Assembly (NCBI RefSeq): GCF_019249795.2
Contig: NZ_CP156891.1
Coordinates: forward strand, 1,092,001 to 1,156,000
Source: Segatella copri
Lineage (GTDB): Bacteria; Bacteroidota; Bacteroidia; Bacteroidales; Bacteroidaceae
Length of the DNA stretch: 64,000 nucleotides
Direction of reading: 5' to 3'
Part shown: piece after piece, positions 1 through 64,000 of the stretch
Position numbering within the stretch: the first letter of the stretch is position 1
Layout of the letters: the number at the start of each line of letters is the position of its first letter
The notes under the pieces: generated by a model
The model's input: only the letters and a program-made list of their open reading frames with translations
What the model was told of the DNA's origin: nothing
The model's database searches: none
Translations under genes and position numbers: made by a program

Positions 1-14
1 ATCTTACTTCACTC

Positions 15-1367
15 TTACCTCACTCTTACCTCATAAGGGAAACGGCAGGAAGATGGATCGAGCGAATGATTCGCAGGAGCTCCCATCACCACGAGATAGA
101 GCGCCTTGAGAAGCTGGGACTTTGGAGCCTGAAACGAAACCTTTCCATTCATCGCATCACCCATCTGACCATAGATGCATTCATCAGTATCGGCGGTTAC
201 TCCCACCAAACCATAACGGTAACCGATGGTGCGTGCCATCTTGTCCTTGGATGCCTTGAACACCTTGCCCTCGGCATCGAGGGCTCTGAAATCTACAGTA
301 ACCTTCTTGCCAGCCTTCGGGATTTCCAACTTGATGGCATTAAAGCCATAGTTCTCTGGAACCGAAGCTGTATCCGGACGAAGATAACCATACTTCTGCT
401 TCAGCATCTTGGTATCGAAAGTGCAGGCATAAGGACGGGTCTCCTTGCGGGCATAATCGAAATCGAAGTTCACGAGATGACGATAGCAGTCGAACATCTC
501 ATCATTAAACTGCTTCTGACTCATCTTATACTTCCGCTTGTAGGTAACAACCGGATCCTCTCCTACCTTTCCCTCCCGATAGAGCTGGGCGATGCTTTCC
601 AATCCATGCTTCTCGGCCCACCATTCTATCACGTATGGCGAATGATAGATGTTGTCCAGATGCAGATAACCCTTATGGGTAAGCTGTCTGAAGGCATCAA
701 AATGATACTTCTCATCTGTTATCCAGTCGGGATTCACTCTCCAGAGCATCCATTGGGATGTCATCTCGAAGAAGCCGCTTCCTCCCCAGGCTTCGCCCGT
801 CTTGTCTGCCATAATCTGAAGTTGGAAACTGTGTCCCAACTCGTGAGCCAAACAGTTGAGTTTCTTATCTTGAATACGGTTAGGTGTTACCCAGAGCGCT
901 CCGATAAAGTCATCGTAAGTTCCGCCGTAAGCAGTTCCTTCCAGCGAATAGTTCACCATCACCATCATCTTATACTTGTCGCAGATGCTGCCCGGCAGAG
1001 AGAACTTCAGGGTGTCACGGAAGAAACGATAGAACCGTTCTACCTGAGTCTGTAGATTGCCCAGGTCGAATTTCATCGGCTTACCTTCGAGCGAAGGAGG
1101 ATTCTGCGGATTGTCTCCGAATGGCTTTTCCCAGAAATACACGATATTCTGGGTCTGTGCACTATGTCGCCAGCACCATCTCTCATCATCCTTGTTGAAA
1201 TCATAGGGTTTCAGAGAGTCCGGTACAAAGATGAGTTTCTGTGGTGCAGATACAGGATTTACGGGTCTGGTGGCAGGAGCCTCAGATGGGTCCTGTTGTG
1301 CCAGGGCTGCAGTAGCCCAAGGCAAGGTTGCCGCTGTGAGTATCAGCGATAAAAAGATTCGTTTCAT
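15..1367 (-). CDS. DUF6055-type putative secreted metalloprotease
   Basis: Encodes 450 residues. A signal peptide covers about residues 1-23 (hydrophobic run ending ALAQ), so the protein is exported. A zinc-peptidase-like HExxH motif is present (His175, Glu176, His179, context LAHELGHS), and Glu201 in FFEMTSQWMLW is a candidate third ligand. The layout (conserved YDDFIGALWV before the motif, C-terminal beta-rich part ending near FPYEVRVR) matches what I know as DUF6055 proteins, found beside plant-polysaccharide loci. The substrate is unknown. The gene reads away from the SusCD locus, but its promoter carries the same half-site pair as the susC and glycosidase promoters, so it is probably co-expressed with them. 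A decayed paralogue lies at 3178-4764. Confidence is high that it is a gene and moderate on catalytic activity. Confidence 0.85.
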   Translation of the reverse strand: MKRIFLSLILTAATLPWATAALAQQDPSEAPATRPVNPVSAPQKLIFVPDSLKPYDFNKDDERWCWRHSAQTQNIVYFWEKPFGDNPQNPPSLEGKPMKFDLGNLQTQVERFYRFFRDTLKFSLPGSICDKYKMMVMVNYSLEGTAYGGTYDDFIGALWVTPNRIQDKKLNCLAHELGHSFQLQIMADKTGEAWGGSGFFEMTSQWMLWRVNPDWITDEKYHFDAFRQLTHKGYLHLDNIYHSPYVIEWWAEKHGLESIAQLYREGKVGEDPVVTYKRKYKMSQKQFNDEMFDCYRHLVNFDFDYARKETRPYACTFDTKMLKQKYGYLRPDTASVPENYGFNAIKLEIPKAGKKVTVDFRALDAEGKVFKASKDKMARTIGYRYGLVGVTADTDECIYGQMGDAMNGKVSFQAPKSQLLKALYLVVMGAPANHSLDPSSCRFPYEVRVR

Positions 1368-1436
1368 TTCGGTTATGATTTTTGCGTTATTTATATTTTT
1401 GCGTTATTTATTCTTTTCGTTATTGATATTTCGCCA

Positions 1437-1504
1437 CAAAAGTACTGATAATCTTGCAAAAACGCTCGCAATATCGTCTAAAATGATATAAATATCGTAT
1501 CTTC
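1437..1504 (-). promoter_or_regulatory. Promoter of the DUF6055 gene with paired ATCGT half-sites
   Basis: On the minus strand a -7 box TACTTTTG (1437-1444) lies about 70 bases before the start codon. Upstream of it, written on the plus strand, are ATCGTCTAAAA (from 1473) and ATCGTATCTTC (from 1494). The half-sites are 21 bases apart, and the first is 28 bases from the -7 box. The same spacing occurs at three other promoters in the window. Confidence 0.7.
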
Positions 1505-1567
1505 TCAAAGAACATCTTAGAGATTTGTCAAAAATTACATCAAAATGATAGATTTGTGCAAAAAAAC

Positions 1568-1598
1568 TTGGGAGATATTATAAAAAGTCGTATCTTTG
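1568..1598 (+). promoter_or_regulatory. Bacteroidetes-type promoter of the PD-(D/E)XK gene
   Basis: TTG at 1568-1570 and TATCTTTG at 1591-1598, with 20 bases between, fit the sigma-ABfr consensus. The start codon follows 29 bases after the -7 box. Confidence 0.75.
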
Positions 1599-1627
1599 CC
1601 AAAAGAATTCTATAAAAAGAACAGATT

Positions 1628-2512
1628 ATGAGATTATCAGAAGAACGATATATCAGCTTACTTACCGACTTTGGTTTCAAACGTATATTTGGAACAAAGC
1701 CAAATAAAGACTTGCTCATCAACTTTCTGAATTCACTTTTCGATGGAGAGCAAGTCATTAAGGATGTCCGCTACCTCAATAGCGAACACGTTGGTGATGT
1801 TTTCGCAGAGCGCAAAGCTATCTTTGACGTATATTGTGAAAATGAGAAAGGAGAAAAGTTCATCGTTGAAATGCAGAACGCTTTTCAGAAATACTTCAAA
1901 GATCGTTCTCTCTTCTACTCTACATTTCCTATCAGAGAGCAAGCACCAAAAGGACAGGATTGGAATTTCAAGCTAGACCACGTTTATACAGTAGCATTAC
2001 TCAATTTTGATTTTAAGGAAGAAGCTTTCGACCAAAAAGAAATCAATCACGATGTTGGTCTGCTAGACAAAAAGACATTCAAGGTCTTTAACGACAAGCT
2101 TTCTTTCAAATATATTGAGATTGCCAAATTCAACAAAAGCGAGACTGAGCTAGAAACTCTGTATGACAAATGGCTCTATGTACTCAAGAATTTACCCAAG
2201 CTTGACAAACGACCGAAAGCTTTAAAAGAGAGAATTTTCACGAAGTTGTTTGAAGAAGCTGAAATCGCAAAATTCAGTCAACAAGAGCTACGTGAATATG
2301 AAGACAGCCTCAAAGCTTACCGAGACATTAAAAATTCGATCGATACAGCGAAGGAAGAAGGCAGAGAAGAAGGCAGGAAAGAAGGCAGAGAAGAAGGGGT
2401 TGCCAAAGAAAAGTTGGCCACCGCAAAGCGTCTTCTCGACATGGGGCTCACACAAGAGCAAGTTGCCAAAGGTACAGGTCTTTCAATAGAAGATATAGAG
2501 AGACTTGTTTAA
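1628..2512 (+). CDS. Rpn/PD-(D/E)XK nuclease family putative transposase
   Basis: Encodes 294 residues. It begins with the family's typical start, in which the phrase LLTDFGFKRIFG (residues 11-22) precedes the nuclease core. Asp67 (FDVYC) and Glu81-x-Gln83 (VEMQNAF) give the D...ExQ active-site pattern of PD-(D/E)XK enzymes. The C-terminal third is charged, with a KEEGREEGRKEGREEG-like run near residues 243-258, and ends in a helix of the type LLDMGLTQEQVAKGTGLS. Members (PDDEXK_2, Rpn-like) are annotated as recombination-promoting nucleases or transposases and occur in many copies in Bacteroidales. It has its own promoter and a strong terminator, so it is a single-gene unit. Its role in this genome is unknown. 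Confidence 0.85.
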   Translation: MRLSEERYISLLTDFGFKRIFGTKPNKDLLINFLNSLFDGEQVIKDVRYLNSEHVGDVFAERKAIFDVYCENEKGEKFIVEMQNAFQKYFKDRSLFYSTFPIREQAPKGQDWNFKLDHVYTVALLNFDFKEEAFDQKEINHDVGLLDKKTFKVFNDKLSFKYIEIAKFNKSETELETLYDKWLYVLKNLPKLDKRPKALKERIFTKLFEEAEIAKFSQQELREYEDSLKAYRDIKNSIDTAKEEGREEGRKEGREEGVAKEKLATAKRLLDMGLTQEQVAKGTGLSIEDIERLV

Positions 2513-2525
2513 ACAATAATAAAAC

Positions 2526-2573
2526 AAGAAAACCATCCGATGGAACTAATGCTATCGGATGGTTTTCTTTTTT
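2526..2573 (+). terminator. Strong intrinsic terminator after the Rpn-like gene
   Basis: Perfect 16-base arms at 2526-2541 and 2554-2569 (AAGAAAACCATCCGAT and its complement) with a 12-base loop, followed by a T-run. Confidence 0.9.
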
Positions 2574-2821
2574 AATACGAAACCTCAATATCGTATTCCC
2601 TTATCATTTTGATGAAAGAATGCTTTCTTTAGTATTCTTAATAAGGATCTTCCCCAATCCCCCTATGTAAACAATATTCCTAAGAAAGTAAATCAGGCAA
2701 AAACACCCGAAAAATGGGGAAAAAAGAGATTGAGAATTTTTCCTTAAGGGTTTTTATTTTTTTCCTTAAGGGAAATGATTTCTTCTCTTAAGATTTTTTC
2801 CAGCCACGCTCAAACTGTAAA
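2574..2821. other. AT-rich intergenic stretch without recognisable genes
   Basis: I see no coding potential here. It contains two CCTTAAGGG palindromes (around 2741 and 2770) inside poly-T tracts, and nothing else that I can interpret. Confidence 0.5.
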
Positions 2822-2851
2822 GTAAAAATGGCAACCGGAAAACCAGTTGCC
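2822..2851 (-). terminator. Hairpin terminator of the glycosidase remnant
   Basis: GGCAACCGG at 2830-2838 pairs with CCAGTTGCC at 2843-2851 (one G-U pair, loop AAAA). Reading on the minus strand the stem is followed by TTTTTAC. It lies just beyond the stop codon of the remnant at 2869. Confidence 0.7.
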
Positions 2852-2868
2852 ACTTTTTTACTTTCTAA

Positions 2869-2955
2869 CTATTTAGCTTTCTTCGAAAGTCTCACCATCA
2901 ATACACCATGAGCAGGGATTGTTGCCTTGGTATTCTGAGCAGTCACGGCTGCCAG
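2869..2955 (-). pseudogene. C-terminal remnant of a glycoside-hydrolase-like gene
   Basis: Minus-strand frame of 28 codons ending in TAG and bounded upstream by another TAG. The end of the peptide, ATIPAHGVLMVRLSKKAK, is like the last beta-strands of alpha-galactosidase-type C-terminal domains (PAHGV-x-hydrophobic-LS). With its own terminator retained, it looks like the tail of a deleted carbohydrate-active enzyme gene. The family assignment is tentative. Confidence 0.5.
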
Positions 2956-2972
2956 CTATCAAAGAATACAAT

Positions 2973-3038
2973 AGAAGTTGTCTAAGTTAATAAGAGAAGT
3001 TGTCTAAGAATATAGGAGAAGTTGTCGAGATTGTTAAT
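2973..3038. repeat. Three tandem 22-base repeats
   Basis: AGAAGTTGTC recurs at 2973, 2995 and 3017 with an exact 22-base period. The units diverge at their 3' halves. No coding potential. Confidence 0.75.
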
Positions 3039-3047
3039 ATCGTAGCC

Positions 3048-3133
3048 CGCACAACAGCTGTTGTGCGCTTGCATAACAGCTGATATGCGCTCGCACAACA
3101 AGTGATGTGCGAGCGTTGACCAGCTGTTATGCA
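3048..3133. repeat. Cluster of short palindromic elements
   Basis: Successive hairpins: CGCACAACAGCTGTTGTGCG (3048-3067, perfect palindrome), GCATAACAGCTGATATGC (3071-3088), and arms GCTCGCAC/GTGCGAGC (3089-3096 and 3107-3114) around ACAAGTGA, then a half unit containing CAGCTGTTATGC. Stems differ, but the loops share an RCA..TGA pattern, also seen near 21806-21881. Confidence 0.65.
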
Positions 3134-3547
3134 CCAACTTATTTTTCATACGAATTTCATCTGATAGTACTAACTATCTACTGCAAGACGAGCAAGTCTG
3201 TCCCCGAGAACTTCACACGATAAGGCCATTGCTCATCATTGGTCTCATCATCATCCCAGGCATTGCGATACCAGCTTGCAGGTAGATGGATTTACCCAAA
3301 GGGCACCAATCTTGTCATCATAGCCAGAACCTATAGCAAGCCAATCAGTCTGATAAAGGAGATAAATCTGCATTTTATAATTATCAAGAACCGATCCCTC
3401 ATTCCATTTAGCAGGACAATAGTACTTACCATAGTCAACAATCTTTAATTTATCCATCAGCTTCACATCAGAAGGTTTAGGATTCTCAGGACTATCAGTT
3501 CCCATGGAATCATTACTGGAGCTGCAACTGCCCAATAACAATAAAAG

Positions 3548-4706
3548 ACCTCAGTTCGGGATAACGAGCTCTATCTAAAGGCTTTATAATGTTTTTATAT
3601 AAGGGACACAGAGGCTTGGCAACCATCTATATATCTTGGATGGTTGCTGAGACAAAATCCTCATGTAAAATATGCAATGTTAGAAAAGACTAAGCTGTTT
3701 CGTATCTTCGATAACGTATCCAGTAAGTGCCTTGGGCTTGTTGTCAAAGAAACAGTATGCCCCTAATGCAGAAATAATATTTATGATGAAATTCGCAACA
3801 GACCTGTGACGTGAATGTACTATCTGAGCCGTATTTTTCAACAGGTCATTAATCGTTTCAATGATGTATCTTTTGCGTAGCATCATCTTGTCATAGAACG
3901 GCATTAGTTTGTTCTTCATGTTCACTCTCAGTCCTGTTACCAACTGGATGCCTTCCTCAAAAAGCGAATCGAAGAGTTTTTGCGAGATATATCCTTTATC
4001 TGCAAACAGCTTACCATACAGACGTTTAGCCAACACATCGAATACCGTTGGATCTTTGTCGCTAACGTTTGCACCAGTGAGAACAAAAGCAATTATCTCA
4101 CCTCTATCATTACAAGCCAGATGTAGCTTGAACCCATGACACCATCCCATTGTTCCCTTTCCGTTTGTGGCAATGCCTTTGAACACTTTGTTGGCATAAC
4201 GCCTGAGATTGTGGCATATTGGTATCATGGTTGAATCAACAAAGGTTATACCTGTACATCTGCCAAAAGCACGGAGATTCAGGAAGAACATGAGAGGGAA
4301 GAATACGCGACTTTCAAGTTCTACAAAACGGTTATAAGACACCGCATTTGGAAAATATGACTTCAAAGTTCCTCTAATAAAGAATAGGTAATAATGCTTG
4401 AAGTTTCGGAACGAGCCGAAATGGAAATACAGCAAAATCGTCATGATTTCACTATCAGATAAAGAGGCTTTACGTCGTCTGCGCTTTACTCCATCTTCAC
4501 CCAAAAGCAATTTTCCTGCATTTTCAGCATCAAAAACTTTGTAAAATTCATCAATAATACAAAATAATTCTGTAACTTTGTCCTTGGTAATCTCCATAAT
4601 GATATCTTTTTATGTTTGTAACTAATTGGATTTCAACTACAAAGATACAAAAAATATCGGAGATTACCAACTTTTTTAGGCACTATTTCTTATCCCGAAC
4701 TGAGGT
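3548..4706 (-). mobile_element. IS982-family insertion sequence, complete
   Basis: The ends are perfect 17-base inverted repeats, ACCTCAGTTCGGGATAA at 3548-3564 and its complement at 4690-4706. They are flanked by 7-base direct repeats ATAAAAG at 3541-3547 and 4707-4713. The single transposase gene is intact, so the element may be active. It splits codon 20 of the lipoprotein pseudogene. Confidence 0.92.
3680..4597 (-). CDS. IS982-family transposase
   Basis: Encodes 305 residues, a normal length for the family. The DDE triad is visible as Asp121 (ITFVDSTMIP), Asp200 (LFADKGYIS) and Glu247 (RKRYIIETINDLLK). The order and spacing, with a KRYIIET block near the C-terminus, are typical of IS982 enzymes. 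The gene fills most of the 1159-base element and has no frameshift or stop. It catalyses cut-and-paste movement of the element. Its start fits the plus-strand coordinate just inside the right inverted repeat. Confidence 0.9.
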   Translation of the reverse strand: MEITKDKVTELFCIIDEFYKVFDAENAGKLLLGEDGVKRRRRKASLSDSEIMTILLYFHFGSFRNFKHYYLFFIRGTLKSYFPNAVSYNRFVELESRVFFPLMFFLNLRAFGRCTGITFVDSTMIPICHNLRRYANKVFKGIATNGKGTMGWCHGFKLHLACNDRGEIIAFVLTGANVSDKDPTVFDVLAKRLYGKLFADKGYISQKLFDSLFEEGIQLVTGLRVNMKNKLMPFYDKMMLRKRYIIETINDLLKNTAQIVHSRHRSVANFIINIISALGAYCFFDNKPKALTGYVIEDTKQLSLF

Positions 4707-4773
4707 ATAAAAGGAAAAAAGACAATATTGCTACGTTTCTCGTATTCAGTTTAATTTGTTTCATGATTTACAG

Positions 4774-6130
4774 CAATAGTTCGTTAATAATTCAATAATG
4801 TGCTAAGCAGCTATACGCTGTAAGCACGAGAGATCTTTGAAAATCTTGCTAATTAAAGTTCGGTTCGGGGTGTACCCGCTTGCTTTAAAAATTCGTTTCA
4901 CCAGATAAATGTTGGTCATCAGTGACTTGAATGAAGACATAGAATATTCCATTCCCATCTCCTTCATAGTTACCTTGGCAACATTTAGTGATGTGAACGA
5001 AGCATTGAAAGCAAAATCGAGTTTCCACTTATCGCGAGCCTGGCAGTCCATAAGACCAGTATAGCCTTTGGCGTCACGAAAGCAAAATTCAATCTGGAAC
5101 CTGGTTCTATAATAAAGAAGTACCTCTTCACCCGAAAGTGAGGTGTCTGTAGAGAAGAATAGTTTCTTCTTGCCATTCGGCATCTGCCAGATGACAAGTC
5201 TAACTTTACACCTGAGTGCCTTGGAATAGGCTATCAAAGTATAAGCTGTTCCTTCTATATCTTTCATCTCCATCTTCTCCATTCGAGTGAGGTCAAGATT
5301 CTTCATATCAATCTTGCCATCCTTGGTCTTGGGGCGACCACGTTTTCCAGTACGTGGACCAGCATAGACATAAAAGAGACAAGCATTGTCACGAAAGCGG
5401 CTTATCAAAGAGAACCTTTCTTTCTTTATCCCATTAACAAATGTACTTGTAGAGAAGTAAGCATCTGCAACTATGAGGGTTGAGAGTTTGAGAAGTTCCT
5501 TGCGATAACGCTTAATGACGCTGATATAGAAATCTACCATAGTCTTGTTTCTAAGACTCAGTTCTTTATTACTTAGCGACTGGTGTGCTTTTAACATCAT
5601 GCAGTCTTTGGCATCAATATCAATGAGGCCAATACCCATGATTTCGAGACCATGTTTAACAGACTGTGCACATCCCGACCAAAAACGACCGATATGTGGA
5701 GTCTTCTTGCCAGCTTTGCTGATGTAGCTGGGATCAATGGCAATAGCCCATCTTCCCTGTTTACCAAAGAAGCGCTTGGCAAGTGAGACATTAAGTTTGA
5801 GCCAGTCAATGCTTTTCGACTTTTTTAAGCCGAATGCGTTGCGATAGGTTTGCTCAACATGCGAGCCATACCTCCCCATTTGGGTGAAATTTATCTTTCT
5901 TGGTATTACCATGAACAAAATTATCACCTCGATGAGTATTTTCTCGAAACTTTTTGTTAACTTTGCAGCCTAATCTTCAACTGCATCTTTAAAGATATCC
6001 ATATATTGGTCAAGTCCTGTATTCATATAATTTTGCGTTTGTCGTGATTTGCAAAGTTACTGAAAAATCAGCGACTTGACCAACTTTTTATAGTTAAGTT
6101 TTCATAAGCATTTCTTAATATAAGTTATTG
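4774..6130 (-). mobile_element. IS4-family insertion sequence
   Basis: The target repeat ATTTACAG flanks the element (4766-4773 and 6131-6138); two further bases, TG, are also shared (TGATTTACAG at 4764-4773 and 6129-6138). The imperfect inverted ends both begin CAATA. The internal promoter box TAACTTTG (minus strand, 6052-6059) precedes the transposase. The insertion lies immediately upstream of the start codon of the DUF6055 lipoprotein pseudogene. Exact ends could be off by two bases. Confidence 0.8.
4803..5927 (-). CDS. IS4-family transposase, probably interrupted by an amber codon
   Basis: The open part, from a GTG at 5927, has 374 codons. Counting from there, Asp65 (AIDPSYIS), Asp155 (VADAYFST) and the signature Tyr273-(2)-Arg276-(3)-Glu280-(6)-Lys287 are the catalytic marks of IS4 transposases. 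The same frame continues upstream to an ATG at 6026 that sits properly behind a promoter box. It is blocked by TAG at 5970-5972, so the native protein was about 407 residues and this copy probably lacks its N-terminus. The second half also carries the basic RTGKRGRPK stretch. The element is likely inactive unless the stop is suppressed or translation restarts. Confidence 0.85.
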   Translation of the reverse strand: MIILFMVIPRKINFTQMGRYGSHVEQTYRNAFGLKKSKSIDWLKLNVSLAKRFFGKQGRWAIAIDPSYISKAGKKTPHIGRFWSGCAQSVKHGLEIMGIGLIDIDAKDCMMLKAHQSLSNKELSLRNKTMVDFYISVIKRYRKELLKLSTLIVADAYFSTSTFVNGIKKERFSLISRFRDNACLFYVYAGPRTGKRGRPKTKDGKIDMKNLDLTRMEKMEMKDIEGTAYTLIAYSKALRCKVRLVIWQMPNGKKKLFFSTDTSLSGEEVLLYYRTRFQIEFCFRDAKGYTGLMDCQARDKWKLDFAFNASFTSLNVAKVTMKEMGMEYSMSSFKSLMTNIYLVKRIFKASGYTPNRTLISKIFKDLSCLQRIAA

Positions 6131-6275
6131 ATTTACAGACGATTAAATGTTAATTTAACGCAGTATTGTTACAGAACTTTCGCTAATAAACTCCATACGT
6201 TCTGGGCTAGGAGTTTCGGATCTTCTGCCCGTTCTTGAACCACGAGCAAAAGTTCTGGTTATTATTTTAAAACAA

Positions 6276-6318
6276 AAATGGGATAACTAAATTTCAAGAA
6301 ACTCAGTTATCCCATATA
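6276..6318 (-). terminator. Intrinsic terminator of the SusC/SusD operon
   Basis: ATGGGATAACT (6278-6288) pairs perfectly with AGTTATCCCAT (6305-6315). On the minus strand the stem is followed by TTTTTGTTTTAAAA. It lies 9 bases after the susD-like stop. Confidence 0.85.
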
Positions 6319-6326
6319 TTTAACTT

Positions 6327-8117
6327 TTAATTTTTACTGTCTGCCACAGAATAAGGAGCAGGATCCAAATTCGGACACTTCTCTAACTCATAACGAGGAA
6401 TCGGCATCCAATACATCTTATCTCTGAATGTTCTGGTCTGAAGTGGAGCCAAATCATGAGAGTAAAGCAACGAACCATCCTTCATCTTGTAAATCTTCAT
6501 GGCAGTAGGAAGATTTGCAGCAGAATATGCTTCCGGCATTTTCTGCCAACGACGGAGATCGAAGAAACGCTGTCCCTCGAACATCAACTCAACACGACGC
6601 TCATATTCGTATTCAGCACGCAAGTTCTTACCAGTTGCAGCAGGAAGTCCTACACGCTGACGAACCAGATTGATATACTTCAAAGCCTCAGCCTTATTGC
6701 CAAGCTCCATCTGGCATTCAGCATAGTTCAGATAGATTTCAGCCAAGCGGAAGAAAATCCAAGGAGTAGTATCCACCTCATCCTCCTGCTCATTATTATA
6801 TTGAGGATTCAGGAACTTCTTCATATAATATCCGGTCTTGGTTGCATTCCAGTACTCGTCATCAGTATTGCAAGCAGACGAATTACCACCCTTGACACCA
6901 GCTTGACCTGGTTCGTAAATTCCAATTACACGATTGGCATCACCATAGCCCCATTTTGAACCATCATAAATAAAGTTTGCATAGAAACGCATCTCACGAC
7001 CTTCGTATGGAGAATTCGAGGTAGCCAAAATCGTTGTATCCTTATAAACGGTTTGTCCATCAACAACGCTAGGCATCTGAATAGCATGTGGACCGACATT
7101 CTTCATTTCAAACTTACTACCATCCGCATTCTCATAAACATCAGCAGCCTGATAAGTTGGTAACCATACACCCCAACCATGTCCACCAGTAAAGGCGCCC
7201 ATAGGAGCTTGGAAAAGATAGTTTAATGCACCACCTTCTGGGTCTTTTACATTGTAAAGCTTCTCAAAGATAATTTCCGGATTTTCTGCATTATAGAACA
7301 GAGCTGCATACTCATCAGCATTGCTGACAGAAGACAAACTGTAAACGTTCAAATCAATGACAGCCTTATTGGCATCAGCAGCAGCCTGCCAACGCTCCTG
7401 GGAAGGAGTACCAAACAAAGGACTAGCCTTATAAAGCAAAGTACGAGCCTTAACAGCTAAAGCCGCTCCCTTTGTTGCACGTCCGAAGTCATCACTTGAG
7501 CTGTATTTTGTTGGCAGAATATTTGCCGCACGATCACAATCGTTGCAAATGGAATCAGCAACCTCATCCATAGGAGCACGTGTCTGACCAAACTCTGAAT
7601 TGATACCGAGAGTAGAATAAATCAGAGGAACACGGCCATAGAGTGAATATAATTGATGATAGAAGAATGCACGAAGGAAATAAGCCTGTCCCTTGATAAG
7701 CTTTTTTCTAGTTGCATCAGAAGTACCTTCTGCTGCAGGAACGTTATCTATATTTTCCAACAATTCATTCACTTGTTTGATTCCTGTATAATAGAAATGC
7801 CAAGTGTTACCACGAGCCTCAGAAAAACCAACGTTGTAGTTATCGCAGGACACATTACCCTCGCAATAAACATTTGTTGCATAACCTGTACGGTGATAAA
7901 CATCATCTGTATAACTACAGAAAGGCACGCCTTGTTCATTCTCACCTTCTACATATCTGTAGCAATCGCTAAGAGCAGCATTTGCCAAATCAACATTACT
8001 CCAGACAGCAGCATCAGAAATTTTATTATGAGGATCTACATCCAGGAAATCGGAGCAAGATGCCATCATTAATGCCATACAAACAATGGCACTTCCTTTA
8101 AATATATTATATTTCAT
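6327..8117 (-). CDS. susD: SusD/RagB-family nutrient-binding outer-membrane lipoprotein
   Basis: Encodes 596 residues. The lipoprotein signal has its lipobox at MMASC (Cys21), followed by SDFLDVDPHNKIS, the usual SusD start. The N-terminal SusD-like region carries TPR-type helices (RGNTWHFYYTGIKQVNELLENI). The C-terminal RagB/SusD block WIFFRLAEIYLNYAECQMELG is near residues 455-475. It binds glycans on the cell surface and caps the SusC channel. It follows the susC-like gene by 17 bases and ends at a terminator, so the pair forms one operon. The ligand is inferred from the neighbouring arabinosidase genes to be an arabinose-rich plant glycan. Family assignment is secure. Confidence 0.95.
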   Translation of the reverse strand: MKYNIFKGSAIVCMALMMASCSDFLDVDPHNKISDAAVWSNVDLANAALSDCYRYVEGENEQGVPFCSYTDDVYHRTGYATNVYCEGNVSCDNYNVGFSEARGNTWHFYYTGIKQVNELLENIDNVPAAEGTSDATRKKLIKGQAYFLRAFFYHQLYSLYGRVPLIYSTLGINSEFGQTRAPMDEVADSICNDCDRAANILPTKYSSSDDFGRATKGAALAVKARTLLYKASPLFGTPSQERWQAAADANKAVIDLNVYSLSSVSNADEYAALFYNAENPEIIFEKLYNVKDPEGGALNYLFQAPMGAFTGGHGWGVWLPTYQAADVYENADGSKFEMKNVGPHAIQMPSVVDGQTVYKDTTILATSNSPYEGREMRFYANFIYDGSKWGYGDANRVIGIYEPGQAGVKGGNSSACNTDDEYWNATKTGYYMKKFLNPQYNNEQEDEVDTTPWIFFRLAEIYLNYAECQMELGNKAEALKYINLVRQRVGLPAATGKNLRAEYEYERRVELMFEGQRFFDLRRWQKMPEAYSAANLPTAMKIYKMKDGSLLYSHDLAPLQTRTFRDKMYWMPIPRYELEKCPNLDPAPYSVADSKN

Positions 8118-8134
8118 TGTTGTCTATTTTTTAA

Positions 8135-9253
8135 TTAAAATGCTAAATTAAGACCGAATGTCCATGAGCGCTGAATAGGATATCCCTTGATACCGGCAGT
8201 CATCTCAGGATCGAAAATCTTCACGCTATCAATAGTAAAGAGATTGTTACCATTCACGTAGATACGGGCATTGCTCAAGCCTATATGCTGAATCAGAGTC
8301 TTAGGGAATGTATAACCAATTTCCATAGACTTCAATCTAACAAAAGAAGCATCTCGCAACCACCAGTCTGAATCCAGCGCATTACGGGTATCAACCTGAG
8401 ATACAGACATGAATGCACGTGGATATTTTGCATTGAGTCTTTCTGACTCAGAAGCATCTTCTCTCCAACGTCCATCATAGAACTCCTTTGCCATATTCAT
8501 GGTTGGCTTTACGAGAATCTGTGCATCAGCTTGTCCCTGGAAGAATGCTGTGAAATCAATACCTTTCCAAGAACCACCGAGAGTCAGACCGAACATCCAA
8601 CGTGGTGTAGCACTCTTATCCGTACGAACAGCATCATCCCAAGTGATCTGCTTATCACCATTGGTATCCTCATAAATCAAGTCACCAGGTTTTGCTCCTG
8701 GCAAATGAACAGAATTATCCACTTCTTCTTGAGTCTGATAGATGCCAGTGGCATGATAAAGTGTATAGCCTTCCATAGAATGACCTGTTATACACTGCCA
8801 AGCTACAGTCTTCACAGCCTCATCCATATAGATCACCTCATTCTTTGCATAAGTAACATTGGCAGATACATTCCAGGAGAAATCACCCTTGTGATCCTTA
8901 TAGAAAGCAACTGCTTCGAAACCTGTATTATCTACCTTACCGAGATTCTCAGAAGGCAAAGTCAAACCAGAATAGGTTGGAACAGAAGCATTACGAGTAA
9001 TCAAGATATCACGACGGGCAGACTTAAACCAGTCGAAATCCAAGCCAAACATTCCATTCAGGAACTGAGAAGAGAAACCGGCATTCCAAGAATGAGCCTT
9101 TTCCCATGTTACCAATGGATTAGCCACAGTTGAAGAGTAAATACCTTGTACTAAGGATGGATTTGTACCAAAGGCATACAAGTTTGCATTGTCTCCTACA
9201 CGGTAAGAATAGGTAGATAAATACTGATAAGCCGAGATATTATCATTACCCAT
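8135..9253 (-). CDS. susC: SusC-family TonB-dependent receptor, C-terminal part after frameshift
   Basis: Encodes the last 372 residues of a SusC beta-barrel, starting MGNDNISAYQYL. In intact SusC proteins this follows directly on LKLKASWGV. The piece carries the late barrel strands, the DTNGDKQITWDD calcium-like loop, and ends RSWTFGLNLAF with the terminal aromatic expected for barrel insertion. It overlaps the upstream part by eight bases in another frame and has no signal peptide, so it is not a gene of its own. If the frameshift is real, no functional transporter is made. If it is an assembly error or a phase-variable site, a receptor of about 1044 residues results. Confidence 0.9.
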   Translation of the reverse strand: MGNDNISAYQYLSTYSYRVGDNANLYAFGTNPSLVQGIYSSTVANPLVTWEKAHSWNAGFSSQFLNGMFGLDFDWFKSARRDILITRNASVPTYSGLTLPSENLGKVDNTGFEAVAFYKDHKGDFSWNVSANVTYAKNEVIYMDEAVKTVAWQCITGHSMEGYTLYHATGIYQTQEEVDNSVHLPGAKPGDLIYEDTNGDKQITWDDAVRTDKSATPRWMFGLTLGGSWKGIDFTAFFQGQADAQILVKPTMNMAKEFYDGRWREDASESERLNAKYPRAFMSVSQVDTRNALDSDWWLRDASFVRLKSMEIGYTFPKTLIQHIGLSNARIYVNGNNLFTIDSVKIFDPEMTAGIKGYPIQRSWTFGLNLAF

Positions 9254-11267
9254 AACACCATGAAGCCTTCAACTTCAAGAAATTGACAGCCTTGGTGAGT
9301 GGCTTAAACCAGCTTTCCTCAGACATTACCCAACCAGCAGACACAGCAGGGAACAGACCCCAGCGGTGACCTTTGGCAAAGTTCATAGAACCATCATAAC
9401 GCAAAGTTGCCTCTGCAAGATACTTATCCTTATAGTTATAGTTTACACGACCGAACCAGTTCTGGCGAGCAAACTCATCAGAACTTCCCGAATTATTTTT
9501 GTCTGTATCCTTGGTTCCACCAAAATCAAGATCAGGAAGTGCAGATGACATGAAATTAGTACGATAACCATACAGGTAATTGTACTTGTACTTCATCTGC
9601 TCGTAAGATACGAAAGCATCCACCTTATGATCGCCAAAGGTACGAGTGTAGCCAATGCGGGCATTCAAAGTGATACGGTCAGAGTTGCTAGACCAAGAAT
9701 CAAGCGAAATATTACCAGTAGAACTTCTCAAATTATCATACTCCTGAGTTTCCGAGTTGTACTGATAGATATCAAAAGGAGTGTACATTGTCTTTCCATT
9801 GTTGTAATTGAAATCCAACGCTGCATATCCTTCCGCATACAAGCCTTTGGTAACAACATCCAAATCTACATGAACTTTCGGTTTGATATTCAATGTATTA
9901 TTGGTTGTATTGCTCTTACCAGGAATATCAGAAATCATCAAGACTGCATTATTGGTTACACCATCAAATCCCTTGCGGAGCAATCCATTAGGATAATAAG
10001 GTGCCGACATAGGATTGGTGGTCAGGAAATAACCAAACATTTCCTCTGTAGAACGTACACCACGGTCGCGGGTTTCACGACGACCCAAGATATCCATACT
10101 CAACTTGATGCTCTTGTTAATTTGTGCATCAAGATTCGTGGTAAACTGATATTGCTTATATTTCTGCGGACTATTCTTGTAAATAGGATCCTGCTGCATA
10201 TATTGAGCAGAAGTATAGAAAGAAATTTTCTCTGTACCACCGCTAATTGAAAGACTATGCTGGGTATTGGTAGCCCAATCCTGTGCTACAGCATCCCACC
10301 AGTTGGTATCAGGGAAGCTAATCTGGTCTGTTCCATCCTTGATTTTCTGAATGGCAGTTTCCGGATAGGTAAGTGCAGCACCTCGGTTCTTATCAAACTC
10401 ATTAGTATAGGTAGCATACTCATAAGCATTCAGCATCTTAGGAATGCGGGTAGGCTGAGAAAAAGATACAGTACCATCATACTTCACCTGTACCTTACCT
10501 GCCTTACCACGCTTGGTGGTAACGAGGATAACACCATTGGCTGCACGCGCACCATAAATGGCAGCAGAAGCATCCTTCAATACGGAAATACTCTCGATGT
10601 CATCTGGATTCAAACGACCGAAAGAACGATCGGCAACACCATCAACTACAATCAATGGGGATGTATCACCCATTGTACCCTTACCACGAATAAGAATGTT
10701 GGCATCATCAGCACCAGGCTCACCTGTACGGGTATTGGCGATGACACCCGCTGTCTTACCAGCCAGGGCATTGGTAATGTTGGTAGCAGCCATCTTACTC
10801 AATTCGTCACTACCGATAGAAGATACAGAACCAGTAAGGGTAGCCTTCTTCTGGGTACCATAACCTACGACAACCAACTCATCCAGGAGCTTGTTGTCTG
10901 CCTGCAGAGTAACCTTGCCACCCTTGACGATGGTTACACTCTTATATCCGATATAGGAAACTACAACAGGAGCATTACTTTTCTTGAGTTGCAAGGTATA
11001 GTTACCATCAAGATCGGTAACAGTACCATTCTTAGCATTGCCTTTTTCTACAACGCTTGCACCAATGATAGGTTCGCCCTGTTCATCTACAACCACACCT
11101 TTAATGGTGGTACCATTCTGCTGAACAGATTGTACAGAAGGGTTTGATAAGGTCTCATTTGCCGCAATAGTAGGTAATGTACCTCCGCAGGCAAGGACCA
11201 AACACGCGATGGCTTTAACATAAGCTTGGCTATGTACAAAGCCTGAGATTTTTTGTGTCTGTCTCAT
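9246..11267 (-). CDS. susC: SusC-family TonB-dependent receptor, N-terminal part before frameshift
   Basis: Encodes 673 residues. A long signal region covers about residues 1-36. A carboxypeptidase-like domain follows (GVVVDEQGEPIIGASV ... SYIGYKS, about 53-110). The plug begins at ELVVVGYGTQKK and contains the SusC marks LIVVDGV, LKDASAAIYGARAANGVILVTTK, and then the barrel. The frame ends at KASWCYG-stop, where the family has ASWGVxGN. The sequence TGGTGTTATGG near 9250-9264 lacks two bases compared with the expected TGGGGTGTTATGG. The receptor would import glycan fragments with the SusD partner. The promoter upstream carries the ATCGT half-site pair, and the leader has the AAACAATAATAAACCTAG motif. 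Confidence 0.93.
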   Translation of the reverse strand: MRQTQKISGFVHSQAYVKAIACLVLACGGTLPTIAANETLSNPSVQSVQQNGTTIKGVVVDEQGEPIIGASVVEKGNAKNGTVTDLDGNYTLQLKKSNAPVVVSYIGYKSVTIVKGGKVTLQADNKLLDELVVVGYGTQKKATLTGSVSSIGSDELSKMAATNITNALAGKTAGVIANTRTGEPGADDANILIRGKGTMGDTSPLIVVDGVADRSFGRLNPDDIESISVLKDASAAIYGARAANGVILVTTKRGKAGKVQVKYDGTVSFSQPTRIPKMLNAYEYATYTNEFDKNRGAALTYPETAIQKIKDGTDQISFPDTNWWDAVAQDWATNTQHSLSISGGTEKISFYTSAQYMQQDPIYKNSPQKYKQYQFTTNLDAQINKSIKLSMDILGRRETRDRGVRSTEEMFGYFLTTNPMSAPYYPNGLLRKGFDGVTNNAVLMISDIPGKSNTTNNTLNIKPKVHVDLDVVTKGLYAEGYAALDFNYNNGKTMYTPFDIYQYNSETQEYDNLRSSTGNISLDSWSSNSDRITLNARIGYTRTFGDHKVDAFVSYEQMKYKYNYLYGYRTNFMSSALPDLDFGGTKDTDKNNSGSSDEFARQNWFGRVNYNYKDKYLAEATLRYDGSMNFAKGHRWGLFPAVSAGWVMSEESWFKPLTKAVNFLKLKASWCYG

Positions 11268-11279
11268 TTTCTATTTTTG

Positions 11280-11300
11280 CTAGGTTTATTATTGTTTAAA
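11280..11300 (-). promoter_or_regulatory. Conserved leader motif upstream of susC
   Basis: Minus strand AAACAATAATAAACCTAG, 12 bases before the start codon. The same 18 bases recur before the large DUF1680 gene (14406-14423) and, with one change, before the GH97 gene (14655-14672). No other gene in the window has it. Confidence 0.7.
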
Positions 11301-11309
11301 TTTCGATTG

Positions 11310-11415
11310 CAAAGTAACACAATATTTTGCATATCGTGCCACATTATCGTCTAAAAGAGTGAAAATATCGTCCAAACCTGGCGATTTAGACGATATTTTC
11401 GTCTTTTAAGCCGAT
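11310..11415 (-). promoter_or_regulatory. susC promoter and operator region
   Basis: The -7 box TTACTTTG (minus strand, 11310-11317) is followed upstream by ATCGTCTAAAA (from 11346) and ATCGTCCAAAC (from 11367). These are 21 bases apart, and the first is 28 bases from the box. A further pair in the opposite orientation (ATCGTCTAAAT read back from 11394, ATCGGCTTAAA from 11415) is also 21 bases apart. As a result 11361-11376 and 11385-11400 form a near-perfect inverted repeat. Confidence 0.75.
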
Positions 11416-11499
11416 TTTGTTACTCTTAAATGTTGTTTATTCTAAATGATGTCTTTGTTGTCTTTAATGTTTTATTGTTTTGTTGTTTCTATATCTTTT

Positions 11500-14400
11500 T
11501 TATTGTTTCATCGCCTTCTTCAGTTTTTCCACAGCGGCATGAATCATGTCGTGGGTTCCACTTCCGTCGGTTACGTATTTCTGAACCATTCTGCCATAAC
11601 TGATAGCTTCCTTGAGTTCCTCGCTGGTGTTGTCATCCGGCCAACCGGCACGGCGAAGCAGACCGGAAAGTTCTCGGAGGTCTTCCATCTCTGCAAGATT
11701 GCCAGGGCGCATCGTGTTGATGGCACGGTTCAGGATGGCAGTAGTACCTTCCAGTTCATCCTGGGTTACCTTCTTCTTGCCCTTTGACACCAGTTCCTGT
11801 GCCTGAGCCATCACCTTCTGCATGCGCTCATAGCCGAATGGTGCCCATGGAGCATACTCCGGAACCTTCTGAGAGAGGGCATTCCACTTCTCCTGGTCTG
11901 CCTTACGCTCTGCGGCAAGATTCAGGAGAGAATTCAGTTCGGTGAAATCTATCTTCACCTTCTTGCTCTTCTTGCTCTTGGCATCGGTCAGGTTGATGCG
12001 GTAGTAGTGGGTACTGTTAGCGTTGCGATAATAGTCTGGCTGGAATTCCTTGCCATCCAGCTTCAGGGTAAGGAGATTGGCTCCCGCACCTGTTGTCACG
12101 CCATTTGATTCGCCCACGGTTATCTTACTCAACTTGGAGTCTATGTTCAGCGTAGCCTGGTTCCAGGTCTGTGCGCCTGTGCCTGCCATCACCAATGGTC
12201 CGTACATCAGGGTTCCTACCCAGGATGTCTTCAGCGGAGTACCGTCCAGACTTGCCACATCGCTCGAAAGCTTGTCGGCACCATATTCGATATGCTTGCT
12301 GAATGGCATGTCGATTTCTACGACATCTCCCACCTTCCAGTGCTTCTGCTCCAGTTCTACATAGGTGCTAGGCTGATAGCTCTTTGCCACTTCCTTGCCG
12401 TTCACCTTGATAGAGAAACCTTGAGTTGCCCAGTATGGTACACGAAGTTTCAGGGTGAAATCGCCCTCGCCTTCCGTAATCTTGATGGCTGAATGCTGTG
12501 CCGGCCACAGGCAATCCTGCTTGATAGTCACGCCCTTCTCCTTCCAGTGGAGGGTGGTTGGCATATAGAGACCTACCCAGAGGGTGTTGTCGTTGGCGAA
12601 ATATGCCGACTGCTGGTACTTGGTATGGTTTTCAGAACCTGTACCGCCGCAGCAGGTACTCTGAGGAGTCTCGTTGCCGAATGGCTTGGTGGCATTCAAT
12701 CCTACCGCATACTGATAGCAGGTCTGATACTGGTCTGGATTGAGGGAACCGATAATCTGATTGTACAGCGTGCGCTCGATATAGTCGAGATACTGCGCAT
12801 TATCAGGGTTATAACAGTTCAAATCCTTGCTCAACTTGACGAGGTTATACGCGCAGCAGGTTTCGTTGATATCCGGATAAGCCTCCGATTCGCCTTCCTG
12901 CAGTCCATTGGTTGCCATACTCAGAATCTGGGTATATGGCTGGCGGAACATCTCTCCATTTCCTACACCACCCATCGCATACATGTATCTGCCCTGCACC
13001 AGTCTCCAGAAGTTCTCAGCCAGATTGTAATAGTATGGTTTCTGATTGCTCTTGTAGCTGCGCAGCGCTCCGATAATCATCGGAATATGCTGGTTGGCAT
13101 GGCGGGTGCGGATGTCATCGATGTTCTTGCTCAGCGGATCATAGAACTTAGGCGCATCGAAACAGTTGGCAGCCTCGAGGAGCTTTGCCTTTTCATCCGG
13201 ATTGGAAACCATCTCGGAAAGTCGGGAGAGCGATTCGCTCATACCTCCCACCTCACCGGCGATGTACATGTCCCACATCTCGTAGCGGTTGCCCGGCTTG
13301 GCTCTGCGCTCATCCTGGGTGCCGTCCTGCTTTACGTAAGTGCGGTAGTGCATGCGGTTCCATACCCAGAGTCCCATATCCTTGGCGATGAGGAGAGCCT
13401 TATCGCAGATTTCCTTATCATCAAAGTAGGTTGCGATGTCTATCAGACCGGCAAGTTGCTTGTGTACGCTGTAATAAGGAGCCCAAACCCAATCGGAGTT
13501 GTTGTAAGCACGATACATTTCAATCAGAGCACAATGCTGAGCCGGAATGGCGTTGATATAGCCGTAACCATAAAGTTCAGGGTGCTTCTTATACTCATCA
13601 AAAGCAGCCCAGGTGCCCTTCATCTCTCTGAGTTCAGCCTCAGGAGCGAAATCACGAGCCTCCCAGTTGCGCTTCAGTTCCTTATTATATACGAAGGTCT
13701 TCTCCTGACACTCTCGCAACTCATTCACCATTCGGGTGATGTTCTTGCGGAGGATTGCCTTCTGTTCAGGATTGGTTGCCACGGCGTATGCCTGTGCGAT
13801 TGCCGACATATAGTGGCCTGATCCATGACCCTTGAGCTTGGTGTCTGGCGAATCCCAGCCATCACTCTTGGTATACCCTTCGGTACTGAGTCCGTAGGTA
13901 TCGCGATAGTTGTAGAGTTGTTGGGTAACATCCCAGGAACAGATCTCACGGATAGCCTCATCACGGTTGTGGGTGAGTCGGTTGTCACCATCTATGCTCA
14001 CATCAGCGAGTGAGAAGGTATGAGCCACTTCCTTTTCTGGAGTCTGATAGCCTTCAGCCACCACCTTGATTTGTGCCTTGACAGGATAACCATTGTCGGT
14101 AGTCTCATCACCAATCACAAAACCACCTATCTCATATTGGCTCCCGGCAGGATGCTTCTGTGCATCAGCCTCAGCCTGCTCATCAGCAAGCGGAGCGTTA
14201 GCCCAGCGCACCTGGCGATACTCTGAATAACCATCAGAATAGGTTACCCATACGAGATTAGGAAGTCGGGGAGTTGTGCCCACCGGACAATCCACTGATA
14301 TTGCCTCCACCTTAGAGATAGTGCGATAAACCGTGGCTGCTGTTGTCATTCCAGGCAAACAAGCTACTCCTATTAATAATGTGAACTGCTTTAAATCCAT
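11500..14400 (-). CDS. DUF1680 glycoside hydrolase, beta-L-arabinofuranosidase-like (GH127/GH146 type)
   Basis: Encodes 966 residues with a signal peptide (about 1-21). An N-terminal Ig-like domain (about 25-130, VTYSDGYSEYRQVRW) is followed by an alpha/alpha barrel. The zinc-binding residues of the family are visible as Glu-x-Cys in INETCCAYN and Cys-Cys in QSTCCGGTG. In GH127 enzymes one of these cysteines is the nucleophile. A beta-sandwich follows, then a helical C-terminal part of about 150 residues (FIVAR-like). Such enzymes release beta-linked L-arabinofuranose. It is transcribed divergently from the GH97 operon and carries the shared operator pair and leader motif, so it belongs to the same regulon. 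The subfamily cannot be fixed by eye. Confidence 0.88.
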   Translation of the reverse strand: MDLKQFTLLIGVACLPGMTTAATVYRTISKVEAISVDCPVGTTPRLPNLVWVTYSDGYSEYRQVRWANAPLADEQAEADAQKHPAGSQYEIGGFVIGDETTDNGYPVKAQIKVVAEGYQTPEKEVAHTFSLADVSIDGDNRLTHNRDEAIREICSWDVTQQLYNYRDTYGLSTEGYTKSDGWDSPDTKLKGHGSGHYMSAIAQAYAVATNPEQKAILRKNITRMVNELRECQEKTFVYNKELKRNWEARDFAPEAELREMKGTWAAFDEYKKHPELYGYGYINAIPAQHCALIEMYRAYNNSDWVWAPYYSVHKQLAGLIDIATYFDDKEICDKALLIAKDMGLWVWNRMHYRTYVKQDGTQDERRAKPGNRYEMWDMYIAGEVGGMSESLSRLSEMVSNPDEKAKLLEAANCFDAPKFYDPLSKNIDDIRTRHANQHIPMIIGALRSYKSNQKPYYYNLAENFWRLVQGRYMYAMGGVGNGEMFRQPYTQILSMATNGLQEGESEAYPDINETCCAYNLVKLSKDLNCYNPDNAQYLDYIERTLYNQIIGSLNPDQYQTCYQYAVGLNATKPFGNETPQSTCCGGTGSENHTKYQQSAYFANDNTLWVGLYMPTTLHWKEKGVTIKQDCLWPAQHSAIKITEGEGDFTLKLRVPYWATQGFSIKVNGKEVAKSYQPSTYVELEQKHWKVGDVVEIDMPFSKHIEYGADKLSSDVASLDGTPLKTSWVGTLMYGPLVMAGTGAQTWNQATLNIDSKLSKITVGESNGVTTGAGANLLTLKLDGKEFQPDYYRNANSTHYYRINLTDAKSKKSKKVKIDFTELNSLLNLAAERKADQEKWNALSQKVPEYAPWAPFGYERMQKVMAQAQELVSKGKKKVTQDELEGTTAILNRAINTMRPGNLAEMEDLRELSGLLRRAGWPDDNTSEELKEAISYGRMVQKYVTDGSGTHDMIHAAVEKLKKAMKQ

Positions 14401-14405
14401 ATCTT

Positions 14406-14509
14406 CTAGGTTTATTATTGTTTCGTTTATTTTTCTGGCTGCAAAATAACAGAAAAAATCAACGAAGTCCTAAAATTATCGTACATAAAGATGCAACTAT
14501 CGTCTAACA
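14406..14509 (-). promoter_or_regulatory. Promoter of the large DUF1680 gene
   Basis: The -7 box TTATTTTG (minus strand, 14442-14449) has half-sites ATCGTACATAA (from 14478) and ATCGTCTAACA (from 14499), again 28 bases from the box and 21 apart. The transcript leader contains AAACAATAATAAACCTAG directly before the start codon. Confidence 0.75.
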
Positions 14510-14516
14510 GGGGGCT

Positions 14517-14672
14517 TTTGATACGATATTTTCATCATTTTGGACTTTCTTTGCATTACATAAACAATTCTATTCGTAAATTTGCAGCAGAAATAAAAAC
14601 TTGTGGTAATCCGGTAATACAGGCATTGCCACCAAGCAAACAACAAAACGGACAAAACAACAATAAACCTAG
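14517..14672 (+). promoter_or_regulatory. Promoter of the GH97-GH43-GH127 operon
   Basis: The -7 box TAAATTTG lies at 14577-14584. Reading back on the minus strand, the proximal half-site is AAAGTCCAAAA (from 14548) and the distal one ATCGTATCAAA (from 14527). They are 21 bases apart with 28 bases to the box, the mirror image of the other three promoters. The leader motif AAACAACAATAAACCTAG is at 14655-14672. Confidence 0.75.
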
Positions 14673-14678
14673 AAAGTT

Positions 14679-16664
14679 ATGGTTAAGAAACTCTTTTTCA
14701 TCGCCACCTTATTATATATAGGGGCAACAGTATCGGCAGAGAACTATCTGGTGAAATCACCAGATGGTAAAATCGTAGCAGAACTCAACACCAACAAGTC
14801 TCTCTCTCTTCAATTTAAATACAATGGCTCCATTCTTTTACAGGAGTCTTCAATAGGTGTAGTGCTGAGCGATGGAATAGACTTGGGCAAGAACCCGAAG
14901 GTTGCGAGCCGCAAAATCTCCAACCACAAGGAAATCATCCAGGCACCGTTCTATCGCCAGCCAAGCATCGAAACCAGCTATCAGGAGCTGAACCTGAAAC
15001 TGAAGAACGGTTTCGGCATCATCCTGAGAGCTTACGATGAGGGAGTGGCTTACCGATTCTATACTCAGCGAAAAGGCAAGACCATCATCCTGAATGAAAC
15101 AGCCGCCTACCAGTTCGGCAAGGACAAGAAGGCATGGCTGCCATACACCACTACACCCGAAAAGCCTTTTGCTATGGCTTTCCAGAATATCTATCACGAG
15201 ACTCAGCTCGATACCGCTAAGCAGGATTTAGCCTTTCTGCCAGCTACCATAGATTGCGGCAAGGCGAAGGTTACCATTTTGGAAAGCGACCTGCAGAGCT
15301 ATCCGGGCATGTGGCTGAAGGCTAACAGCAGCAAACTGGATCAGGAGAAGGGAATCCTGAGAGCCGCCTTTGCTCCTTATCCTAAGGAGATGGCTTACTA
15401 CCCTTGGCGACACATGAGCCACGTGAAGAGTGCCCACGATTACATCGCTGTAAGTTCCGGCAAGCGAAATTATCCTTGGCGCATCTTCGCCATCACAGAG
15501 CACGACACCCAGATGCCGACCAACAACCTGGTGTATGCCCTGGCTGCTCCCAACAAGATTGGAGATACTTCCTGGATCAAACCCGGAAAGGTGGCTTGGG
15601 ACTGGTGGAACGACTGGAATCTGAAAGGGGTGGATTTCAAGGCAGGCATCAATTTTGAAACTTACAAGTATTATATAGATTTTGCTCATAATCATGGTTT
15701 GGAATACATCGTCCTCGATGAAGGATGGTACAACTCGAAAGAGGGAAGCATTCTGAAACCAATAGACGATATCCAGTTGCCTAAGCTCATAGAATACGGT
15801 AAGAGCAAGGGCGTGGATATCGTGCTCTGGGCAGTCTTCAACGTGATGGACGAGAACCTGGAAACCATCTGTAAGACCTATGCTGATATGGGCATCAAGG
15901 GATTCAAGGTGGATTTCATGGACCGCGACGACCAGACAGCCATCGAAATGGTAGAACGCCTGGCTGCCTGCACCGCCAAGCATCATCTTATCCTCGACCT
16001 GCATGGCATCTACAAGCCACACGGCTTGAACCGCACCTACCCTAACATCCTCAACTACGAGAGTGTATTCGGTATGGAAGAATGCCGCTGGACGGAGGCT
16101 AAGAATGATATGCCGCTCTACGACGTCACCTTCCCATATATCCGAATGATGGCAGGACAGGTGGATTTCACACCGGGAGCGATGAGAAACGGAACCCGCG
16201 ACAACTGGAAGGCAATCTACACCAAACCGATTTCGATGGGTACACGATGCCACCAGGCTGCCTGCTATATCGTACAGGACAGTCCGTTTACAATGCTCGC
16301 CGACACTCCTACCAACTACGAGGCGGATGAGCCATACACCCGATACATCGCTTCATTGCCAGTAGTCTTCGACAAGACCATCGTGCCTCAGGGAGAAATC
16401 GGAAAGTATATCGTTACCGCCCGAAAGAAGGGCAACGACTGGTATGTAGGCGGTCAGAGCAACTGGGATGAGCGCACGCTCACCCTGAAGTTTGACTTCC
16501 TCGCAGATGGCGATTACGAGGCAATCGTACTGAAGGATGGCATCAATGCCAACCACGATGCAGAGGATTACAAGATAGAGAAATCTGTCATCCATCAGAA
16601 TTCAGAAATGAAGATCCATCTTGCTTCGGGCGGTGGATTCGTCATCAAGGTTATCAAGAAATGA
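14679..16664 (+). CDS. GH97 glycoside hydrolase (retaining type)
   Basis: Encodes 661 residues with a signal peptide (about 1-20). The N-terminal beta-sandwich starts VKSPDGKIVAEL. The TIM barrel follows, with WDWWNDWNLKG near 307, YIVLDEGWY near 343 and the block GIKGFKVDFMDRDDQ (Asp412, Asp415). An aspartate here, rather than the glutamate set of SusB, marks the retaining branch, which includes alpha-galactosidases and beta-L-arabinopyranosidases. A C-terminal beta domain closes it. It is the first gene of a three-gene operon with GH43 and GH127, and its promoter has the regulon's half-sites. Specificity is inferred from context: removal of terminal galactose or arabinopyranose from a plant glycan. 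Confidence 0.92.
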   Translation: MVKKLFFIATLLYIGATVSAENYLVKSPDGKIVAELNTNKSLSLQFKYNGSILLQESSIGVVLSDGIDLGKNPKVASRKISNHKEIIQAPFYRQPSIETSYQELNLKLKNGFGIILRAYDEGVAYRFYTQRKGKTIILNETAAYQFGKDKKAWLPYTTTPEKPFAMAFQNIYHETQLDTAKQDLAFLPATIDCGKAKVTILESDLQSYPGMWLKANSSKLDQEKGILRAAFAPYPKEMAYYPWRHMSHVKSAHDYIAVSSGKRNYPWRIFAITEHDTQMPTNNLVYALAAPNKIGDTSWIKPGKVAWDWWNDWNLKGVDFKAGINFETYKYYIDFAHNHGLEYIVLDEGWYNSKEGSILKPIDDIQLPKLIEYGKSKGVDIVLWAVFNVMDENLETICKTYADMGIKGFKVDFMDRDDQTAIEMVERLAACTAKHHLILDLHGIYKPHGLNRTYPNILNYESVFGMEECRWTEAKNDMPLYDVTFPYIRMMAGQVDFTPGAMRNGTRDNWKAIYTKPISMGTRCHQAACYIVQDSPFTMLADTPTNYEADEPYTRYIASLPVVFDKTIVPQGEIGKYIVTARKKGNDWYVGGQSNWDERTLTLKFDFLADGDYEAIVLKDGINANHDAEDYKIEKSVIHQNSEMKIHLASGGGFVIKVIKK

Positions 16665-16686
16665 ACATTTTAAAAAAGAAGTTGAT

Positions 16687-19140
16687 ATGGTTAATAAGAA
16701 TATAATTGTAACACTATTCGTAACGGCAGCTGCGGCAGTTCCTCAGATGGGGGCTGCCCAGAAAGCTGCTTACAACACTCCGGGAGCCGGCAACCCTATC
16801 CTGCCTGGCTATTTTGCCGACCCAACCATCAAGAAGTTTGGTGACACCTATTATATATATGCTACCACAGACGGAAGCGGAGCCGGTTTCGGACCGGCAC
16901 AGCTCTGGTGCAGCAAGGATTTCAAGAACTGGACTCTGATGCCGATGAACTGGCCAGACAGCCACTGGATATGGGCACCGGACGTGATGAAGAACGAAGC
17001 CGACGGCAAGTATTACTATCTCTACTGCCAGCCTTGCAAGCTCCATCTGGGTGTGGGCGATACACCTCGCGGTCCTTGGAAGAACGTACTGGGCGAAAGC
17101 GAAGCTGTGCTGGTGGAAGACAGATTCGTGAAGAATGCCATCACCCTGGATGGTCAGACCTTCCGAGATGATGACGGTTCGGTCTATATGTACTGGGGAA
17201 CCTGGGGCATCTACAAAGGCTTCGGTTGCGGAGCAGGCAAGCTGAATCCTGATATGAAGTCGTTCAGCGAAACCAAACTCATCCCGAACACCGAGGTTAC
17301 TCACTTCTTCGAGGCTCCTTTCGTCTTCAAGCGCAACGGCATCTACTACTTCCTCTACTCCTGCGAGCATTGCGAGGATGCCAGCTATCGTGTGGATTAC
17401 GCAACAGCCAAGAGTCCGCTCGGTCCTTATACCTACCACGGCACCATCCTCAAGACCAATGCCGACGGAACCGTTCATGGTCCGGGACACAACAGCGTAC
17501 TGCAGGAAGGCGACAACTACTACATCGTATATCATCGCCACGACAATCCGCACTCCAACCGTGGATTCCATCGCCAGGTGGCAATCGATAAACTCGAATT
17601 CAATGCCGACGGTACCATCAAGGAAGTCGTTCCAACCCATGAAGGTCTCGATCTGAAACCGGAGATGAAGGTGGCTAAGAACCTCGCCTTCGGTGCCAAG
17701 GTTACCGCCTCTTCCTACTACGACAACGACTTCCGTCCGGAATATGCGGTTGATGACAACAACGGAACGCTCTGGCGCCCTCGCACCACCGGACCGGCTT
17801 GGATTCAGATTGACCTGGGCAAGAAGCAGAGCATCAAGAGCATCTGGACTCAGTTTGAATACGGAACCCAGTTCTATCAGTATATCATCGAGACATCGAA
17901 TGACGGTAAGCACTGGCAGACCTTCTCCGACAAGCGACAGAACCGTCTAGCTGGTTCGCCGATGGTAGATTTCGGAAATGCCAAGGCGCAGTACATCCGT
18001 CTCACCTATACCGGCGGACAGAAGAACGGTTTCGGTGGCGCCATCTGGAACATCAAGGTTTACGGTTCCGTAGAAGATTCAGCCCCACAGCAGTGGCTCG
18101 GTCTGACAGCAGCCGATTTCGACGGCAAAACCTGGCATAACAACGAGGGAATGCTCGCCGGCAAGTTCTCGCTTCTTCAGGGTACAGCCCTCAGAGAGCG
18201 TATGGCTGGCAAAGATGCCATCACCCTGCAACCGGGTGCCCAGCTCGTGATGACTCATCCACAGCTCGGCAAGACACGCAAGCATACCCTCACCGCCCAA
18301 GCTTTCGACAACGGAAGCTGGCATCAGATAGATGAAAACGATCCTCGTCTGAATCTTTCTGAAGGAAAACTGGAAATTCTTGCAGGCGAAAAACAATTTA
18401 CCCTCACCAATCTCCGTTATTATAACTGGGAACAGGAGGCGGCAGAAAAGGCTTTCGATGCCCAGAGCAGCATCGTGCGTGAGGCAGTAGCCGACAAGAA
18501 CTGTCAGGGACTAGTGGTAGATATCAGCGCTGACTACTACAACGAGGGCGATACCGTGCCTTACATCAAGAACGGCAGTCCGCTGGATGTTCACCTCAAG
18601 GGCGAGTTCGAGACGCAGCACGATACAGCAGCCATCATCAAGACCATAGAGGGCAAGAAGGCATTCGCCTTTACCGGCAAGGAGAGTTACAGAAGCAACT
18701 TCATGCTCCCAGCCACTATCCGCGACAACGCTCCATATACCATCGAGGCATGGATTCTGAATCCGGAGATTGCCGAGAATGAATGCGTAGCCGATTTCAC
18801 CTCTTCTCACGATGAACTGGAAAAGCTGATGCTGGTAAACGGCACCGAACCACGCTGCGGTGTGATGAACCACTACGGATGGTATGAGGATGCCGGCTAC
18901 AAGGAGATGAAGACCCTGGAAGGCAAGTGGCAGCACGTATACGTCTGCTTCGATGGTAGAATCGAGAGCATCTACATCAACGACAAGCTCATCAGCCAGA
19001 AGGATATCCAGCTCCTCGTCAAGCCATCGCAGTTTATGCTTCTGGGCAAGAATGCCGAAGAGGCATGGCCTTTCTCAGGCTATCTGCACTCATTGAAACT
19101 TTGGGATGAATACATTCCTTACAAAAGACAAACAAAATAA
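16687..19140 (+). CDS. GH43 glycosidase with F5/8-type and LamG-like domains
   Basis: I use the ATG at 16687, not the in-frame codon at 16621, because it lies 22 bases after the GH97 stop and starts a clear signal peptide (MVNKNIIVTLFVTAAAAV). That gives 817 residues. The GH43 five-blade propeller covers about 32-325, with the catalytic base Asp45 in GYFADPTI and the probable acid Glu in HFFEAPFVF. An F5/8 type C (CBM32-like) domain follows at about 330-463. After a linker, a LamG/concanavalin-like domain covers about 640-810. GH43 enzymes act mostly on alpha-L-arabinofuranosides or beta-xylosides or galactosides. The operon points to arabinose or galactose linkages. The protein is exported and may be surface or periplasmic. 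Confidence 0.9.
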   Translation: MVNKNIIVTLFVTAAAAVPQMGAAQKAAYNTPGAGNPILPGYFADPTIKKFGDTYYIYATTDGSGAGFGPAQLWCSKDFKNWTLMPMNWPDSHWIWAPDVMKNEADGKYYYLYCQPCKLHLGVGDTPRGPWKNVLGESEAVLVEDRFVKNAITLDGQTFRDDDGSVYMYWGTWGIYKGFGCGAGKLNPDMKSFSETKLIPNTEVTHFFEAPFVFKRNGIYYFLYSCEHCEDASYRVDYATAKSPLGPYTYHGTILKTNADGTVHGPGHNSVLQEGDNYYIVYHRHDNPHSNRGFHRQVAIDKLEFNADGTIKEVVPTHEGLDLKPEMKVAKNLAFGAKVTASSYYDNDFRPEYAVDDNNGTLWRPRTTGPAWIQIDLGKKQSIKSIWTQFEYGTQFYQYIIETSNDGKHWQTFSDKRQNRLAGSPMVDFGNAKAQYIRLTYTGGQKNGFGGAIWNIKVYGSVEDSAPQQWLGLTAADFDGKTWHNNEGMLAGKFSLLQGTALRERMAGKDAITLQPGAQLVMTHPQLGKTRKHTLTAQAFDNGSWHQIDENDPRLNLSEGKLEILAGEKQFTLTNLRYYNWEQEAAEKAFDAQSSIVREAVADKNCQGLVVDISADYYNEGDTVPYIKNGSPLDVHLKGEFETQHDTAAIIKTIEGKKAFAFTGKESYRSNFMLPATIRDNAPYTIEAWILNPEIAENECVADFTSSHDELEKLMLVNGTEPRCGVMNHYGWYEDAGYKEMKTLEGKWQHVYVCFDGRIESIYINDKLISQKDIQLLVKPSQFMLLGKNAEEAWPFSGYLHSLKLWDEYIPYKRQTK

Positions 19141-19151
19141 ACTAGCAATAC

Positions 19152-21626
19152 ATGAAGAAGATTTTAGTAACATCAGCCTTGGCAGCATTGGCATTGATGC
19201 CTGCTTCGGCACAAAAGGTAAACAAGAGCTCGGGTGGTTATCCTATCACTCCGGTGCCTTTCACATCAGTAAAGGTTTGGAACAATACGTTCTGGGGACA
19301 GCGTATCGAAACCTCTCGCAAGGTGACTATACCTTTGGCTTTCAGCAAATGCGAGTCGGAGGGAAGATACAAGAACTTTGAGCGTGCCGCTCATCCAAGC
19401 GACACCTATGATGTGGGCAAACTGATGCCCTACAGCTTCGACGACACCGACCCATACAAAACGATTGAGGGTGCCAGCTACGTGCTACAGACCTACCCAG
19501 ACAAGAAACTCAAGGCGTATATCGATAGCGTGCTCGATATCATCGCTCCGGCTCAGGAGGCTGACGGATATCTCTATACCGCCCGTACACAGAATCCGAA
19601 GCATCCTCATTTCTGGGCTGGCGACAAGCGCTGGAGCAAGGAAGAGGATCTGAGCCACGAGCTCTACAACCTCGGTCACATGGTAGAAGGTGCCGTGGCT
19701 CACTGGCAGGCTACAGGTAGCCGCAAGTTCCTCGACATCGCTATCCGCTATGCCAACTGCGTGGTTCGCGAGGTTGGTCCCAACCCAGGACAGGCTTGCG
19801 TGGTACCGGGACATCAGATTGCCGAAATGGCGCTCTGCAAGCTCTATCTCGCTACCGGCAACAAGAAATATCTCGAAGAGGCTAAGTTCTTCCTCGACTA
19901 TCGTGGCAAGACATCTATCAAACAGGAATATTCTCAGAGCCACAAACCGGTATTGGAGCAGGACGAGGCTGTAGGTCATGCTGTACGTGCTACCTATATG
20001 TATGCTGGTATGGCAGATGTAGCTGCCCTTACCGGAGATACTGCCTATATCCACGCCATCGACCGCATCTGGGACAACATCGTGAGCAAGAAGCTCTACA
20101 TCACCGGAGGTATCGGAGCTACTAACAACGGCGAGGCTTTCGGAAAGAACTACGAGTTGCCTAACATGAGTGCCTACTGCGAAACCTGCGCAGCTATCGG
20201 CAATGTTTATGTCAACTACCGTCTCTTCCTCCTCCATGGCGAGAGTAAGTATTACGATGTATTGGAGCGTACCCTCTACAATGGTCTCATCAGTGGTGTG
20301 AGCATGGACGGCGGCGGCTTCTTCTACCCTAACCCATTGGAGAGCATGGGTCAGCATCAGCGCCAGGCTTGGTTCGGCTGTGCCTGCTGCCCTAGCAACA
20401 TCTGCCGTTTCCTGCCATCCCTCCCAGGCTACGTATATGCCGTAAAGGATAAGAATGTATATGTCAACCTCTTCCTCAGCAACTCTTCTTCTCTGAAAGT
20501 AGCCGGCAAGAAGGTGGCTTTGAGCCAGGACACAAAATATCCTTGGAACGGCGACATCGCCATCAAGGTAGATGACAACAAGGCTGGACAGTTCGGTATG
20601 AAGATTCGCATCCCTGGATGGGTGAAGGGACAGCCTGTTCCATCTGACCTCTACTACTACAGCGACGGCAAGCGACTGGGCTATACCATCACCGTAAACG
20701 GCAAGAAGGTAGAGGCCAAGGTAACAGAGGATGGCTATTATACCATCAACCGCAAGTGGAAGAAGGGCGATGTGGTTCGCGTTCACTTCGACATGGAGGC
20801 ACGCACCGTACGTGCCAACAACAAGGTAGAGGCCGACCGTGGCTGCATCAGCATCGAGCGTGGTCCTATCGTATATTGTGCAGAGTGGCCAGACAACCAG
20901 GGCTTCGACATCATGAGCATCCTGGAGAACCGCGAACCTCAGTTCGCTGAGGGCAAGCTCTCGTACGATGACTTCATCGACCCTAAATATAAGAATGTGC
21001 TGACACTCTACAAGGGTCAGAACATGGAGACCTTGACCGAGAACGTGCAGACCCTCGCCTACGACAAGAGCGGCAAGCTGAGCACCAAGGACCAGACCCT
21101 GACTCTCATCCCATACTTCGCCTGGGCTCATCGTGGCAACGGCAATATGAAGGTATGGTTGCCACAGGATGTCAAGGCTGCAAAGCCATCAGCTCCTGCA
21201 ACTCTCGCAGCTCAGGCTAAGGTAGAATTCTCTTCTCCAGTGCCTGCCAAGAGCAGCATCACCGACGGACTGGTTCCAGCCGATGAGAACGACCGCTCTG
21301 TCCCATACATCCACTGGTGGCCAAAGAAGAACACTACAGAGTGGATTACCTACACCTTCCCAGAGAGCAAGGAGATCAAGACCAGCACCATATATTGGTA
21401 CGACGACCAGCCATGGGGCGGTTGCAAGGTGCCAAACAGCTGGAAGCTCTACTATCAGGACGAGGCAGGCAACTGGAAGGAAGTTCCAGGAGCCGATGCT
21501 TATCCATGCAAGCGAGGTGTAGCCTGCATCGTGAATTTCGACCCAGTGAAGACCAAGGCAGTTAAGCTCGAGCTGAAGCAGCCAGAGACTCTGTCCTGTG
21601 GTTTGTTTGAGTGGAGCGTGAAGTAA
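19152..21626 (+). CDS. GH127 beta-L-arabinofuranosidase
   Basis: Encodes 824 residues with a signal peptide (about 1-20). The alpha/alpha barrel of DUF1680 carries the family's metal and catalytic residues in SAYCETCAAIGN (Glu-x-Cys) and WFGCACCPSN (Cys-Cys). The order is the same as in HypBA1-type enzymes, in which these ligate zinc and supply the thiol nucleophile. Two beta-domains follow, and an extra C-terminal beta-sandwich of about 130 residues (EWITYTFPESKEIKTSTIYWYDDQ) resembles a discoidin fold. It is the last gene of the operon, 11 bases after the GH43 stop and followed by a terminator. It should remove beta-L-arabinofuranose ends from plant glycans or extensin-type side chains. Confidence 0.92.
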   Translation: MKKILVTSALAALALMPASAQKVNKSSGGYPITPVPFTSVKVWNNTFWGQRIETSRKVTIPLAFSKCESEGRYKNFERAAHPSDTYDVGKLMPYSFDDTDPYKTIEGASYVLQTYPDKKLKAYIDSVLDIIAPAQEADGYLYTARTQNPKHPHFWAGDKRWSKEEDLSHELYNLGHMVEGAVAHWQATGSRKFLDIAIRYANCVVREVGPNPGQACVVPGHQIAEMALCKLYLATGNKKYLEEAKFFLDYRGKTSIKQEYSQSHKPVLEQDEAVGHAVRATYMYAGMADVAALTGDTAYIHAIDRIWDNIVSKKLYITGGIGATNNGEAFGKNYELPNMSAYCETCAAIGNVYVNYRLFLLHGESKYYDVLERTLYNGLISGVSMDGGGFFYPNPLESMGQHQRQAWFGCACCPSNICRFLPSLPGYVYAVKDKNVYVNLFLSNSSSLKVAGKKVALSQDTKYPWNGDIAIKVDDNKAGQFGMKIRIPGWVKGQPVPSDLYYYSDGKRLGYTITVNGKKVEAKVTEDGYYTINRKWKKGDVVRVHFDMEARTVRANNKVEADRGCISIERGPIVYCAEWPDNQGFDIMSILENREPQFAEGKLSYDDFIDPKYKNVLTLYKGQNMETLTENVQTLAYDKSGKLSTKDQTLTLIPYFAWAHRGNGNMKVWLPQDVKAAKPSAPATLAAQAKVEFSSPVPAKSSITDGLVPADENDRSVPYIHWWPKKNTTEWITYTFPESKEIKTSTIYWYDDQPWGGCKVPNSWKLYYQDEAGNWKEVPGADAYPCKRGVACIVNFDPVKTKAVKLELKQPETLSCGLFEWSVK

Positions 21627-21655
21627 TAAGACTTATTTTTAAATATTTTTCTTTC

Positions 21656-21735
21656 AAGAATTGCCATATTGCCATACCAGCCAGTAATCTCTCTGATTAC
21701 AAAGCTGTTAGGGATATGGCAATTCTTTATTTTTA
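21656..21735 (+). terminator. Terminator of the GH97-GH43-GH127 operon
   Basis: Perfect 14-base arms AAGAATTGCCATAT (21656-21669) and complement (21714-21727), followed by TTTATTTTTAG. The loop is long, 44 bases, and itself holds GCCATA repeats. Confidence 0.75.
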
Positions 21736-22019
21736 GGGGTTATCTGCCATATATTGCCATGAACAATCTTTATTCATAACTTCGCCATCGATGCGGAAGA
21801 AATTACGTCCCGACGTAGCATCTGATATATCGCGACGTAACAACAACTGCGTCCCGACGTAGCATCTGATACGTCGCGACGAAAATGAGGGTACTAATTC
21901 TCACTATAACAATATATGGCAATTCCCGGTGCTTTTCCGAGAATTGCCATACACACTTTTACGCTGAGTATCAACCATTTACACATACAATATAGCAATA
22001 TGGCTATTAAAACAACGCA
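21736..22019. repeat. Intergenic repeats: GAATTGCCATA copies and two 32-base hairpin units
   Basis: No gene is visible here. Two units (21806-21837 and 21850-21881), 44 bases apart and 30/32 identical, each have arms CGTCCCGACGTA and TACGTCGCGACG (or a variant) around the loop GCATCTGA. The sequence ATATGGCAATTC/GAATTGCCATA, used in the operon terminator, occurs again as an inverted pair near 21915-21952 and singly near 21749. Confidence 0.7.
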
Positions 22020-22027
22020 TTAAAACT

Positions 22028-23891
22028 GGTTCTTCTCAAATTTTAGTACAAAGCCCCATATTTTATATGAAGGAGCAATATTTTTGAGAAAGTTTAATAT
22101 AAAAAATTAGCGATTGTCTCCAAAAATATGTAAGTTTAAAGTGATCATAAAATATGACTTACAATGGATACAATCGCTAACAGATGCAAAATTATAAAAA
22201 AGATAAGAAACAACCAAATAAAATCCGATATAAATGCTTCTACGGTCGGAGAAAAACTTCTTATGGACATTTTTCCTGCCATAGATGGCTTTTTTATCGC
22301 AAGTTGTGACTTCTCTTCCACGGAACTCAAAATGGTTCTCGTGAGTACGGCTACCCATGCCTTCTGCGACCGTTGTGGCAAGAAAACCACTCATACCCGT
22401 GGCTGGCAAAAGAGAACGGTCACGATGTGTCCTTTAGGGTGTAAACGGTTTGTTCTCACCCTTTACATGCGCCGTTTTTACTGCCAGTCTGATAAACATA
22501 TATTTGTAGAGCAACAGACGAAGTGGCTAAACAAATATGCAAGATTCAGTGTAAGATGCATAGAGTTGATGAACCTGCTTCATATACATATGTCATCTGT
22601 GTCGACCTCCAAGGTCATGAGAAAGATGGGAATCACTTGCTGTCCAAATACTTGCATAAATCATTTGAAAAAGATCCAAAGACTTCCAGACAGGACTGCC
22701 AGGAATATAGGCATAGATGACTTTGCCAAGAGAAAGAGACATACCTATGGCAGTGTTATCGTAGACCATGACACAGGCGAGATTTTGGAACTGATAGACT
22801 CTAGAGATTCTTCGATTGTGGCAAATGTCTTGAAACAATACAAGAAAGTCAATACTATCACTCGTGATAGGGGACGATGCTTCATTAAGGCTATCAAGCA
22901 AGGAGCCCCATCAGCACATGCTATCACAGACAAATTCCATGTCATTGAAGACTTGACGAGCGCAGTCTTTCCAAAGATTCTGCAGGAGTTTTTGCATAAG
23001 AGAATGGAGTTGCTGACTCAAGGTCTAGTTGGTCCCATTAAGCCACAAATAAGTAGAGGTTGGCTTTATAACAGCATATATGCAGTCTTGGAATCGATGT
23101 GCAAGGATGCAAGAAGAATCAAGAAAATGACTGAATGGAACACTTTCATGGATCTTTATGCAAGGCAAGGACTGACTTTGAGTGAAATCCATGACAAAAC
23201 AGGGTTTGATGGATTTAAGATGGGAAAGCTAAGGAACACCAAATATGAGGACTTGCTCAACCCAACGCAACTAAGGGCTTACAAAGCCATAGAATCTATT
23301 ACAAATAGGATTCTCTGTAAAAAGTCATTGGATTACTCTGTGGTTACCAAGGGGTTACATTCTACAGAGAAGAAAGAAATACTGAAAAGACTTCTTTTTC
23401 TACTGAGAGGAAAATGGAAGGAAGACTGGAAGGCATACGATGATGCCTACAAGGCATTTCTTGCAAAGGCAACTATCAGGAACGAAGAGTATGACCTTTG
23501 GAATTCAATAGTTCACTTCAACTGGAAAACCAAGACGGAGACTGTCAGATTGTTTCTGCAGGACTTGCATGTTACCGATTTAGCCTATTATATAACAACA
23601 TTTCAAGGCATTTTGAGCGGAGAGGTCAAAATGAACTTGTACAAATGGATTAACATGGTCATAGGATGTGGTAATGAGAAAATGGAAAAGTTTGCCAAAG
23701 GACTGATTAAGGACTATTCCGCCATCAATAATTCTATTGCTAGCAAATTGAACAATGGAATCCTTGAAGGTTCGGTCAACAAGATAAAGACCGCAAAGCG
23801 AATTATGGGTGGAAGAGCATCGATTTCTCTTTTGCAGATAAAGGTCTCCTCAAACTTAGATACATAAATGTACCAAAATTTGAGAAGAACC
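22028..23891 (+). mobile_element. ISL3-family insertion sequence, complete
   Basis: Inverted repeats of 23 bases with one mismatch (22028-22050 beginning GGTTCTTCTCAAATTTT, and 23869-23891), flanked by the 8-base target repeat TTAAAACT (22020-22027 and 23892-23899). Both the size of the target repeat and the transposase fit ISL3. Confidence 0.93.
22164..23867 (+). CDS. ISL3-family transposase
   Basis: Encodes 567 residues, somewhat longer than many ISL3 enzymes. An N-terminal zinc-ribbon part (CDRCGKKTTHTRGWQKRTV, then CPLGCKRF and RRFYCQSDKHIF) precedes a helix-turn-helix-like region. The DDE domain shows IGIDDFAKRKRHTYGSVIVD, then ITRDRGRCFIKA ... AITDKFHVIEDL, and the C-terminal glutamate in NGILEGSVNKIKTAKRIMGG. 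The frame is intact, so the copy could move. It lies between the GH127 terminator and the convergent PepSY gene, where it appears not to damage a gene. Confidence 0.92.
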   Translation: MDTIANRCKIIKKIRNNQIKSDINASTVGEKLLMDIFPAIDGFFIASCDFSSTELKMVLVSTATHAFCDRCGKKTTHTRGWQKRTVTMCPLGCKRFVLTLYMRRFYCQSDKHIFVEQQTKWLNKYARFSVRCIELMNLLHIHMSSVSTSKVMRKMGITCCPNTCINHLKKIQRLPDRTARNIGIDDFAKRKRHTYGSVIVDHDTGEILELIDSRDSSIVANVLKQYKKVNTITRDRGRCFIKAIKQGAPSAHAITDKFHVIEDLTSAVFPKILQEFLHKRMELLTQGLVGPIKPQISRGWLYNSIYAVLESMCKDARRIKKMTEWNTFMDLYARQGLTLSEIHDKTGFDGFKMGKLRNTKYEDLLNPTQLRAYKAIESITNRILCKKSLDYSVVTKGLHSTEKKEILKRLLFLLRGKWKEDWKAYDDAYKAFLAKATIRNEEYDLWNSIVHFNWKTKTETVRLFLQDLHVTDLAYYITTFQGILSGEVKMNLYKWINMVIGCGNEKMEKFAKGLIKDYSAINNSIASKLNNGILEGSVNKIKTAKRIMGGRASISLLQIKVSSNLDT

Positions 23892-23903
23892 TTAAAACTT
23901 TTT

Positions 23904-25349
23904 TTATTTTTTCTTCACTAGTCTAATGACATACCCAGACCAAAGGCACCATACGGCAAGTATTCCCATCACGAAGATAAATATATATGTAGCAATACTA
24001 CCTATGAAGATTCTACCGCTATGAGCCTCCAGAGCCACATTCCATAATGACATGGGCAGTTGGTTCATATAAGCGGGTTGTGGCGCAAAGTCGGTTCCTT
24101 CATTATACTCAGCAATGACAGGCGTATCAGAGAAATCCTGGCTCATACCTGCTATCGCCATTTTTCCGAATGGTGCACCAGCGTTCTTTAAAGCAGCTTT
24201 CCCGGTAGAATAATCAACGGTTGTCCCCTTTACTCTATCCCAAACAAAGAGACCACTAAACGAACCGCAATACCATTTACCATCTTTGTTTTGCTGAAGG
24301 ACATTCAATCCCATAACGCTGACTGGTGGAGTATTGGAGATGGACTCCAACTTTCCTGTCTGGAAATTCACGGAAAAGAAACCATCCGAAGTTGACAAGA
24401 GCCAGTCACCGAACTTTTCATCATAACGCACCACACGGAGTTTGTCATTCCAAGGGTTCTTGCTATGAAGCGTCGTCCCTGGAATAGACGGCATCTTGTT
24501 CAACACCAAGGCTATCATCACAGGTGGACGAAGGCACCAACCTGTCAGGGCTATCAACAAAGTAAGCATGATGGTATATCGACCTATTTTGTCATGCCAT
24601 TGCAGCGAAAAGCGAAGCAACCTCTTCTGTTTAGGCTTTAACCAGAAGATAAGACCTGAGATGCAGAGCAACACCAGGATGATGGCAATGCCATCTACGA
24701 TGAGTTTACCAATGCTGCCAAACAACTCTCCACTGTGAAGCAGCCATATCGTACGAAAGACTGTAACCTTCCCATCATACTCCTTTGGCATAGGCAATTC
24801 TATCCGGTGGAAGTTCTGATAAGGTGGCAAGGAAACATAAGCATAGGAGCGGCTGAGAACCAAAAGCGTATCTCCATGAGCAGAAATGTCGCTCAACTTC
24901 TCTTCCGGCTCTGTCGGAAGAGTTACGCTTTTCCATATTTTGTGACTCCCCAACCGGTAAAGTGAAAATGGAGATACCGACCAGACAGAACCATCATCCG
25001 TTCTGATAACATTTCTTATCTGTCGGCAGTCTGCTCCTGCTGGCATCCCCTTATTAAAGTCCTTGAATGTGGATGCTCTAGAATCCGTTTGCCAGATTCC
25101 CCCGTTTCCATACAGCAATATGGCATCATCCAAAGCAAGCGTTCCCCTCAGCAACCCGCCATTCCAATTCTTAAATTCATAGCGGCTTGGCAGATATTTC
25201 CTGCTCACGTCCACATCTTTGATAAGCGAACGGTGGTTGAGCAAAATACCCGACAAGCAGAACATCAGTATGAAAAAACTCATACCGATGCCTAACCATT
25301 TATGTTGTTTTCTCCAAGTTATTTTTTTATTTAGCATATTCATAATCAT
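23904..25349 (-). CDS. PepSY-associated transmembrane protein
   Basis: Encodes 481 residues. The N-terminus has a basic WRKQHKWLGIGMS segment running into a membrane helix and ending LSGILLNHR, the hallmark of PepSY_TM proteins. Further membrane segments lie near residues 215-240 (SIGKLIVDGIAIILVLLCISGLIFWLK), 255-275 and 450-475. Between them lie periplasmic parts with beta-propeller-like repeats (SVWSVSPFSLYRLG, WLLSTSDGFFSV). Relatives often accompany TonB-dependent receptors and are thought to help iron or siderophore handling. Here it is a single gene, so its role is open. Two further ATGs within six codons make the exact start uncertain. Confidence 0.85.
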   Translation of the reverse strand: MIMNMLNKKITWRKQHKWLGIGMSFFILMFCLSGILLNHRSLIKDVDVSRKYLPSRYEFKNWNGGLLRGTLALDDAILLYGNGGIWQTDSRASTFKDFNKGMPAGADCRQIRNVIRTDDGSVWSVSPFSLYRLGSHKIWKSVTLPTEPEEKLSDISAHGDTLLVLSRSYAYVSLPPYQNFHRIELPMPKEYDGKVTVFRTIWLLHSGELFGSIGKLIVDGIAIILVLLCISGLIFWLKPKQKRLLRFSLQWHDKIGRYTIMLTLLIALTGWCLRPPVMIALVLNKMPSIPGTTLHSKNPWNDKLRVVRYDEKFGDWLLSTSDGFFSVNFQTGKLESISNTPPVSVMGLNVLQQNKDGKWYCGSFSGLFVWDRVKGTTVDYSTGKAALKNAGAPFGKMAIAGMSQDFSDTPVIAEYNEGTDFAPQPAYMNQLPMSLWNVALEAHSGRIFIGSIATYIFIFVMGILAVWCLWSGYVIRLVKKK

Positions 25350-25594
25350 TATTACTATCTTGAATCAGGCTGCAAAGGTACATATTTCTAAGAAGGTATG
25401 CAATACCTAAAAATAATGATAATGAGGATGCTATTACAGCCATTGCATTAAGAGTTTGGTTAGCATGTTTAAGGCAAGAACTCATAAAACGCTCATTTTA
25501 AGCTATTTGGAATCTTTAGTATGATTTTTTCCTTAAAAAATTTGGTAGTTTCAAATTTTCGCCTTATCTTTGCACCCAATATCAGAAAAATCTC
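25350..25594 (+). promoter_or_regulatory. Intergenic stretch with the tmRNA promoter
   Basis: TTG at 25542-25544 and TATCTTTG at 25565-25572 (20 bases apart) form a Bacteroidetes promoter ending 22 bases before the tmRNA 5' end. I see nothing else in this stretch. Confidence 0.75.
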
Positions 25595-25991
25595 GGGGTT
25601 GACTGGATTTGACGGCGAGATGAAATGGTACGTAAGCATGCGGAGGCTCGTTGGCTACCTCCTAAATCCTAGTGAACAAAAAATTAATTGGCGAAAATAA
25701 CTACGCTCTCGCTGCCTAGTCGAAGTATAGTAAACTAGCTTTATTCCAGCACAGGGTGCTGGAACGAGACATCGCTCAACGGATGTTGTTCCGAATCTTG
25801 TTGATCAAGCGGTGCAGGTAAATCGGAAATAGTTCATGTACGCCTCGTTGCATGGATGAAATTTTAGAGGATAAGGGTATGATTGGTGGTCCAGGTCCTG
25901 TCATGCCTCGAAAACCGAAGGCTGGAATAAGCATGTAGAAAGCGTATGGTTTCCTTGTGCGGACGAGGGTTCGAATCCCTCCAGCTCCACC
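25595..25991 (+). ncRNA. ssrA: Transfer-messenger RNA
   Basis: The 5' end GGGGTTGACTGGATTTGACG and the 3' end GGTTCGAATCCCTCCAGCTC are the conserved ends of tmRNA. GGGGTTG pairs with CAGCTCC to form the acceptor stem. The tag reading frame at 25690-25719 reads GENNYALAA then TAG, preceded by the resume site; an alanine from the charged tmRNA comes first. This is the standard Bacteroidetes tag. The RNA rescues stalled ribosomes and marks the unfinished protein for proteolysis. No CCA is encoded. Confidence 0.97.
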
Positions 25992-26006
25992 CTATTTGAT
26001 AGAAAC

Positions 26007-26047
26007 AAAAAACTCGCAGATTCTTTCTTTAGAATTTGCGAGTTTTT
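26007..26047. terminator. Bidirectional terminator between ssrA and the AraC gene
   Basis: AAAAAACTCGCAGATTCT (26007-26024) pairs with AGAATTTGCGAGTTTTT (26031-26047) with one G-U pair. It has T-runs in both directions and serves the two convergent genes. Confidence 0.85.
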
Positions 26048-26056
26048 ATTTTGCTG

Positions 26057-26971
26057 TTATTGTTTTCTCAAACTTTCACGATACTTCAGAGGTGACATGT
26101 GCAGATGCTCTCTTACATATTTACCGAAGAATGAGGTATTGGAGAAGCCCAGTATACCAGAAATCTCCTTGATTGTTTTCGTTGTAGAACGGAGATAATA
26201 GGTGATATCAGCAAGCGTATACTCCGTAATCCACTCGATGGCTGTCTTGCCGGAATGGCGCTTGCAGATGATGGAGAGATATTTGGGCGTGATGCAAAGC
26301 TGCTGCGCAAAATATTCTACAGGCTGATGCTTGATTTCGCTCTGCTGCAACATCTCCAGGAACTTATCAAAGAAATCGCTGGCACTGGTTCCCAAAGTTT
26401 CTTTCGGGAGATCTGTCAGCAAAAGATTGCTCACGGCAAGGAGAGCACTCTTCAGGAGCGTCTCCACTATCTCACGGCGATAAGGTTTCCATGAACTGCG
26501 ATCGTTGAACTTCGGATCCAGACAGAGGCGCACCAAGTCGGTAAACTTAGAATAGAACACCATATCCACCTCGTTCATCTTCAACACCGAAACCTTGCTC
26601 ACATACATGGCACGGTTCCATACCGAGATATGAGAACGAAGAATACCAAGCAAGCCGTGATTGCTGACACACATGGCTGTGCATGCAAAATCTTCCGACA
26701 CCTCTTTGATGTCGAGAATAGAGTTAGGCGGACTGATAAATATATCGCCCTTCTCCACGGTGAATTCCCGCCCGTTGAGTTCAGCTCTCAGGCTGCCTCT
26801 CTGACAGGATGCAATCATGTTCATCTGGAATCTCACAGGGTCGGGGTTCTGCAACACCTTGACATTATCTATAATCAAGATGTCCTCATCCAGATAGCTC
26901 GCACTGATTTCTGCACTCTGTGCGAACTCACCTTCTTCGATACGCTGCCTGACGTCCTTCTGTTCTTTCAT
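26057..26971 (-). CDS. AraC-family transcriptional regulator
   Basis: Encodes 304 residues. The first half is a cupin-like sensor (RAELNGREFTVEKGDIFISPPNSI). The C-terminal roughly 100 residues form the AraC double helix-turn-helix, with FAQQLCITPKYLSIICKRHSGKTAIEWITEYTL (first) and IKEISGILGFSNTSFFGKYVREHLHMSPLKYR (second, with the family's GFxNxSxFxKxFRxxxGxSPxxYR pattern). It acts as a cytoplasmic DNA-binding regulator. Its target is unknown. It is not a hybrid two-component protein, so it is not an obvious regulator of the glycan locus. It is a single gene, separated from rsgA by a short tandem CTTCACTCTT-type repeat. Confidence 0.92.
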   Translation of the reverse strand: MKEQKDVRQRIEEGEFAQSAEISASYLDEDILIIDNVKVLQNPDPVRFQMNMIASCQRGSLRAELNGREFTVEKGDIFISPPNSILDIKEVSEDFACTAMCVSNHGLLGILRSHISVWNRAMYVSKVSVLKMNEVDMVFYSKFTDLVRLCLDPKFNDRSSWKPYRREIVETLLKSALLAVSNLLLTDLPKETLGTSASDFFDKFLEMLQQSEIKHQPVEYFAQQLCITPKYLSIICKRHSGKTAIEWITEYTLADITYYLRSTTKTIKEISGILGFSNTSFFGKYVREHLHMSPLKYRESLRKQ

Positions 26972-27020
26972 TAATATGATTTTTAAAATTTCTTCACTCT
27001 TCGTTCTTCACTCTTCCCTA

Positions 27021-27953
27021 TCAAAAAGCCTCTCTGTATTTATTTTCATCCTTATCCTCCAACATAGAGAGATAACTCTGATAGCGGCTAGCTGCAATAT
27101 AATGTTCCTCAACCGCCTTGATTACCGCGCACCCCGGTTCATGGGTATGGGTACAGTCAGAGAACTTACAATCCTGAGAGAACTTGAAGATTTCCTTAAA
27201 ATAGCTGGTCAGCTCTTCCTTTTCGATATCAAAGGTACCAAAGCCCTTGATGCCCGGAGTATCAATGAGATAACCACCTTCCGGCAGTTCCAGCATCTCA
27301 CTGAAGGTTGTGGTATGCATTCCGCTATTATGCGCCTCGCTGATTTTGGCGGTACGCTGCTCTGCATCAGGAATGAGCTGGTTGATGAGGGTTGACTTTC
27401 CTACCCCGCTGTTGCCGCTCAACAAAGATTTCTTATCCTTGATAAGAGGTCGCAACAGTTCAACACCTTCTCCTGTAGCTGCCGACAATTCGATACATTT
27501 ATATCCGATGGTTTCATAGAGCGTGCACATCATCTTCTCGTAATGCAATTCTTCTTCTGAAAGTATATCACTTTTATTAAAGATGATGATAACAGGCACT
27601 CTATAGGCCTCAGCGCCAGCCAGGAATCGGTCGATGAAGGTAGTAGAAGTCTGCGGATAATTCACCGTTACCACAAGCAGCGCCTGGTCTACATTAGCAG
27701 CCAGAATATGACTCTGCTTACTGAGGTTAGGTGATTTACGAATGATATAGTTTTGGCGGTCTTCGATAGAAGAGATAAATGCCGTACCCTCCTGGTTGGT
27801 AATAAGCTGCACATAATCGCCTACAGCCACAGGATTGGTGCTGCGGATGCCCTTCAATCTGAAATTGCCCTTGATTTTACTTTCAATCAGCTGGCCATCG
27901 TCTGTCTTGACGGTGTACCAGCTGCCTGTATTTTTAATAACGAGTCCTCTCAT
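27021..27953 (-). CDS. rsgA: Ribosome small-subunit-dependent GTPase A
   Basis: I place the start at the second methionine ([13 protein letters not shown]), six bases inside a slightly longer frame. The N-terminal OB fold is followed by a circularly permuted GTPase domain with NKSD (G4, [10 protein letters not shown]), then [14 protein letters not shown] (G1) and DTPGIKGFG (G3). The C-terminal zinc site is [14 protein letters not shown]. The protein matures the 30S subunit. It is the last gene of the rsmA-frr-rsgA cluster, all co-directional with short gaps, which are all ribosome biogenesis or recycling functions. Confidence 0.96.
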
Positions 27954-27987
27954 TATCACTTATTAAATAATGTAAGTCCAGAATGAT

Positions 27988-28548
27988 TTAGACTGTCATG
28001 ATTTCCTTCTCCTTCTCGTCCATCAGGTTTTCGAGCTGCTTGATGTACTTGTCGTGGAGTTTCTGCAAATCGTTCTCAGCATCCTTCTCCAAGTCTTCAG
28101 AAAGTCCATCCTTGATAGCTTTCTTCAACTTCTCCTTGATTTCCTGGCGCACGTTGCGCACCTCAATCTTAGCACGCTCAGCAATCTTGTTACACTGCTT
28201 TACGAGTTCCTTACGGCGCTCACCTGTTGGCTGAGGAATACCCAGACGTACGATTTCGCCATTGTTCTCAGGAGTGATACCTACACCACTATCCATAATA
28301 GCCTTTTCGATATCCTTGATAGCCTTTTTGTCCCAAGGGCGGATAGCGATAGTACGGGCATCAGGGGTTGTAACTGTAGCTACCTGGTTCAGAGGAACCA
28401 TACTGCCATAACTATTTACGCGCACACCATCGAGGATGGCTACATTAGCACGACCAGCACGAACATGAGAGAGTTCCTCTGCGAGATACATTGCTGCCAT
28501 CTCCATACGCTCTGCTGCAGAATTCAAAGTTTCTTTAACGTCTATCAT
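27988..28548 (-). CDS. frr: Ribosome recycling factor
   Basis: Encodes 186 residues, the normal length. Recognisable blocks are the start VKETLNSAAERMEMA, HVRAGRANVAILDGVRVNSYG, the hinge region with VATVTTPDARTIAIRPWDKKAI, and the helical C-terminus VRNVRQEIKEKLKKA ... ENLMDEKEKEIMTV. It splits post-termination ribosomes together with EF-G. The gene starts 12 bases after the rsmA stop. Confidence 0.97.
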   Translation of the reverse strand: MIDVKETLNSAAERMEMAAMYLAEELSHVRAGRANVAILDGVRVNSYGSMVPLNQVATVTTPDARTIAIRPWDKKAIKDIEKAIMDSGVGITPENNGEIVRLGIPQPTGERRKELVKQCNKIAERAKIEVRNVRQEIKEKLKKAIKDGLSEDLEKDAENDLQKLHDKYIKQLENLMDEKEKEIMTV

Positions 28549-28560
28549 AATTATATGTTT

Positions 28561-29370
28561 TTATTTTATTAATTCTAATCTTTTCAATTCTTCGCCCACA
28601 TAGTTGGTGAGTTCTACAAACTGCTGGATAGTGAGCTGTTCAGGGCGCTTGGTCATGATGTCGGTGGTGTAGAAATCCTCGCGTGGGGTTACACCCGGGA
28701 ACATCTGCTTGAGGCTTACACGGAGCATCTTGCGACGCTGGTTGAAGACAGTCTTTACCAGACGCTTAAACAGTTTTTCATCACAGCCAAGGTCAGTCAC
28801 CTTGTTGCGAGTCATGCGGATTACCGCACTCTTTACCTTTGGTGGTGGGTTGAACACATTCTCATCTACCGTAAAGAGATATTCCACATCATACCATGCC
28901 TGGATGAGCACACTGAGGATACCATAGGCTTTGTTGCCTGGTTCTGATGCCATACGCAATGCCACCTCGCGCTGAATCATTCCGGTACAGCAAGGAATGA
29001 GATCCTTGTAATCGAGCATCTTGAAGAATATCTGCGATGAGATATCGTATGGATAATTACCTGTCAGTACAAACTGCTTTCCATCGAATATCTGGTTCAA
29101 ATCCATTCTCAGGAAGTCTTCACCGATAATATTATCCTTGAGTGTAGGGAAATTCTCATGAAGATACGCCACCGACTCCGAGTCGATTTCCACCGCCTTG
29201 ACGGGTCTTGGTTTCTCTACGAGATATTGGGTAAGAACGCCCATACCTGGTCCGATTTCGAGAACAGGTATATCCGGGCAGGCATCCACTGTATCGGCGA
29301 TGCGCTTTGCTATATTGAGGTCGGTCAAGAAGTGCTGACCGAGATTCTTCTTAGGCTTTACAGCTTTCAT
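28561..29370 (-). CDS. rsmA: 16S rRNA dimethyladenosine transferase A
   Basis: Encodes 269 residues. KKNLGQHFLTDLNIAKRI is the classical N-terminus. The S-adenosylmethionine site is VLEIGPGMGVLTQYL, and the catalytic motif is GNYPYDISSQIFFKML (NxPY). It dimethylates two adenosines in helix 45 of 16S rRNA. A minus-strand -7 box TATTTTTG (29397-29404) gives the likely operon promoter. The gene diverges from the flippase-like gene. Confidence 0.97.
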   Translation of the reverse strand: MKAVKPKKNLGQHFLTDLNIAKRIADTVDACPDIPVLEIGPGMGVLTQYLVEKPRPVKAVEIDSESVAYLHENFPTLKDNIIGEDFLRMDLNQIFDGKQFVLTGNYPYDISSQIFFKMLDYKDLIPCCTGMIQREVALRMASEPGNKAYGILSVLIQAWYDVEYLFTVDENVFNPPPKVKSAVIRMTRNKVTDLGCDEKLFKRLVKTVFNQRRKMLRVSLKQMFPGVTPREDFYTTDIMTKRPEQLTIQQFVELTNYVGEELKRLELIK

Positions 29371-29565
29371 ATCTTATCTTTATATTATATATTTTGCAAA
29401 AATACGATTATTTTTTGAGAATCCACACGAAGTATGCGATTTTTTTTATCTTTTTGGGTAAAAAAGGGAAAGAGCCACTTGTTTCTTAAAAAAAAGGCTA
29501 TACTTTTAGCCATAAATGGCGCCCAAGCGTTTATTTATGCTAAAAATATGCAGATTCGAACGATA

Positions 29566-29589
29566 TTGTCAATAAAAGTATTATCTTTG
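29566..29589 (+). promoter_or_regulatory. Promoter that sets the start of the flippase-like gene
   Basis: TTG at 29566-29568 and TATCTTTG at 29582-29589. The transcript begins downstream of these, so the ATG at 29599 is used and the 55 in-frame codons upstream from 29434 are not translated. Confidence 0.7.
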
Positions 29590-29598
29590 CATCTAATT

Positions 29599-30597
29599 AT
29601 GGATATAAAGAAGATAGCAAACAACATATGGAAGGTGGCTTTGTCGCTTATTCTGGGTGGCGCCATCCTTTATTGGATGTATCGCGGATTCGACTTCAAG
29701 CAAGTAGAAGATGTTCTGCTTCACAAGATGAGTTGGACCTGGATGCTGCTGTCGTTCCCTTTTGGCATCTCTGCCCAGGTGTTCAGAGGATGGAGATGGA
29801 AACAGTCGCTGGAACCATTAGGCGAGAAGGCCCGCTCCAGTATCAGCATCTACTCCATCTTCCTGTCCTATGCTCTGAGTCTTGTAATTCCTCGTGCGGG
29901 CGAGTTTGCCAGATGCGGCGTATTGAAGAAATGGGATGATGTTTCGTTTCCGAAAGCCTTGGGTACCGTCGTTACAGAAAGAGCCATCGATTCACTCCTC
30001 GTGCTGCTGATTACGGCGCTGGTCTTTGTGATGCAGATTCCGGTATTCCTCAATTTCTTTGAGAAAACAGGTACGAGCATGGACAGTTTACTCAGCCAGT
30101 TTACAGCCACAGGTTACATAGTGACAGCTATCTGTGGCATAGCAGTACTCATCCTGGCTCACTATCTGCTCAAGCGACTCGCTATATATAATAAGGTGAA
30201 AGCAACACTGGGAGGACTCTGGCAAGGTATCATCTCGCTGAAAGGTGTCAGAAATGTACCGCTCTACATCGCCCTTACACTGGGCATCTGGTTGAGCTAT
30301 TTCTTCCACTACTATCTCACCTTCCAATGCTTTGAGGCAACCTCCCATCTTAATCTGATGTGCGGTCTGGTGACATTCATCGTGGGCAGCATAGCGGTCA
30401 TCGTACCAACTCCTAACGGAGCCGGACCTTGGCATTTTGCCGTCAAGACAATGCTCATACTCTATGGCATTCAGGCAAACGATGCCCTCTTCTTCGTTCT
30501 CATCGTACACTCCGTGCAAACCCTGCTTGTAGTCCTTTTGGGAATCTATGCCTGGATAGCACTGGCGTTTACCGGGAAAGTGAAGAGTGAAGAGTGA
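29599..30597 (+). CDS. Flippase-like membrane protein (LPG synthase transmembrane family)
   Basis: From the ATG at 29599 the protein has 332 residues. It has about eight membrane segments and the family marks YALSLVIPRAGEFARCGVLKKW ... TVVTERAID (near 95-135) and PTPNGAGPWHFAVK (near 275). These match the integral membrane domain related to the N-terminal half of MprF (UPF0104/AglD). No synthetase domain is attached. Members probably move lipid-linked molecules across the inner membrane, but the substrate here is unknown. A tandem GAAGAGTGAAGAGTGAGGAG-type repeat overlaps its 3' end. Confidence 0.85.
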   Translation: MDIKKIANNIWKVALSLILGGAILYWMYRGFDFKQVEDVLLHKMSWTWMLLSFPFGISAQVFRGWRWKQSLEPLGEKARSSISIYSIFLSYALSLVIPRAGEFARCGVLKKWDDVSFPKALGTVVTERAIDSLLVLLITALVFVMQIPVFLNFFEKTGTSMDSLLSQFTATGYIVTAICGIAVLILAHYLLKRLAIYNKVKATLGGLWQGIISLKGVRNVPLYIALTLGIWLSYFFHYYLTFQCFEATSHLNLMCGLVTFIVGSIAVIVPTPNGAGPWHFAVKTMLILYGIQANDALFFVLIVHSVQTLLVVLLGIYAWIALAFTGKVKSEE

Positions 30598-30672
30598 GGA
30601 GTGAAGAATCCTCTTGCTTTAGGGCGTATGCCCAACTTAACATTGAACATTTAACATTAAAATAAAAATATT

Positions 30673-32136
30673 ATGGCTGACATTAAGAATTTGAACCCAG
30701 TTGAAATCTGGCGTAACTTTGACAAGTTAACACAAGTTCCACGTCCATCTGGACATTTGGAAAAGATTCAGGCTTATTTGCTCGATTGGGCAAAAGAAGC
30801 TGGTGTAGAGGCTTTCCAAGACCCAGCAGGCAACATCGTGATGCGCAAGCCTGCTACTCCAGGTATGGAGAACCGCAAAGGCGTTATTATGCAGGCGCAC
30901 ATGGACATGGTTCCTCAGAAAGCACCAGACAGCAAGCATAATTTTGAAACAGACCCTATCGAAACCATCATCGATGGCGACTGGGTACGTGCTAATCATA
31001 CAACACTCGGTAGCGACGACGGACTTGGCGTAGCTACAATCATGGCTGTAATGGAATCAAAAGATTTGCAGCATGGTCCTATCGAGGGCTTGATTACCGC
31101 CGACGAAGAGACAGGCATGTATGGTGCCAACGATCTCCCAGCAGGCGAACTGAACGGCGACATTCTCTTAAACTTCGATACCGAGGTTTGGGGTGAGTTC
31201 GTTATCGGTAGCGCTGGCGGTATCGACATCACAGCAACTCTCGACTATAAAGAGGTAGAAACCGACAAGGAAGATGCTGCCGTTAAGGTAACCCTCAAGG
31301 GATTGAAAGGCGGTCACTCCGGTATCGAAATCAACGAAGGCAGAGCGAATGCCAACAAGTGCATGGTTCGTTTCGTGCGTGAAGCTATTTCAGAACTCGA
31401 TGCCCGTCTAGCTTCATGGCAGGGCGGCAACATGCGCAATGCCATCCCATTCCAGGCTGAGGTTGTTCTGACCCTGCCTAAGGAGAATATTGAAGCTTTG
31501 AATGACCTGGTAGCAGACTGGAAAGACGAAATCTGTGATGAGTTCGAAGGCATTGAAACAACTGAGAACATCGAGTTCTTCGCTGAGAATGTAGAAACTC
31601 CTAAGATGCAGGTTCCTGCCGAAATCCAGGATAATCTTGTAGATGCAATCTACGCTTGCCACGATGGCGTATTGCGTATGGCTCCATCTATGCCTGAAAT
31701 CGTAGAGACCTCTTCAAACCTCGCAATCGTTGAGATTGGTGACGGCAAGGCTGCTATCAAGATTCTGGCCCGTTCTAGCCACGAATACTACAAGATGTAT
31801 CTTGCCACAATGATAGAAAGCTGTTTCAACATGGCAGGCATGAAGGTTGAATTCAGCGGCAGCTATATGGGATGGAACCCTAACCCTAAGAGCGACATTC
31901 TGGAACACGTATTGAAGGTTTACAAAGAACAGAACGGCACAGACGGTAAGGTACAGGCTGTTCACGCAGGTCTGGAGTGCTCTATCATCCTGAGCAAGTA
32001 TCCTAACCTCGATGTCGTATCATTCGGTCCTACCCTTCTTAGCCCTCACACAGCCAATGAGCGTTGCCAGATCAGTTGCGTAGCTCCTTTCTGGAACCTC
32101 GTCAAGCAGCTCCTGACAGAGATTCCTGCAAAGTAA
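30673..32136 (+). CDS. pepD: Aminoacyl-histidine dipeptidase (PepD, M20C)
   Basis: Encodes 487 residues, the usual length. The metal-site motifs of M20 peptidases are visible as MQAHMDMVPQK (His, Asp), HTTLGSDDGLGVA (bridging Asp), ITADEETGMYGA (Glu-Glu) and a C-terminal SFGPTLLSPHTANER (His). KGGHSGIEINEGRANAN marks the dimerisation lid domain. The cytoplasmic enzyme cleaves Xaa-His and other dipeptides. It is a single gene with a terminator close behind. Confidence 0.96.
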   Translation: MADIKNLNPVEIWRNFDKLTQVPRPSGHLEKIQAYLLDWAKEAGVEAFQDPAGNIVMRKPATPGMENRKGVIMQAHMDMVPQKAPDSKHNFETDPIETIIDGDWVRANHTTLGSDDGLGVATIMAVMESKDLQHGPIEGLITADEETGMYGANDLPAGELNGDILLNFDTEVWGEFVIGSAGGIDITATLDYKEVETDKEDAAVKVTLKGLKGGHSGIEINEGRANANKCMVRFVREAISELDARLASWQGGNMRNAIPFQAEVVLTLPKENIEALNDLVADWKDEICDEFEGIETTENIEFFAENVETPKMQVPAEIQDNLVDAIYACHDGVLRMAPSMPEIVETSSNLAIVEIGDGKAAIKILARSSHEYYKMYLATMIESCFNMAGMKVEFSGSYMGWNPNPKSDILEHVLKVYKEQNGTDGKVQAVHAGLECSIILSKYPNLDVVSFGPTLLSPHTANERCQISCVAPFWNLVKQLLTEIPAK

Positions 32137-32176
32137 AAAAAATGGGGAACGAAATTACAAAAAGATTAAAAAAGAA

Positions 32177-32206
32177 AGCCGAGAGTGAAAATTCTCGGCT
32201 TTTTTG
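32177..32206 (+). terminator. Terminator of pepD
   Basis: AGCCGAGA (32177-32184) pairs with TCTCGGCT (32193-32200), followed directly by TTTTTT. Confidence 0.9.
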
Positions 32207-32229
32207 TTCCAGTTTTCAAAAGAAATCAT

Positions 32230-32456
32230 TACCTTTGCAGTCGATTTCGCAAGTCTTGTAAAATCTCTGTAGCAGATCATACAAATTCACTTGCATAAGT
32301 TTCATTAAAATAACACCAAAATGGACGATTATCACGCGGAGAACAATAATGAATTGTAAGGCGTGGAGATTCAGCAACGACGAAGCCTTTCAGTAGGCCG
32401 TACCCAAGCGCTAGTCTCCATACCCCAAACTTTTATTATGTGGAGATTAGCAAACT
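32230..32456 (+). promoter_or_regulatory. Structured corA leader with acidic mini-ORF and switchable RBS
   Basis: The promoter box TACCTTTG is at 32230-32237. The first hairpin is nested (GCAAGT 32249-32254 with ACTTGC 32289-32294; TTGTA with TACAA; ATCT with AGAT). A 12-codon frame at 32321-32359 reads MDDYHAENNNEL. Four bases after its stop is GTGGAGATT (32363-32371). The identical nine bases recur at 32440-32448 and contain the corA ribosome binding site GGAGA. The only complementary segment, AGTCTCCAT (32413-32421), lies between them and can pair with either copy; with the second the helix reaches about 12 pairs. Inside the first helix is a smaller stem, GCCT/AGGC (32385-32398). This is a mutually exclusive ON/OFF design. 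It does not match the M-box sequence. Confidence 0.7.
32321..32359 (+). CDS. Leader peptide of corA (12 codons)
   Basis: ATG to TAA, peptide MDDYHAENNNEL, preceded by the A-rich CACCAAA typical of Bacteroidetes start sites. The acidic start and the stop position, four bases before the first GTGGAGATT copy, suggest that ribosome progress decides the folding downstream. Translation is not proven. Confidence 0.5.
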   Translation: MDDYHAENNNEL

Positions 32457-33383
32457 ATGAAGACTTATTGGAATATAGACAAGAATCTGACTGTACTCAA
32501 TGAGTGGCAGCCAAACTGCTGGATACAAGTAACATGTCCAACTGATGAGGACCAGCGCTTGCTGGAAGAAGAATTCAAGATCCCTGATTATTTCCTCTCG
32601 GATATCAGCGATACTGATGAGCGTGCCCGCTATGAATATGACGATGGCTGGATGCTCATCATCCTCCGTATCCCTTATGTCAAGGAAATACGCAGCCGTA
32701 CCCCATACACCACCGTGCCTTTGGGTATCATCCATAAGCGCGATGTTACCATCACCGTATGCTATTATGAAACCAACATGATGATTGATTTCGTAAGCTA
32801 CCAACAGAAGCGCAGCGAGGGGTTCACCGACTATGTAGACATGACCTTCCGTCTCTTCCTTTCATCAGCGGTTTGGTATCTGAAGCGATTGAAACAGATC
32901 AATTCGCTCATAGAAAAGGCAAAACGAAACCTCGATCATGGTGTGAACAATGAGAGCCTGATTGGCCTGAGCCGCCTGCAGGACTCCCTTACCTACTTCA
33001 TCACCTCTATCCGAGGCAACGAGAATCTCCTGTCTAAGTTGAAGTTCAAGCTGCAGGTGGACGAACTTGATGCCGACCTCATCGAAGACGTAAACATCGA
33101 GATGACACAGGCACGCGAAACTACAAGCATCTACTCCGACATTCTGGAGTCGACGATGGATACCTATTCGAGCATCATCAACAACAACATGAATACCACG
33201 ATGCGTACCCTGACCAGTATCAGTATCGTCATGATGTTGCCTACGCTGATTTCCTCATTGTTCGGTATGAACTTAATCAACGGTATGGAAGACAGCCATT
33301 ACGGATTTGCCATTGCCCTGGTTATCTCCGTGCTCGTTTCTGCACTTTCATGGGGCTTCCTTAGATACAAGCGCCTGCTCTAA
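32457..33383 (+). CDS. corA: CorA-family divalent cation (Mg2+) transporter
   Basis: Encodes 308 residues. The cytoplasmic N-terminal funnel is acidic. A long stalk helix follows (LIEKAKRNLDHGVNNESLIGLSRL ... ETTSIYSDILESTMDTYSSI). Two C-terminal membrane segments carry the selectivity motif Gly-Met-Asn (SSLFGMNLINGMED, about residue 270). The pentameric channel imports Mg2+ (or Co2+/Ni2+). The RBS GGAGA lies ten bases before the ATG and inside the switchable leader element. It is a single gene followed by a terminator. Confidence 0.95.
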   Translation: MKTYWNIDKNLTVLNEWQPNCWIQVTCPTDEDQRLLEEEFKIPDYFLSDISDTDERARYEYDDGWMLIILRIPYVKEIRSRTPYTTVPLGIIHKRDVTITVCYYETNMMIDFVSYQQKRSEGFTDYVDMTFRLFLSSAVWYLKRLKQINSLIEKAKRNLDHGVNNESLIGLSRLQDSLTYFITSIRGNENLLSKLKFKLQVDELDADLIEDVNIEMTQARETTSIYSDILESTMDTYSSIINNNMNTTMRTLTSISIVMMLPTLISSLFGMNLINGMEDSHYGFAIALVISVLVSALSWGFLRYKRLL

Positions 33384-33480
33384 GCATATACCACTCTGAT
33401 ATGCATTAAGTAGCCCGAAAGAGCACATAAAACGATGATTAGCAAGAAAAAGGCAATTATAAATACAAAAAAAATTAAAA

Positions 33481-33520
33481 AATCGAGTATCATGGCATGA
33501 TATTCGATTTTTTTTTTTTA
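33481..33520 (+). terminator. Terminator of corA
   Basis: AATCGAGTATCAT (33481-33493) pairs with ATGATATTCGATT (33497-33509) with one mismatch, then a run of about ten T. Confidence 0.85.
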
Positions 33521-33619
33521 AGTTTGCAACTTATTAATAATATAATTTTGTATGGGGTCGAATTGCGGATAAGCGACTATCGGCCCAAGAAACTCGAATC
33601 ATAAACTAAACAAAGTGAC

Positions 33620-35389
33620 ATGATGGACTCTCAAGAAAAAGCTCTGTTGCAGCAGAGCACCCTGGAAGACCCTGCCAAGAAGGCTTATGCCACCAAGCAG
33701 GAAGTGCTCGAAAGAGTAAAGGAAATCGCTCATAGCAGCGAAAATCCAAACAAGGAGGAACTCGACCTACTCAAGACTACTTTCTACAAGATTCATCTCG
33801 CAGAAAGAGACGCACAGATGAAAGAGTATCTCGCAAAAGGCGGTGACCCAGAGAAGTATATCCTTCTACCGGATGACACCGAAGAAGCCTTCAAGGCTGA
33901 GATGCAACTCATCAAGGAGAAAAGAGCCAAGATCTTCCTGGCACAAGAAGAAGAAAAACAAGATAATCTCCGCAAAAAAGAGGAAATTATCGAAAAGATA
34001 AAGGCCATGACCACCTCACCGGAGGAGGCCAACAAATCATATCAGGACTTCAAGGCCTTGCAGCAGGAATGGAAGGAAATCAAAAACATCCCTGCAGACA
34101 AGGCAAACGAGGTATGGAAGAACTATCAGCTCTATGTAGAGCAGTTCTACGACATGCTCAAGTTGAACAGCGAAGCTCGCGAATATGACTTCAAGAAGAA
34201 TCTTGAAGCCAAGACCCAACTCTGCGAGGCTGCAGAGAAACTCAATGAGGAAGAGGATGTTATTTCTGCCTTCCACCAGCTTCAGGACCTCCACCAGCAA
34301 TATCGCGAAATCGGTCCTGTTGCCAAGGAGTTGAGAGAGCAGATTTGGGAACGTTTCAAGGCTGCTAGCACTGTTATCAACAAGAAGCACCAGCAGCACT
34401 TCGAAGACCTGCGTGCCAAGGAAGAGGAAAACCTCGCCAAGAAAACTTCCCTCTGCGAAAAGGTAGAGGCTGCCAACCAAGGAGAATACAAGACTGCCAA
34501 GGACTGGGAAAAGGTTACCCAGGAAATCATAGAGATTCAGAAAGAGTGGCGCACTATCGGTTTTGCCCCTCAGAAGATGAACGTCAAGATTTTCGAGCGT
34601 TTCCGCATCGCCAACGATAAATTCTTCAACAAGAAGGCAGAATTCTTCAAAGGATTGAAAGATACCTACTCTGCCAATCTCGAAAAGAAACAGCAACTCG
34701 TAAACAAGGCAAAGGAACTGGCTGACAGTACAGACTGGAAGAAGACTGGCGACAAGTTCATCGCTCTTCAGAAAGAATGGAAGAAGGTGGGTACCGTACC
34801 TCACAAACAAGGCGAATTGCTCTGGAAGGAATTTCTGGATACCTGCAACAAGTTCTTTGAAGCCCGCAACAAGCAGAATGCCGGTTCACGCAGCGAGGAA
34901 CATGCTAATCTGGACAAGAAGCGCAACATTATTGCCCAGCTCAAGGAACTTGTAATTGCAGAGATTTCAGACAACGATTTCCAAAAGAAGCTCAAAAATC
35001 TTGCCAAGCAATACAGTGCAATTGGACACGTTCCTTTCAAAGAGAAAGACAAGGTCTATAAAGAGTATCATGAGGCTATCGATGCAGCCTACAAGAAACT
35101 TCACGCCACCAACGCAAAGCGCCACTTCGACAACTTCAAGAACAACCTGAAGAATGTTGCCAAAGAAGGCGGCAATGCACTCGGCAATGAGCGTGGTAAA
35201 CTCTTGCGCCGCTACGACCAGTTGCGCATCGAGATTACTACCTACGAGAACAACCTCGGTTTCTTCAATACGGCCAGCAAGAAGGGCAACAGCCTGGTAG
35301 AAGAAATGAACCGTAAGATTGAGAAACTCAAGGCTGACCTCGAAATGGTAAAGCAGAAAATCAAGGCTATTGATGCCGAGAAGAAATAA
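33620..35389 (+). CDS. DUF349-repeat coiled-coil protein
   Basis: Encodes 589 residues (start at 33620 or the next codon). It is almost entirely helical and charged, with at least five repeats of the DUF349 type. Each has a pattern like LQQEWKEIKNIPADKANEVWKNYQ, as at about 145-170, then LHQQYREIGPV ... LREQIWERFKAAS, IQKEWRTIGFAPQKMNVKIFERFR, LQKEWKKVGTVPHKQGELLWKEF and LAKQYSAIGHVPFKEKDKVYKEY. No signal peptide or membrane segment is seen. The family is widespread in Bacteroidetes but without a known function that I can name. A -7 box TAATTTTG at 33543-33550 gives it its own promoter. Confidence 0.9.
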   Translation: MMDSQEKALLQQSTLEDPAKKAYATKQEVLERVKEIAHSSENPNKEELDLLKTTFYKIHLAERDAQMKEYLAKGGDPEKYILLPDDTEEAFKAEMQLIKEKRAKIFLAQEEEKQDNLRKKEEIIEKIKAMTTSPEEANKSYQDFKALQQEWKEIKNIPADKANEVWKNYQLYVEQFYDMLKLNSEAREYDFKKNLEAKTQLCEAAEKLNEEEDVISAFHQLQDLHQQYREIGPVAKELREQIWERFKAASTVINKKHQQHFEDLRAKEEENLAKKTSLCEKVEAANQGEYKTAKDWEKVTQEIIEIQKEWRTIGFAPQKMNVKIFERFRIANDKFFNKKAEFFKGLKDTYSANLEKKQQLVNKAKELADSTDWKKTGDKFIALQKEWKKVGTVPHKQGELLWKEFLDTCNKFFEARNKQNAGSRSEEHANLDKKRNIIAQLKELVIAEISDNDFQKKLKNLAKQYSAIGHVPFKEKDKVYKEYHEAIDAAYKKLHATNAKRHFDNFKNNLKNVAKEGGNALGNERGKLLRRYDQLRIEITTYENNLGFFNTASKKGNSLVEEMNRKIEKLKADLEMVKQKIKAIDAEKK

Positions 35390-35396
35390 ATACAAT

Positions 35397-35430
35397 AAAC
35401 CCCAGGGCGAAAGCTCTGGGGGTTATTGTT
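35397..35430 (+). terminator. Terminator after the DUF349 gene
   Basis: ACCCCAGGGC and GCTCTGGGGG (35399-35422) form a GC-rich stem with loop GAAA, followed by TTATTGTT. Confidence 0.8.
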
Positions 35431-35506
35431 ATGAATACTCCATAAAACAGAATTCCTATAAACAAAAAAACATCTTTCATTACTGAAAGATGCCTTACCG
35501 TATGAG

Positions 35507-35577
35507 TTGGGATACCCGGACTCGAACCAGGAATGACAGGACCAGAATCTGTAGTGTTACCATTACACCATATCCCA
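35507..35577 (-). tRNA. tRNA-Gln (CTG)
   Basis: A 71-base cloverleaf on the minus strand with acceptor arms TGGGATA/TATCCCA, a D-arm with TGGTGTAATGGTAACAC, anticodon loop TTCTGGT (CTG) and T-arm GGTTCGAGTC. No CCA is encoded. It is one of two identical tandem copies. Confidence 0.93.
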
Positions 35578-35602
35578 AACTTAAAATAGAACTTTTTGAT
35601 TG

Positions 35603-35673
35603 TTGGGATACCCGGACTCGAACCAGGAATGACAGGACCAGAATCTGTAGTGTTACCATTACACCATATCCCA
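35603..35673 (-). tRNA. tRNA-Gln (CTG), second identical copy
   Basis: Identical over all 71 bases to the copy at 35507-35577 and separated from it by 25 AT-rich bases. The two form one transcription unit on the minus strand. Confidence 0.93.
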
Positions 35674-35834
35674 ATATCAGCAAACAAGATGTTCTTTTCT
35701 TAATTGCGAGTGCAAAGGTACTAGTTTTTTTTGAACCAACAAAATTTTTCGGCACTTTTTTCTAAAAAAAGCGCAATTTCTTTAATTTTCCACATTTTTT
35801 TTGCCTTTTAAGTCGATTTTCCATTATAATAATG

Positions 35835-35842
35835 TATCTTTG
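35835..35842 (+). promoter_or_regulatory. Promoter box of rsfS-ftsH-cdsA
   Basis: TATCTTTG, 43 bases before the rsfS start codon. Confidence 0.65.
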
Positions 35843-35885
35843 CAGAAAAATAGAGAATATAAATTAAGTAAGAAAGAAAAGATAA

Positions 35886-36245
35886 ATGAACACAGTTAAA
35901 CAACTCGTAGAGACTATTAAAGAAGGTATACAAGAAAAGAAAGGTCAAGACATTGTTATCGCCGACCTGACAGAAATCGATGGAAGCATTGCCAAGTACT
36001 TCATCATCTGCCAGGGAGGAAGCCCTACTCAGGTTGAAGCTATCGCAGGTTCTGTAGGAGACATCGTGCGCAAGAACCTGAAAGAAAAACCTGTAAATGT
36101 AGCTGGTCTCGGCAACGACCAGTGGGTGGCAATGGACTTTGTTGACGTATTAGTACACATCTTCCTTCCGGAAGTACGTGCTTATTACGACCTCGAACAT
36201 TTATGGGAGGATGCAAAGCTTACCCATATACCTAATCTAGACTAG
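35886..36245 (+). CDS. rsfS: Ribosomal silencing factor RsfS (Iojap family)
   Basis: Encodes 119 residues, the usual length. Family blocks are DIVIADLTEIDGSIAKYFIICQGGSP near 24-50, then the core GLGNDQWVAMDFVDVLVHIFLPEVRAYYDLEHLW. The protein binds L14 of the large subunit and blocks subunit joining when nutrients are scarce. It is the first gene of a conserved Bacteroidetes cluster with ftsH and cdsA. Confidence 0.96.
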   Translation: MNTVKQLVETIKEGIQEKKGQDIVIADLTEIDGSIAKYFIICQGGSPTQVEAIAGSVGDIVRKNLKEKPVNVAGLGNDQWVAMDFVDVLVHIFLPEVRAYYDLEHLWEDAKLTHIPNLD

Positions 36246-36315
36246 TCAGTCTCTCTCATCCTACATGATGAATCAGACATTGTTTTTCGACTAAAAGTTA
36301 TACATATAAAATAAA

Positions 36316-38406
36316 ATGGAACAAAGCAATAATATGAAGCCTCGTGGCAATGGCGGACCAAAGATGCCACGATTTAATATGACCTGGCTTTTCACCATCT
36401 GCCTCATCACCATGATCATCCTCTTCTTTACAGGAGGAGGCGATGCGATTGGAGGCAGCGCTGCCAAGGAAGCCACATACACCCAGTTCAAACAGTATGT
36501 AGACAAGGGTTATGTGCTCAGTGTTGTGGCCAATAAAACAGAAAGCACCCTCAAAATATACATCAACCCGAAATATACGCGCGATGTATACAATATGCCG
36601 GCAAAGTCTGTAGGTCCTAACCCATACGTAAAAGTACAGTTCGGCTCGGTTGACGAAGTGGAACGCTATGCCAACCAGATGTTGAAGGAAAAGAAGATAC
36701 GCTCCTTCAGCTACGACAACCAGAAGGATAACGACTTCTTAAGCACGCTCTTCAATCTGGCACCTCTGCTCTTCTTCGTATTCTTCATCCTTTGGATGTC
36801 TGGAAGATTCAGCGGCGGTATGGGCAGCGGCGGTATGGGCGGCGGCATCTTCAGCGTGGGCAAAAGCAAAGCTAAGATGTACGAAAAGGGAAATGCCATC
36901 GGCATCACCTTTAAGGATGTGGCCGGACAGGAAGGTGCCAAGCAGGAAGTGAAGGAAATTGTAGACTTCCTGAAAAACCCACAAAAATATACCGACTTGG
37001 GTGGTAAGATTCCAAAGGGAGCCCTTCTCGTAGGCCCTCCGGGAACTGGTAAGACCCTCTTGGCTAAGGCTGTTGCCGGCGAGGCTGGCGTACCTTTCTT
37101 CTCTATGAGCGGTTCCGACTTCGTTGAAATGTTCGTAGGTGTAGGTGCCTCACGTGTACGCGACCTGTTCCGCCAGGCTAAAGAGAAATCACCTTGTATC
37201 ATCTTTATCGATGAGATTGATGCTGTAGGCCGTGCCCGCAGCAAGAACCCAGCCATGGGTGGTAATGATGAGCGCGAGAACACCTTGAACGCTCTCCTTA
37301 CAGAGATGGATGGTTTCGGTACCAACAGTGGTGTCATCATCCTTGCAGCTACCAACCGTGTAGACATGCTCGACAGCGCCTTGCTCCGTGCCGGACGTTT
37401 CGACCGTGAAATTCACGTAGATCTCCCTGGTTTGAACGAACGTAAGGCTATCTTCCTGGTTCATCTCAAACCTATCAAGATAGACGAAACAGTAGATGTT
37501 GATCTACTGGCCCGTCAGACTCCTGGTTTCTCGGGTGCAGATATTGCCAACGTTTGTAACGAGGCAGCCCTCATTGCTGCACGCCACGACAAGAAGGCTG
37601 TGTGCAAACAGGATTTCCTCGATGCAGTAGACCGTATTGTAGGCGGTCTGGAGAAGAAGACTAAGGTGATGACTGCCGACGAGAAGCGTAGCATCGCTCT
37701 CCACGAAGCAGGCCACGCAACCATCTCATGGTTCTGCCAGTATGCCAACCCTCTCATCAAGGTTACCATCGTGCCTCGTGGTCAGGCTCTCGGTGCTGCA
37801 TGGTATCTGCCAGAAGAGCGCCAGATAACCACCAAGGAACAGATGCTCGACGAGATGTGTTCATTAATGGGTGGACGTGCCGCAGAAGAACTCTTCACCG
37901 GTCATATTTCGTCAGGAGCCATGAACGACCTGGAGCGCGCCACAAAGAGTGCTTATGCTATGGTAGCTTATCTCGGTATGAGCAAGACGTTGCCAAACAT
38001 CTGCTTTTACAACCGGAACGAATATGCATTCCAGCGTCCGTACTCTGAGTCTACAGCCCGCGAGATAGACCAGGAAGTTCTGAAGATTGTCAACGAGCAG
38101 TATACTCGTGCCAAGAACATTCTGATGGAGCACAAGGAAGGCCACAATGCCTTAGCAGAACTTCTGATCAAGAAAGAGGTGATTATGGCAGAAGACGTAG
38201 AACATATCTTTGGCAAACGCCCTTGGTTGAGCCGTTCGCAGGAAATCATGGAAGACGAACAGCCTAAGATAGACGATGACGCCGTAAAGGAACTTCCTGA
38301 AGTTCAGGCTGCCATCAAGGAGCATGAAGAGAACCAGAAGAAGAATGCAGATTCTGATGAGACTTCCAAGAAGGATGAAGGTTCGGAAGAAAACAAGAAC
38401 GAATAA
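36316..38406 (+). CDS. ftsH: ATP-dependent zinc metalloprotease FtsH
   Basis: Encodes 696 residues. Two membrane segments flank a periplasmic part (about 22-42 and 150-167), with a glycine-rich [13 protein letters not shown] stretch after the second. The AAA domain has Walker A GPPGTGKT near 239 and Walker [12 protein letters not shown], the second region of homology, and the zinc site HEAGH near 461. A charged C-terminal tail ([19 protein letters not shown]) ends it. It degrades membrane and short-lived regulatory proteins. The gene lies 70 bases after rsfS and 11 bases before cdsA. Confidence 0.97.
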
Positions 38407-38417
38407 AACAAACCGAT

Positions 38418-39284
38418 ATGACTGACAAACAGAAGAATCTAGTGATAAGATCCATCACAGGCGTATTTTTCGTGATGTGCATGGTATCTTGCTTTCTCAA
38501 TCCCAGGGCAATGGTTATCCTGTTCGCCCTCATTACCGGATTGAGCATCTGGGAGTATTGCGGACTGGTAAACCAGAAGGAGAATGTTACGGTAAACCGT
38601 TTCATCAGCACCGTGGCGGGTGTTTACTTCTTCCTTGCCGTGGCTGGTTTCCGCATGGGCATTGTGGGCAATTTTGTGGTTTTCGTACCTTATCTGCTCA
38701 CCATCCTCTATCTCTTCATCAGCGAACTGTATACAGGCAACAAGGATGCCATCAACGATTGGGCTTACACTATGCTCTCTCAGTTGTACATCGCCTTGCC
38801 TTTCTCGATGATCAATGTATTGAGTTTCGAGACATCAGCTTTCGATGGCCAGATACATTACGACATGCTGTTGCCTTTGAGCATTTTCATTTTCCTCTGG
38901 ACCAATGATACCGGTGCCTATTGCAGCGGTTCGCTTTTCGGCAAGCATAAGCTCTTTCCTCGCATCAGTCCAGCCAAGAGTTGGGAAGGCAGCATAGGCG
39001 GAGGCATATTCGTACTGATAGCAGCAGGTATCATCGGCTATATCGCCAACGATGGCGAAGCCCACCGTCTCAGCATTCTCGGTTGGGAAGGTTTAGGTCT
39101 GGTTGTGGTATTCTTCGGCACATGGGGCGATCTGGTAGAAAGCCTCTTCAAGCGTACCCTCGGAGTAAAGGATAGCGGCAACATCCTGCCAGGACATGGA
39201 GGCATGCTCGACCGCTTCGACTCTTCGCTCATGGCGATACCGGCAGCAGTAATCTACCTATACACCATCCAGTTGTTTGGATAA
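38418..39284 (+). CDS. cdsA: Phosphatidate cytidylyltransferase
   Basis: Encodes 288 residues with about seven membrane segments. The CDP-alcohol signature is at the C-terminus, with SPAKSWEGSIGG, DLVESLFKRTLGVKDSGNILPGHGGMLDRFDS. It makes CDP-diacylglycerol from phosphatidic acid and CTP for phospholipid synthesis. It is the last gene of the rsfS-ftsH-cdsA unit. Confidence 0.96.
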   Translation: MTDKQKNLVIRSITGVFFVMCMVSCFLNPRAMVILFALITGLSIWEYCGLVNQKENVTVNRFISTVAGVYFFLAVAGFRMGIVGNFVVFVPYLLTILYLFISELYTGNKDAINDWAYTMLSQLYIALPFSMINVLSFETSAFDGQIHYDMLLPLSIFIFLWTNDTGAYCSGSLFGKHKLFPRISPAKSWEGSIGGGIFVLIAAGIIGYIANDGEAHRLSILGWEGLGLVVVFFGTWGDLVESLFKRTLGVKDSGNILPGHGGMLDRFDSSLMAIPAAVIYLYTIQLFG

Positions 39285-39304
39285 TACATCTTTTATGAGA
39301 TAAA

Positions 39305-39378
39305 GGCCAAACCTTAGTTTGGCCAAGCACAAAGAAAGGCAGGGATTCCTCAAAGAACCCCTGCCTTTCTTTTTTTTC
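39305..39378 (+). terminator. Double hairpin terminator after cdsA
   Basis: The first stem is GGCCAAAC/GTTTGGCC (39305-39324). The second is AAAGAAAGGCAGGG (39331-39344) with its complement (39358-39371), then eight T. The second can also serve the convergent GH5 gene. Confidence 0.9.
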
Positions 39379-39443
39379 ATATCACCATAAAAAACACAAG
39401 TAGCTTCGTTGGCTCACGAAAGTACTTGCGATAAACTATGCTG

Positions 39444-40397
39444 TTATCTATTATATTTCTTCAGTGCCTGCTTCACCATCTTGCCCCATGGCTTGATGAG
39501 ATCATCTGTCCAGTTGCCGGTAGCCTTGGCACGTGGCAAAAGCATGGAACAGGTTTCATCCTTATCCGAAACCGACCAGTTTACCCAACTCACCTTGTTT
39601 TTCTCCATTACATCGAGCCATTTCTGATACTCATCAGGAGCCAGAGGACCATTACCCGAAGCCTCCATACCAGCACATTCTGATACAAAGACCGGCAAAC
39701 CGCTCTTCACGGCAGCCTCCAGTTTATCACGCAGATAATCTTTATGGGTGGCTGCATAGAAATGAAGGGTATACATCACATTCTCCACACCCTCGATAGG
39801 GCTCTTTGCTACGATATCAATATCCTGGTCCCAATGCGGACAGCCCATCAGGATGATATTATCCGGATCATACTTTCTGATTTCCGTGATGATGGTTTTA
39901 GCGTATACCTTCAAGTCTTCCCATTTATCCTCAACAGGTTCATTGTAGAGTTCGTAAAGCACATGAGGATATTTACCATACTTCTGCGCCATCTTTCCGA
40001 AGAAGGCCTTAGCCTCGGCTGTATGCATCTTGTGTGCATGCCAGTCGATAATCACGTAGGTATCATTCTTGATGGCGGCATCTACCACCTGGGTAATGCA
40101 TTTTAGAGCAAAGTCTGGATTTTCCAGATAGTTGTCGTCTATCTGAATTCCCATGGCTGCTCTGATGATGTTGGCATGCCAGTCTTGCACAAGCCATTTC
40201 ACCGCATTTTTGTTGTAGAACCGAGGCCAGATGTTGTGCCATCCCAGACTCACGCCTCTCAACACTACAGGGTTACCACTCTGGTCGCAAAGCTGCGCAC
40301 CTTTTACCTGCAACTGTCCCCATTGCTTTACAGGGTTTGCTGCATACACTTGTGCCATACAAAAGAGGGCACAAATGAGGGTCATTAGTTTTTTCAT
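39444..40397 (-). CDS. GH5 cellulase/endoglucanase
   Basis: Encodes 317 residues with a signal peptide (about 1-19) and a single GH5 barrel. The conserved early block is LRGVSLGWHNIWPRFYN. The acid/base Glu sits in VLYELYNEP, the histidine in YTLHFYAATH, and the nucleophile Glu in LPVFVSECAGMEASG; a late Trp is in VSWVNWSVSDKDETCSML. The pattern is that of subfamily GH5_2, enzymes that cut beta-1,4-glucan internally. There is no binding module and no neighbouring Sus genes, so it is an orphan enzyme. It lies convergent to cdsA. Confidence 0.93.
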   Translation of the reverse strand: MKKLMTLICALFCMAQVYAANPVKQWGQLQVKGAQLCDQSGNPVVLRGVSLGWHNIWPRFYNKNAVKWLVQDWHANIIRAAMGIQIDDNYLENPDFALKCITQVVDAAIKNDTYVIIDWHAHKMHTAEAKAFFGKMAQKYGKYPHVLYELYNEPVEDKWEDLKVYAKTIITEIRKYDPDNIILMGCPHWDQDIDIVAKSPIEGVENVMYTLHFYAATHKDYLRDKLEAAVKSGLPVFVSECAGMEASGNGPLAPDEYQKWLDVMEKNKVSWVNWSVSDKDETCSMLLPRAKATGNWTDDLIKPWGKMVKQALKKYNR

Positions 40398-40473
40398 TTT
40401 TTTTAGGGTTTAAAATTAAATATATATTTTTGGGTTTGTTTTTTTTAGGATAGCTAATACTCCTACATAGGTA

Positions 40474-40534
40474 GCAGATACAAATCTGCCTTAGTCAGCA
40501 GTTCTGCAGCGGATTGATATCCGCTGCAGAACTG
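40474..40534. repeat. Two palindromes between lpxB and the GH5 gene
   Basis: GCAGATACAAATCTGC (40474-40489) is followed by perfect 16-base arms CAGTTCTGCAGCGGAT (40499-40514) and complement (40519-40534) around TGAT. There is no T-run on either side, so it is not a standard terminator, although it lies at the 3' end of lpxB. Confidence 0.7.
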
Positions 40535-40551
40535 AAAGAGATTGATTTTTA

Positions 40552-42015
40552 TCAAAACATTTCACCTTTTTCCTGTTCTTCTTCAAAGCGTTCACCCTTC
40601 TGGGCTTCCTGCGCCTCATACTGTGCCTGGGCAACACGCTGCTGAGCCTCACGTGCCTTAGCCTCAGCAGCCAGTCGGGCTTTTTCTGCTCTTATTCTTG
40701 CCAGTTCAGCCTCTTTTTCTGCTCGCTTCTGCGCCGCCAAAGCTTCCTCTTCGGCACGTTTCTTAGCAGCCTCGGCTTCAGCTATCGCCTTCTGTCGCGC
40801 ACGTTCTGCAGCCTCAGCTGCAGCTTTGGCTTCAGCTTCAGCACGCTCACGAGCCATACGGAGAAGCATTTCCCTACGCTTAACCAGAAGATCAAACATG
40901 ATGCCCGCAGCCTCATCCGGCGCAACCTTATCGCCTAACTGAGTTCGAACTTCCTGATATTCTGCCAGCATCTTATCCCTGCCAGGTTCTCCCGGAAGAA
41001 TCTGATAAAGTTCGTTGGCAATACCATCAACCGTAAAGCGGTCGGCAAGCATCTCCGGCACAATCTCCTTATTGGCGATAAGATTCACCAGCGAGATAAA
41101 CTTCACTTTGATGATATGCTTGAAACCGAAACGGATGAGATGAGGTACAGGCGTTTCATAACATACCACCTGAGGCACATCGAAAAGAGCCGTCTCTAAA
41201 GTTGCAGTACCACTGGTAACAAGAGCTGCCGTAGCATGCGACAAGAGCGGATAAGTCTTGTTACGCACCAGTTTGACAGGTGTACCTTTGATAAACTTCT
41301 CATAGTAAGCATCGTCTATCGAAGGAGCACCGGCAAGCACCATCTGATAATCTTCAAAACGCTCAGCCACCTCAATCATCGCCGGCAGATTGTCTTTGAT
41401 TTCCTGCAGACGGCTTCCTGCCAGCAAAGCGATAACAGGACGATAGGTGTCAAGATTATTCTCCTGACAGAACTCCGTAAAACTCTGATGATATCCCGAC
41501 CTGAACTCCCCTACTTCCTGAGCCGTAGGATTACCCACATAGTGAATAGGATAACGGTGCTTCTTTTCGAAGAACGGCACCTCGAATGGCAAGATAGAGA
41601 AGAGTTCAACGATATCACGTTTAATGCTGCGGATCCGCCACTCCTTCCATGCCCATATCTTAGGAGAAATGTAATAATAGGCAGGGATATTGGTGTTCTT
41701 TTTCAAGAACTTAGCTATCTTGAGATTAAATCCCGGATAATCTACCAGTATCACTACATCCGGCTTCCATTTCACAATATCTTCCTTGCATCTCTTCAGG
41801 TTCGAAAAGATGGTACCCAAATGTAGCAGTACAGGCACAAAACCCATATAAGCCAACTCCTTAAAATGCTTGACGCGAGTGCCACCTTCAGCAGCCATCA
41901 AATCACCGCCGAAGAAACGGAATTCAGCAAACTCGTCTATTTTTTTCAACGAGCGCATCAATCTGCTGGCATGCAAATCTCCACTAGCCTCGCCTACTAT
42001 CAGGTAATACTTCAT
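40552..42015 (-). CDS. lpxB: Lipid-A-disaccharide synthase with coiled-coil tail
   Basis: Encodes 487 residues. The first roughly 380 form a normal LpxB (GT19), with IVGEASGDLHASRLM, FRFFGGDLMAAEGG, VILVDYPGFNLKIAKFLK, ISPKIWAWKEWR, ALLAGSRLQEI and TSGTATLETALF. It joins two UDP-derived acylglucosamine units in lipid A synthesis. The last roughly 100 residues are an uninterrupted run rich in Ala, Glu, Lys and Arg (heptad-like AEAAKKRAEEEALAAQKRAE) ending GEMF, which LpxB normally lacks. It overlaps the surE stop as ATGA, so the two are translationally coupled. Confidence 0.95.
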   Translation of the reverse strand: MKYYLIVGEASGDLHASRLMRSLKKIDEFAEFRFFGGDLMAAEGGTRVKHFKELAYMGFVPVLLHLGTIFSNLKRCKEDIVKWKPDVVILVDYPGFNLKIAKFLKKNTNIPAYYYISPKIWAWKEWRIRSIKRDIVELFSILPFEVPFFEKKHRYPIHYVGNPTAQEVGEFRSGYHQSFTEFCQENNLDTYRPVIALLAGSRLQEIKDNLPAMIEVAERFEDYQMVLAGAPSIDDAYYEKFIKGTPVKLVRNKTYPLLSHATAALVTSGTATLETALFDVPQVVCYETPVPHLIRFGFKHIIKVKFISLVNLIANKEIVPEMLADRFTVDGIANELYQILPGEPGRDKMLAEYQEVRTQLGDKVAPDEAAGIMFDLLVKRREMLLRMARERAEAEAKAAAEAAERARQKAIAEAEAAKKRAEEEALAAQKRAEKEAELARIRAEKARLAAEAKAREAQQRVAQAQYEAQEAQKGERFEEEQEKGEMF

Positions 42016-42776
42016 AATTCAAAATTCTTTAACCAATCATAATCCGTTACATCAATCTTAGTTGGGGTAATAGCGATGTAACCATGATTCACAGCCCACT
42101 GGTCGGTATCCGTTGTCTCAGGTTCGTCATTACGGTATTCACCCACCATCCAATAATAATCATATCCATGCGGATGAGTGCGATGATCCACCTCATTGAT
42201 CCAGGAGCCATGAGTCATCCGACAACCCTTGAAACCCTTGAACGGAGGCAAAGCCGGGAAGTTGACATTCAGACAGGTATATTCTGGCAATCCCTTCTCC
42301 AGCACCATCTTAACAACCTTCAGTACCCCATCGTGCAAAGGAGTGAGATCAGCATTTTCATCATAATTGCAACTGCTGAAGGCTATGCTTGGAATATGCT
42401 GCATACAGCCCTCCTTAGCTACACCCATAGTTCCCGAATAATGATTATTCACGCTCGAATTGTCACCATGATTGATACCGCCGATAATCAGATCAGGCTT
42501 GCGATCAGCAAGAAACTGATCCAACGCTAGTTTCACACAGTCAACCGGTGTGCCGCTACATGACCAAACCTCAACATCATTCCCCATATTGTGGCGACGC
42601 TTCAGGCGCAAGGGAGTAGTAGCCGAGAAGGCACAGGCGAATCCCGAACGGGCACTTTCCGGTGCAACAACCAGCAGGTCGCACCAGTCTTTCAGAAAGC
42701 TCACCAGGGTCTTGATTCCATTGGCATGATAGCCATCATCATTCGAAATTAATACTAACGGTTTCTTATTTTCCAT
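42012..42776 (-). CDS. surE: 5'/3'-nucleotidase SurE
   Basis: I start at the ATG at 42776 (MENKKPLVLISNDDG). The longer upstream frame has no SurE homology and would run through the promoter. That gives 254 residues. The metal motif Asn12-Asp13-Asp14 and the blocks VVAPESARSGF, SGTPVDCVKLAL, GINHGDNSSVNNHYSGTMGVA are diagnostic. The enzyme removes phosphate from nucleoside monophosphates. A minus-strand -7 box TACTTTTG (42799-42806) precedes it. Confidence 0.95.
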   Translation of the reverse strand: MENKKPLVLISNDDGYHANGIKTLVSFLKDWCDLLVVAPESARSGFACAFSATTPLRLKRRHNMGNDVEVWSCSGTPVDCVKLALDQFLADRKPDLIIGGINHGDNSSVNNHYSGTMGVAKEGCMQHIPSIAFSSCNYDENADLTPLHDGVLKVVKMVLEKGLPEYTCLNVNFPALPPFKGFKGCRMTHGSWINEVDHRTHPHGYDYYWMVGEYRNDEPETTDTDQWAVNHGYIAITPTKIDVTDYDWLKNFEL

Positions 42777-42798
42777 AAAAATATCTTTCTTTTTGGTG

Positions 42799-42857
42799 CA
42801 AAAGTACGAAAAAACCTTTAAAGATAGCGACTTTCTCACAATATTTTTGTATCTTTG
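42799..42857. promoter_or_regulatory. Divergent promoters of surE-lpxB and parA
   Basis: The minus-strand box TACTTTTG (42799-42806) serves surE. The plus-strand box TATCTTTG (42850-42857) serves parA. Confidence 0.7.
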
Positions 42858-42876
42858 CCGAAAATTTACTAAGAAA

Positions 42877-43641
42877 ATGGGAAAAATCATCGCATTAGCT
42901 AACCAAAAAGGCGGTGTAGGAAAGACTACTACCACCATTAACTTGGCAGCATCGCTTGCCACGCTAGAGAAAACGGTACTCGTAGTGGACGCCGACCCAC
43001 AGGCAAACGCTTCCAGTGGATTGGGCGTGGACATCAGCGAGGTAGACTGCTCGCTCTACGAATGCATCATCGACCATGCAGACGTGCGCGATGCCATCTA
43101 CACCACTGACATTGATGGACTCGACATCATACCTAGTCATATCGACCTGGTAGGTGCCGAGATAGAGATGCTGAATCTCAAAAATCGCGAAAAGGTGATT
43201 AAGACATTACTGCAGCCTATCCGTGACGAATACGACTATATCCTGATAGATTGTTCGCCTTCGCTCGGCCTCATCACCGTCAATTCGTTGACGGCAGCCG
43301 ACAGTGTCATCATCCCAGTTCAATGTGAATATTTCGCTCTTGAAGGTATCAGCAAATTGCTCAACACCATCAAGATAATCAAGAGCAAGCTGAATCCGAA
43401 ACTTGAGATAGAAGGTTTCCTGCTCACCATGTATGATAGTCGTCTACGCCTTGCCAACCAGATATACGACGAGGTGAAACGCCACTTCCAGGAATTGGTG
43501 TTCAAGACCGTAATCCAGCGCAACGTGAAGCTGAGCGAGAGTCCGAGCCATGGTCTCCCAGTTATCCTTTACGATGCAGAAAGCAATGGAGCCAAGAACC
43601 ATCTGGCCTTGGCAAAGGAGATTATCAACAAGAATAGTTAA
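42877..43641 (+). CDS. parA: Chromosome-partitioning ATPase ParA (Soj)
   Basis: I start at the ATG at 42877, behind the -7 box; the longer frame from 42793 would begin before the promoter. It encodes 254 residues. The deviant Walker A is NQKGGVGKTTTTINLA (residues 9-24), Walker A' is VVDADPQANASSGLG, and Walker B is YILIDCSPSLGLIT. It forms ATP-dependent dimers on DNA that pull ParB-bound origins apart. It pairs with the parB gene 57 bases downstream. Confidence 0.96.
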   Translation: MGKIIALANQKGGVGKTTTTINLAASLATLEKTVLVVDADPQANASSGLGVDISEVDCSLYECIIDHADVRDAIYTTDIDGLDIIPSHIDLVGAEIEMLNLKNREKVIKTLLQPIRDEYDYILIDCSPSLGLITVNSLTAADSVIIPVQCEYFALEGISKLLNTIKIIKSKLNPKLEIEGFLLTMYDSRLRLANQIYDEVKRHFQELVFKTVIQRNVKLSESPSHGLPVILYDAESNGAKNHLALAKEIINKNS

Positions 43642-43698
43642 GATTTGGAAATTGAACTCTTTTAGAAAGTTCAATGTTCAAAATTAAAAGTAAAAAAA

Positions 43699-44610
43699 AT
43701 GGCAGTACACAAGAAATACAACAACGGTACAAAGAGCAACGCTTTAGGACGCGGACTCGATGCCCTCATCTCTACCGAGGGAGTGCGCACCCAGGGCAGC
43801 AGTACCATCAATGAAATTCCTCTCGACCAGATTGAGGCGAATCCCAATCAGCCACGCCGGGAGTTTGACGACGAAGCCCTACATGAGCTCGCCGAAAGCA
43901 TCAAGGCCATAGGCATCATCCAGCCTATCACCTTAAGACAGGTTTCAGAAAACAGATTTCAGATTATCGCCGGTGAACGCCGCTGGCGCGCTTCACAACT
44001 TGCGGGGCTGACAGCTATCCCTGCATACATCCGCACCATCAGCGATGAGAACGTAATGGAAATGGCGCTCGTAGAGAATATCCAGCGCCAAGACCTCAAC
44101 GCCATAGAAATAGCACTCGCCTACGAACACCTTCTGGAAAACGAGGGTATGACACAGGAGAAAATTTCAGAACGTGTGGGCAAGAGCCGTGCAGCTATCG
44201 CCAACTATCTGCGACTGCTCAAACTTCCTGCCCAGGTGCAGATGGCACTACAGAAGAAAGAAATCGACATGGGTCATTGCCGTGCCCTACTGGCCCTCGA
44301 CTCACCTTCGCTGCAAATCAAGTTGTTCAAGGAGATACAAAAGAACGGCTACTCAGTAAGAAAGGTTGAAGAGATGGTACAGCGACTCAAGAGCGGAGAA
44401 GACATCGAGAGCGGTAAGAAAACCATCACGGCTAAGGCTCAGATGTCTGAGGAATTTACACAACTCAAAAACCGCCTGTCACAGTTTCTCAATACAAAAG
44501 TGCAGTTCACCTGCTCTGCTAAGGGCAAGGGAAAAATCAGCATTCCATTCGCCAACGAAGAGGAGCTGGAGCACATCATGAATGTTTTCGATCAGTTAAA
44601 GCAAGAATAA
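43699..44610 (+). CDS. parB: Chromosome-partitioning protein ParB (Spo0J)
   Basis: Encodes 303 residues. An N-terminal GRGLDALIS segment that meets ParA is followed by the ParB/Srx CTPase domain (IPLDQIEANPNQPRREFDDEALHELAESI ... IIAGERRWRAS), and then the DNA-binding helix-turn-helix (TQEKISERVGKSRAAIANYLRLLKLP). A C-terminal dimerisation part ends it. I looked for parS-like sites in the window and saw none. Confidence 0.96.
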   Translation: MAVHKKYNNGTKSNALGRGLDALISTEGVRTQGSSTINEIPLDQIEANPNQPRREFDDEALHELAESIKAIGIIQPITLRQVSENRFQIIAGERRWRASQLAGLTAIPAYIRTISDENVMEMALVENIQRQDLNAIEIALAYEHLLENEGMTQEKISERVGKSRAAIANYLRLLKLPAQVQMALQKKEIDMGHCRALLALDSPSLQIKLFKEIQKNGYSVRKVEEMVQRLKSGEDIESGKKTITAKAQMSEEFTQLKNRLSQFLNTKVQFTCSAKGKGKISIPFANEEELEHIMNVFDQLKQE

Positions 44611-44612
44611 AA

Positions 44613-45353
44613 GTGAAACTCAGTATATCACAAATCTGTTTGGCAACCCTGCTGCTTCTGGCACCGATGGGCGCACAGGCACAGAAGTCGAAACAAAAAA
44701 AACAAGTGACCGATGTGCCAACCATTGCATCAGCCGACTCGGCAAAAATAGCCATAGACTCGATGCTTACCGCACAAGACAGCAGCAAACTGGCAAGCCT
44801 CACCCAATCAGCAAAGCCTGTACGCAAAAAGCGCAACTGGGCAACCTGGCGACCTGATACCAAGCGTGCCATGTGGTTGGCACTTGTATTACCTGGTGCC
44901 GGACAGATATACAATCGCAAATATTGGAAACTGCCTTTCATCTATGGCGGTTTCGTAGGCTGTACATACGCCATCACCTGGAACAACCAGATGTATCACG
45001 ACTATTCGCAAGCCTACATGGATATTATGGACGATGACCCCAACACCCAGAGCTACAATCAGTTTCTGCACTTGGGTGCCCAGATCAACGAATCGAACAT
45101 AGAACGCTATAAGGAAATCTTCCGCAAGCGAAAAGATAAATATCGCCGTTGGAGAGACTTGGGAACCTTCGTCATGATAGGCATCTATGCCTTCTCAGTG
45201 ATTGATGCCTACGTAGATGCATCGCTCTCGGAATTTGACATCTCCGATGATCTCTCGCTCAGAATAGAGCCTACCATGCTGAATAACGGCAACAAGACTG
45301 CCAATCCGCTGCGGTCTGGAAGCCTCGGCGTAAGTTGCTCACTCACATTTTAA
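44613..45353 (+). CDS. DUF5683 domain protein
   Basis: Encodes 246 residues with a GTG start two bases after the parB stop, so translation is probably coupled. A signal peptide covers about residues 1-24. The DUF5683 core is at about 82-110, with AMWLALVLPGAGQIYNRKYWKLPFIYGGFVG, a membrane-type helix, followed by LGTFVMIGIYAFSVIDAYVDASL and a short C-terminal part. It stands in the same order in many Bacteroidetes genomes, between parB and a lytic transglycosylase. Its function is unknown. Confidence 0.9.
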   Translation: MKLSISQICLATLLLLAPMGAQAQKSKQKKQVTDVPTIASADSAKIAIDSMLTAQDSSKLASLTQSAKPVRKKRNWATWRPDTKRAMWLALVLPGAGQIYNRKYWKLPFIYGGFVGCTYAITWNNQMYHDYSQAYMDIMDDDPNTQSYNQFLHLGAQINESNIERYKEIFRKRKDKYRRWRDLGTFVMIGIYAFSVIDAYVDASLSEFDISDDLSLRIEPTMLNNGNKTANPLRSGSLGVSCSLTF

Positions 45354-45433
45354 TGCGTGAGGAGTTAGAATACACCTATATATATTATAACGCAAAATAG
45401 AAATTAGAAACATAGACGAGATAAAACATCAAT

Positions 45434-46792
45434 ATGAAGAAAATACTAGTCATGGCAGCAGCGATGCTGTTCAGCTTACAAGGCATTCATGCCCAAACCG
45501 ACGTTACAGAAGAAACAGATAACGATGATATCATCACCGTTACCGACAAAGACGGAAAGCAGGAGGAAATCGAAGTACCTGAGGGAATGGAAGATAACCT
45601 CGATAGCCTGCTCCACCTTTACAATGCACAGACTTACATGATGGCAGATACAACCTGCAAATACCGCGATGTAAACCCTGTCTTTGAGAAGGAAGTGTAT
45701 ATCGACCGTCTGAAGAGAATGCCTACCATCATCGAAATGCCATACAATGAGGTAGTACAGAAATTCATAGACCGATACAGCGGCAAACTACGCCGTTCGG
45801 TAAGTTTCATGTTGGGAGCAAGCAACTTCTACATGCCTATTTTCGAAGAGGCATTAGAGGCTTACAACCTGCCACTGGAACTGAAATATCTGCCAGTTAT
45901 CGAATCGGCACTTAACCCTAAAGCTGTATCACGCGTTGGTGCCACAGGTTTATGGCAGTTTATGCTGCCTACCGGCAAGCGATATGGTCTGGAAGTAAAC
46001 TCACTCATCGATGAACGCCGCGACCCGGTAAAAGCATCCTATGCAGCCGCTCACTATCTGAGCGACCTGTACAAAATATTCGACGATTGGAGCCTCGTGA
46101 TTGCAGCTTACAACTGCGGTCCAACCAATGTCAACAAGGCCATCCATCGTGCAAAAGGCAACGCCGACTACTGGAACATCTATCCATATCTGCCAAAGGA
46201 AACACGTGGATATGTACCAGCTTTCATCGCTGCCAACTACATCATGAACTACTACTGCGATCATAACATCTGCCCTATGGTAAGCGAACTGCCAGTAAAG
46301 ACAGACACTATCGTAGTATCAAAAGATATCCACCTGGAGCAGATTTCCAAAGTGCTGAACATCAACATCGAGCACCTGCGCAATCTGAATCCACAGTATC
46401 GTCATGATATCATCAACGGATTGAACCATCCGATGGTATTGCGTCTTCCATCTACCCTCATCGGTAGTTTCATCGACCAGCAGGACAGCATCTGTGCTTA
46501 CAGAGCCGACGAACTCTTCCAGAAGCGCGCTATAGTAGATGTCAACGATGCACAGCCTACCTATAGCCGCCCACGAAGCAGCTACAGTCGCCACAGTGCT
46601 TATTCACGCAGCAAGAAGAGCAGCAAACGAGGCAGAAACAGAAAACAAGGCAGCAAGAGTGTTACCATCAAGAATGGTGATACCCTTTCTGAAATAGCAG
46701 CACGCCACGGAACAACCGTTAAGAAACTGCGCAAACTGAACGGCATCAAGGGTAACAGTATCCGTGCCGGAAAGAAAATCAAAGTGAAATAA
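45434..46792 (+). CDS. MltD-like lytic transglycosylase with LysM
   Basis: Encodes 452 residues with a signal peptide (about 1-20). The SLT domain is at about 125-260. Its catalytic Glu is in LPVIESALNPKAVSRVGATGLWQFM, followed by AAYNCGPTNVNKAI and YVPAFIAANYI. A spacer rich in Ser, Arg and Lys (SRPRSSYSRHSAYSRSKKSSK) leads to one C-terminal LysM motif (VTIKNGDTLSEIAARHGTT ... IRAGKKIKVK). It cleaves the glycan strands of peptidoglycan in the periplasm. The length and layout resemble MltD. Confidence 0.94.
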   Translation: MKKILVMAAAMLFSLQGIHAQTDVTEETDNDDIITVTDKDGKQEEIEVPEGMEDNLDSLLHLYNAQTYMMADTTCKYRDVNPVFEKEVYIDRLKRMPTIIEMPYNEVVQKFIDRYSGKLRRSVSFMLGASNFYMPIFEEALEAYNLPLELKYLPVIESALNPKAVSRVGATGLWQFMLPTGKRYGLEVNSLIDERRDPVKASYAAAHYLSDLYKIFDDWSLVIAAYNCGPTNVNKAIHRAKGNADYWNIYPYLPKETRGYVPAFIAANYIMNYYCDHNICPMVSELPVKTDTIVVSKDIHLEQISKVLNINIEHLRNLNPQYRHDIINGLNHPMVLRLPSTLIGSFIDQQDSICAYRADELFQKRAIVDVNDAQPTYSRPRSSYSRHSAYSRSKKSSKRGRNRKQGSKSVTIKNGDTLSEIAARHGTTVKKLRKLNGIKGNSIRAGKKIKVK

Positions 46793-46857
46793 AAGAACTA
46801 CGTCCGCTGTAGTTTTTTCAGTCTAATTAAGAACATTATTTATTGGAGAGACCCACT

Positions 46858-49140
46858 ATGGATGACCAGAACTTGAAAGACCTCGAAAGAGAGCAGGCTG
46901 ATAACCAGTTGATTGGCGATGCCTTTCAACACCTGCTTGACACCTACCTGAGTTCGCGACACCGCAAGAAGGTAGATATAGTGACCAAGGCATTCAATTT
47001 CGCCCGACAGGCGCACAAAGGTGTGCGCCTGTCGGGCGAACCATATATCATGCACCCTATCGCCGTGGCTCAGATAGCCTGCGAGGAGATGGGGCTCGGC
47101 TCAACGAGCATCTGTGCCGCACTGCTTCATGATGTGGTAGAAGATACCGACTACACAGTAGAAGATATCTCAAACATCTTTGGAGCCAAGGTGGCACAAA
47201 TCGTTGATGGACTCACCAAAATCAGTGGTGGAATCTTCGGCGATAAGGCATCAGCACAGGCAGAAAACTTCAAAAAACTGTTGCTCACTATGAGCGATGA
47301 CATCCGTGTTATCCTTATCAAGATTTGCGACCGCCTGCACAACATGCGCACGCTGGAATCGCAACCAGCCAACAAACAATACAAGATTGCGGGCGAAACC
47401 TTGTATATTTATGCACCTCTCGCCAACCGATTGGGCTTGAACAAGATCAAGACCGAACTCGAAGACCTCAGCTTCCGCTACGACCATCCACAGGAGTATG
47501 CCAACATAGAGCATAAACTTGCCGATACCGAATCGCAGCGCGATACCCTCTTCGAGAGTTTTACTGCACCTATCCGCGAAGAACTCGACAAGTTAGGCGT
47601 AGAATACAAAATCAAAGCACGTGTGAAGAGCCCTTATTCTATTTGGAACAAGATGCAGAACAAGCACGTTACCTTCGATGAGATTTACGACATTCTTGCT
47701 GTGCGCATCATCTTTACGCCAAAGGTAAGAGCAAACGAAGTAAACGAATGTTTCAATATCTACGTAGCCATCAGCAAAATCTACAAAAGCCATCCTGACC
47801 GTCTACGCGACTGGTTGAACCATCCGAAAGCAAACGGTTATCAGGCACTCCACGTTACCCTGATGAGTAAGCAGGGAAGATGGATAGAAGTGCAGATCCG
47901 TTCCGACCGTATGGACGAGGTAGCAGAAAAGGGGTTTGCTGCCCACTGGAAATACAAAGAAGGAAACGAAGGTGAATATACAGAAGATGAGAACGAGCTG
48001 AACGACTGGCTCAGCACCATCAAGGAGATTCTGGACGATCCGCAGCCGGATGCCATGGACTTCCTCGATGCCATCAAGCTGAACCTCTATGCTTCAGAAA
48101 TCTTCGTCTTCACACCAAAGGGAGAAATCAAGACGATGCCGGCAGGCTGTACTGCCCTCGACTTCGCCTTCCAGATTCATACCTTCCTGGGCAGCCACTG
48201 TATCGGAGCCAAGGTAAACCATAAGCTGGTTCCGCTGAGCCATAAGCTGCAAAGTGGCGACCAGGTTGAGATTCTTACTTCCAAGAGCCAGCATGTACAG
48301 GAAGAATGGGTAAACTTCGTCAGTTCGGCCAAGGCAAAGAGCAAGATTCTGGCCATCCTGCGCCGCGATTCACGAGAGGTTCAGAAGAAGGGAGAAAACA
48401 TACTCACCGAATGGCTCAAGAAGAACAGCATCGAGATGAGTGCGTCGGTGGTAGACCGCCTATGCGATTTTCATAATATCCAGAAGCCTGAAACCCTCTT
48501 CCAGTCATTGGGAGACCATCAGATTATCCTAGGCGATAAAGACTTCGATGAGTTGCAGGGCAAGCCTAAAAAACAGCAGACCAGCAGCTGGCGCAATTAT
48601 ATCCCATTCCTGGGCAAGAGCAAGGAGAAGGCTCAAGAAAAAGGCATCGTGAAGCCTCAGGATCTTTTCGTGGTGGGCAAAGACTTCAACAAGAAGAAGC
48701 CACTCATCCTGACCGAGGAGAACATCAACCAGTTTATCTTCCCTAGCTGCTGCCATGCGATTCCTGGCGATGACGTTATGGGCTTTATCGACAACAAGAA
48801 CCGCATCGAAATCCATAAGCGCTCTTGCAGCATAGCAGCCAAACTGAAGTCCAGTTTCGGCAACCGCATCGTAGATGCCAAATGGGACATGCACAAGCAG
48901 ATACTCTTCGATGCTACCATCGAAATCAAGGGTATCGACCGTAAGGGCATGCTGCTGGATGTAAGTAAGGTGATTAGCGACCAGTTGGGTATCAATATCC
49001 ACAAGGTAACTATCAGTAGCGACAACGGCATCTTCGACGGTACCATCGAACTCCGTGTTCACGACCGCGAAGAAGTTAAGACCATTATGAACCAACTCCG
49101 AAATATTGATGATCTGCAAGAAGTACAGAGGATCCTGTAA
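46858..49140 (+). CDS. rsh: RelA/SpoT-type (p)ppGpp synthetase/hydrolase
   Basis: I use the ATG at 46858, behind the RBS GGAGAG; an in-frame TTG lies just upstream. It encodes 760 residues. The HD hydrolase domain has LLHDVVEDTDYT near 90, so hydrolase activity is probably kept. The synthetase domain has RVKSPYSIWNKM and NGYQALHVTLM. A TGS domain (IFVFTPKGEIKTMPAGCTALDFAF) and a C-terminal zinc-finger/ACT part (FPSCCHAIPGDDVMGFI, DRKGMLLDVSKVISD) follow. It controls the stringent response. A perfect 18-base inverted repeat lies in the HD coding region at 46999-47040. Confidence 0.96.
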   Translation: MDDQNLKDLEREQADNQLIGDAFQHLLDTYLSSRHRKKVDIVTKAFNFARQAHKGVRLSGEPYIMHPIAVAQIACEEMGLGSTSICAALLHDVVEDTDYTVEDISNIFGAKVAQIVDGLTKISGGIFGDKASAQAENFKKLLLTMSDDIRVILIKICDRLHNMRTLESQPANKQYKIAGETLYIYAPLANRLGLNKIKTELEDLSFRYDHPQEYANIEHKLADTESQRDTLFESFTAPIREELDKLGVEYKIKARVKSPYSIWNKMQNKHVTFDEIYDILAVRIIFTPKVRANEVNECFNIYVAISKIYKSHPDRLRDWLNHPKANGYQALHVTLMSKQGRWIEVQIRSDRMDEVAEKGFAAHWKYKEGNEGEYTEDENELNDWLSTIKEILDDPQPDAMDFLDAIKLNLYASEIFVFTPKGEIKTMPAGCTALDFAFQIHTFLGSHCIGAKVNHKLVPLSHKLQSGDQVEILTSKSQHVQEEWVNFVSSAKAKSKILAILRRDSREVQKKGENILTEWLKKNSIEMSASVVDRLCDFHNIQKPETLFQSLGDHQIILGDKDFDELQGKPKKQQTSSWRNYIPFLGKSKEKAQEKGIVKPQDLFVVGKDFNKKKPLILTEENINQFIFPSCCHAIPGDDVMGFIDNKNRIEIHKRSCSIAAKLKSSFGNRIVDAKWDMHKQILFDATIEIKGIDRKGMLLDVSKVISDQLGINIHKVTISSDNGIFDGTIELRVHDREEVKTIMNQLRNIDDLQEVQRIL
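46999..47040. repeat. Perfect 18-base inverted repeat inside rsh
   Basis: Arms TTCGCCCGACAGGCGCAC (46999-47016) and exact complement (47023-47040) with loop AAAGGT. Both arms encode conserved residues (FARQAH ... VRLSGE) of the hydrolase domain. Confidence 0.85.
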
Positions 49141-49177
49141 CTTAGGAGTTTATGATAATAAAGAAAAGATAAATAAT

Positions 49178-49214
49178 AGAGAATCGCCGGATTTAAAATC
49201 TGGCGATTCTCTAT
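49178..49214 (+). terminator. Hairpin after rsh
   Basis: AGAGAATCGCCGGATTT (from 49178) pairs with AAATCTGGCGATTCTCT (to 49212) with one G-T mismatch. The T-run is weak. Confidence 0.65.
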
Positions 49215-49276
49215 GAAATCATACAGATTTCAACATCTTATAAAAACAGATTCAAAACAACAAACTTAAAAACAAT

Positions 49277-50266
49277 ATGAAAAAATTATTCTTATCATTT
49301 TTAATGATGTTGACCCTGTTGCCTCTGGCAGCAGCCAACAAGTATGACAACCCCGACACGATTGTAGTATCCCGTGATGGTACCGGCGAATTCCGCACCA
49401 TCGACGAAGCCATCGAAGTATGTCGTGCTTTCATGGATTACAGCAAGGTAATCTACGTAAAGAAAGGCGTGTACAAGGAGAAACTCATCCTCCCTTCATG
49501 GCTCACCAACATCACCATCTGTGGTGAAGACCGTGATAACACTATCATTACATGGGACGATCATGCCAACATCAAGATGCCTACAGGTGGACTCGATTCA
49601 GAAGCTGCTGTAAAGGGTAAACCGATGGGTACATTCCGCACTTATACCCTGAAGGTACAGGGCAGTTACATCACCCTGAAGAACATCACCATTGAGAACA
49701 ATGCTGCCAAACTGGGACAAGCTGTCTCCCTGCATCTTGAAGGCGATCATATCCTGGTTCAGAACTGCCGTCTGCTGGGCAATCAGGATACCGTTTATAC
49801 AGGTATAGCCAACAACCGTTCAGCCTTCTATGATTGCTACATCGAAGGAACCACCGATTTCATCTTTGGTCCGGGAAGAGCATGGTTTGAGAATTGTGAG
49901 ATTCGCAGCAAGGCCAACAGCTACATCACAGCCGCATCCAGTCCTGCCGGTCAGGAATATGGCTATGTATTCAACAAGTGCAAGCTTACCGCCGAGCCAG
50001 GTATAGACAAGGTTTATCTGGGCCGCCCATGGCGCCCTTATGCAGCTACCCTCTTCATGAATTGCGAAATGGGCAGCCACATCCGTCCAGAAGGATGGCA
50101 CAACTGGGGCAAGCATAGCAACGAACAGACAGCCCGCTACAGCGAATATAACAACCACGGTTCAGGTGCTGCAACCAAGGCACGCGTAGCCTGGAGCCGT
50201 CAGCTCACCAAGAAAGAAGCATCTAAAGTTACCATCAAGAATGTCTTCGGCGAAGAAGCGTGGTAA
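49277..50266 (+). CDS. Pectinesterase (CE8)
   Basis: Encodes 329 residues with a signal peptide (about 1-20). It is a right-handed beta-helix with the family's catalytic marks: QAVSLHLEGDH, then GNQDTVYTG (Asp near 169), GTTDFIFGPGRAWFENC (nucleophile Asp near 194) and VYLGRPWRPYAATLFMN (Arg, Trp). It removes methyl esters from homogalacturonan, preparing pectin for lyases. It is a single gene and not linked to a SusCD pair, but it fits the plant-cell-wall diet seen in the left part of the window. Confidence 0.94.
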   Translation: MKKLFLSFLMMLTLLPLAAANKYDNPDTIVVSRDGTGEFRTIDEAIEVCRAFMDYSKVIYVKKGVYKEKLILPSWLTNITICGEDRDNTIITWDDHANIKMPTGGLDSEAAVKGKPMGTFRTYTLKVQGSYITLKNITIENNAAKLGQAVSLHLEGDHILVQNCRLLGNQDTVYTGIANNRSAFYDCYIEGTTDFIFGPGRAWFENCEIRSKANSYITAASSPAGQEYGYVFNKCKLTAEPGIDKVYLGRPWRPYAATLFMNCEMGSHIRPEGWHNWGKHSNEQTARYSEYNNHGSGAATKARVAWSRQLTKKEASKVTIKNVFGEEAW

Positions 50267-50294
50267 CCCTAGCTAATCATAAAGTCCAAAGTTA

Positions 50295-50663
50295 CTAAAC
50301 CAGTCCATCGAGCTGCTTTTTGAGTTCTTTGAGCTGGTCTCTTACAGAAATAAGGGTGTCGAGAACTTCAGAAGATTTCTCGGCACCCGTTCTGTTTTGG
50401 TTCAGATACTTACGGGCAGCCGCAATCTTCAATCCCTTCACCTTGATAAGGTTGTAGATGAGCCTTACCTGCTCAATATCCTTATCGGTATACTGGCGCA
50501 CTTTGTTGCCAGCAACCTTCGGTTTGAGAAAAGGAAACTCCTTTTCCCAATATCTCAACGTAGAGTCGTTTAGACCAAACATTTCACCTACTTCCTTGAT
50601 AGAATAGTACAATTTCGTTGTTTTATCTGGAATTATTGCCATTTTTTCCGTCTTTAATTTCAA
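50295..50663 (-). CDS. MerR-family transcriptional regulator
   Basis: Encodes 122 residues; a second start seven codons in (MAIIPDKTTKLYYSIKEVG) is also possible. The winged helix-turn-helix is YYSIKEVGEMFGLNDSTLRYWEKEFPFLKP, followed by the wing NKVRQYTDKDIEQVRLIYNLI and a short coiled-coil end. There are no effector-binding cysteines, so it is not a metal sensor of the classic type. It diverges from alaS. Bacteroidetes commonly carry such a short MerR protein beside housekeeping genes; its target is unknown. Confidence 0.9.
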   Translation of the reverse strand: MKLKTEKMAIIPDKTTKLYYSIKEVGEMFGLNDSTLRYWEKEFPFLKPKVAGNKVRQYTDKDIEQVRLIYNLIKVKGLKIAAARKYLNQNRTGAEKSSEVLDTLISVRDQLKELKKQLDGLV

Positions 50664-50678
50664 AAATAATTAATTTAG

Positions 50679-50709
50679 TTGCAAAATTAAACAATTCTTC
50701 TTATCTTTG
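50679..50709. promoter_or_regulatory. Overlapping divergent promoters of merR-like gene and alaS
   Basis: Plus strand TTG (50679-50681) and TATCTTTG (50702-50709), spaced 20 bases, serve alaS. The minus-strand box TAATTTTG (50682-50689) serves the MerR gene. Since the two overlap, they may compete. Confidence 0.7.
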
Positions 50710-50822
50710 CAAAGATTTTCGGAAGAAAATGCCCTAAAGGGCAAAAATATTTTCTGAGAGGACACTCAATCCCCTCTCCCAAACAGGAAAAAGAAATTAA
50801 AGATAAATATAAAAAAGATATG

Positions 50823-53483
50823 ATGACAGCTAATGAAGTGCGCGAATCCTTCAAGAAATTCTTCGAAGGTAAAGGCCACAAGATTGTTCCATCAGCACCA
50901 ATGGTTATCAAGGATGACCCAACGCTGATGTTTACAAACGCTGGTATGAACCAGTGGAAAGACATCATCCTCGGTACAAAAGACCCAGGCAAGGATGTTC
51001 GTCGTGTTGATACTCAGAAATGTCTCCGTGTAAGCGGTAAGCACAACGACCTCGAAGAGGTGGGTCACGATACTTACCACCACACCATGTTCGAGATGCT
51101 CGGTAACTGGAGCTTCGGCGACTACTTCAAGGAGGGTGCCATCGATATGGCATGGGAGTATCTTACTGAAATTTTAAAGCTTAACCCTGCCGATCTCTAC
51201 GTTACCGTATTCGAGGGTAGCAAGGAGGAAGGTCTGGAACGCGACAACGAGGCTGCAGGTTACTGGGCTAAGCACGTGCCAGCCGACCACATCATCAACG
51301 GTAACAAGCACGACAACTTCTGGGAGATGGGCGATACAGGTCCTTGCGGTCCTTGCTCAGAGATTCACGTGGATTCCCGTACTCCAGAGGAGAAGGCTCA
51401 GGTGCCAGGCCGTGAGTTGGTAAACAAGGATAACCCTCAGGTCATCGAAATCTGGAACATCGTGTTCATGCAGTACAACCGCAAGGCTGATGGTTCTCTC
51501 GAACCACTCCCAATGCACGTTATCGATACAGGTATGGGCTTCGAGCGCTTGGTTCGCATGTTGCAGGACAAGCACTCTAACTATGATACTGATATCTTCC
51601 AGCCAATCATCAAGGAAATCGAGACTATCTCTGGCAAGAAGTATGGCTTCACTACTCCTACTGGTGAGAATGGCGAGGGCAAGGATGAGCAGGAGAAGAT
51701 TGACATCGCTATGCGTGTCTGCGCCGACCACCTCCGTGCCGTAGCCTTCTCTATCGCCGATGGTCAGTTGCCAAGCAACGCCAAGGCAGGTTACGTAATC
51801 CGACGCATTTTGCGCCGTGCCGTACGTTACGCTTACACATTCCTCGGTCAGAAGCAGGCATTCATGTACAAGCTCGTCAATGTATTGGTAGAGCAGATGG
51901 GTGCAGCCTTCCCAGAGTTGCCAGCTCAGCAGGAACTCATCACCCGCGTGATGAAAGAGGAAGAGGATTCATTCCTCCGCACATTGGAGAAAGGTATCAA
52001 CCTCCTCAATGGCGATATGGACGAGCTCAAGGCTCATGGCGAGACTCAGCTCGACGGCGTAAGCGCATTCCGTCTCTTCGATACATACGGTTTCCCTCTC
52101 GACCTGACAGAGCTTATCTGCCGTGAGAATGGTTACACCGTAGATGCTGCAGGCTTCGACGAGGAGATGAAGAAGCAGAAGGAACGTGCCCGCAATGCTG
52201 CTGCTGTAGAGAACGGCGACTGGGAGGTTTTGAAAGAAGGCGACCAGAACTTCGTGGGTTACGACTATACAGAATATGAGTGCCACATCCTGCGCTACCG
52301 CAAGGTGACTCAGAAGAAGAACTCTTTCTATGAGCTGGTACTCGACAACACTCCATTCTATGGTGAGATGGGTGGACAGGTTGGCGACAAGGGTGTACTC
52401 GTTAGCGAGAATGAGACCATCCAGGTTATCGACACCAAGCGCGAGAACAACCAAAGCATCCACATCGTAAAGGAGTTGCCAAAGGATGTAAACGCAGATT
52501 TCATGGCTTGCGTAGATATCAAGAACCGCGAGGGAAGTGCAGCCAACCATACAGCTACCCACTTGCTCGATTACTGCCTGAAGCAGGTTTTGGGCGACCA
52601 CGTAGAGCAGAAGGGTTCTTATGTAGATAAGGACACCTTGCGTTTCGACTTCTCTCACTTCCAGAAGGTAACTGATGAGGAGCTCCGCAAGGTAGAGCAC
52701 ATGGTAAACGAGATGATCCGTGCCGACTATCCATTGGATGAGCACCGCGATACTCCTATTGAGGAGGCTAAGGAACTTGGCGCTATCGCCCTCTTCGGCG
52801 AGAAGTATGGCGACAAGGTTCGTGTGGTTCGCTTCGGTCCATCTGCCGAGTTCTGTGGTGGTATTCATGCCAAGAGCACAGGTAAGATTGGTTTCTTCAA
52901 GATTATCTCTGAGAGCAGCGTAGCAGCCGGCATCCGCCGTATCGAGGCTTTGACTGGCAAGGCTTGCGAGGAGGCTATCTACGGTTTGCAGGATACCATC
53001 GTAGCCTTGAAGGGCTTGTTCAACAACGCCAAGGATCTCGAAGGTGTCATCAGAAAGTACATCGACGAGCACGATGCCTTGAAGAAGGATGTTGAGAAGT
53101 TCCAGGCTCAGGCTGTAGAGCGTGCCAAGGATAAGCTTGTAGAGAATGCAAAAGAAATCAATGGTGTGAAGGTTGTTACAGCCGTATTGCCAATGGAGCC
53201 AGCAGCTGCCAAGGATTTGGTATTCAAGGTTCGCGAGGCATTGCCAGAGAACATGATCTGCGTAGTAGGTTCTGTTTATAACGACAAGCCTATGCTCAGC
53301 GTAATGTTCAGCGATGATATGGTAAAGGATCACGGTTTGAATGCTGGTAAGATGATTCGCGAAGCTGCCAAGCTGATTCAGGGCGGCGGTGGCGGTCAGC
53401 CTCACTATGCTCAGGCTGGCGGTAAGAACAAGGACGGCTTGAGCGCTGCAGTAGATAAGGTTGTAGAGTTGGCTCAACTGTAA
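50823..53483 (+). CDS. alaS: Alanyl-tRNA synthetase
   Basis: Encodes about 886 residues, starting at one of two adjacent ATGs. The class II core has [45 protein letters not shown] and [12 protein letters not shown]. The editing domain has its zinc ligands in NHTATHLL (near 574) and [13 protein letters not shown] (near 677). The C-terminal C-Ala domain ends in the glycine-rich [18 protein letters not shown]. It charges tRNA-Ala and clears Ser/Gly errors. Confidence 0.97.
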
Positions 53484-53544
53484 TCAGCTTCCACAAATGA
53501 ATATTTGATAGAGTTATCTTAACTCTTATATATAATTAAGGTAT

Positions 53545-53587
53545 AAAGGGTTGTAATCCATCTTTTCGAGGATTGCAACCCTTTTTC
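53545..53587 (+). terminator. Terminator of alaS
   Basis: AAAGGGTTGTAATCC (53545-53559) pairs with GGATTGCAACCCTTT (53570-53584) with one mismatch, then a T-run. Confidence 0.85.
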
Positions 53588-53639
53588 TATTGACATTAAA
53601 GGGGTCTCCATATCATAATTATCAATTTATAATAATCAT

Positions 53640-53783
53640 CAAATGATAAAATTCCTTATTTTATTATCATTTTATGATAATCACTTTATGATAATCGGAA
53701 TAAAAGTTGTATCTTTGCAGAAGATAAGCTGCACTCGGCAATTTGTAAGCAAGCTTACATTGCGCTCCTTTGCATTATCTTTG
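53640..53783 (+). promoter_or_regulatory. Palindromic operator region and tandem promoters of the ATPase gene
   Basis: TTATCAT-TTT-ATGATAA is a perfect palindrome (53664-53680). AATCACTTTATGATAATC (53679-53696) recurs with one change at 55516-55533. Two -7 boxes TATCTTTG lie at 53710-53717 and 53776-53783. Between them is the near-palindrome TGTAAGCAAGCTTACA within GCTGCACTCGGCA ... TTGCGCTCCTTTGC, a recurring-looking promoter cassette. Confidence 0.6.
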
Positions 53784-53813
53784 CAGCCGTTGAATATATA
53801 ATAAGGTATAGAT

Positions 53814-54944
53814 ATGGTAATGAAGAATCCTTTTGTCACAAATGGTTACGCCGGTCCGGAATACTTCTGCGACCGTGTGGAAGAAACCCAGCACATCACA
53901 GAGATGCTGACCAATGAGAATAACATGGCTCTGATTTCCCCTCGACGCATCGGAAAGACAGAGCTGATTCACCATTGCTTTGCCCAGCCAGTCATCCAAA
54001 AAGATTATTATACTTTTATCATAGACATCTATTCAACCAATTCCGTCAGCGATCTGGTCAATATGTTCGGCAAAGCCATTATTGATGAACTTCGCCCTAA
54101 AGGCAGAAGCGCTTGGGAGAAATTCCTGATAGCACTCTCTTCTCTCCGTTCAGAAATCTCTTTCGATATCAACGGGGCTCCAGTTTGGGGAATAGGCATC
54201 GGCAACATAGTAAATCCCGAAATTACGCTTGATGAGATATTCGCTTATCTCAACCAAGCCGACAAGCCATGTCTTGTTGCCATCGACGAGTTTCAGCAAA
54301 TCACCAACTATGCCGACAACCGCATAGAAGCTTTACTCCGTACCTACATTCAGCGTTGCACCAATGCCCACTTCATCTTCTCGGGTTCTCACCGCCATCT
54401 GATGGCAGAAATGTTCACATCTCCTGCCCGCCCATTCTATCAGAGCGTAACGCTGATGAACCTGAAGCCACTGGATATTGAGAAATACAAGGAGTTTGCC
54501 ACAGCCAAGTTCGAGGAGCGCAACAAACATCTAGATACTGCCATTATCGGAGAACTCTTCGCCCGTTTCGGTGGTGTCACTTCATACATCCAGCGAGTAA
54601 TGAATGTTCTCTTCCTCAAGACTCCCGAACAGGGTACCTGCACTCTGGATATGGTAGATGACGCCATCAACTACAATCTCAACATGGCATCAGACACCTA
54701 CGAGACCCTTCTGCGCCAGATGCCAGAAAAGCAGCGCAATGTCTTCATCGCCATCTCTGCAGAGGGCGAAGCCAGAAGCGTAAAGAGCGGAGCCTTCGCA
54801 AAGAAATATCATCTCCCGTCGCCAAGCTCTGTAAATTCCGCCCTGAAGGGATTGCTGGAGAAAGATTTCATCACCCAGCAGGATGATGCCTACGTGGTAT
54901 ATGACAAGTTCTTCGATTTGTGGCTGAAGAAGTATCTGAAATAG
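53814..54944 (+). CDS. AAA-type ATPase (archaeal ATPase-like, ATPase_2 family)
   Basis: Encodes 376 residues (start at 53814 or the Met two codons on). It begins NPFVTNGYAGPEYFCDRVEE, a usual opening of these proteins. Walker A is ISPRRIGKTEL near 43, Walker B is CLVAIDEFQQI near 155, and a sensor is in HFIFSGSHRHLM. A C-terminal winged-helix part (RNVFIAISAEGEARSVKSGAFAKKYHLPSPSSVNSALKGLL) follows. Such proteins occur in many copies in Bacteroidales and have no settled function; a STAND-like role in DNA or defence processes is possible. It is a single gene behind a palindrome-rich promoter. Confidence 0.85.
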   Translation: MVMKNPFVTNGYAGPEYFCDRVEETQHITEMLTNENNMALISPRRIGKTELIHHCFAQPVIQKDYYTFIIDIYSTNSVSDLVNMFGKAIIDELRPKGRSAWEKFLIALSSLRSEISFDINGAPVWGIGIGNIVNPEITLDEIFAYLNQADKPCLVAIDEFQQITNYADNRIEALLRTYIQRCTNAHFIFSGSHRHLMAEMFTSPARPFYQSVTLMNLKPLDIEKYKEFATAKFEERNKHLDTAIIGELFARFGGVTSYIQRVMNVLFLKTPEQGTCTLDMVDDAINYNLNMASDTYETLLRQMPEKQRNVFIAISAEGEARSVKSGAFAKKYHLPSPSSVNSALKGLLEKDFITQQDDAYVVYDKFFDLWLKKYLK

Positions 54945-54969
54945 TATAAGGTGATTTCAATATTTTTGT

Positions 54970-54977
54970 TACCTTTG
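54970..54977 (+). promoter_or_regulatory. Promoter box of the gamma-carbonic anhydrase gene
   Basis: TACCTTTG, 26 bases before the start codon at 55004. Confidence 0.65.
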
Positions 54978-55003
54978 CACCCAAATTTAAATATATATTC
55001 AAT

Positions 55004-55516
55004 ATGGCTATTATAAAGACAGTAGAGGGAAAAAATCCTCAATGGGGAAAGAATTGTTTTATCGCTGAGAACGCCGTACTGACCGGCGACTGTATTCTTG
55101 GTGATGACTGCAGCATCTGGTATAGTGCGGTATTGCGCTCTGACGTGGATGCCATCAGATGTGGAAACAGAGTGAATGTACAGGATTGCGCCTGCATCCA
55201 TCAAACCGGTACGATGCCTTGCATCCTGGAGGATGATGTATCTGTGGGACATGGTGCCATCGTTCATGGAGCTACCGTTAGAAAAGGCGCACTCATCGGA
55301 ATGAATGCCACCGTGCTTGACAAGGCTGATATCGGTGAAGGAGCTATCATTGCAGCAGGTGCTGTAGTTACCCATGGCACCAAGGTTCCTGCACATGAGA
55401 TTTGGGCGGGTATTCCAGCCAGAAAGGTGAAAGCCTGCGCTCCCGGCCAAGCCGAGGAGTTTGCCAAACATTATTCCGGCTACATCAAAGACTGGTATCT
55501 GAAGGAAGATAAATAA
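55004..55516 (+). CDS. Gamma-carbonic anhydrase family protein
   Basis: Encodes 170 residues. It is a left-handed beta-helix of hexapeptide repeats (ENAVLTGDCILGDDCSIWYSAVLRSD ...) with the three histidines expected for metal binding (CIHQTG, VGHGAIVHGA). The C-terminal helix is KHYSGYIKDWYLKEDK. It belongs to the YrdA/PaaY group, whose members range from carbonic anhydrases to inactive relatives. It is a housekeeping-type gene placed between two ATPase genes. Confidence 0.94.
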   Translation: MAIIKTVEGKNPQWGKNCFIAENAVLTGDCILGDDCSIWYSAVLRSDVDAIRCGNRVNVQDCACIHQTGTMPCILEDDVSVGHGAIVHGATVRKGALIGMNATVLDKADIGEGAIIAAGAVVTHGTKVPAHEIWAGIPARKVKACAPGQAEEFAKHYSGYIKDWYLKEDK

Positions 55517-55650
55517 TCACTTTATGATTATCATAAAATGAGAATAAAACGCCATTTTTTATCTTTTATAGAAGATAAAAGCAAAATATTTAGGATTTTC
55601 ATCCATTATAAAAGATAAAAATCGTATATTTGCAGAAAATTTCATTTATA
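55516..55650 (+). promoter_or_regulatory. Promoter and palindromes of the DUF4143 ATPase gene
   Basis: TTTATGATTATCATAAA is a perfect palindrome (55521-55537). TTTTATCTT/AAGATAAAA follows as an inverted pair (about 55558-55580), with a further AGATAAAA copy near 55614. The -7 box TATATTTG is at 55625-55632. GATAAAAAT occurs on both sides of the box, and recombination between these copies would delete it, as seen in the duplicate at 58646-58739. Confidence 0.6.
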
Positions 55651-55662
55651 AGTGATAAAAAT

Positions 55663-56868
55663 ATGGCAACTATTATTCGTCAATCATATATCGACAAGAT
55701 AGAAAGGTATCTTGGTAAGGAGACTATCATCGTATTAGTAGGTCAACGTCGTGTAGGTAAAAGCTGCATGATGAAAATGATTCGTGACCGCAAGAAGGCA
55801 GATGACTGCAACAATATCATCTTTATAGATAAGGAGAAAAGAGAGTTTGACAACATTCAGACCTATCAGGATCTCAACGACTATATCGGAGAGCACTTTC
55901 AGTCCGATAAACATAACTATATCCTTATCGATGAGATACAAGACATCAGGGAATTTGAACGATCCATTCGAAGTTATCGCACAGAACCCAACACCGACAT
56001 TATCATCACAGGTAGCAATGCCCGCATGCTGAGCAATGAACTGAGCACACTCATCGGTGGCAGATATAAGGAAATCTATATCCAATCGCTGAGCTATAAC
56101 GAGTTTCTGGAATTTCATCAACTATCAGATAATGACGAAGCACTTGCTCTGTACATTCAGTATGGTGGCTTGCCTGGTCTGGCAAAGATAGGACTGGAAG
56201 AGGATGATGCACGTGAATACCAGATGGATATTTACCATACCGTCTTACTTAAGGATGTCATTATGCGCAACCAAATAAGAAACGTGCCATTCTTAGAGAA
56301 TTTAGTACGTTTTCTCGCAGACAACACCGGTAAGTTGATTTCCGCCAACAGTATCGCCAAATATATGAAATCACAAGGCGAATCTATAACGTCCACGGCT
56401 ATCATCAATTACATATCCTTCCTTTGTGAAGCCTATATCCTGCACAAGGTGAACCGCTATGACATCCACGGCAAACGCATCTTTGAAACCAACGATAAGT
56501 TTTATTTCGAAGACAACGGCATCAGAAATGCCATTGCCGGGGGAACACGTGAAGGAGACATTGAGAAAGTGATAGAGAATATCATCTATCAAAACCTCAT
56601 ACGCTTGGGCTATCAAGTATATGTAGGACAACTGCAAGCTGGAGAAATCGACTTTGTATGTACCAAACCAGGCGGCGAACGCATCTACGTGCAAGCTTCC
56701 TATATCATAGCCGACGATGCAACCAGAGAGCGTGAGTTTGGCAATCTCCGTGCCATCAAGGACAACTACCCGAAGTACGTTATCTCCATGACCCCTCTGC
56801 TCACCAAAAATGATGATGAGGGCATCACGCACCTGCATCTTCGCAAGTTCCTGACTGAAGGAATATAA
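55663..56868 (+). CDS. AAA ATPase with DUF4143 domain
   Basis: I use the ATG at 55663 (MATIIRQSYIDKIERYLGK), behind the -7 box; the frame starting at 55630 overlaps the promoter. It encodes 401 residues. The AAA_14 domain has Walker A VGQRRVGKS (residues 26-34) and Walker B YILIDEIQDI. ITGSNARMLSNELSTLIGGRYKEI is the usual sensor block, followed by LSYNEFLEF. The C-terminal DUF4143 part, a winged helix plus a nuclease-like fold, has SITSTAIINYISFLCEAYILHKVNRYD and the GEIDFVCTKPGGERIYVQASY motif (Asp ... Gln). Function is unknown. The family is highly duplicated in Prevotella-like genomes. Confidence 0.9.
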   Translation: MATIIRQSYIDKIERYLGKETIIVLVGQRRVGKSCMMKMIRDRKKADDCNNIIFIDKEKREFDNIQTYQDLNDYIGEHFQSDKHNYILIDEIQDIREFERSIRSYRTEPNTDIIITGSNARMLSNELSTLIGGRYKEIYIQSLSYNEFLEFHQLSDNDEALALYIQYGGLPGLAKIGLEEDDAREYQMDIYHTVLLKDVIMRNQIRNVPFLENLVRFLADNTGKLISANSIAKYMKSQGESITSTAIINYISFLCEAYILHKVNRYDIHGKRIFETNDKFYFEDNGIRNAIAGGTREGDIEKVIENIIYQNLIRLGYQVYVGQLQAGEIDFVCTKPGGERIYVQASYIIADDATREREFGNLRAIKDNYPKYVISMTPLLTKNDDEGITHLHLRKFLTEGI

Positions 56869-56873
56869 ATAAC

Positions 56874-56926
56874 AGGAATTCCTCAGATTGGGCACACAGT
56901 GTATTCCCAATCTGAGGATTCTTTTA
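56874..56926 (+). terminator. Terminator of the DUF4143 ATPase gene
   Basis: The arms are ATTCCTCAGATTGGG and CCCAATCTGAGGATTC, with a loop of about 13 bases, then TTTTATT. Confidence 0.8.
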
Positions 56927-57103
56927 TTCCTCCCCATTCAGGCATTCGCCCGTCTCATAACTCTTCGTCATATCCTTTAAGATACCAATCATCTCCTGCC
57001 TCAAGCTCTCAGGCTTCAGTACGATGATATTTCTGCCATGCCACAACAGTTCCTGAAGGAAATCACGGCTGGGGCGAATGGTGAGGGTATATTCCCGATA
57101 CAT
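56924..57103 (-). pseudogene. C-terminal remnant of a WYL-domain regulator
   Basis: A 59-codon minus-strand frame from ATG (57103) to TAA. It begins MYREYTLTIRPSRDFLQELL and continues WHGRNIIVLKPESLRQEM, then KDMTKSYETGE. This is the C-terminal WCX-type end of WYL regulators (compare FIGRILQMGAGLEIVGPDEVRREF in the intact gene at 58973). No DNA-binding or WYL part is left. Directly upstream are two TATCTTAAGATA palindromes. Confidence 0.65.
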
Positions 57104-57109
57104 CGTTAA

Positions 57110-57170
57110 CTATCTTAAGATACTTTGCCATGTATCTTAAGATACTTAAAAAAGTAACCTAAGATACCCT
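57110..57170. repeat. Repeated TATCTTAAGATAC palindromes
   Basis: Two perfect copies about 23 bases apart (57110-57146), a half copy (CCTAAGATACC) further on, and another variant inside the WYL remnant (TTTAAGATACC). They could be operator sites or leftovers of a repeat family. Confidence 0.55.
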
Positions 57171-57186
57171 CGTACCCTTTCTTCAG

Positions 57187-58518
57187 TTATTTCAAATACT
57201 CTATGAGCATATTGAAGTTCTTTTTACCAAGATTATTCTCAGACAAAGACTGACTCATGTTCTTATTAACGATAAGACGTGATTGCATTTTTTCCCAAAC
57301 ATCAGCATCTAATAATTCCTTCCATTTTGCTGCACTTCGCATAATAACAAACCCCACATCTTCTCTTTCATAAGCCAAATATCTAATTAGTTTCTTCGTT
57401 AATTCCTGAGATGGCAACACAACACCCCTTGGAAAATCCTTAAAAGAAACAGAAGTGTAAGCACAATACTGAACTATTGCAAAGTTTCGGAAAAACTCAT
57501 ATTCTTTCTGATGATTTATATTGAGGCGATTAATATTGTTATACCAATAATAGTCACCGATTTCATTCAATGCATCGCCACAAAGGACTTGGGAACCCTC
57601 CATGCTATATTTTTCCTTGAACTCTTCATGACTCTTAACATAAGATTCCTGTGGGGTGAGCAATCCTCTCACTTGAAATGACAGCGTATTGATCAACTCC
57701 GCCATAGCATCCTCTAAAGGTGCCCTATATCTTTCATATTGCACATTATCATTCACTCCCAACTTAAATCCAGGATTTAAGCTAAGAATAACAACTTTCG
57801 CCTTGAGCGGGTTACCTCTCCATGGCTCAGCAGGAGCACCAAGTACATACTTATAATCTTCCTTTGCATTTCGGTTGAACTCATCTATTACCTGTTCTTC
57901 ATAAGGATTTGGATAGACTATCTTTATATCCTCATTATACCAATGAGAACGCATATATTCTCCAACCAGCGTAGGCCAAAGATTTTCTTTAACAATATCT
58001 GATTCTGAAACGCAGTAAAATCCTGACGGATTGACAATTCGTTTGAGTAGTTCTTCACTTGTCAAAGACTTTTTCAACGAAGCCAATCTATCCCATCTAA
58101 GATATTTCTGCGTAAAATTTACAGACTTATCGTCTTCTGTATAAGAGAATCTCAATCTAATCTCCATCATGAGAAGATCCAACACCTTCTCTAAGCTAAG
58201 TGTTTCTTTAAGATAATTAGCCATTGCAAACCGGTCATCCACATATCTATCGCCTTCAGGGTATCTAAGATGCGAAACGAAATACGCCAATGTTTGCTTG
58301 ATACTATCTTGGGCAATCTCAGGATGATTGTCTAAAAACTCACGAATATGCGATAAAATATCAAAGCCCTTGTCGGCAACATAAAGCAGATGCATCAACT
58401 TTGTGTCTGTATCCGTCTGTCCAAACTCGTGACAATAATCGTCTACATAAGCCTTGATATGCCTCTCTGGTAGACTAACACGCTCGCCTCCTACTGGATA
58501 AAATGCAATTCTTCTCAT
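57187..58518 (-). CDS. Uncharacterised protein with UDG-fold-like C-terminal region
   Basis: I start at the ATG at 58518 (MRRIAFYPVGGERVSLPE), because a -7-like box lies around 58569-58577; the longer frame begins within it. It encodes 443 residues. The first half is helical, without a family I recognise. From about residue 220 comes YVLGAPAEPWRGNPLKAKVVILSLNPGF, which resembles the opening motif of uracil-DNA-glycosylase-like proteins (substrate-loop NPGF), and later VGFVIMRSAAKWKEL. There is no signal peptide or membrane helix. Two further UDG-like proteins lie 2.5-5 kb away, so this may belong with them. The function is unknown. Confidence 0.7.
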   Translation of the reverse strand: MRRIAFYPVGGERVSLPERHIKAYVDDYCHEFGQTDTDTKLMHLLYVADKGFDILSHIREFLDNHPEIAQDSIKQTLAYFVSHLRYPEGDRYVDDRFAMANYLKETLSLEKVLDLLMMEIRLRFSYTEDDKSVNFTQKYLRWDRLASLKKSLTSEELLKRIVNPSGFYCVSESDIVKENLWPTLVGEYMRSHWYNEDIKIVYPNPYEEQVIDEFNRNAKEDYKYVLGAPAEPWRGNPLKAKVVILSLNPGFKLGVNDNVQYERYRAPLEDAMAELINTLSFQVRGLLTPQESYVKSHEEFKEKYSMEGSQVLCGDALNEIGDYYWYNNINRLNINHQKEYEFFRNFAIVQYCAYTSVSFKDFPRGVVLPSQELTKKLIRYLAYEREDVGFVIMRSAAKWKELLDADVWEKMQSRLIVNKNMSQSLSENNLGKKNFNMLIEYLK

Positions 58519-58584
58519 AATTAATCGTTTTGATGTTACACTTTTTGCTTCAAATCTTACTACATCCACAAAGATTATCAGCAT

Positions 58585-58932
58585 TTTCGTTTTTGCGGAT
58601 TGTTAGATAACGGATTATCTAAAACTATATTGCATAGGGAACTCCTTTTTTGTATTTTATAGAAGATAAAAATAAAATATTTCCGATTTATATCCATTAT
58701 AAAAGATAAAAATATGGCAACTATTATTCGTCAATCATAAACAGCGAATAGTTAGTTTCAATGGTTAAGAGATAGTGCAAACAAGCACAATGAAAGTGAC
58801 TTTTAGATTACTGAAAGCCTTATCCATGACAAAGATATTGAATTGTTGTGAACAATACAAGTCCATATTAGAAGAGAGCGGACGATACCAATACTCCCAT
58901 GAATAGCCTGCGGTGGGATAATTAACGGACAT
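58585..58932. other. Intergenic stretch with duplicated ATPase start
   Basis: Apart from the duplicated fragment at 58646-58739, I see no coding region or clear RNA gene here. GATAATTAACGG and flanking sequence show no promoter match. Confidence 0.5.
58646..58739 (+). pseudogene. Promoterless duplicate of the DUF4143 ATPase 5' end
   Basis: Closely matches 55556-55688: the TTATAGAAGATAAAA palindrome, CCATTATAAAAGATAAAAAT, then ATGGCAACTATTATTCGTCA, encoding MATIIRQS before TAA. Compared with the complete gene it lacks the segment between two GATAAAAAT copies, which holds the -7 box. Similarity ends at the eighth codon. Confidence 0.8.
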
Positions 58933-58968
58933 GAGAGTGTAAAATTAGATGTTTTTTACACTCTCGTC
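58933..58968 (-). terminator. Terminator of the WYL operon
   Basis: GAGAGTGTAAAA (58933-58944) pairs with TTTTACACTCTC (58954-58965). On the minus strand the stem is preceded by the WYL stop codon only a few bases away. Confidence 0.75.
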
Positions 58969-58972
58969 TTTG

Positions 58973-60046
58973 CTATTCATACAGCTTGGCAAGCTCAGCC
59001 GTACGTTTTTTGAACTCTCTCCTCACTTCATCAGGACCAACAATCTCAAGACCAGCTCCCATTTGCAGGATACGACCTATAAACTCATTGTTTAGCTCAA
59101 CATAGACTGTAAACTCGCCATATTCTCCGTCTTCATGCTTACCGAAAGGGATGGTTGTCTGCTGGCTTTGGTGTATAGGCTTAGTTTCTGTCAGTTTAAA
59201 CATATAATTGCTATGAGCTCGCACACGAATCTGAAATGCCGTTGCTTTCTTATAATGAGTTACGCCAACAAGATTCTTGAAATATTTATCGTAGAATCCT
59301 TTTGGTGCTGACAGGTATGTCACGCCATTACATGTTTTCGGCTTCGCACATATCCTATCTAAGGCTATATTGCAAATATGCATAGGTACATCACCTTCCT
59401 CATAACCGAACAAATACCATCTTCCATTAAATTCCTTCAACATATGGGGATGAACGATCTGTGTTTGGCATTTCTTGTTGTATGGTTTGTATTCAATCTG
59501 CAGGACCTTCTTTTGGATAATTGTTTCATAAAGAAACGGCAGCAATTCTATATTCGTTAGCTTTCTATCCAAGCTGGCACTCAACACCTGTTCGCCATCT
59601 TCCTTTTTCTTCTTAATCTCCAAAAGGTCTTGACATTCTTTGAAGAAGTATTCCAACCATGATTCAGGAAAGAACCCGGCAGAGTCTTGGCAGAATTGCC
59701 AATACGTTTTCAAATCACGGATAACCCTACCATAATTGTACAAGTCGGACAAAGGATTCTCCACATCACCCATATAGCGAAAACGTTGGCTACGATTGTT
59801 GCCTTCTACCTCAATGCTGTCTTTACCCACTTTCTCTATAATAAGCACCTTTATCTCACCGAAAGCCTTTTTAAGTTCTCCATAGTGCTCTTCTTTCGAT
59901 GGATTCTCGCATGGCTCTCCAAGATAGTCACTCATTATCTCTGCAAGAGTAACCCACTCACGACTCATGAGTCGCTTGTAGATTGCCCGTGCAAAAATCG
60001 CTTTATAACTATCTCCATTAAAAATATTGCTTTTTACTTGACGCAT
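58973..60046 (-). CDS. WYL-domain transcriptional regulator
   Basis: Encodes 357 residues. The N-terminal part (about 1-110) looks like a winged helix-turn-helix region (KAIFARAIYKRLMSREWVTLAEIMSDYLG). The WYL domain covers about 178-290, with the name motif Trp210-Tyr211-Leu212 in FNGRWYLFGYEEG and the ligand-facing arginine in IALDRI. The WCX end is FIGRILQMGAGLEIVGPDEVRREFKKR. WYL proteins often control defence and DNA-damage loci, binding nucleic acids or nucleotides. It is the third gene of an operon with the UDG-like and DUF3825-like genes (22-base gap), so it may regulate or take part in that system. Confidence 0.9.
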   Translation of the reverse strand: MRQVKSNIFNGDSYKAIFARAIYKRLMSREWVTLAEIMSDYLGEPCENPSKEEHYGELKKAFGEIKVLIIEKVGKDSIEVEGNNRSQRFRYMGDVENPLSDLYNYGRVIRDLKTYWQFCQDSAGFFPESWLEYFFKECQDLLEIKKKKEDGEQVLSASLDRKLTNIELLPFLYETIIQKKVLQIEYKPYNKKCQTQIVHPHMLKEFNGRWYLFGYEEGDVPMHICNIALDRICAKPKTCNGVTYLSAPKGFYDKYFKNLVGVTHYKKATAFQIRVRAHSNYMFKLTETKPIHQSQQTTIPFGKHEDGEYGEFTVYVELNNEFIGRILQMGAGLEIVGPDEVRREFKKRTAELAKLYE

Positions 60047-60068
60047 CTTGCCAATTATTTAATAATGT

Positions 60069-61118
60069 CTAAACCCACCAATCCTTTACAGATTCTACAG
60101 CATCCATGCCAAAAACTCTCACATTACCATAGACCTCATTCATATTTAATATGGTCTTCAATCTTCCAGTTCCTTTTGCATCAACGGATATACAAGCACA
60201 GAAATCAGGATTCCCCGTTCCTGTAAAATCAATTGGTAATAAATACTGAAATGGATTACCAATAGTTTTCGGATTGGAATAAAAATTTAATGGCAATTGA
60301 TTAAAATTATTATCATTTTTTGCAGTCTCAATAGCCTTATTAATAGCCTCTATCATAGCATTCTGATAGTTATTAAATTCATTTGTTCCTTTTTGAACAG
60401 ATTCTAAAACTATCCGTTTTTTGTTGTTCAAATCAACATACTTATTACCAGGACATATACCATAAAGAATCCTAAAATAATCATTAGGAATATTATCCAC
60501 CCCATCAATTAAAATATGAAGCCTTGTATCCTTATAATTTCCATTATCATACATTTCATAGTTATTATATTCATCGTTTGAAAAACCTTCTATTTTTTCT
60601 ATAGTTGCTGGAGCACCTTCAATAGCTAAAGGAAGATACTCCTCAAATGTTGACTTCATTGTTATTTGGTCTAAGCCTTCTTTAAAATCTGAAGCTAAAA
60701 GTTCAGAATAAGACATAACACATCTATTGATAGTTTCATCTTCTTGTTTTTTGCAAACTATAAATATTCCTTCTTTAGAGCCTTTATTCTTTAATTTGCT
60801 ATATAACCCGGTAAAGAAAATAGCAAAACCAGATGATACAAATATATTTAATGGGTTTGGTATAATATGGCGTATTGAGCTATACATAGATTGAGAAAGC
60901 TCATAAAAATACCAAAGATAATTTCGTAAAGCATAGATATTCCAATATTTAAATGGATCTTTCTCTACATTACGTAAAATATCATAATATAATTTAAGAA
61001 CGCTTACATCTCGAAATATAGAATCCTTTGGTGTGGTCTGTTTGTTGTCGGTATCAAGATTCTCAAGTTGCAAAAAGCAAGACAGTGAATTATACTCAAA
61101 CGTTGTTTCCTGTTCCAT
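60069..61118 (-). CDS. DUF3825-like protein
   Basis: Encodes 349 residues and is AT-richer than its neighbours in the core region. The first 250 residues show no family I know. The last roughly 95 resemble DUF3825, with FQYLLPIDF (near 287), PDFCACISVD and GTGRLKTILNMNEVYGNVRVFG. In that family the pattern is LLPLxL ... aDLALvv ... YxGxTiLTLdmAYxNARL. Related proteins are suspected to bind RNA. It starts four bases after the stop of the UDG-like gene and precedes the WYL gene by 22 bases. There is no signal or membrane segment. Family match is by eye only. Confidence 0.65.
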   Translation of the reverse strand: MEQETTFEYNSLSCFLQLENLDTDNKQTTPKDSIFRDVSVLKLYYDILRNVEKDPFKYWNIYALRNYLWYFYELSQSMYSSIRHIIPNPLNIFVSSGFAIFFTGLYSKLKNKGSKEGIFIVCKKQEDETINRCVMSYSELLASDFKEGLDQITMKSTFEEYLPLAIEGAPATIEKIEGFSNDEYNNYEMYDNGNYKDTRLHILIDGVDNIPNDYFRILYGICPGNKYVDLNNKKRIVLESVQKGTNEFNNYQNAMIEAINKAIETAKNDNNFNQLPLNFYSNPKTIGNPFQYLLPIDFTGTGNPDFCACISVDAKGTGRLKTILNMNEVYGNVRVFGMDAVESVKDWWV

Positions 61119-61122
61119 AAAA

Positions 61123-61788
61123 TCATTTTTTTAATAATTCAACAATAACCTCATGCCAATATCCCCACAAGAACCCTCCTGAAGGATGGACAACAGGTAA
61201 AACCATAATCGTATGACCATCTATCTGATAACTCCAAATATTAATTTCAATACTCGGCATATATTCACCTTCCAGTACATTTTCTGAAGGTAAATTCACA
61301 AAAAGCCTACGTCCCCAAACTATTATATAGTCTGGTTTATACTTCTCTAAAATGGCAAAGAATGGTTCCTTAGCTTCCTCATAGTATTTTTCACCTGCCA
61401 TCCGTAGCCCTCGCAATGGACATTGGAGGTAATTATAGAACATTAAATGGTTCCAAATACTTTTACTATTGATATTTGTGTCAGCATTAGACAATGCACG
61501 TTCAAACTTTAGGAAGGTTCGCTTCCAACTACAACGTTCTTCTGAATTTAAATAGCTATCCAGAACATCTCTTGTAAACGATGATAATTCTTCGTCACTT
61601 AAATCTTCATCACAATAGTGGCTTTCACCAAGAACCAGCACCTTCTTTCCAGGATTTTCTTCCGTTCCAAGTACAAGGTTTCCATCCTTGTCAAAGGAAA
61701 TGCCATTCCAATACTCATCGCCCACAAAAGGTAGGAACTTGACACCTGCCTCTTGCAACTCTTTATCTATTTTATCGTCTTTAATCAT
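61123..61788 (-). CDS. UDG-superfamily-like protein (GESHYC/HPSGG type), paralogue B
   Basis: Encodes 221 residues. The motif VLVLGESHYC (Gly54-Cys59) corresponds in position to the GQDPYH water-activating loop of uracil-DNA glycosylases, and VVHPSGGF (His201-Pro-Ser) to their HPSPLS loop. Between them lie IWNHLMFYNYLQ and PDYIIVWGRRLF, a beta strand of the same fold. Residues needed for uracil excision (the DP pair) are not present, so enzyme activity is open. It is the first gene of the UDG-like/DUF3825/WYL operon, behind a clear promoter. The paralogue at 61946 shares the whole layout. Confidence 0.75.
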   Translation of the reverse strand: MIKDDKIDKELQEAGVKFLPFVGDEYWNGISFDKDGNLVLGTEENPGKKVLVLGESHYCDEDLSDEELSSFTRDVLDSYLNSEERCSWKRTFLKFERALSNADTNINSKSIWNHLMFYNYLQCPLRGLRMAGEKYYEEAKEPFFAILEKYKPDYIIVWGRRLFVNLPSENVLEGEYMPSIEINIWSYQIDGHTIMVLPVVHPSGGFLWGYWHEVIVELLKK

Positions 61789-61856
61789 ATCTTTTTTATA
61801 TACTTATTTAACTTTGTAAGTTTCTAAAATACAGAGATTTTTTCCTCTGTCGATTG

Positions 61857-61864
61857 CAAAGATA
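61857..61864 (-). promoter_or_regulatory. Promoter box of the UDG-like/DUF3825/WYL operon
   Basis: Minus strand TATCTTTG, 69 bases before the start codon at 61788. It separates this operon from the upstream paralogue. Confidence 0.7.
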
Positions 61865-61945
61865 TAACATTTTGTCGGTCTAACAAAACAATATATCTTT
61901 ATATTAGTGCCACACATTGGTGCTGCACTAACACTCTGTCTGATT

Positions 61946-62581
61946 TTATTCAAGCAGACGTTTTATCACTCGATACCAATAACTCCAGGAATATCCACCA
62001 GAAGGATGGTATACAGCTACGACCTTCACTCGCTTGCCATTGCGTAAGAGATAATATCCTGTAGCTGCATGGTAACCATCGACTACGATGTCGTCACCAT
62101 CCTGCCATCGTTCGTTTGGCATATTGTTCCACAGTCGCTTACCCCAAACGATAATACATTCAGGCTCGTTCTCATCAATGACATCAAAGAATGCATTAGC
62201 TGCCTGTTTGTATTGCGTTGACGTACCAGCTTTACGAGGACCTGTCATCGCCACTTGCAGATAGTTATAGAACATAACAGAATCCCATATCTTCCGTCTC
62301 AACGCCCAATCGGTCTTCTCTCCAACAAGCGACCGTTCGAACTTCACGAAAGTACGCATCCAGTTCTGACGCTCCTTTCTCTCATCGAGAAAGTCACGGA
62401 GGACATTCTGCGTAAACTTTGCACACTGCCTACATAGACGGCAGTTGCCGCAGTTGCCGCAGTCGTAGCAACCTCCGTCACAATAGTGGCTATCGCCCAA
62501 TATCATTATTCGCTTACCGAACAAGCCTCCATTGGCATAATACCTGCCAATAAAAGGCAAGAAGAAAATGTTGCTATTCAT
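61946..62581 (-). CDS. UDG-superfamily-like protein with cysteine array, paralogue A
   Basis: Encodes 211 residues and is parallel to the protein at 61123 over its full length: FLPFIGRYY, IMILGDSHYC, NWMRTFVKFERSL, VMFYNYLQ, CIIVWGKRLW, VYHPSGGYSWSYW. It differs by an insertion directly behind the GDSHYC motif in which seven cysteines (34, 38, 41, 44, 47, 50, 53) follow a C-x3-C then repeated C-x2-C rhythm, suited to bind metal or an iron-sulphur cluster. The DNA there has a tandem GTTGCCGCA repeat. It is the last gene of a small operon with two membrane proteins. Function is unknown. Confidence 0.75.
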   Translation of the reverse strand: MNSNIFFLPFIGRYYANGGLFGKRIMILGDSHYCDGGCYDCGNCGNCRLCRQCAKFTQNVLRDFLDERKERQNWMRTFVKFERSLVGEKTDWALRRKIWDSVMFYNYLQVAMTGPRKAGTSTQYKQAANAFFDVIDENEPECIIVWGKRLWNNMPNERWQDGDDIVVDGYHAATGYYLLRNGKRVKVVAVYHPSGGYSWSYWYRVIKRLLE

Positions 62582-62687
62582 ATTTTAGAACAATGAAACT
62601 ATCCAATCATAAGCCATGGTTCCCAAGCGAATGGCCCACGAAATTACCACATAAATCAACCATACTATTCATCGTATTTATATTAAT

Positions 62688-63017
62688 TTATTCTTTATCA
62701 CTACCTACAAATGCCGATGCCTTCATAAAAGAGAAGGTTGCATCAACGAGCCAACCGATGCACGAACCGACTGTAACTATCCACCAGGCAACATGATAAC
62801 CTGTAGTACAATTGGTAGCCTTGAAAAGGACATCACCGTCAAAGAGATGCCTCACCAGATTAGGCAGGAAGAACAATCCATGCGCCAAACCAGCTTGCCA
62901 TCCATACAATTCCGTACCATTGATGTTGACAAACAGTATCGCTGCCACCAATACAACTATCGGTCGCCAGGGCAAAAAGATGTAGACCATAGCTAGATAC
63001 CCCAAAATTCTATCCAT
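62688..63017 (-). CDS. Small membrane protein of unknown function (109 residues)
   Basis: Three likely membrane segments: about 5-32 (ILGYLAMVYIFLPWRPIVVLVAAILFV), 38-60 and 72-92 (HVAWWIVTVGSCIGWLVDATF). The cytoplasmic or loop part has ATNCTTGYH. I do not recognise a family. It overlaps the 78-residue gene by eight bases and precedes the UDG-like paralogue A by about 100 bases, which hold no clear gene. Confidence 0.65.
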   Translation of the reverse strand: MDRILGYLAMVYIFLPWRPIVVLVAAILFVNINGTELYGWQAGLAHGLFFLPNLVRHLFDGDVLFKATNCTTGYHVAWWIVTVGSCIGWLVDATFSFMKASAFVGSDKE

Positions 63018-63246
63018 ATCTTCTTTTATATTTTATATGTCTAAACACTAACCAACCATAAAAGCCACACATTTCAGCCATGACATAGAACAAGAGGGAA
63101 ACTAAATTCGACCATTTACCTTCCACACCCATAACATAGTATCTATCTTCTATATATTTGGGTACCACATCTAGTGCTCCTATAGACAAACCCAAGAAAC
63201 ACAAGACTAAAACTAAAGCCAACCCCAATTTTATCTTTGCATTCAT
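63010..63246 (-). CDS. Small membrane protein of unknown function (78 residues)
   Basis: Two likely membrane segments, about 6-24 (KLGLALVLVLCFLGLSIGAL) and 47-66 (NLVSLLFYVMAEMCGFYGWLVF), and a basic end (HIKYKRRYG). It is the first gene of the operon. A minus-strand box TACCTTTG (63325-63332) lies about 80 bases upstream. No family is recognised. Confidence 0.65.
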   Translation of the reverse strand: MNAKIKLGLALVLVLCFLGLSIGALDVVPKYIEDRYYVMGVEGKWSNLVSLLFYVMAEMCGFYGWLVFRHIKYKRRYG

Positions 63247-63324
63247 ACTCCTTAGAACAAATGAAAACGTTTATACTCTTTTCTCTGTATATACTAATTA
63301 AAGTGTACAACTCCAAACCGATTG

Positions 63325-63332
63325 CAAAGGTA
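63325..63332 (-). promoter_or_regulatory. Promoter box of the small membrane protein operon
   Basis: Minus strand TACCTTTG, with CAA (a TTG on the minus strand) about 20 bases further upstream. Confidence 0.6.
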
Positions 63333-63370
63333 TGCTTAAATAATCAAACAACCAAATAAAATCCATAAAA

Positions 63371-63775
63371 TCATCTGTTTTGCTCATTAAATTTCTTAGT
63401 TTCTTTTAATCTGTATGACTCTCCATTCATGTTTACCAAGAAAGCATTGTGTGTGAGTCTGTCAACCAGAGCAGTCACCAACACCTTATCCTTTATGATT
63501 TTTCCCCATCGATCAAAGGCGAGGTTTGTCGTAATGAAGGTGGACTTGGTGTCAGCCCTAAGCGAGAGGTGGTTGAAGAGCACGTACATCCCCTCCATGC
63601 ATGCCTTTATGACCAAGGCTGTCGCTACATGTGTCTTTCCCGTACCGGGGTTTCCATAAAGGACGACATTTCTGTGCTCATGTATGAAGTCCAGCGTTTC
63701 CACCCTTGGCAACAAGTGCTTGATTTCCTCAGGCAATTCGTTCCAATCCAGCTGCTCCAGACAGGTACACTTTTA
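63371..63775 (-). pseudogene. istB: IS21-family helper ATPase (IstB) remnant
   Basis: The frame is open from about 63775 (after TAA) as KCTCLEQLDWNELPEEIKHLLP, followed by FIHEHRNVVLYGNPGTGKTH (Walker A) and ALVIKACMEGMYVLFNHLSLRAD. It then jumps to KSTFITTNLAFDRWGKIIKDKVL ... DRLTHNAFLVNMNGESYRLKET, the normal IstB C-terminus. The Walker B region, about 90 residues, is missing, as is the N-terminal start. No IstA gene is in the window. Confidence 0.85.
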
Positions 63776-63784
63776 AGTTAGAAT

Positions 63785-64000
63785 CTACACTTTTCTCCAA
63801 TCTTCAAACTCTTTATCAGTAGATTTACCAAAAGCTGGATACATCTTGTTATATTCAATCTCCGTATGAGTAGGTTTCTCTTTACGATAATCCTTCAAGG
63901 AATCCTTCTGCACCTGAAATCGACTTGATTCTACGAAGATTAAACTTTTACAAATTCTCTTCTCAATTCTTTCCTCCATCCATTCTCTGCCTTTAGCAAG
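63785..64000 (-). CDS. Partial uncharacterised protein cut by the window edge
   Basis: The minus-strand frame is open to the window end: LAKGREW precedes the methionine at 63979, and 64 further codons follow to a stop at 63785. The visible C-terminus is charged (EERIEKRICKSLIF ... STDKEFEDWRKV). No domain is recognisable in so short a piece. Confidence 0.5.
   Translation of the reverse strand, partial: LAKGREWMEERIEKRICKSLIFVESSRFQVQKDSLKDYRKEKPTHTEIEYNKMYPAFGKSTDKEFEDWRKV

Follow-up and report, generated by a model that had tools for sequence, protein, structure and literature searches.

What turns corA on in Segatella copri, where a short acidic reading frame and a repeated Shine-Dalgarno (SD)-like motif precede the gene? 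The locus lies in a stretch of 64,000 nt of S. copri DNA (NZ_CP156891.1, positions 1,092,001 to 1,156,000), hereafter the window. A sequence-only reading of it had proposed a Mg2+-sensing leader in which translation of the acidic mini-ORF decides between two pairings over the corA ribosome binding site (RBS). The underlying observation is real. The interpretation, an acidic leader with an SD-mimic and one anti-SD that has two possible pairings, is partly supported by comparison with relatives, which also points to elements beyond the original proposal, namely a possible further helix (1:2), a promoter element, a tie to corA, and a spread over 20 families and a genus of another order. We put at roughly 0.6 the probability that this leader is a translational attenuator driven by its peptide, with low Mg2+ as the most likely signal.

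Layout of the corA leader

The corA gene (32457..33383, forward strand, like all the elements of the leader) starts at an ATG at 32457 by direct reading and encodes a CorA-like divalent cation transporter of 308 aa (Pfam CorA, 160.9 bits). By-eye reading finds a GC-rich hairpin with a T-run (32178..32206) past the peptidase gene and ahead of the leader, a candidate that is probably the terminator of the upstream gene, and notices no intrinsic terminator between mini-ORF and corA in the window. The Bacteroidetes promoter consensus consists of a -7 TAnnTTTG and a -33 TTG; the window has the former as TACCTTTG (32230..32237) and a possible -33 TTG at 32204-32206. The putative leader-peptide mini-ORF MDDYHAENNNEL (32321..32359), recognized by sequence and conservation, has 12 codons from its ATG at 32321 to a TAA at 32357-32359. 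Around it, the RNA resembles a four-segment attenuator with pairings 1:2, 2:3 and 3:4. Segment 1 is CACGC in codons 5-6 (32333..32337), a possible pairing partner of GCGTG in segment 2. Segment 2, GCGTGGAGATT (32361..32371), is an SD-mimic directly 3' of the stop codon that can pair with segment 1 or 3. Segment 3 is the anti-SD GCTAGTCTCCATA (32410..32422), a partner of segment 2 (via 32413-32421) or of segment 4, which is the SD region of corA (TGTGGAGATTAGC, 32439..32451) and would form the OFF helix with segment 3.

Direct reading bears out the positions first given for the two copies of GTGGAGATT (32363-32371 and 32440-32448), for AGTCTCCAT (32413-32421) and for the mini-ORF. The mini-ORF stop does adjoin the first GTGGAGATT copy, although the gap is three bases and not the four first counted. 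AGTCTCCAT can pair with either copy as proposed, in 9-bp pairings with two G-U pairs each, but the pairing with the RBS copy extends further, and RNAfold of 32358-32470 gives a 13-bp helix over the SD (32410-32422 with 32439-32451). A 9-mer repeated within 230 nt is weak evidence alone (about 0.1 expected by a rough estimate); it is significant because it is conserved in relatives.

The promoter element recurs at this place well beyond the window. TAnnTTTG lies within 130 nt before the mini-ORF in 136/137 genus, 39/41 family and 30/33 order/class leaders, with 19, 2 and 3 occurrences in the antisense control; in these counts, as in those of partner position and folding below, the genus set also includes leaders of the named contigs listed by a pattern scan. 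Its median distance to the mini-ORF is 38, 36 and 33 nt in the three sets, the window being unusual with 91 nt, and it occurs between mini-ORF and corA in 0, 3 and 2 leaders. Since the element stands just before the mini-ORF, the latter is probably the first feature on the corA transcript, starting some 20-30 nt from the inferred transcript start in most leaders. About 50 extra bases, partly paired in prediction, separate promoter element and mini-ORF in the window (32240-32300) and also in its nearest relative (G001), whose CorA is identical to the window's.

The Rfam Mg2+ riboswitches, M-box and Mg_sensor, are RNA elements in the leaders of Mg2+ transporter genes. A known Rfam riboswitch was rejected for this leader: at gathering scores the window yields a tmRNA and two tRNAs only and 20 related loci yield nothing, while sub-threshold matches have E values of 0.5-10 (for example S15-Flavobacteria, whose 21.9 bits fall far short of its gathering score, 46.5). 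The tmRNA gene lies at 25595-25992 (forward strand) and the two tRNA genes, with equal scores and 96 bases apart, at 35507-35673 (reverse strand). Elsewhere in the window, a tandem repeat of AGTGAAG (4.1 copies, 30579-30607) spans the end of an LPG_synthase_TM-family gene.

Conservation of the mini-ORF and its tie to corA

Of 60 relatives searched, 50 gave a CorA match, and all 30 of the same-genus loci examined from this search have an MDDY mini-ORF upstream of corA. Behind it, most of the sequences listed have the SD-mimic, the anti-SD (often GCTAATC) and the SD region (often GATTAGC), whose letters vary in concert between loci. Relatives keep the mini-ORF and both alternative pairings, and the architecture thereby passes the refuting condition set with the original reading. 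Among 98 corA upstream regions, mostly family-wide and including the window, 87 have an ATGGAYGAY mini-ORF within 260 nt before corA and 11 have none. The search pattern imposed Asp2-Asp3 on this set; residue 4 is Tyr in 78/87 leaders, and residue 5 is His (43), Pro (24), Tyr (12), Asn (6) or Leu (2).

An order-wide search (CorA in 51/247 genomes at E ≤ 1e-30; 29 loci examined, four already in the family-wide set) gave an M-D-[DE] mini-ORF in 26/29 loci, from 20 families by kinship labels, the three others (L275, L276 and L277) being without one. In a phylum-wide search (CorA in 42/247 genomes at E ≤ 1e-20; 28 further loci examined) 11 loci had the mini-ORF and 17 did not, and the 11 positives are all the examined loci of a single genus (g207) from another order of the same class. 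One locus (L278) is doubtful, with a mini-ORF 253 nt upstream and two helices that do not overlap. Peptides beyond the genus include MDDYHPER, MDDYHSRYY, MDDSNPRTYSSIH, MDDGPYHSKEK, MDEGPNHRQSK and MDDYYSEMLN. The search pattern fixed residue 2 as Asp and residue 3 as Asp or Glu; Asp accordingly stands at residue 2 in every leader counted, residue 3 is Glu in 3 of the 37 order/phylum leaders, and Pro occurs at residues 4-7 in 34/87 leaders of the first set and 19/37 of the second. Acidic and/or proline residues are thereby found within the first few codons, the mark of MgtL-type leaders prone to intrinsic ribosome destabilization (IRD). The Asp2 codon is GAC in 87/87 and 34/37 leaders, and codon 3 is mostly GAT (65/87 and 28/37).

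An MD[DE] mini-ORF lies at -300..0 of corA in 92 of the 115 loci with a complete stretch, against 0-1 of 68-115 loci in each of eight other 300-nt bins around the gene and 2/154 in antisense. Among short ORFs upstream of corA taken without selection, the dipeptide after Met is Asp-Asp in 120/154 loci, a count in which four places were entered twice, and the next commonest dipeptide is found in 5. A pattern scan of named genomes matched at least 118 contigs, which were chosen by pattern and carry no information on frequency; corA follows directly in 114 of the 118 listed, and in the other four the stored sequence stops soon after an MKT(F/Y)WN start, as in corA. The 80 titled contigs among the matches listed belong to Prevotella, Segatella, Marseilla, Prevotellaceae, Bacteroidaceae or Bacteroidales, with species such as Prevotella disiens, P. 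veroralis, P. aurantiaca, P. histicola, P. corporis and P. dentasini, Segatella baroniae, S. paludivivens and Marseilla massiliensis.

Across 201 family genomes, all 68 matches to ATGGAYGAYTAY(CACGCG or CCGGCG) lie within 350 nt upstream of corA. Pattern matches of every kind number 91 in these genomes, 75 of them within that distance and 16 elsewhere, one of the latter (in G073) being the start of a 130-codon open frame. A leader of the CAC/CCG-GCG type shared with other genes was looked for and not found, none of the 16 non-corA matches being of that type. The order-wide pattern ATGGACGAYTAYCM matched 51/247 genomes, a count that is uninformative because many genomes were also matched by the reversed-pattern control; six of its loci precede corA (L225, L228, L239, L240, L247 and, by position, G001). 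We regard the conservation of the mini-ORF, its place and its tie to corA as established at the level of sequence.

Competing helices and predicted ribosome states

Covariation was examined in an alignment of 36 of 44 genus leaders (two near-identical, four with long inserts and two divergent leaders omitted) against 500 shuffles per helix, which ignore relatedness. For the SD helix 3:4, 85.6% of cells are paired versus 77.2% in shuffles, 10/12 pairs show both-side changes, and 0/500 shuffles are as high on any of the five measures; slid versions of it reach 27-44%. Helix 2:3 has 75.3% paired versus 70.9% (1/500 shuffles as high), both-side changes in 7/9 pairs (26/500), a covariation score matched by 6/500 shuffles and further pair types matched by 225/500. 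Helix 1:2, which would join codons 5-6 to the segment past the stop, has 78.1% paired versus 68.1% (0/500) and a covariation score reached by 0/500 shuffles, with further types at 47/500, but its both-side-change pairs are not above shuffles (358/500 as high). A change from His-Ala to Pro-Ala is matched by one from GCGTG to GCCGG in some leaders, in few events that are confounded by descent. Covariation thus appears strong for helix 3:4, moderate for 2:3, and weak and confined to the genus for 1:2. Compensatory changes had been anticipated in both alternative helices, and they are strong in the RBS helix and only moderate in the other.

Tests that need no alignment extend this picture. In 75/87 leaders, no more than 0.5% of shuffles match the joint strength of duplexes 2:3 and 3:4, and the same holds for 29/37 order/phylum leaders. 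When the whole mini-ORF was included in the search, the best upstream partner of the anti-SD was centred at a median of 10, 8 and 4 nt past the stop codon (genus, family and order/class), and within 0..+20 of it in 124/140, 25/41 and 21/36 leaders, versus 66%, 29% and 29% for a shuffled anti-SD (114 of the listed 118 contigs used, identical leaders entered once, L093 excluded as too short). The competing helices, the covariation of the SD helix and the upstream promoter element are likewise shown at the level of sequence. That the best-covarying helix sits on the SD region itself also counts against transcription attenuation, in which the folds would govern access of Rho, the mechanism of enterobacterial corA and of mgtA in Salmonella. 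In its favor, the most similar corA leader on record, CorL, is described as acting through Rho (PMC11552253); all in all we hold it to be very improbable here.

Our preferred reading, the translational attenuator, predicts that the cost of opening the SD depends on where a ribosome stands. We placed a ribosome at codon 5 (early) or at the stop codon, folded the RNA beyond it and computed this cost. In the 75 genus leaders that lack an extra hairpin described below, the stop state costs 6.6 kcal/mol more than the early state (difference >1 in 73); the difference is +4.0 kcal/mol in 41 family leaders (29 above 1, 4 below -1) and +4.1 in 35 order/class leaders (31 above 1, 1 below -1). Leaders with shuffled middles give -0.06, -0.04 and -0.20 kcal/mol, and the real difference exceeds the shuffled one in 73/75, 31/41 and 34/35 leaders. 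Moving the footprint by 3 nt shifts the stop cost by no more than about 1 kcal/mol in leaders without the extra hairpin. The 75 genus leaders cost 5.4 (free), 3.2 (early) and 9.8 kcal/mol (stop), the free RNA falling between the two ribosome states; helix 1:2 would have this effect if it held leaders partly closed in the absence of translation. Beyond the genus, free and early RNA cost about the same (5.3 vs 4.9 in the family, 4.7 vs 4.5 kcal/mol in order/class), and segment 1 may therefore be peculiar to the genus. The early state there opens no more easily than shuffled sequence does (4.9 vs 4.2 in the family, 4.5 vs 3.4 kcal/mol in order/class), which suggests an RNA made to close firmly in the OFF state; these folds do not predict an ON state that is truly open.

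Pairing probabilities draw a weaker picture than opening costs. In 82 leaders (5 of the 87 left out for want of an SD match) the SD is unpaired with a probability of 0.225 when the ribosome is at the stop and 0.384 when it is at codon 5, against 0.414 and 0.404 in shuffled sequence; in free RNA the probability is 0.294. The SD opens by more than 0.2 in 27/82. Over the region -18..+3 the opening exceeds 0.1 in 51/140, 7/41 and 6/35 leaders and is below -0.1 in 10, 1 and 3. In the window, opening costs 10.2 (free), 5.8 (early) and 12.3 kcal/mol (stop), and the RBS is predicted to be paired in every modelled ribosome state.

An SD that is mostly paired in any predicted ribosome state, as it is for the window and for many leaders from beyond the genus, would also suit a plain RBS-sequestering hairpin that holds corA at a constant low level, the mini-ORF serving as a conserved landing pad for initiation or as a coupler without sensing. 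Such a hairpin would leave three things unexplained: the persistence of the Asp-Asp start in leaders whose remaining sequence turns over, the position of the anti-SD partner directly past the stop codon even in distant families, and the above-chance strength of both of two mutually exclusive helices. We think it unlikely.

One subclade departs from the attenuator model. In 65 of the 140 genus leaders, all with Pro5 (among them L015, L017 and L024), an extra hairpin with arms of GCAAG and CTTGC/TTTGC type carries the anti-SD GCTAATC in its loop. With the standard footprint the stop minus early difference averages -1.7 kcal/mol in these leaders (below -1 in 48/65), and real exceeds shuffled in only 10/65. 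The stop cost is 2.9, 3.2 and 5.1 kcal/mol for footprints of 10, 13 and 16 nt against an early cost of 4.9, so that a 3-nt longer footprint brings the difference to about zero (5.1 vs 4.9). Nested folding therefore appears to give the opposite sign or none in this subclade, against the attenuator model. The hairpin loop could possibly pair with GATTAGC of the corA SD as a pseudoknot, a structure beyond nested folding.

These results bear on the direction of control. The sequence-only reading had completion of the mini-ORF as OFF and early ribosome loss as ON, and the opening costs of leaders without the extra hairpin favor this order, while the Pro5 subclade does not. In the window the opening cost falls from the stop to the early state, although the RBS is predicted paired, and its helix costly to open, in all states. 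The reverse, completion as ON, was rejected: the anatomy gives OFF, save in the Pro5 hairpin subclade. We infer that the mini-ORF is translated and that its completion turns corA off, because segment 3 then closes the SD. In the attenuator that we propose, a ribosome at the stop codon would cover segment 2, leaving the anti-SD to fold onto the SD. A ribosome that stays on the acidic Met-Asp-Asp/Glu start, where Pro frequently follows by codon 4-7, or that keeps falling off there would leave segment 2 free to trap the anti-SD and so free the SD of corA. Ribosome-free RNA in the genus would be intermediate, since segment 1 can take segment 2.

The candidate signal and known leaders

The window CorA matches TIGR00383 with 88.5 bits, below the equivalog cut-off of 200.75, so its metal is not settled by this model. 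It matches CorA chains in the PDB (best E 1.3e-12), and by-eye reading finds FGMN in it, which we take to contain the GMN motif. No MgtE-family match was found in any of the four genus genomes tested (G001, G011, G017 and G025), and each of them has a single CorA-family gene; CorA as the main Mg2+ importer fits this gene content in those four genomes. Acidic and proline starts are reported to destabilize or pause ribosomes, an effect that high Mg2+ counteracts (PMC11282234, PMC9718836, PMC11552253). We infer that Mg2+ is the signal and that CorA imports it, because the acidic (and often proline) start is conserved, Mg2+ suppresses such destabilization, and MgtL offers a precedent at a Mg2+ transporter. 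Low intracellular Mg2+ would then destabilize ribosomes on the acidic/proline nascent N-terminus by IRD, and the transporter would be made. That the mini-ORFs keep only two acidic residues speaks against IRD, whose typical sequences are described as longer D/E runs (PMC9718836); two early acidic residues were nevertheless reported to suffice for EttA dependence in E. coli genes (PMC11282234).

The same anatomy could serve a signal other than Mg2+: the general state of ribosomes or translation factors, with EttA- or EF-P-like factors and the supply of tRNA-Asp as candidates, or else a different cation that this CorA would carry, such as Co2+, Ni2+ or Zn2+. Pausing at early acidic residues is reported to depend on EttA in E. 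coli (PMC11282234), this CorA falls below the Mg2+/Co2+ equivalog cut-off, and Asp2 is kept in all leaders counted. However, residue 3 can be Glu (3/37 order/phylum leaders), so that conservation seems to act on charge and not on Asp-tRNA, and the four genus genomes tested have only the one CorA-family gene and lack MgtE. We judge a different signal a real but distinctly lesser prospect. An attenuator responding to aspartate starvation was set aside as less likely, because three leaders have Glu in place of Asp3 and no more than two Asp codons are conserved.

With Mg2+ as the presumed signal, the evolutionary claim would be that Bacteroidia, independently of enterobacteria, evolved a leader-peptide sensor of Mg2+ that uses the ribosome itself to sense, with a Met-Asp-Asp/Glu start at which ribosomes falter when Mg2+ is low and competing folds that convert this into opening of the corA RBS. 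Such a sensor would have persisted, through turnover of the RNA letters, in 20 sampled families of the order and in one genus from a second order, and one Prevotella subclade would have rebuilt its OFF state around an extra hairpin, possibly with a pseudoknot. We see the odds for and against this full account as even. If it is true, ribosome destabilization by acidic starts is a sensor found twice, acting here on an RBS, and not an enterobacterial curiosity, and Bacteroidia, a major group of gut bacteria, have a cation-responsive translational switch. The natural peptide series MDDYHAE, MDDYPAE, MDDSNPR, MDDGPYH, MDEGPNH and MDDYYSE is suited to testing the sequence rules of ribosome destabilization.

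A search of literature on Bacteroides/Prevotella, leader peptides, uORFs and IRD/MgtL, by titles and the starts of abstracts and with subscription journals mostly outside its reach, found no paper on an acidic corA leader element. A transcriptome study of B. thetaiotaomicron describes leader-peptide-like sORFs in long 5' UTRs generally, and its main text does not mention corA (PMC7366714).

Three known types of leader invite comparison. The proposed design is built like translational attenuators of the ermC type, in which segments pair as 1:2, 2:3 and 3:4, the position of a ribosome on the leader peptide chooses between them, and the target SD lies in the last helix. The corA leader may likewise have four segments, with its target SD in 3:4; it differs in having an acidic start and no drug where ermC has an antibiotic-dependent arrest peptide. 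Like MgtL of mgtA in Salmonella and E. coli, it would place a short acidic/proline leader peptide before a Mg2+ transporter gene, and MgtL is described as combining alternative RNA folds with completed translation as OFF and early ribosome loss as ON (PMC11282234), the order that we propose for corA. It differs from MgtL in the phylum of its host, in its transporter (CorA, not MgtA) and in its peptide. The corA folds end on the SD, whereas in the PMC11282234 model those of mgtA act on a Rho-dependent terminator; for mgtA of E. coli, PMC11552253 reports that no such terminator was detected. Finally, CorL of Salmonella and E. coli is also a short ORF in a corA leader, and its translation varies inversely with expression of corA; that leader has two folds and responds to Mg2+ (PMC11552253). 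Unlike the design proposed for the window, CorL acts via Rho, has fewer acidic/proline residues than MgtL and, in the account given by PMC11552253, is described without an SD-mimic/anti-SD design.
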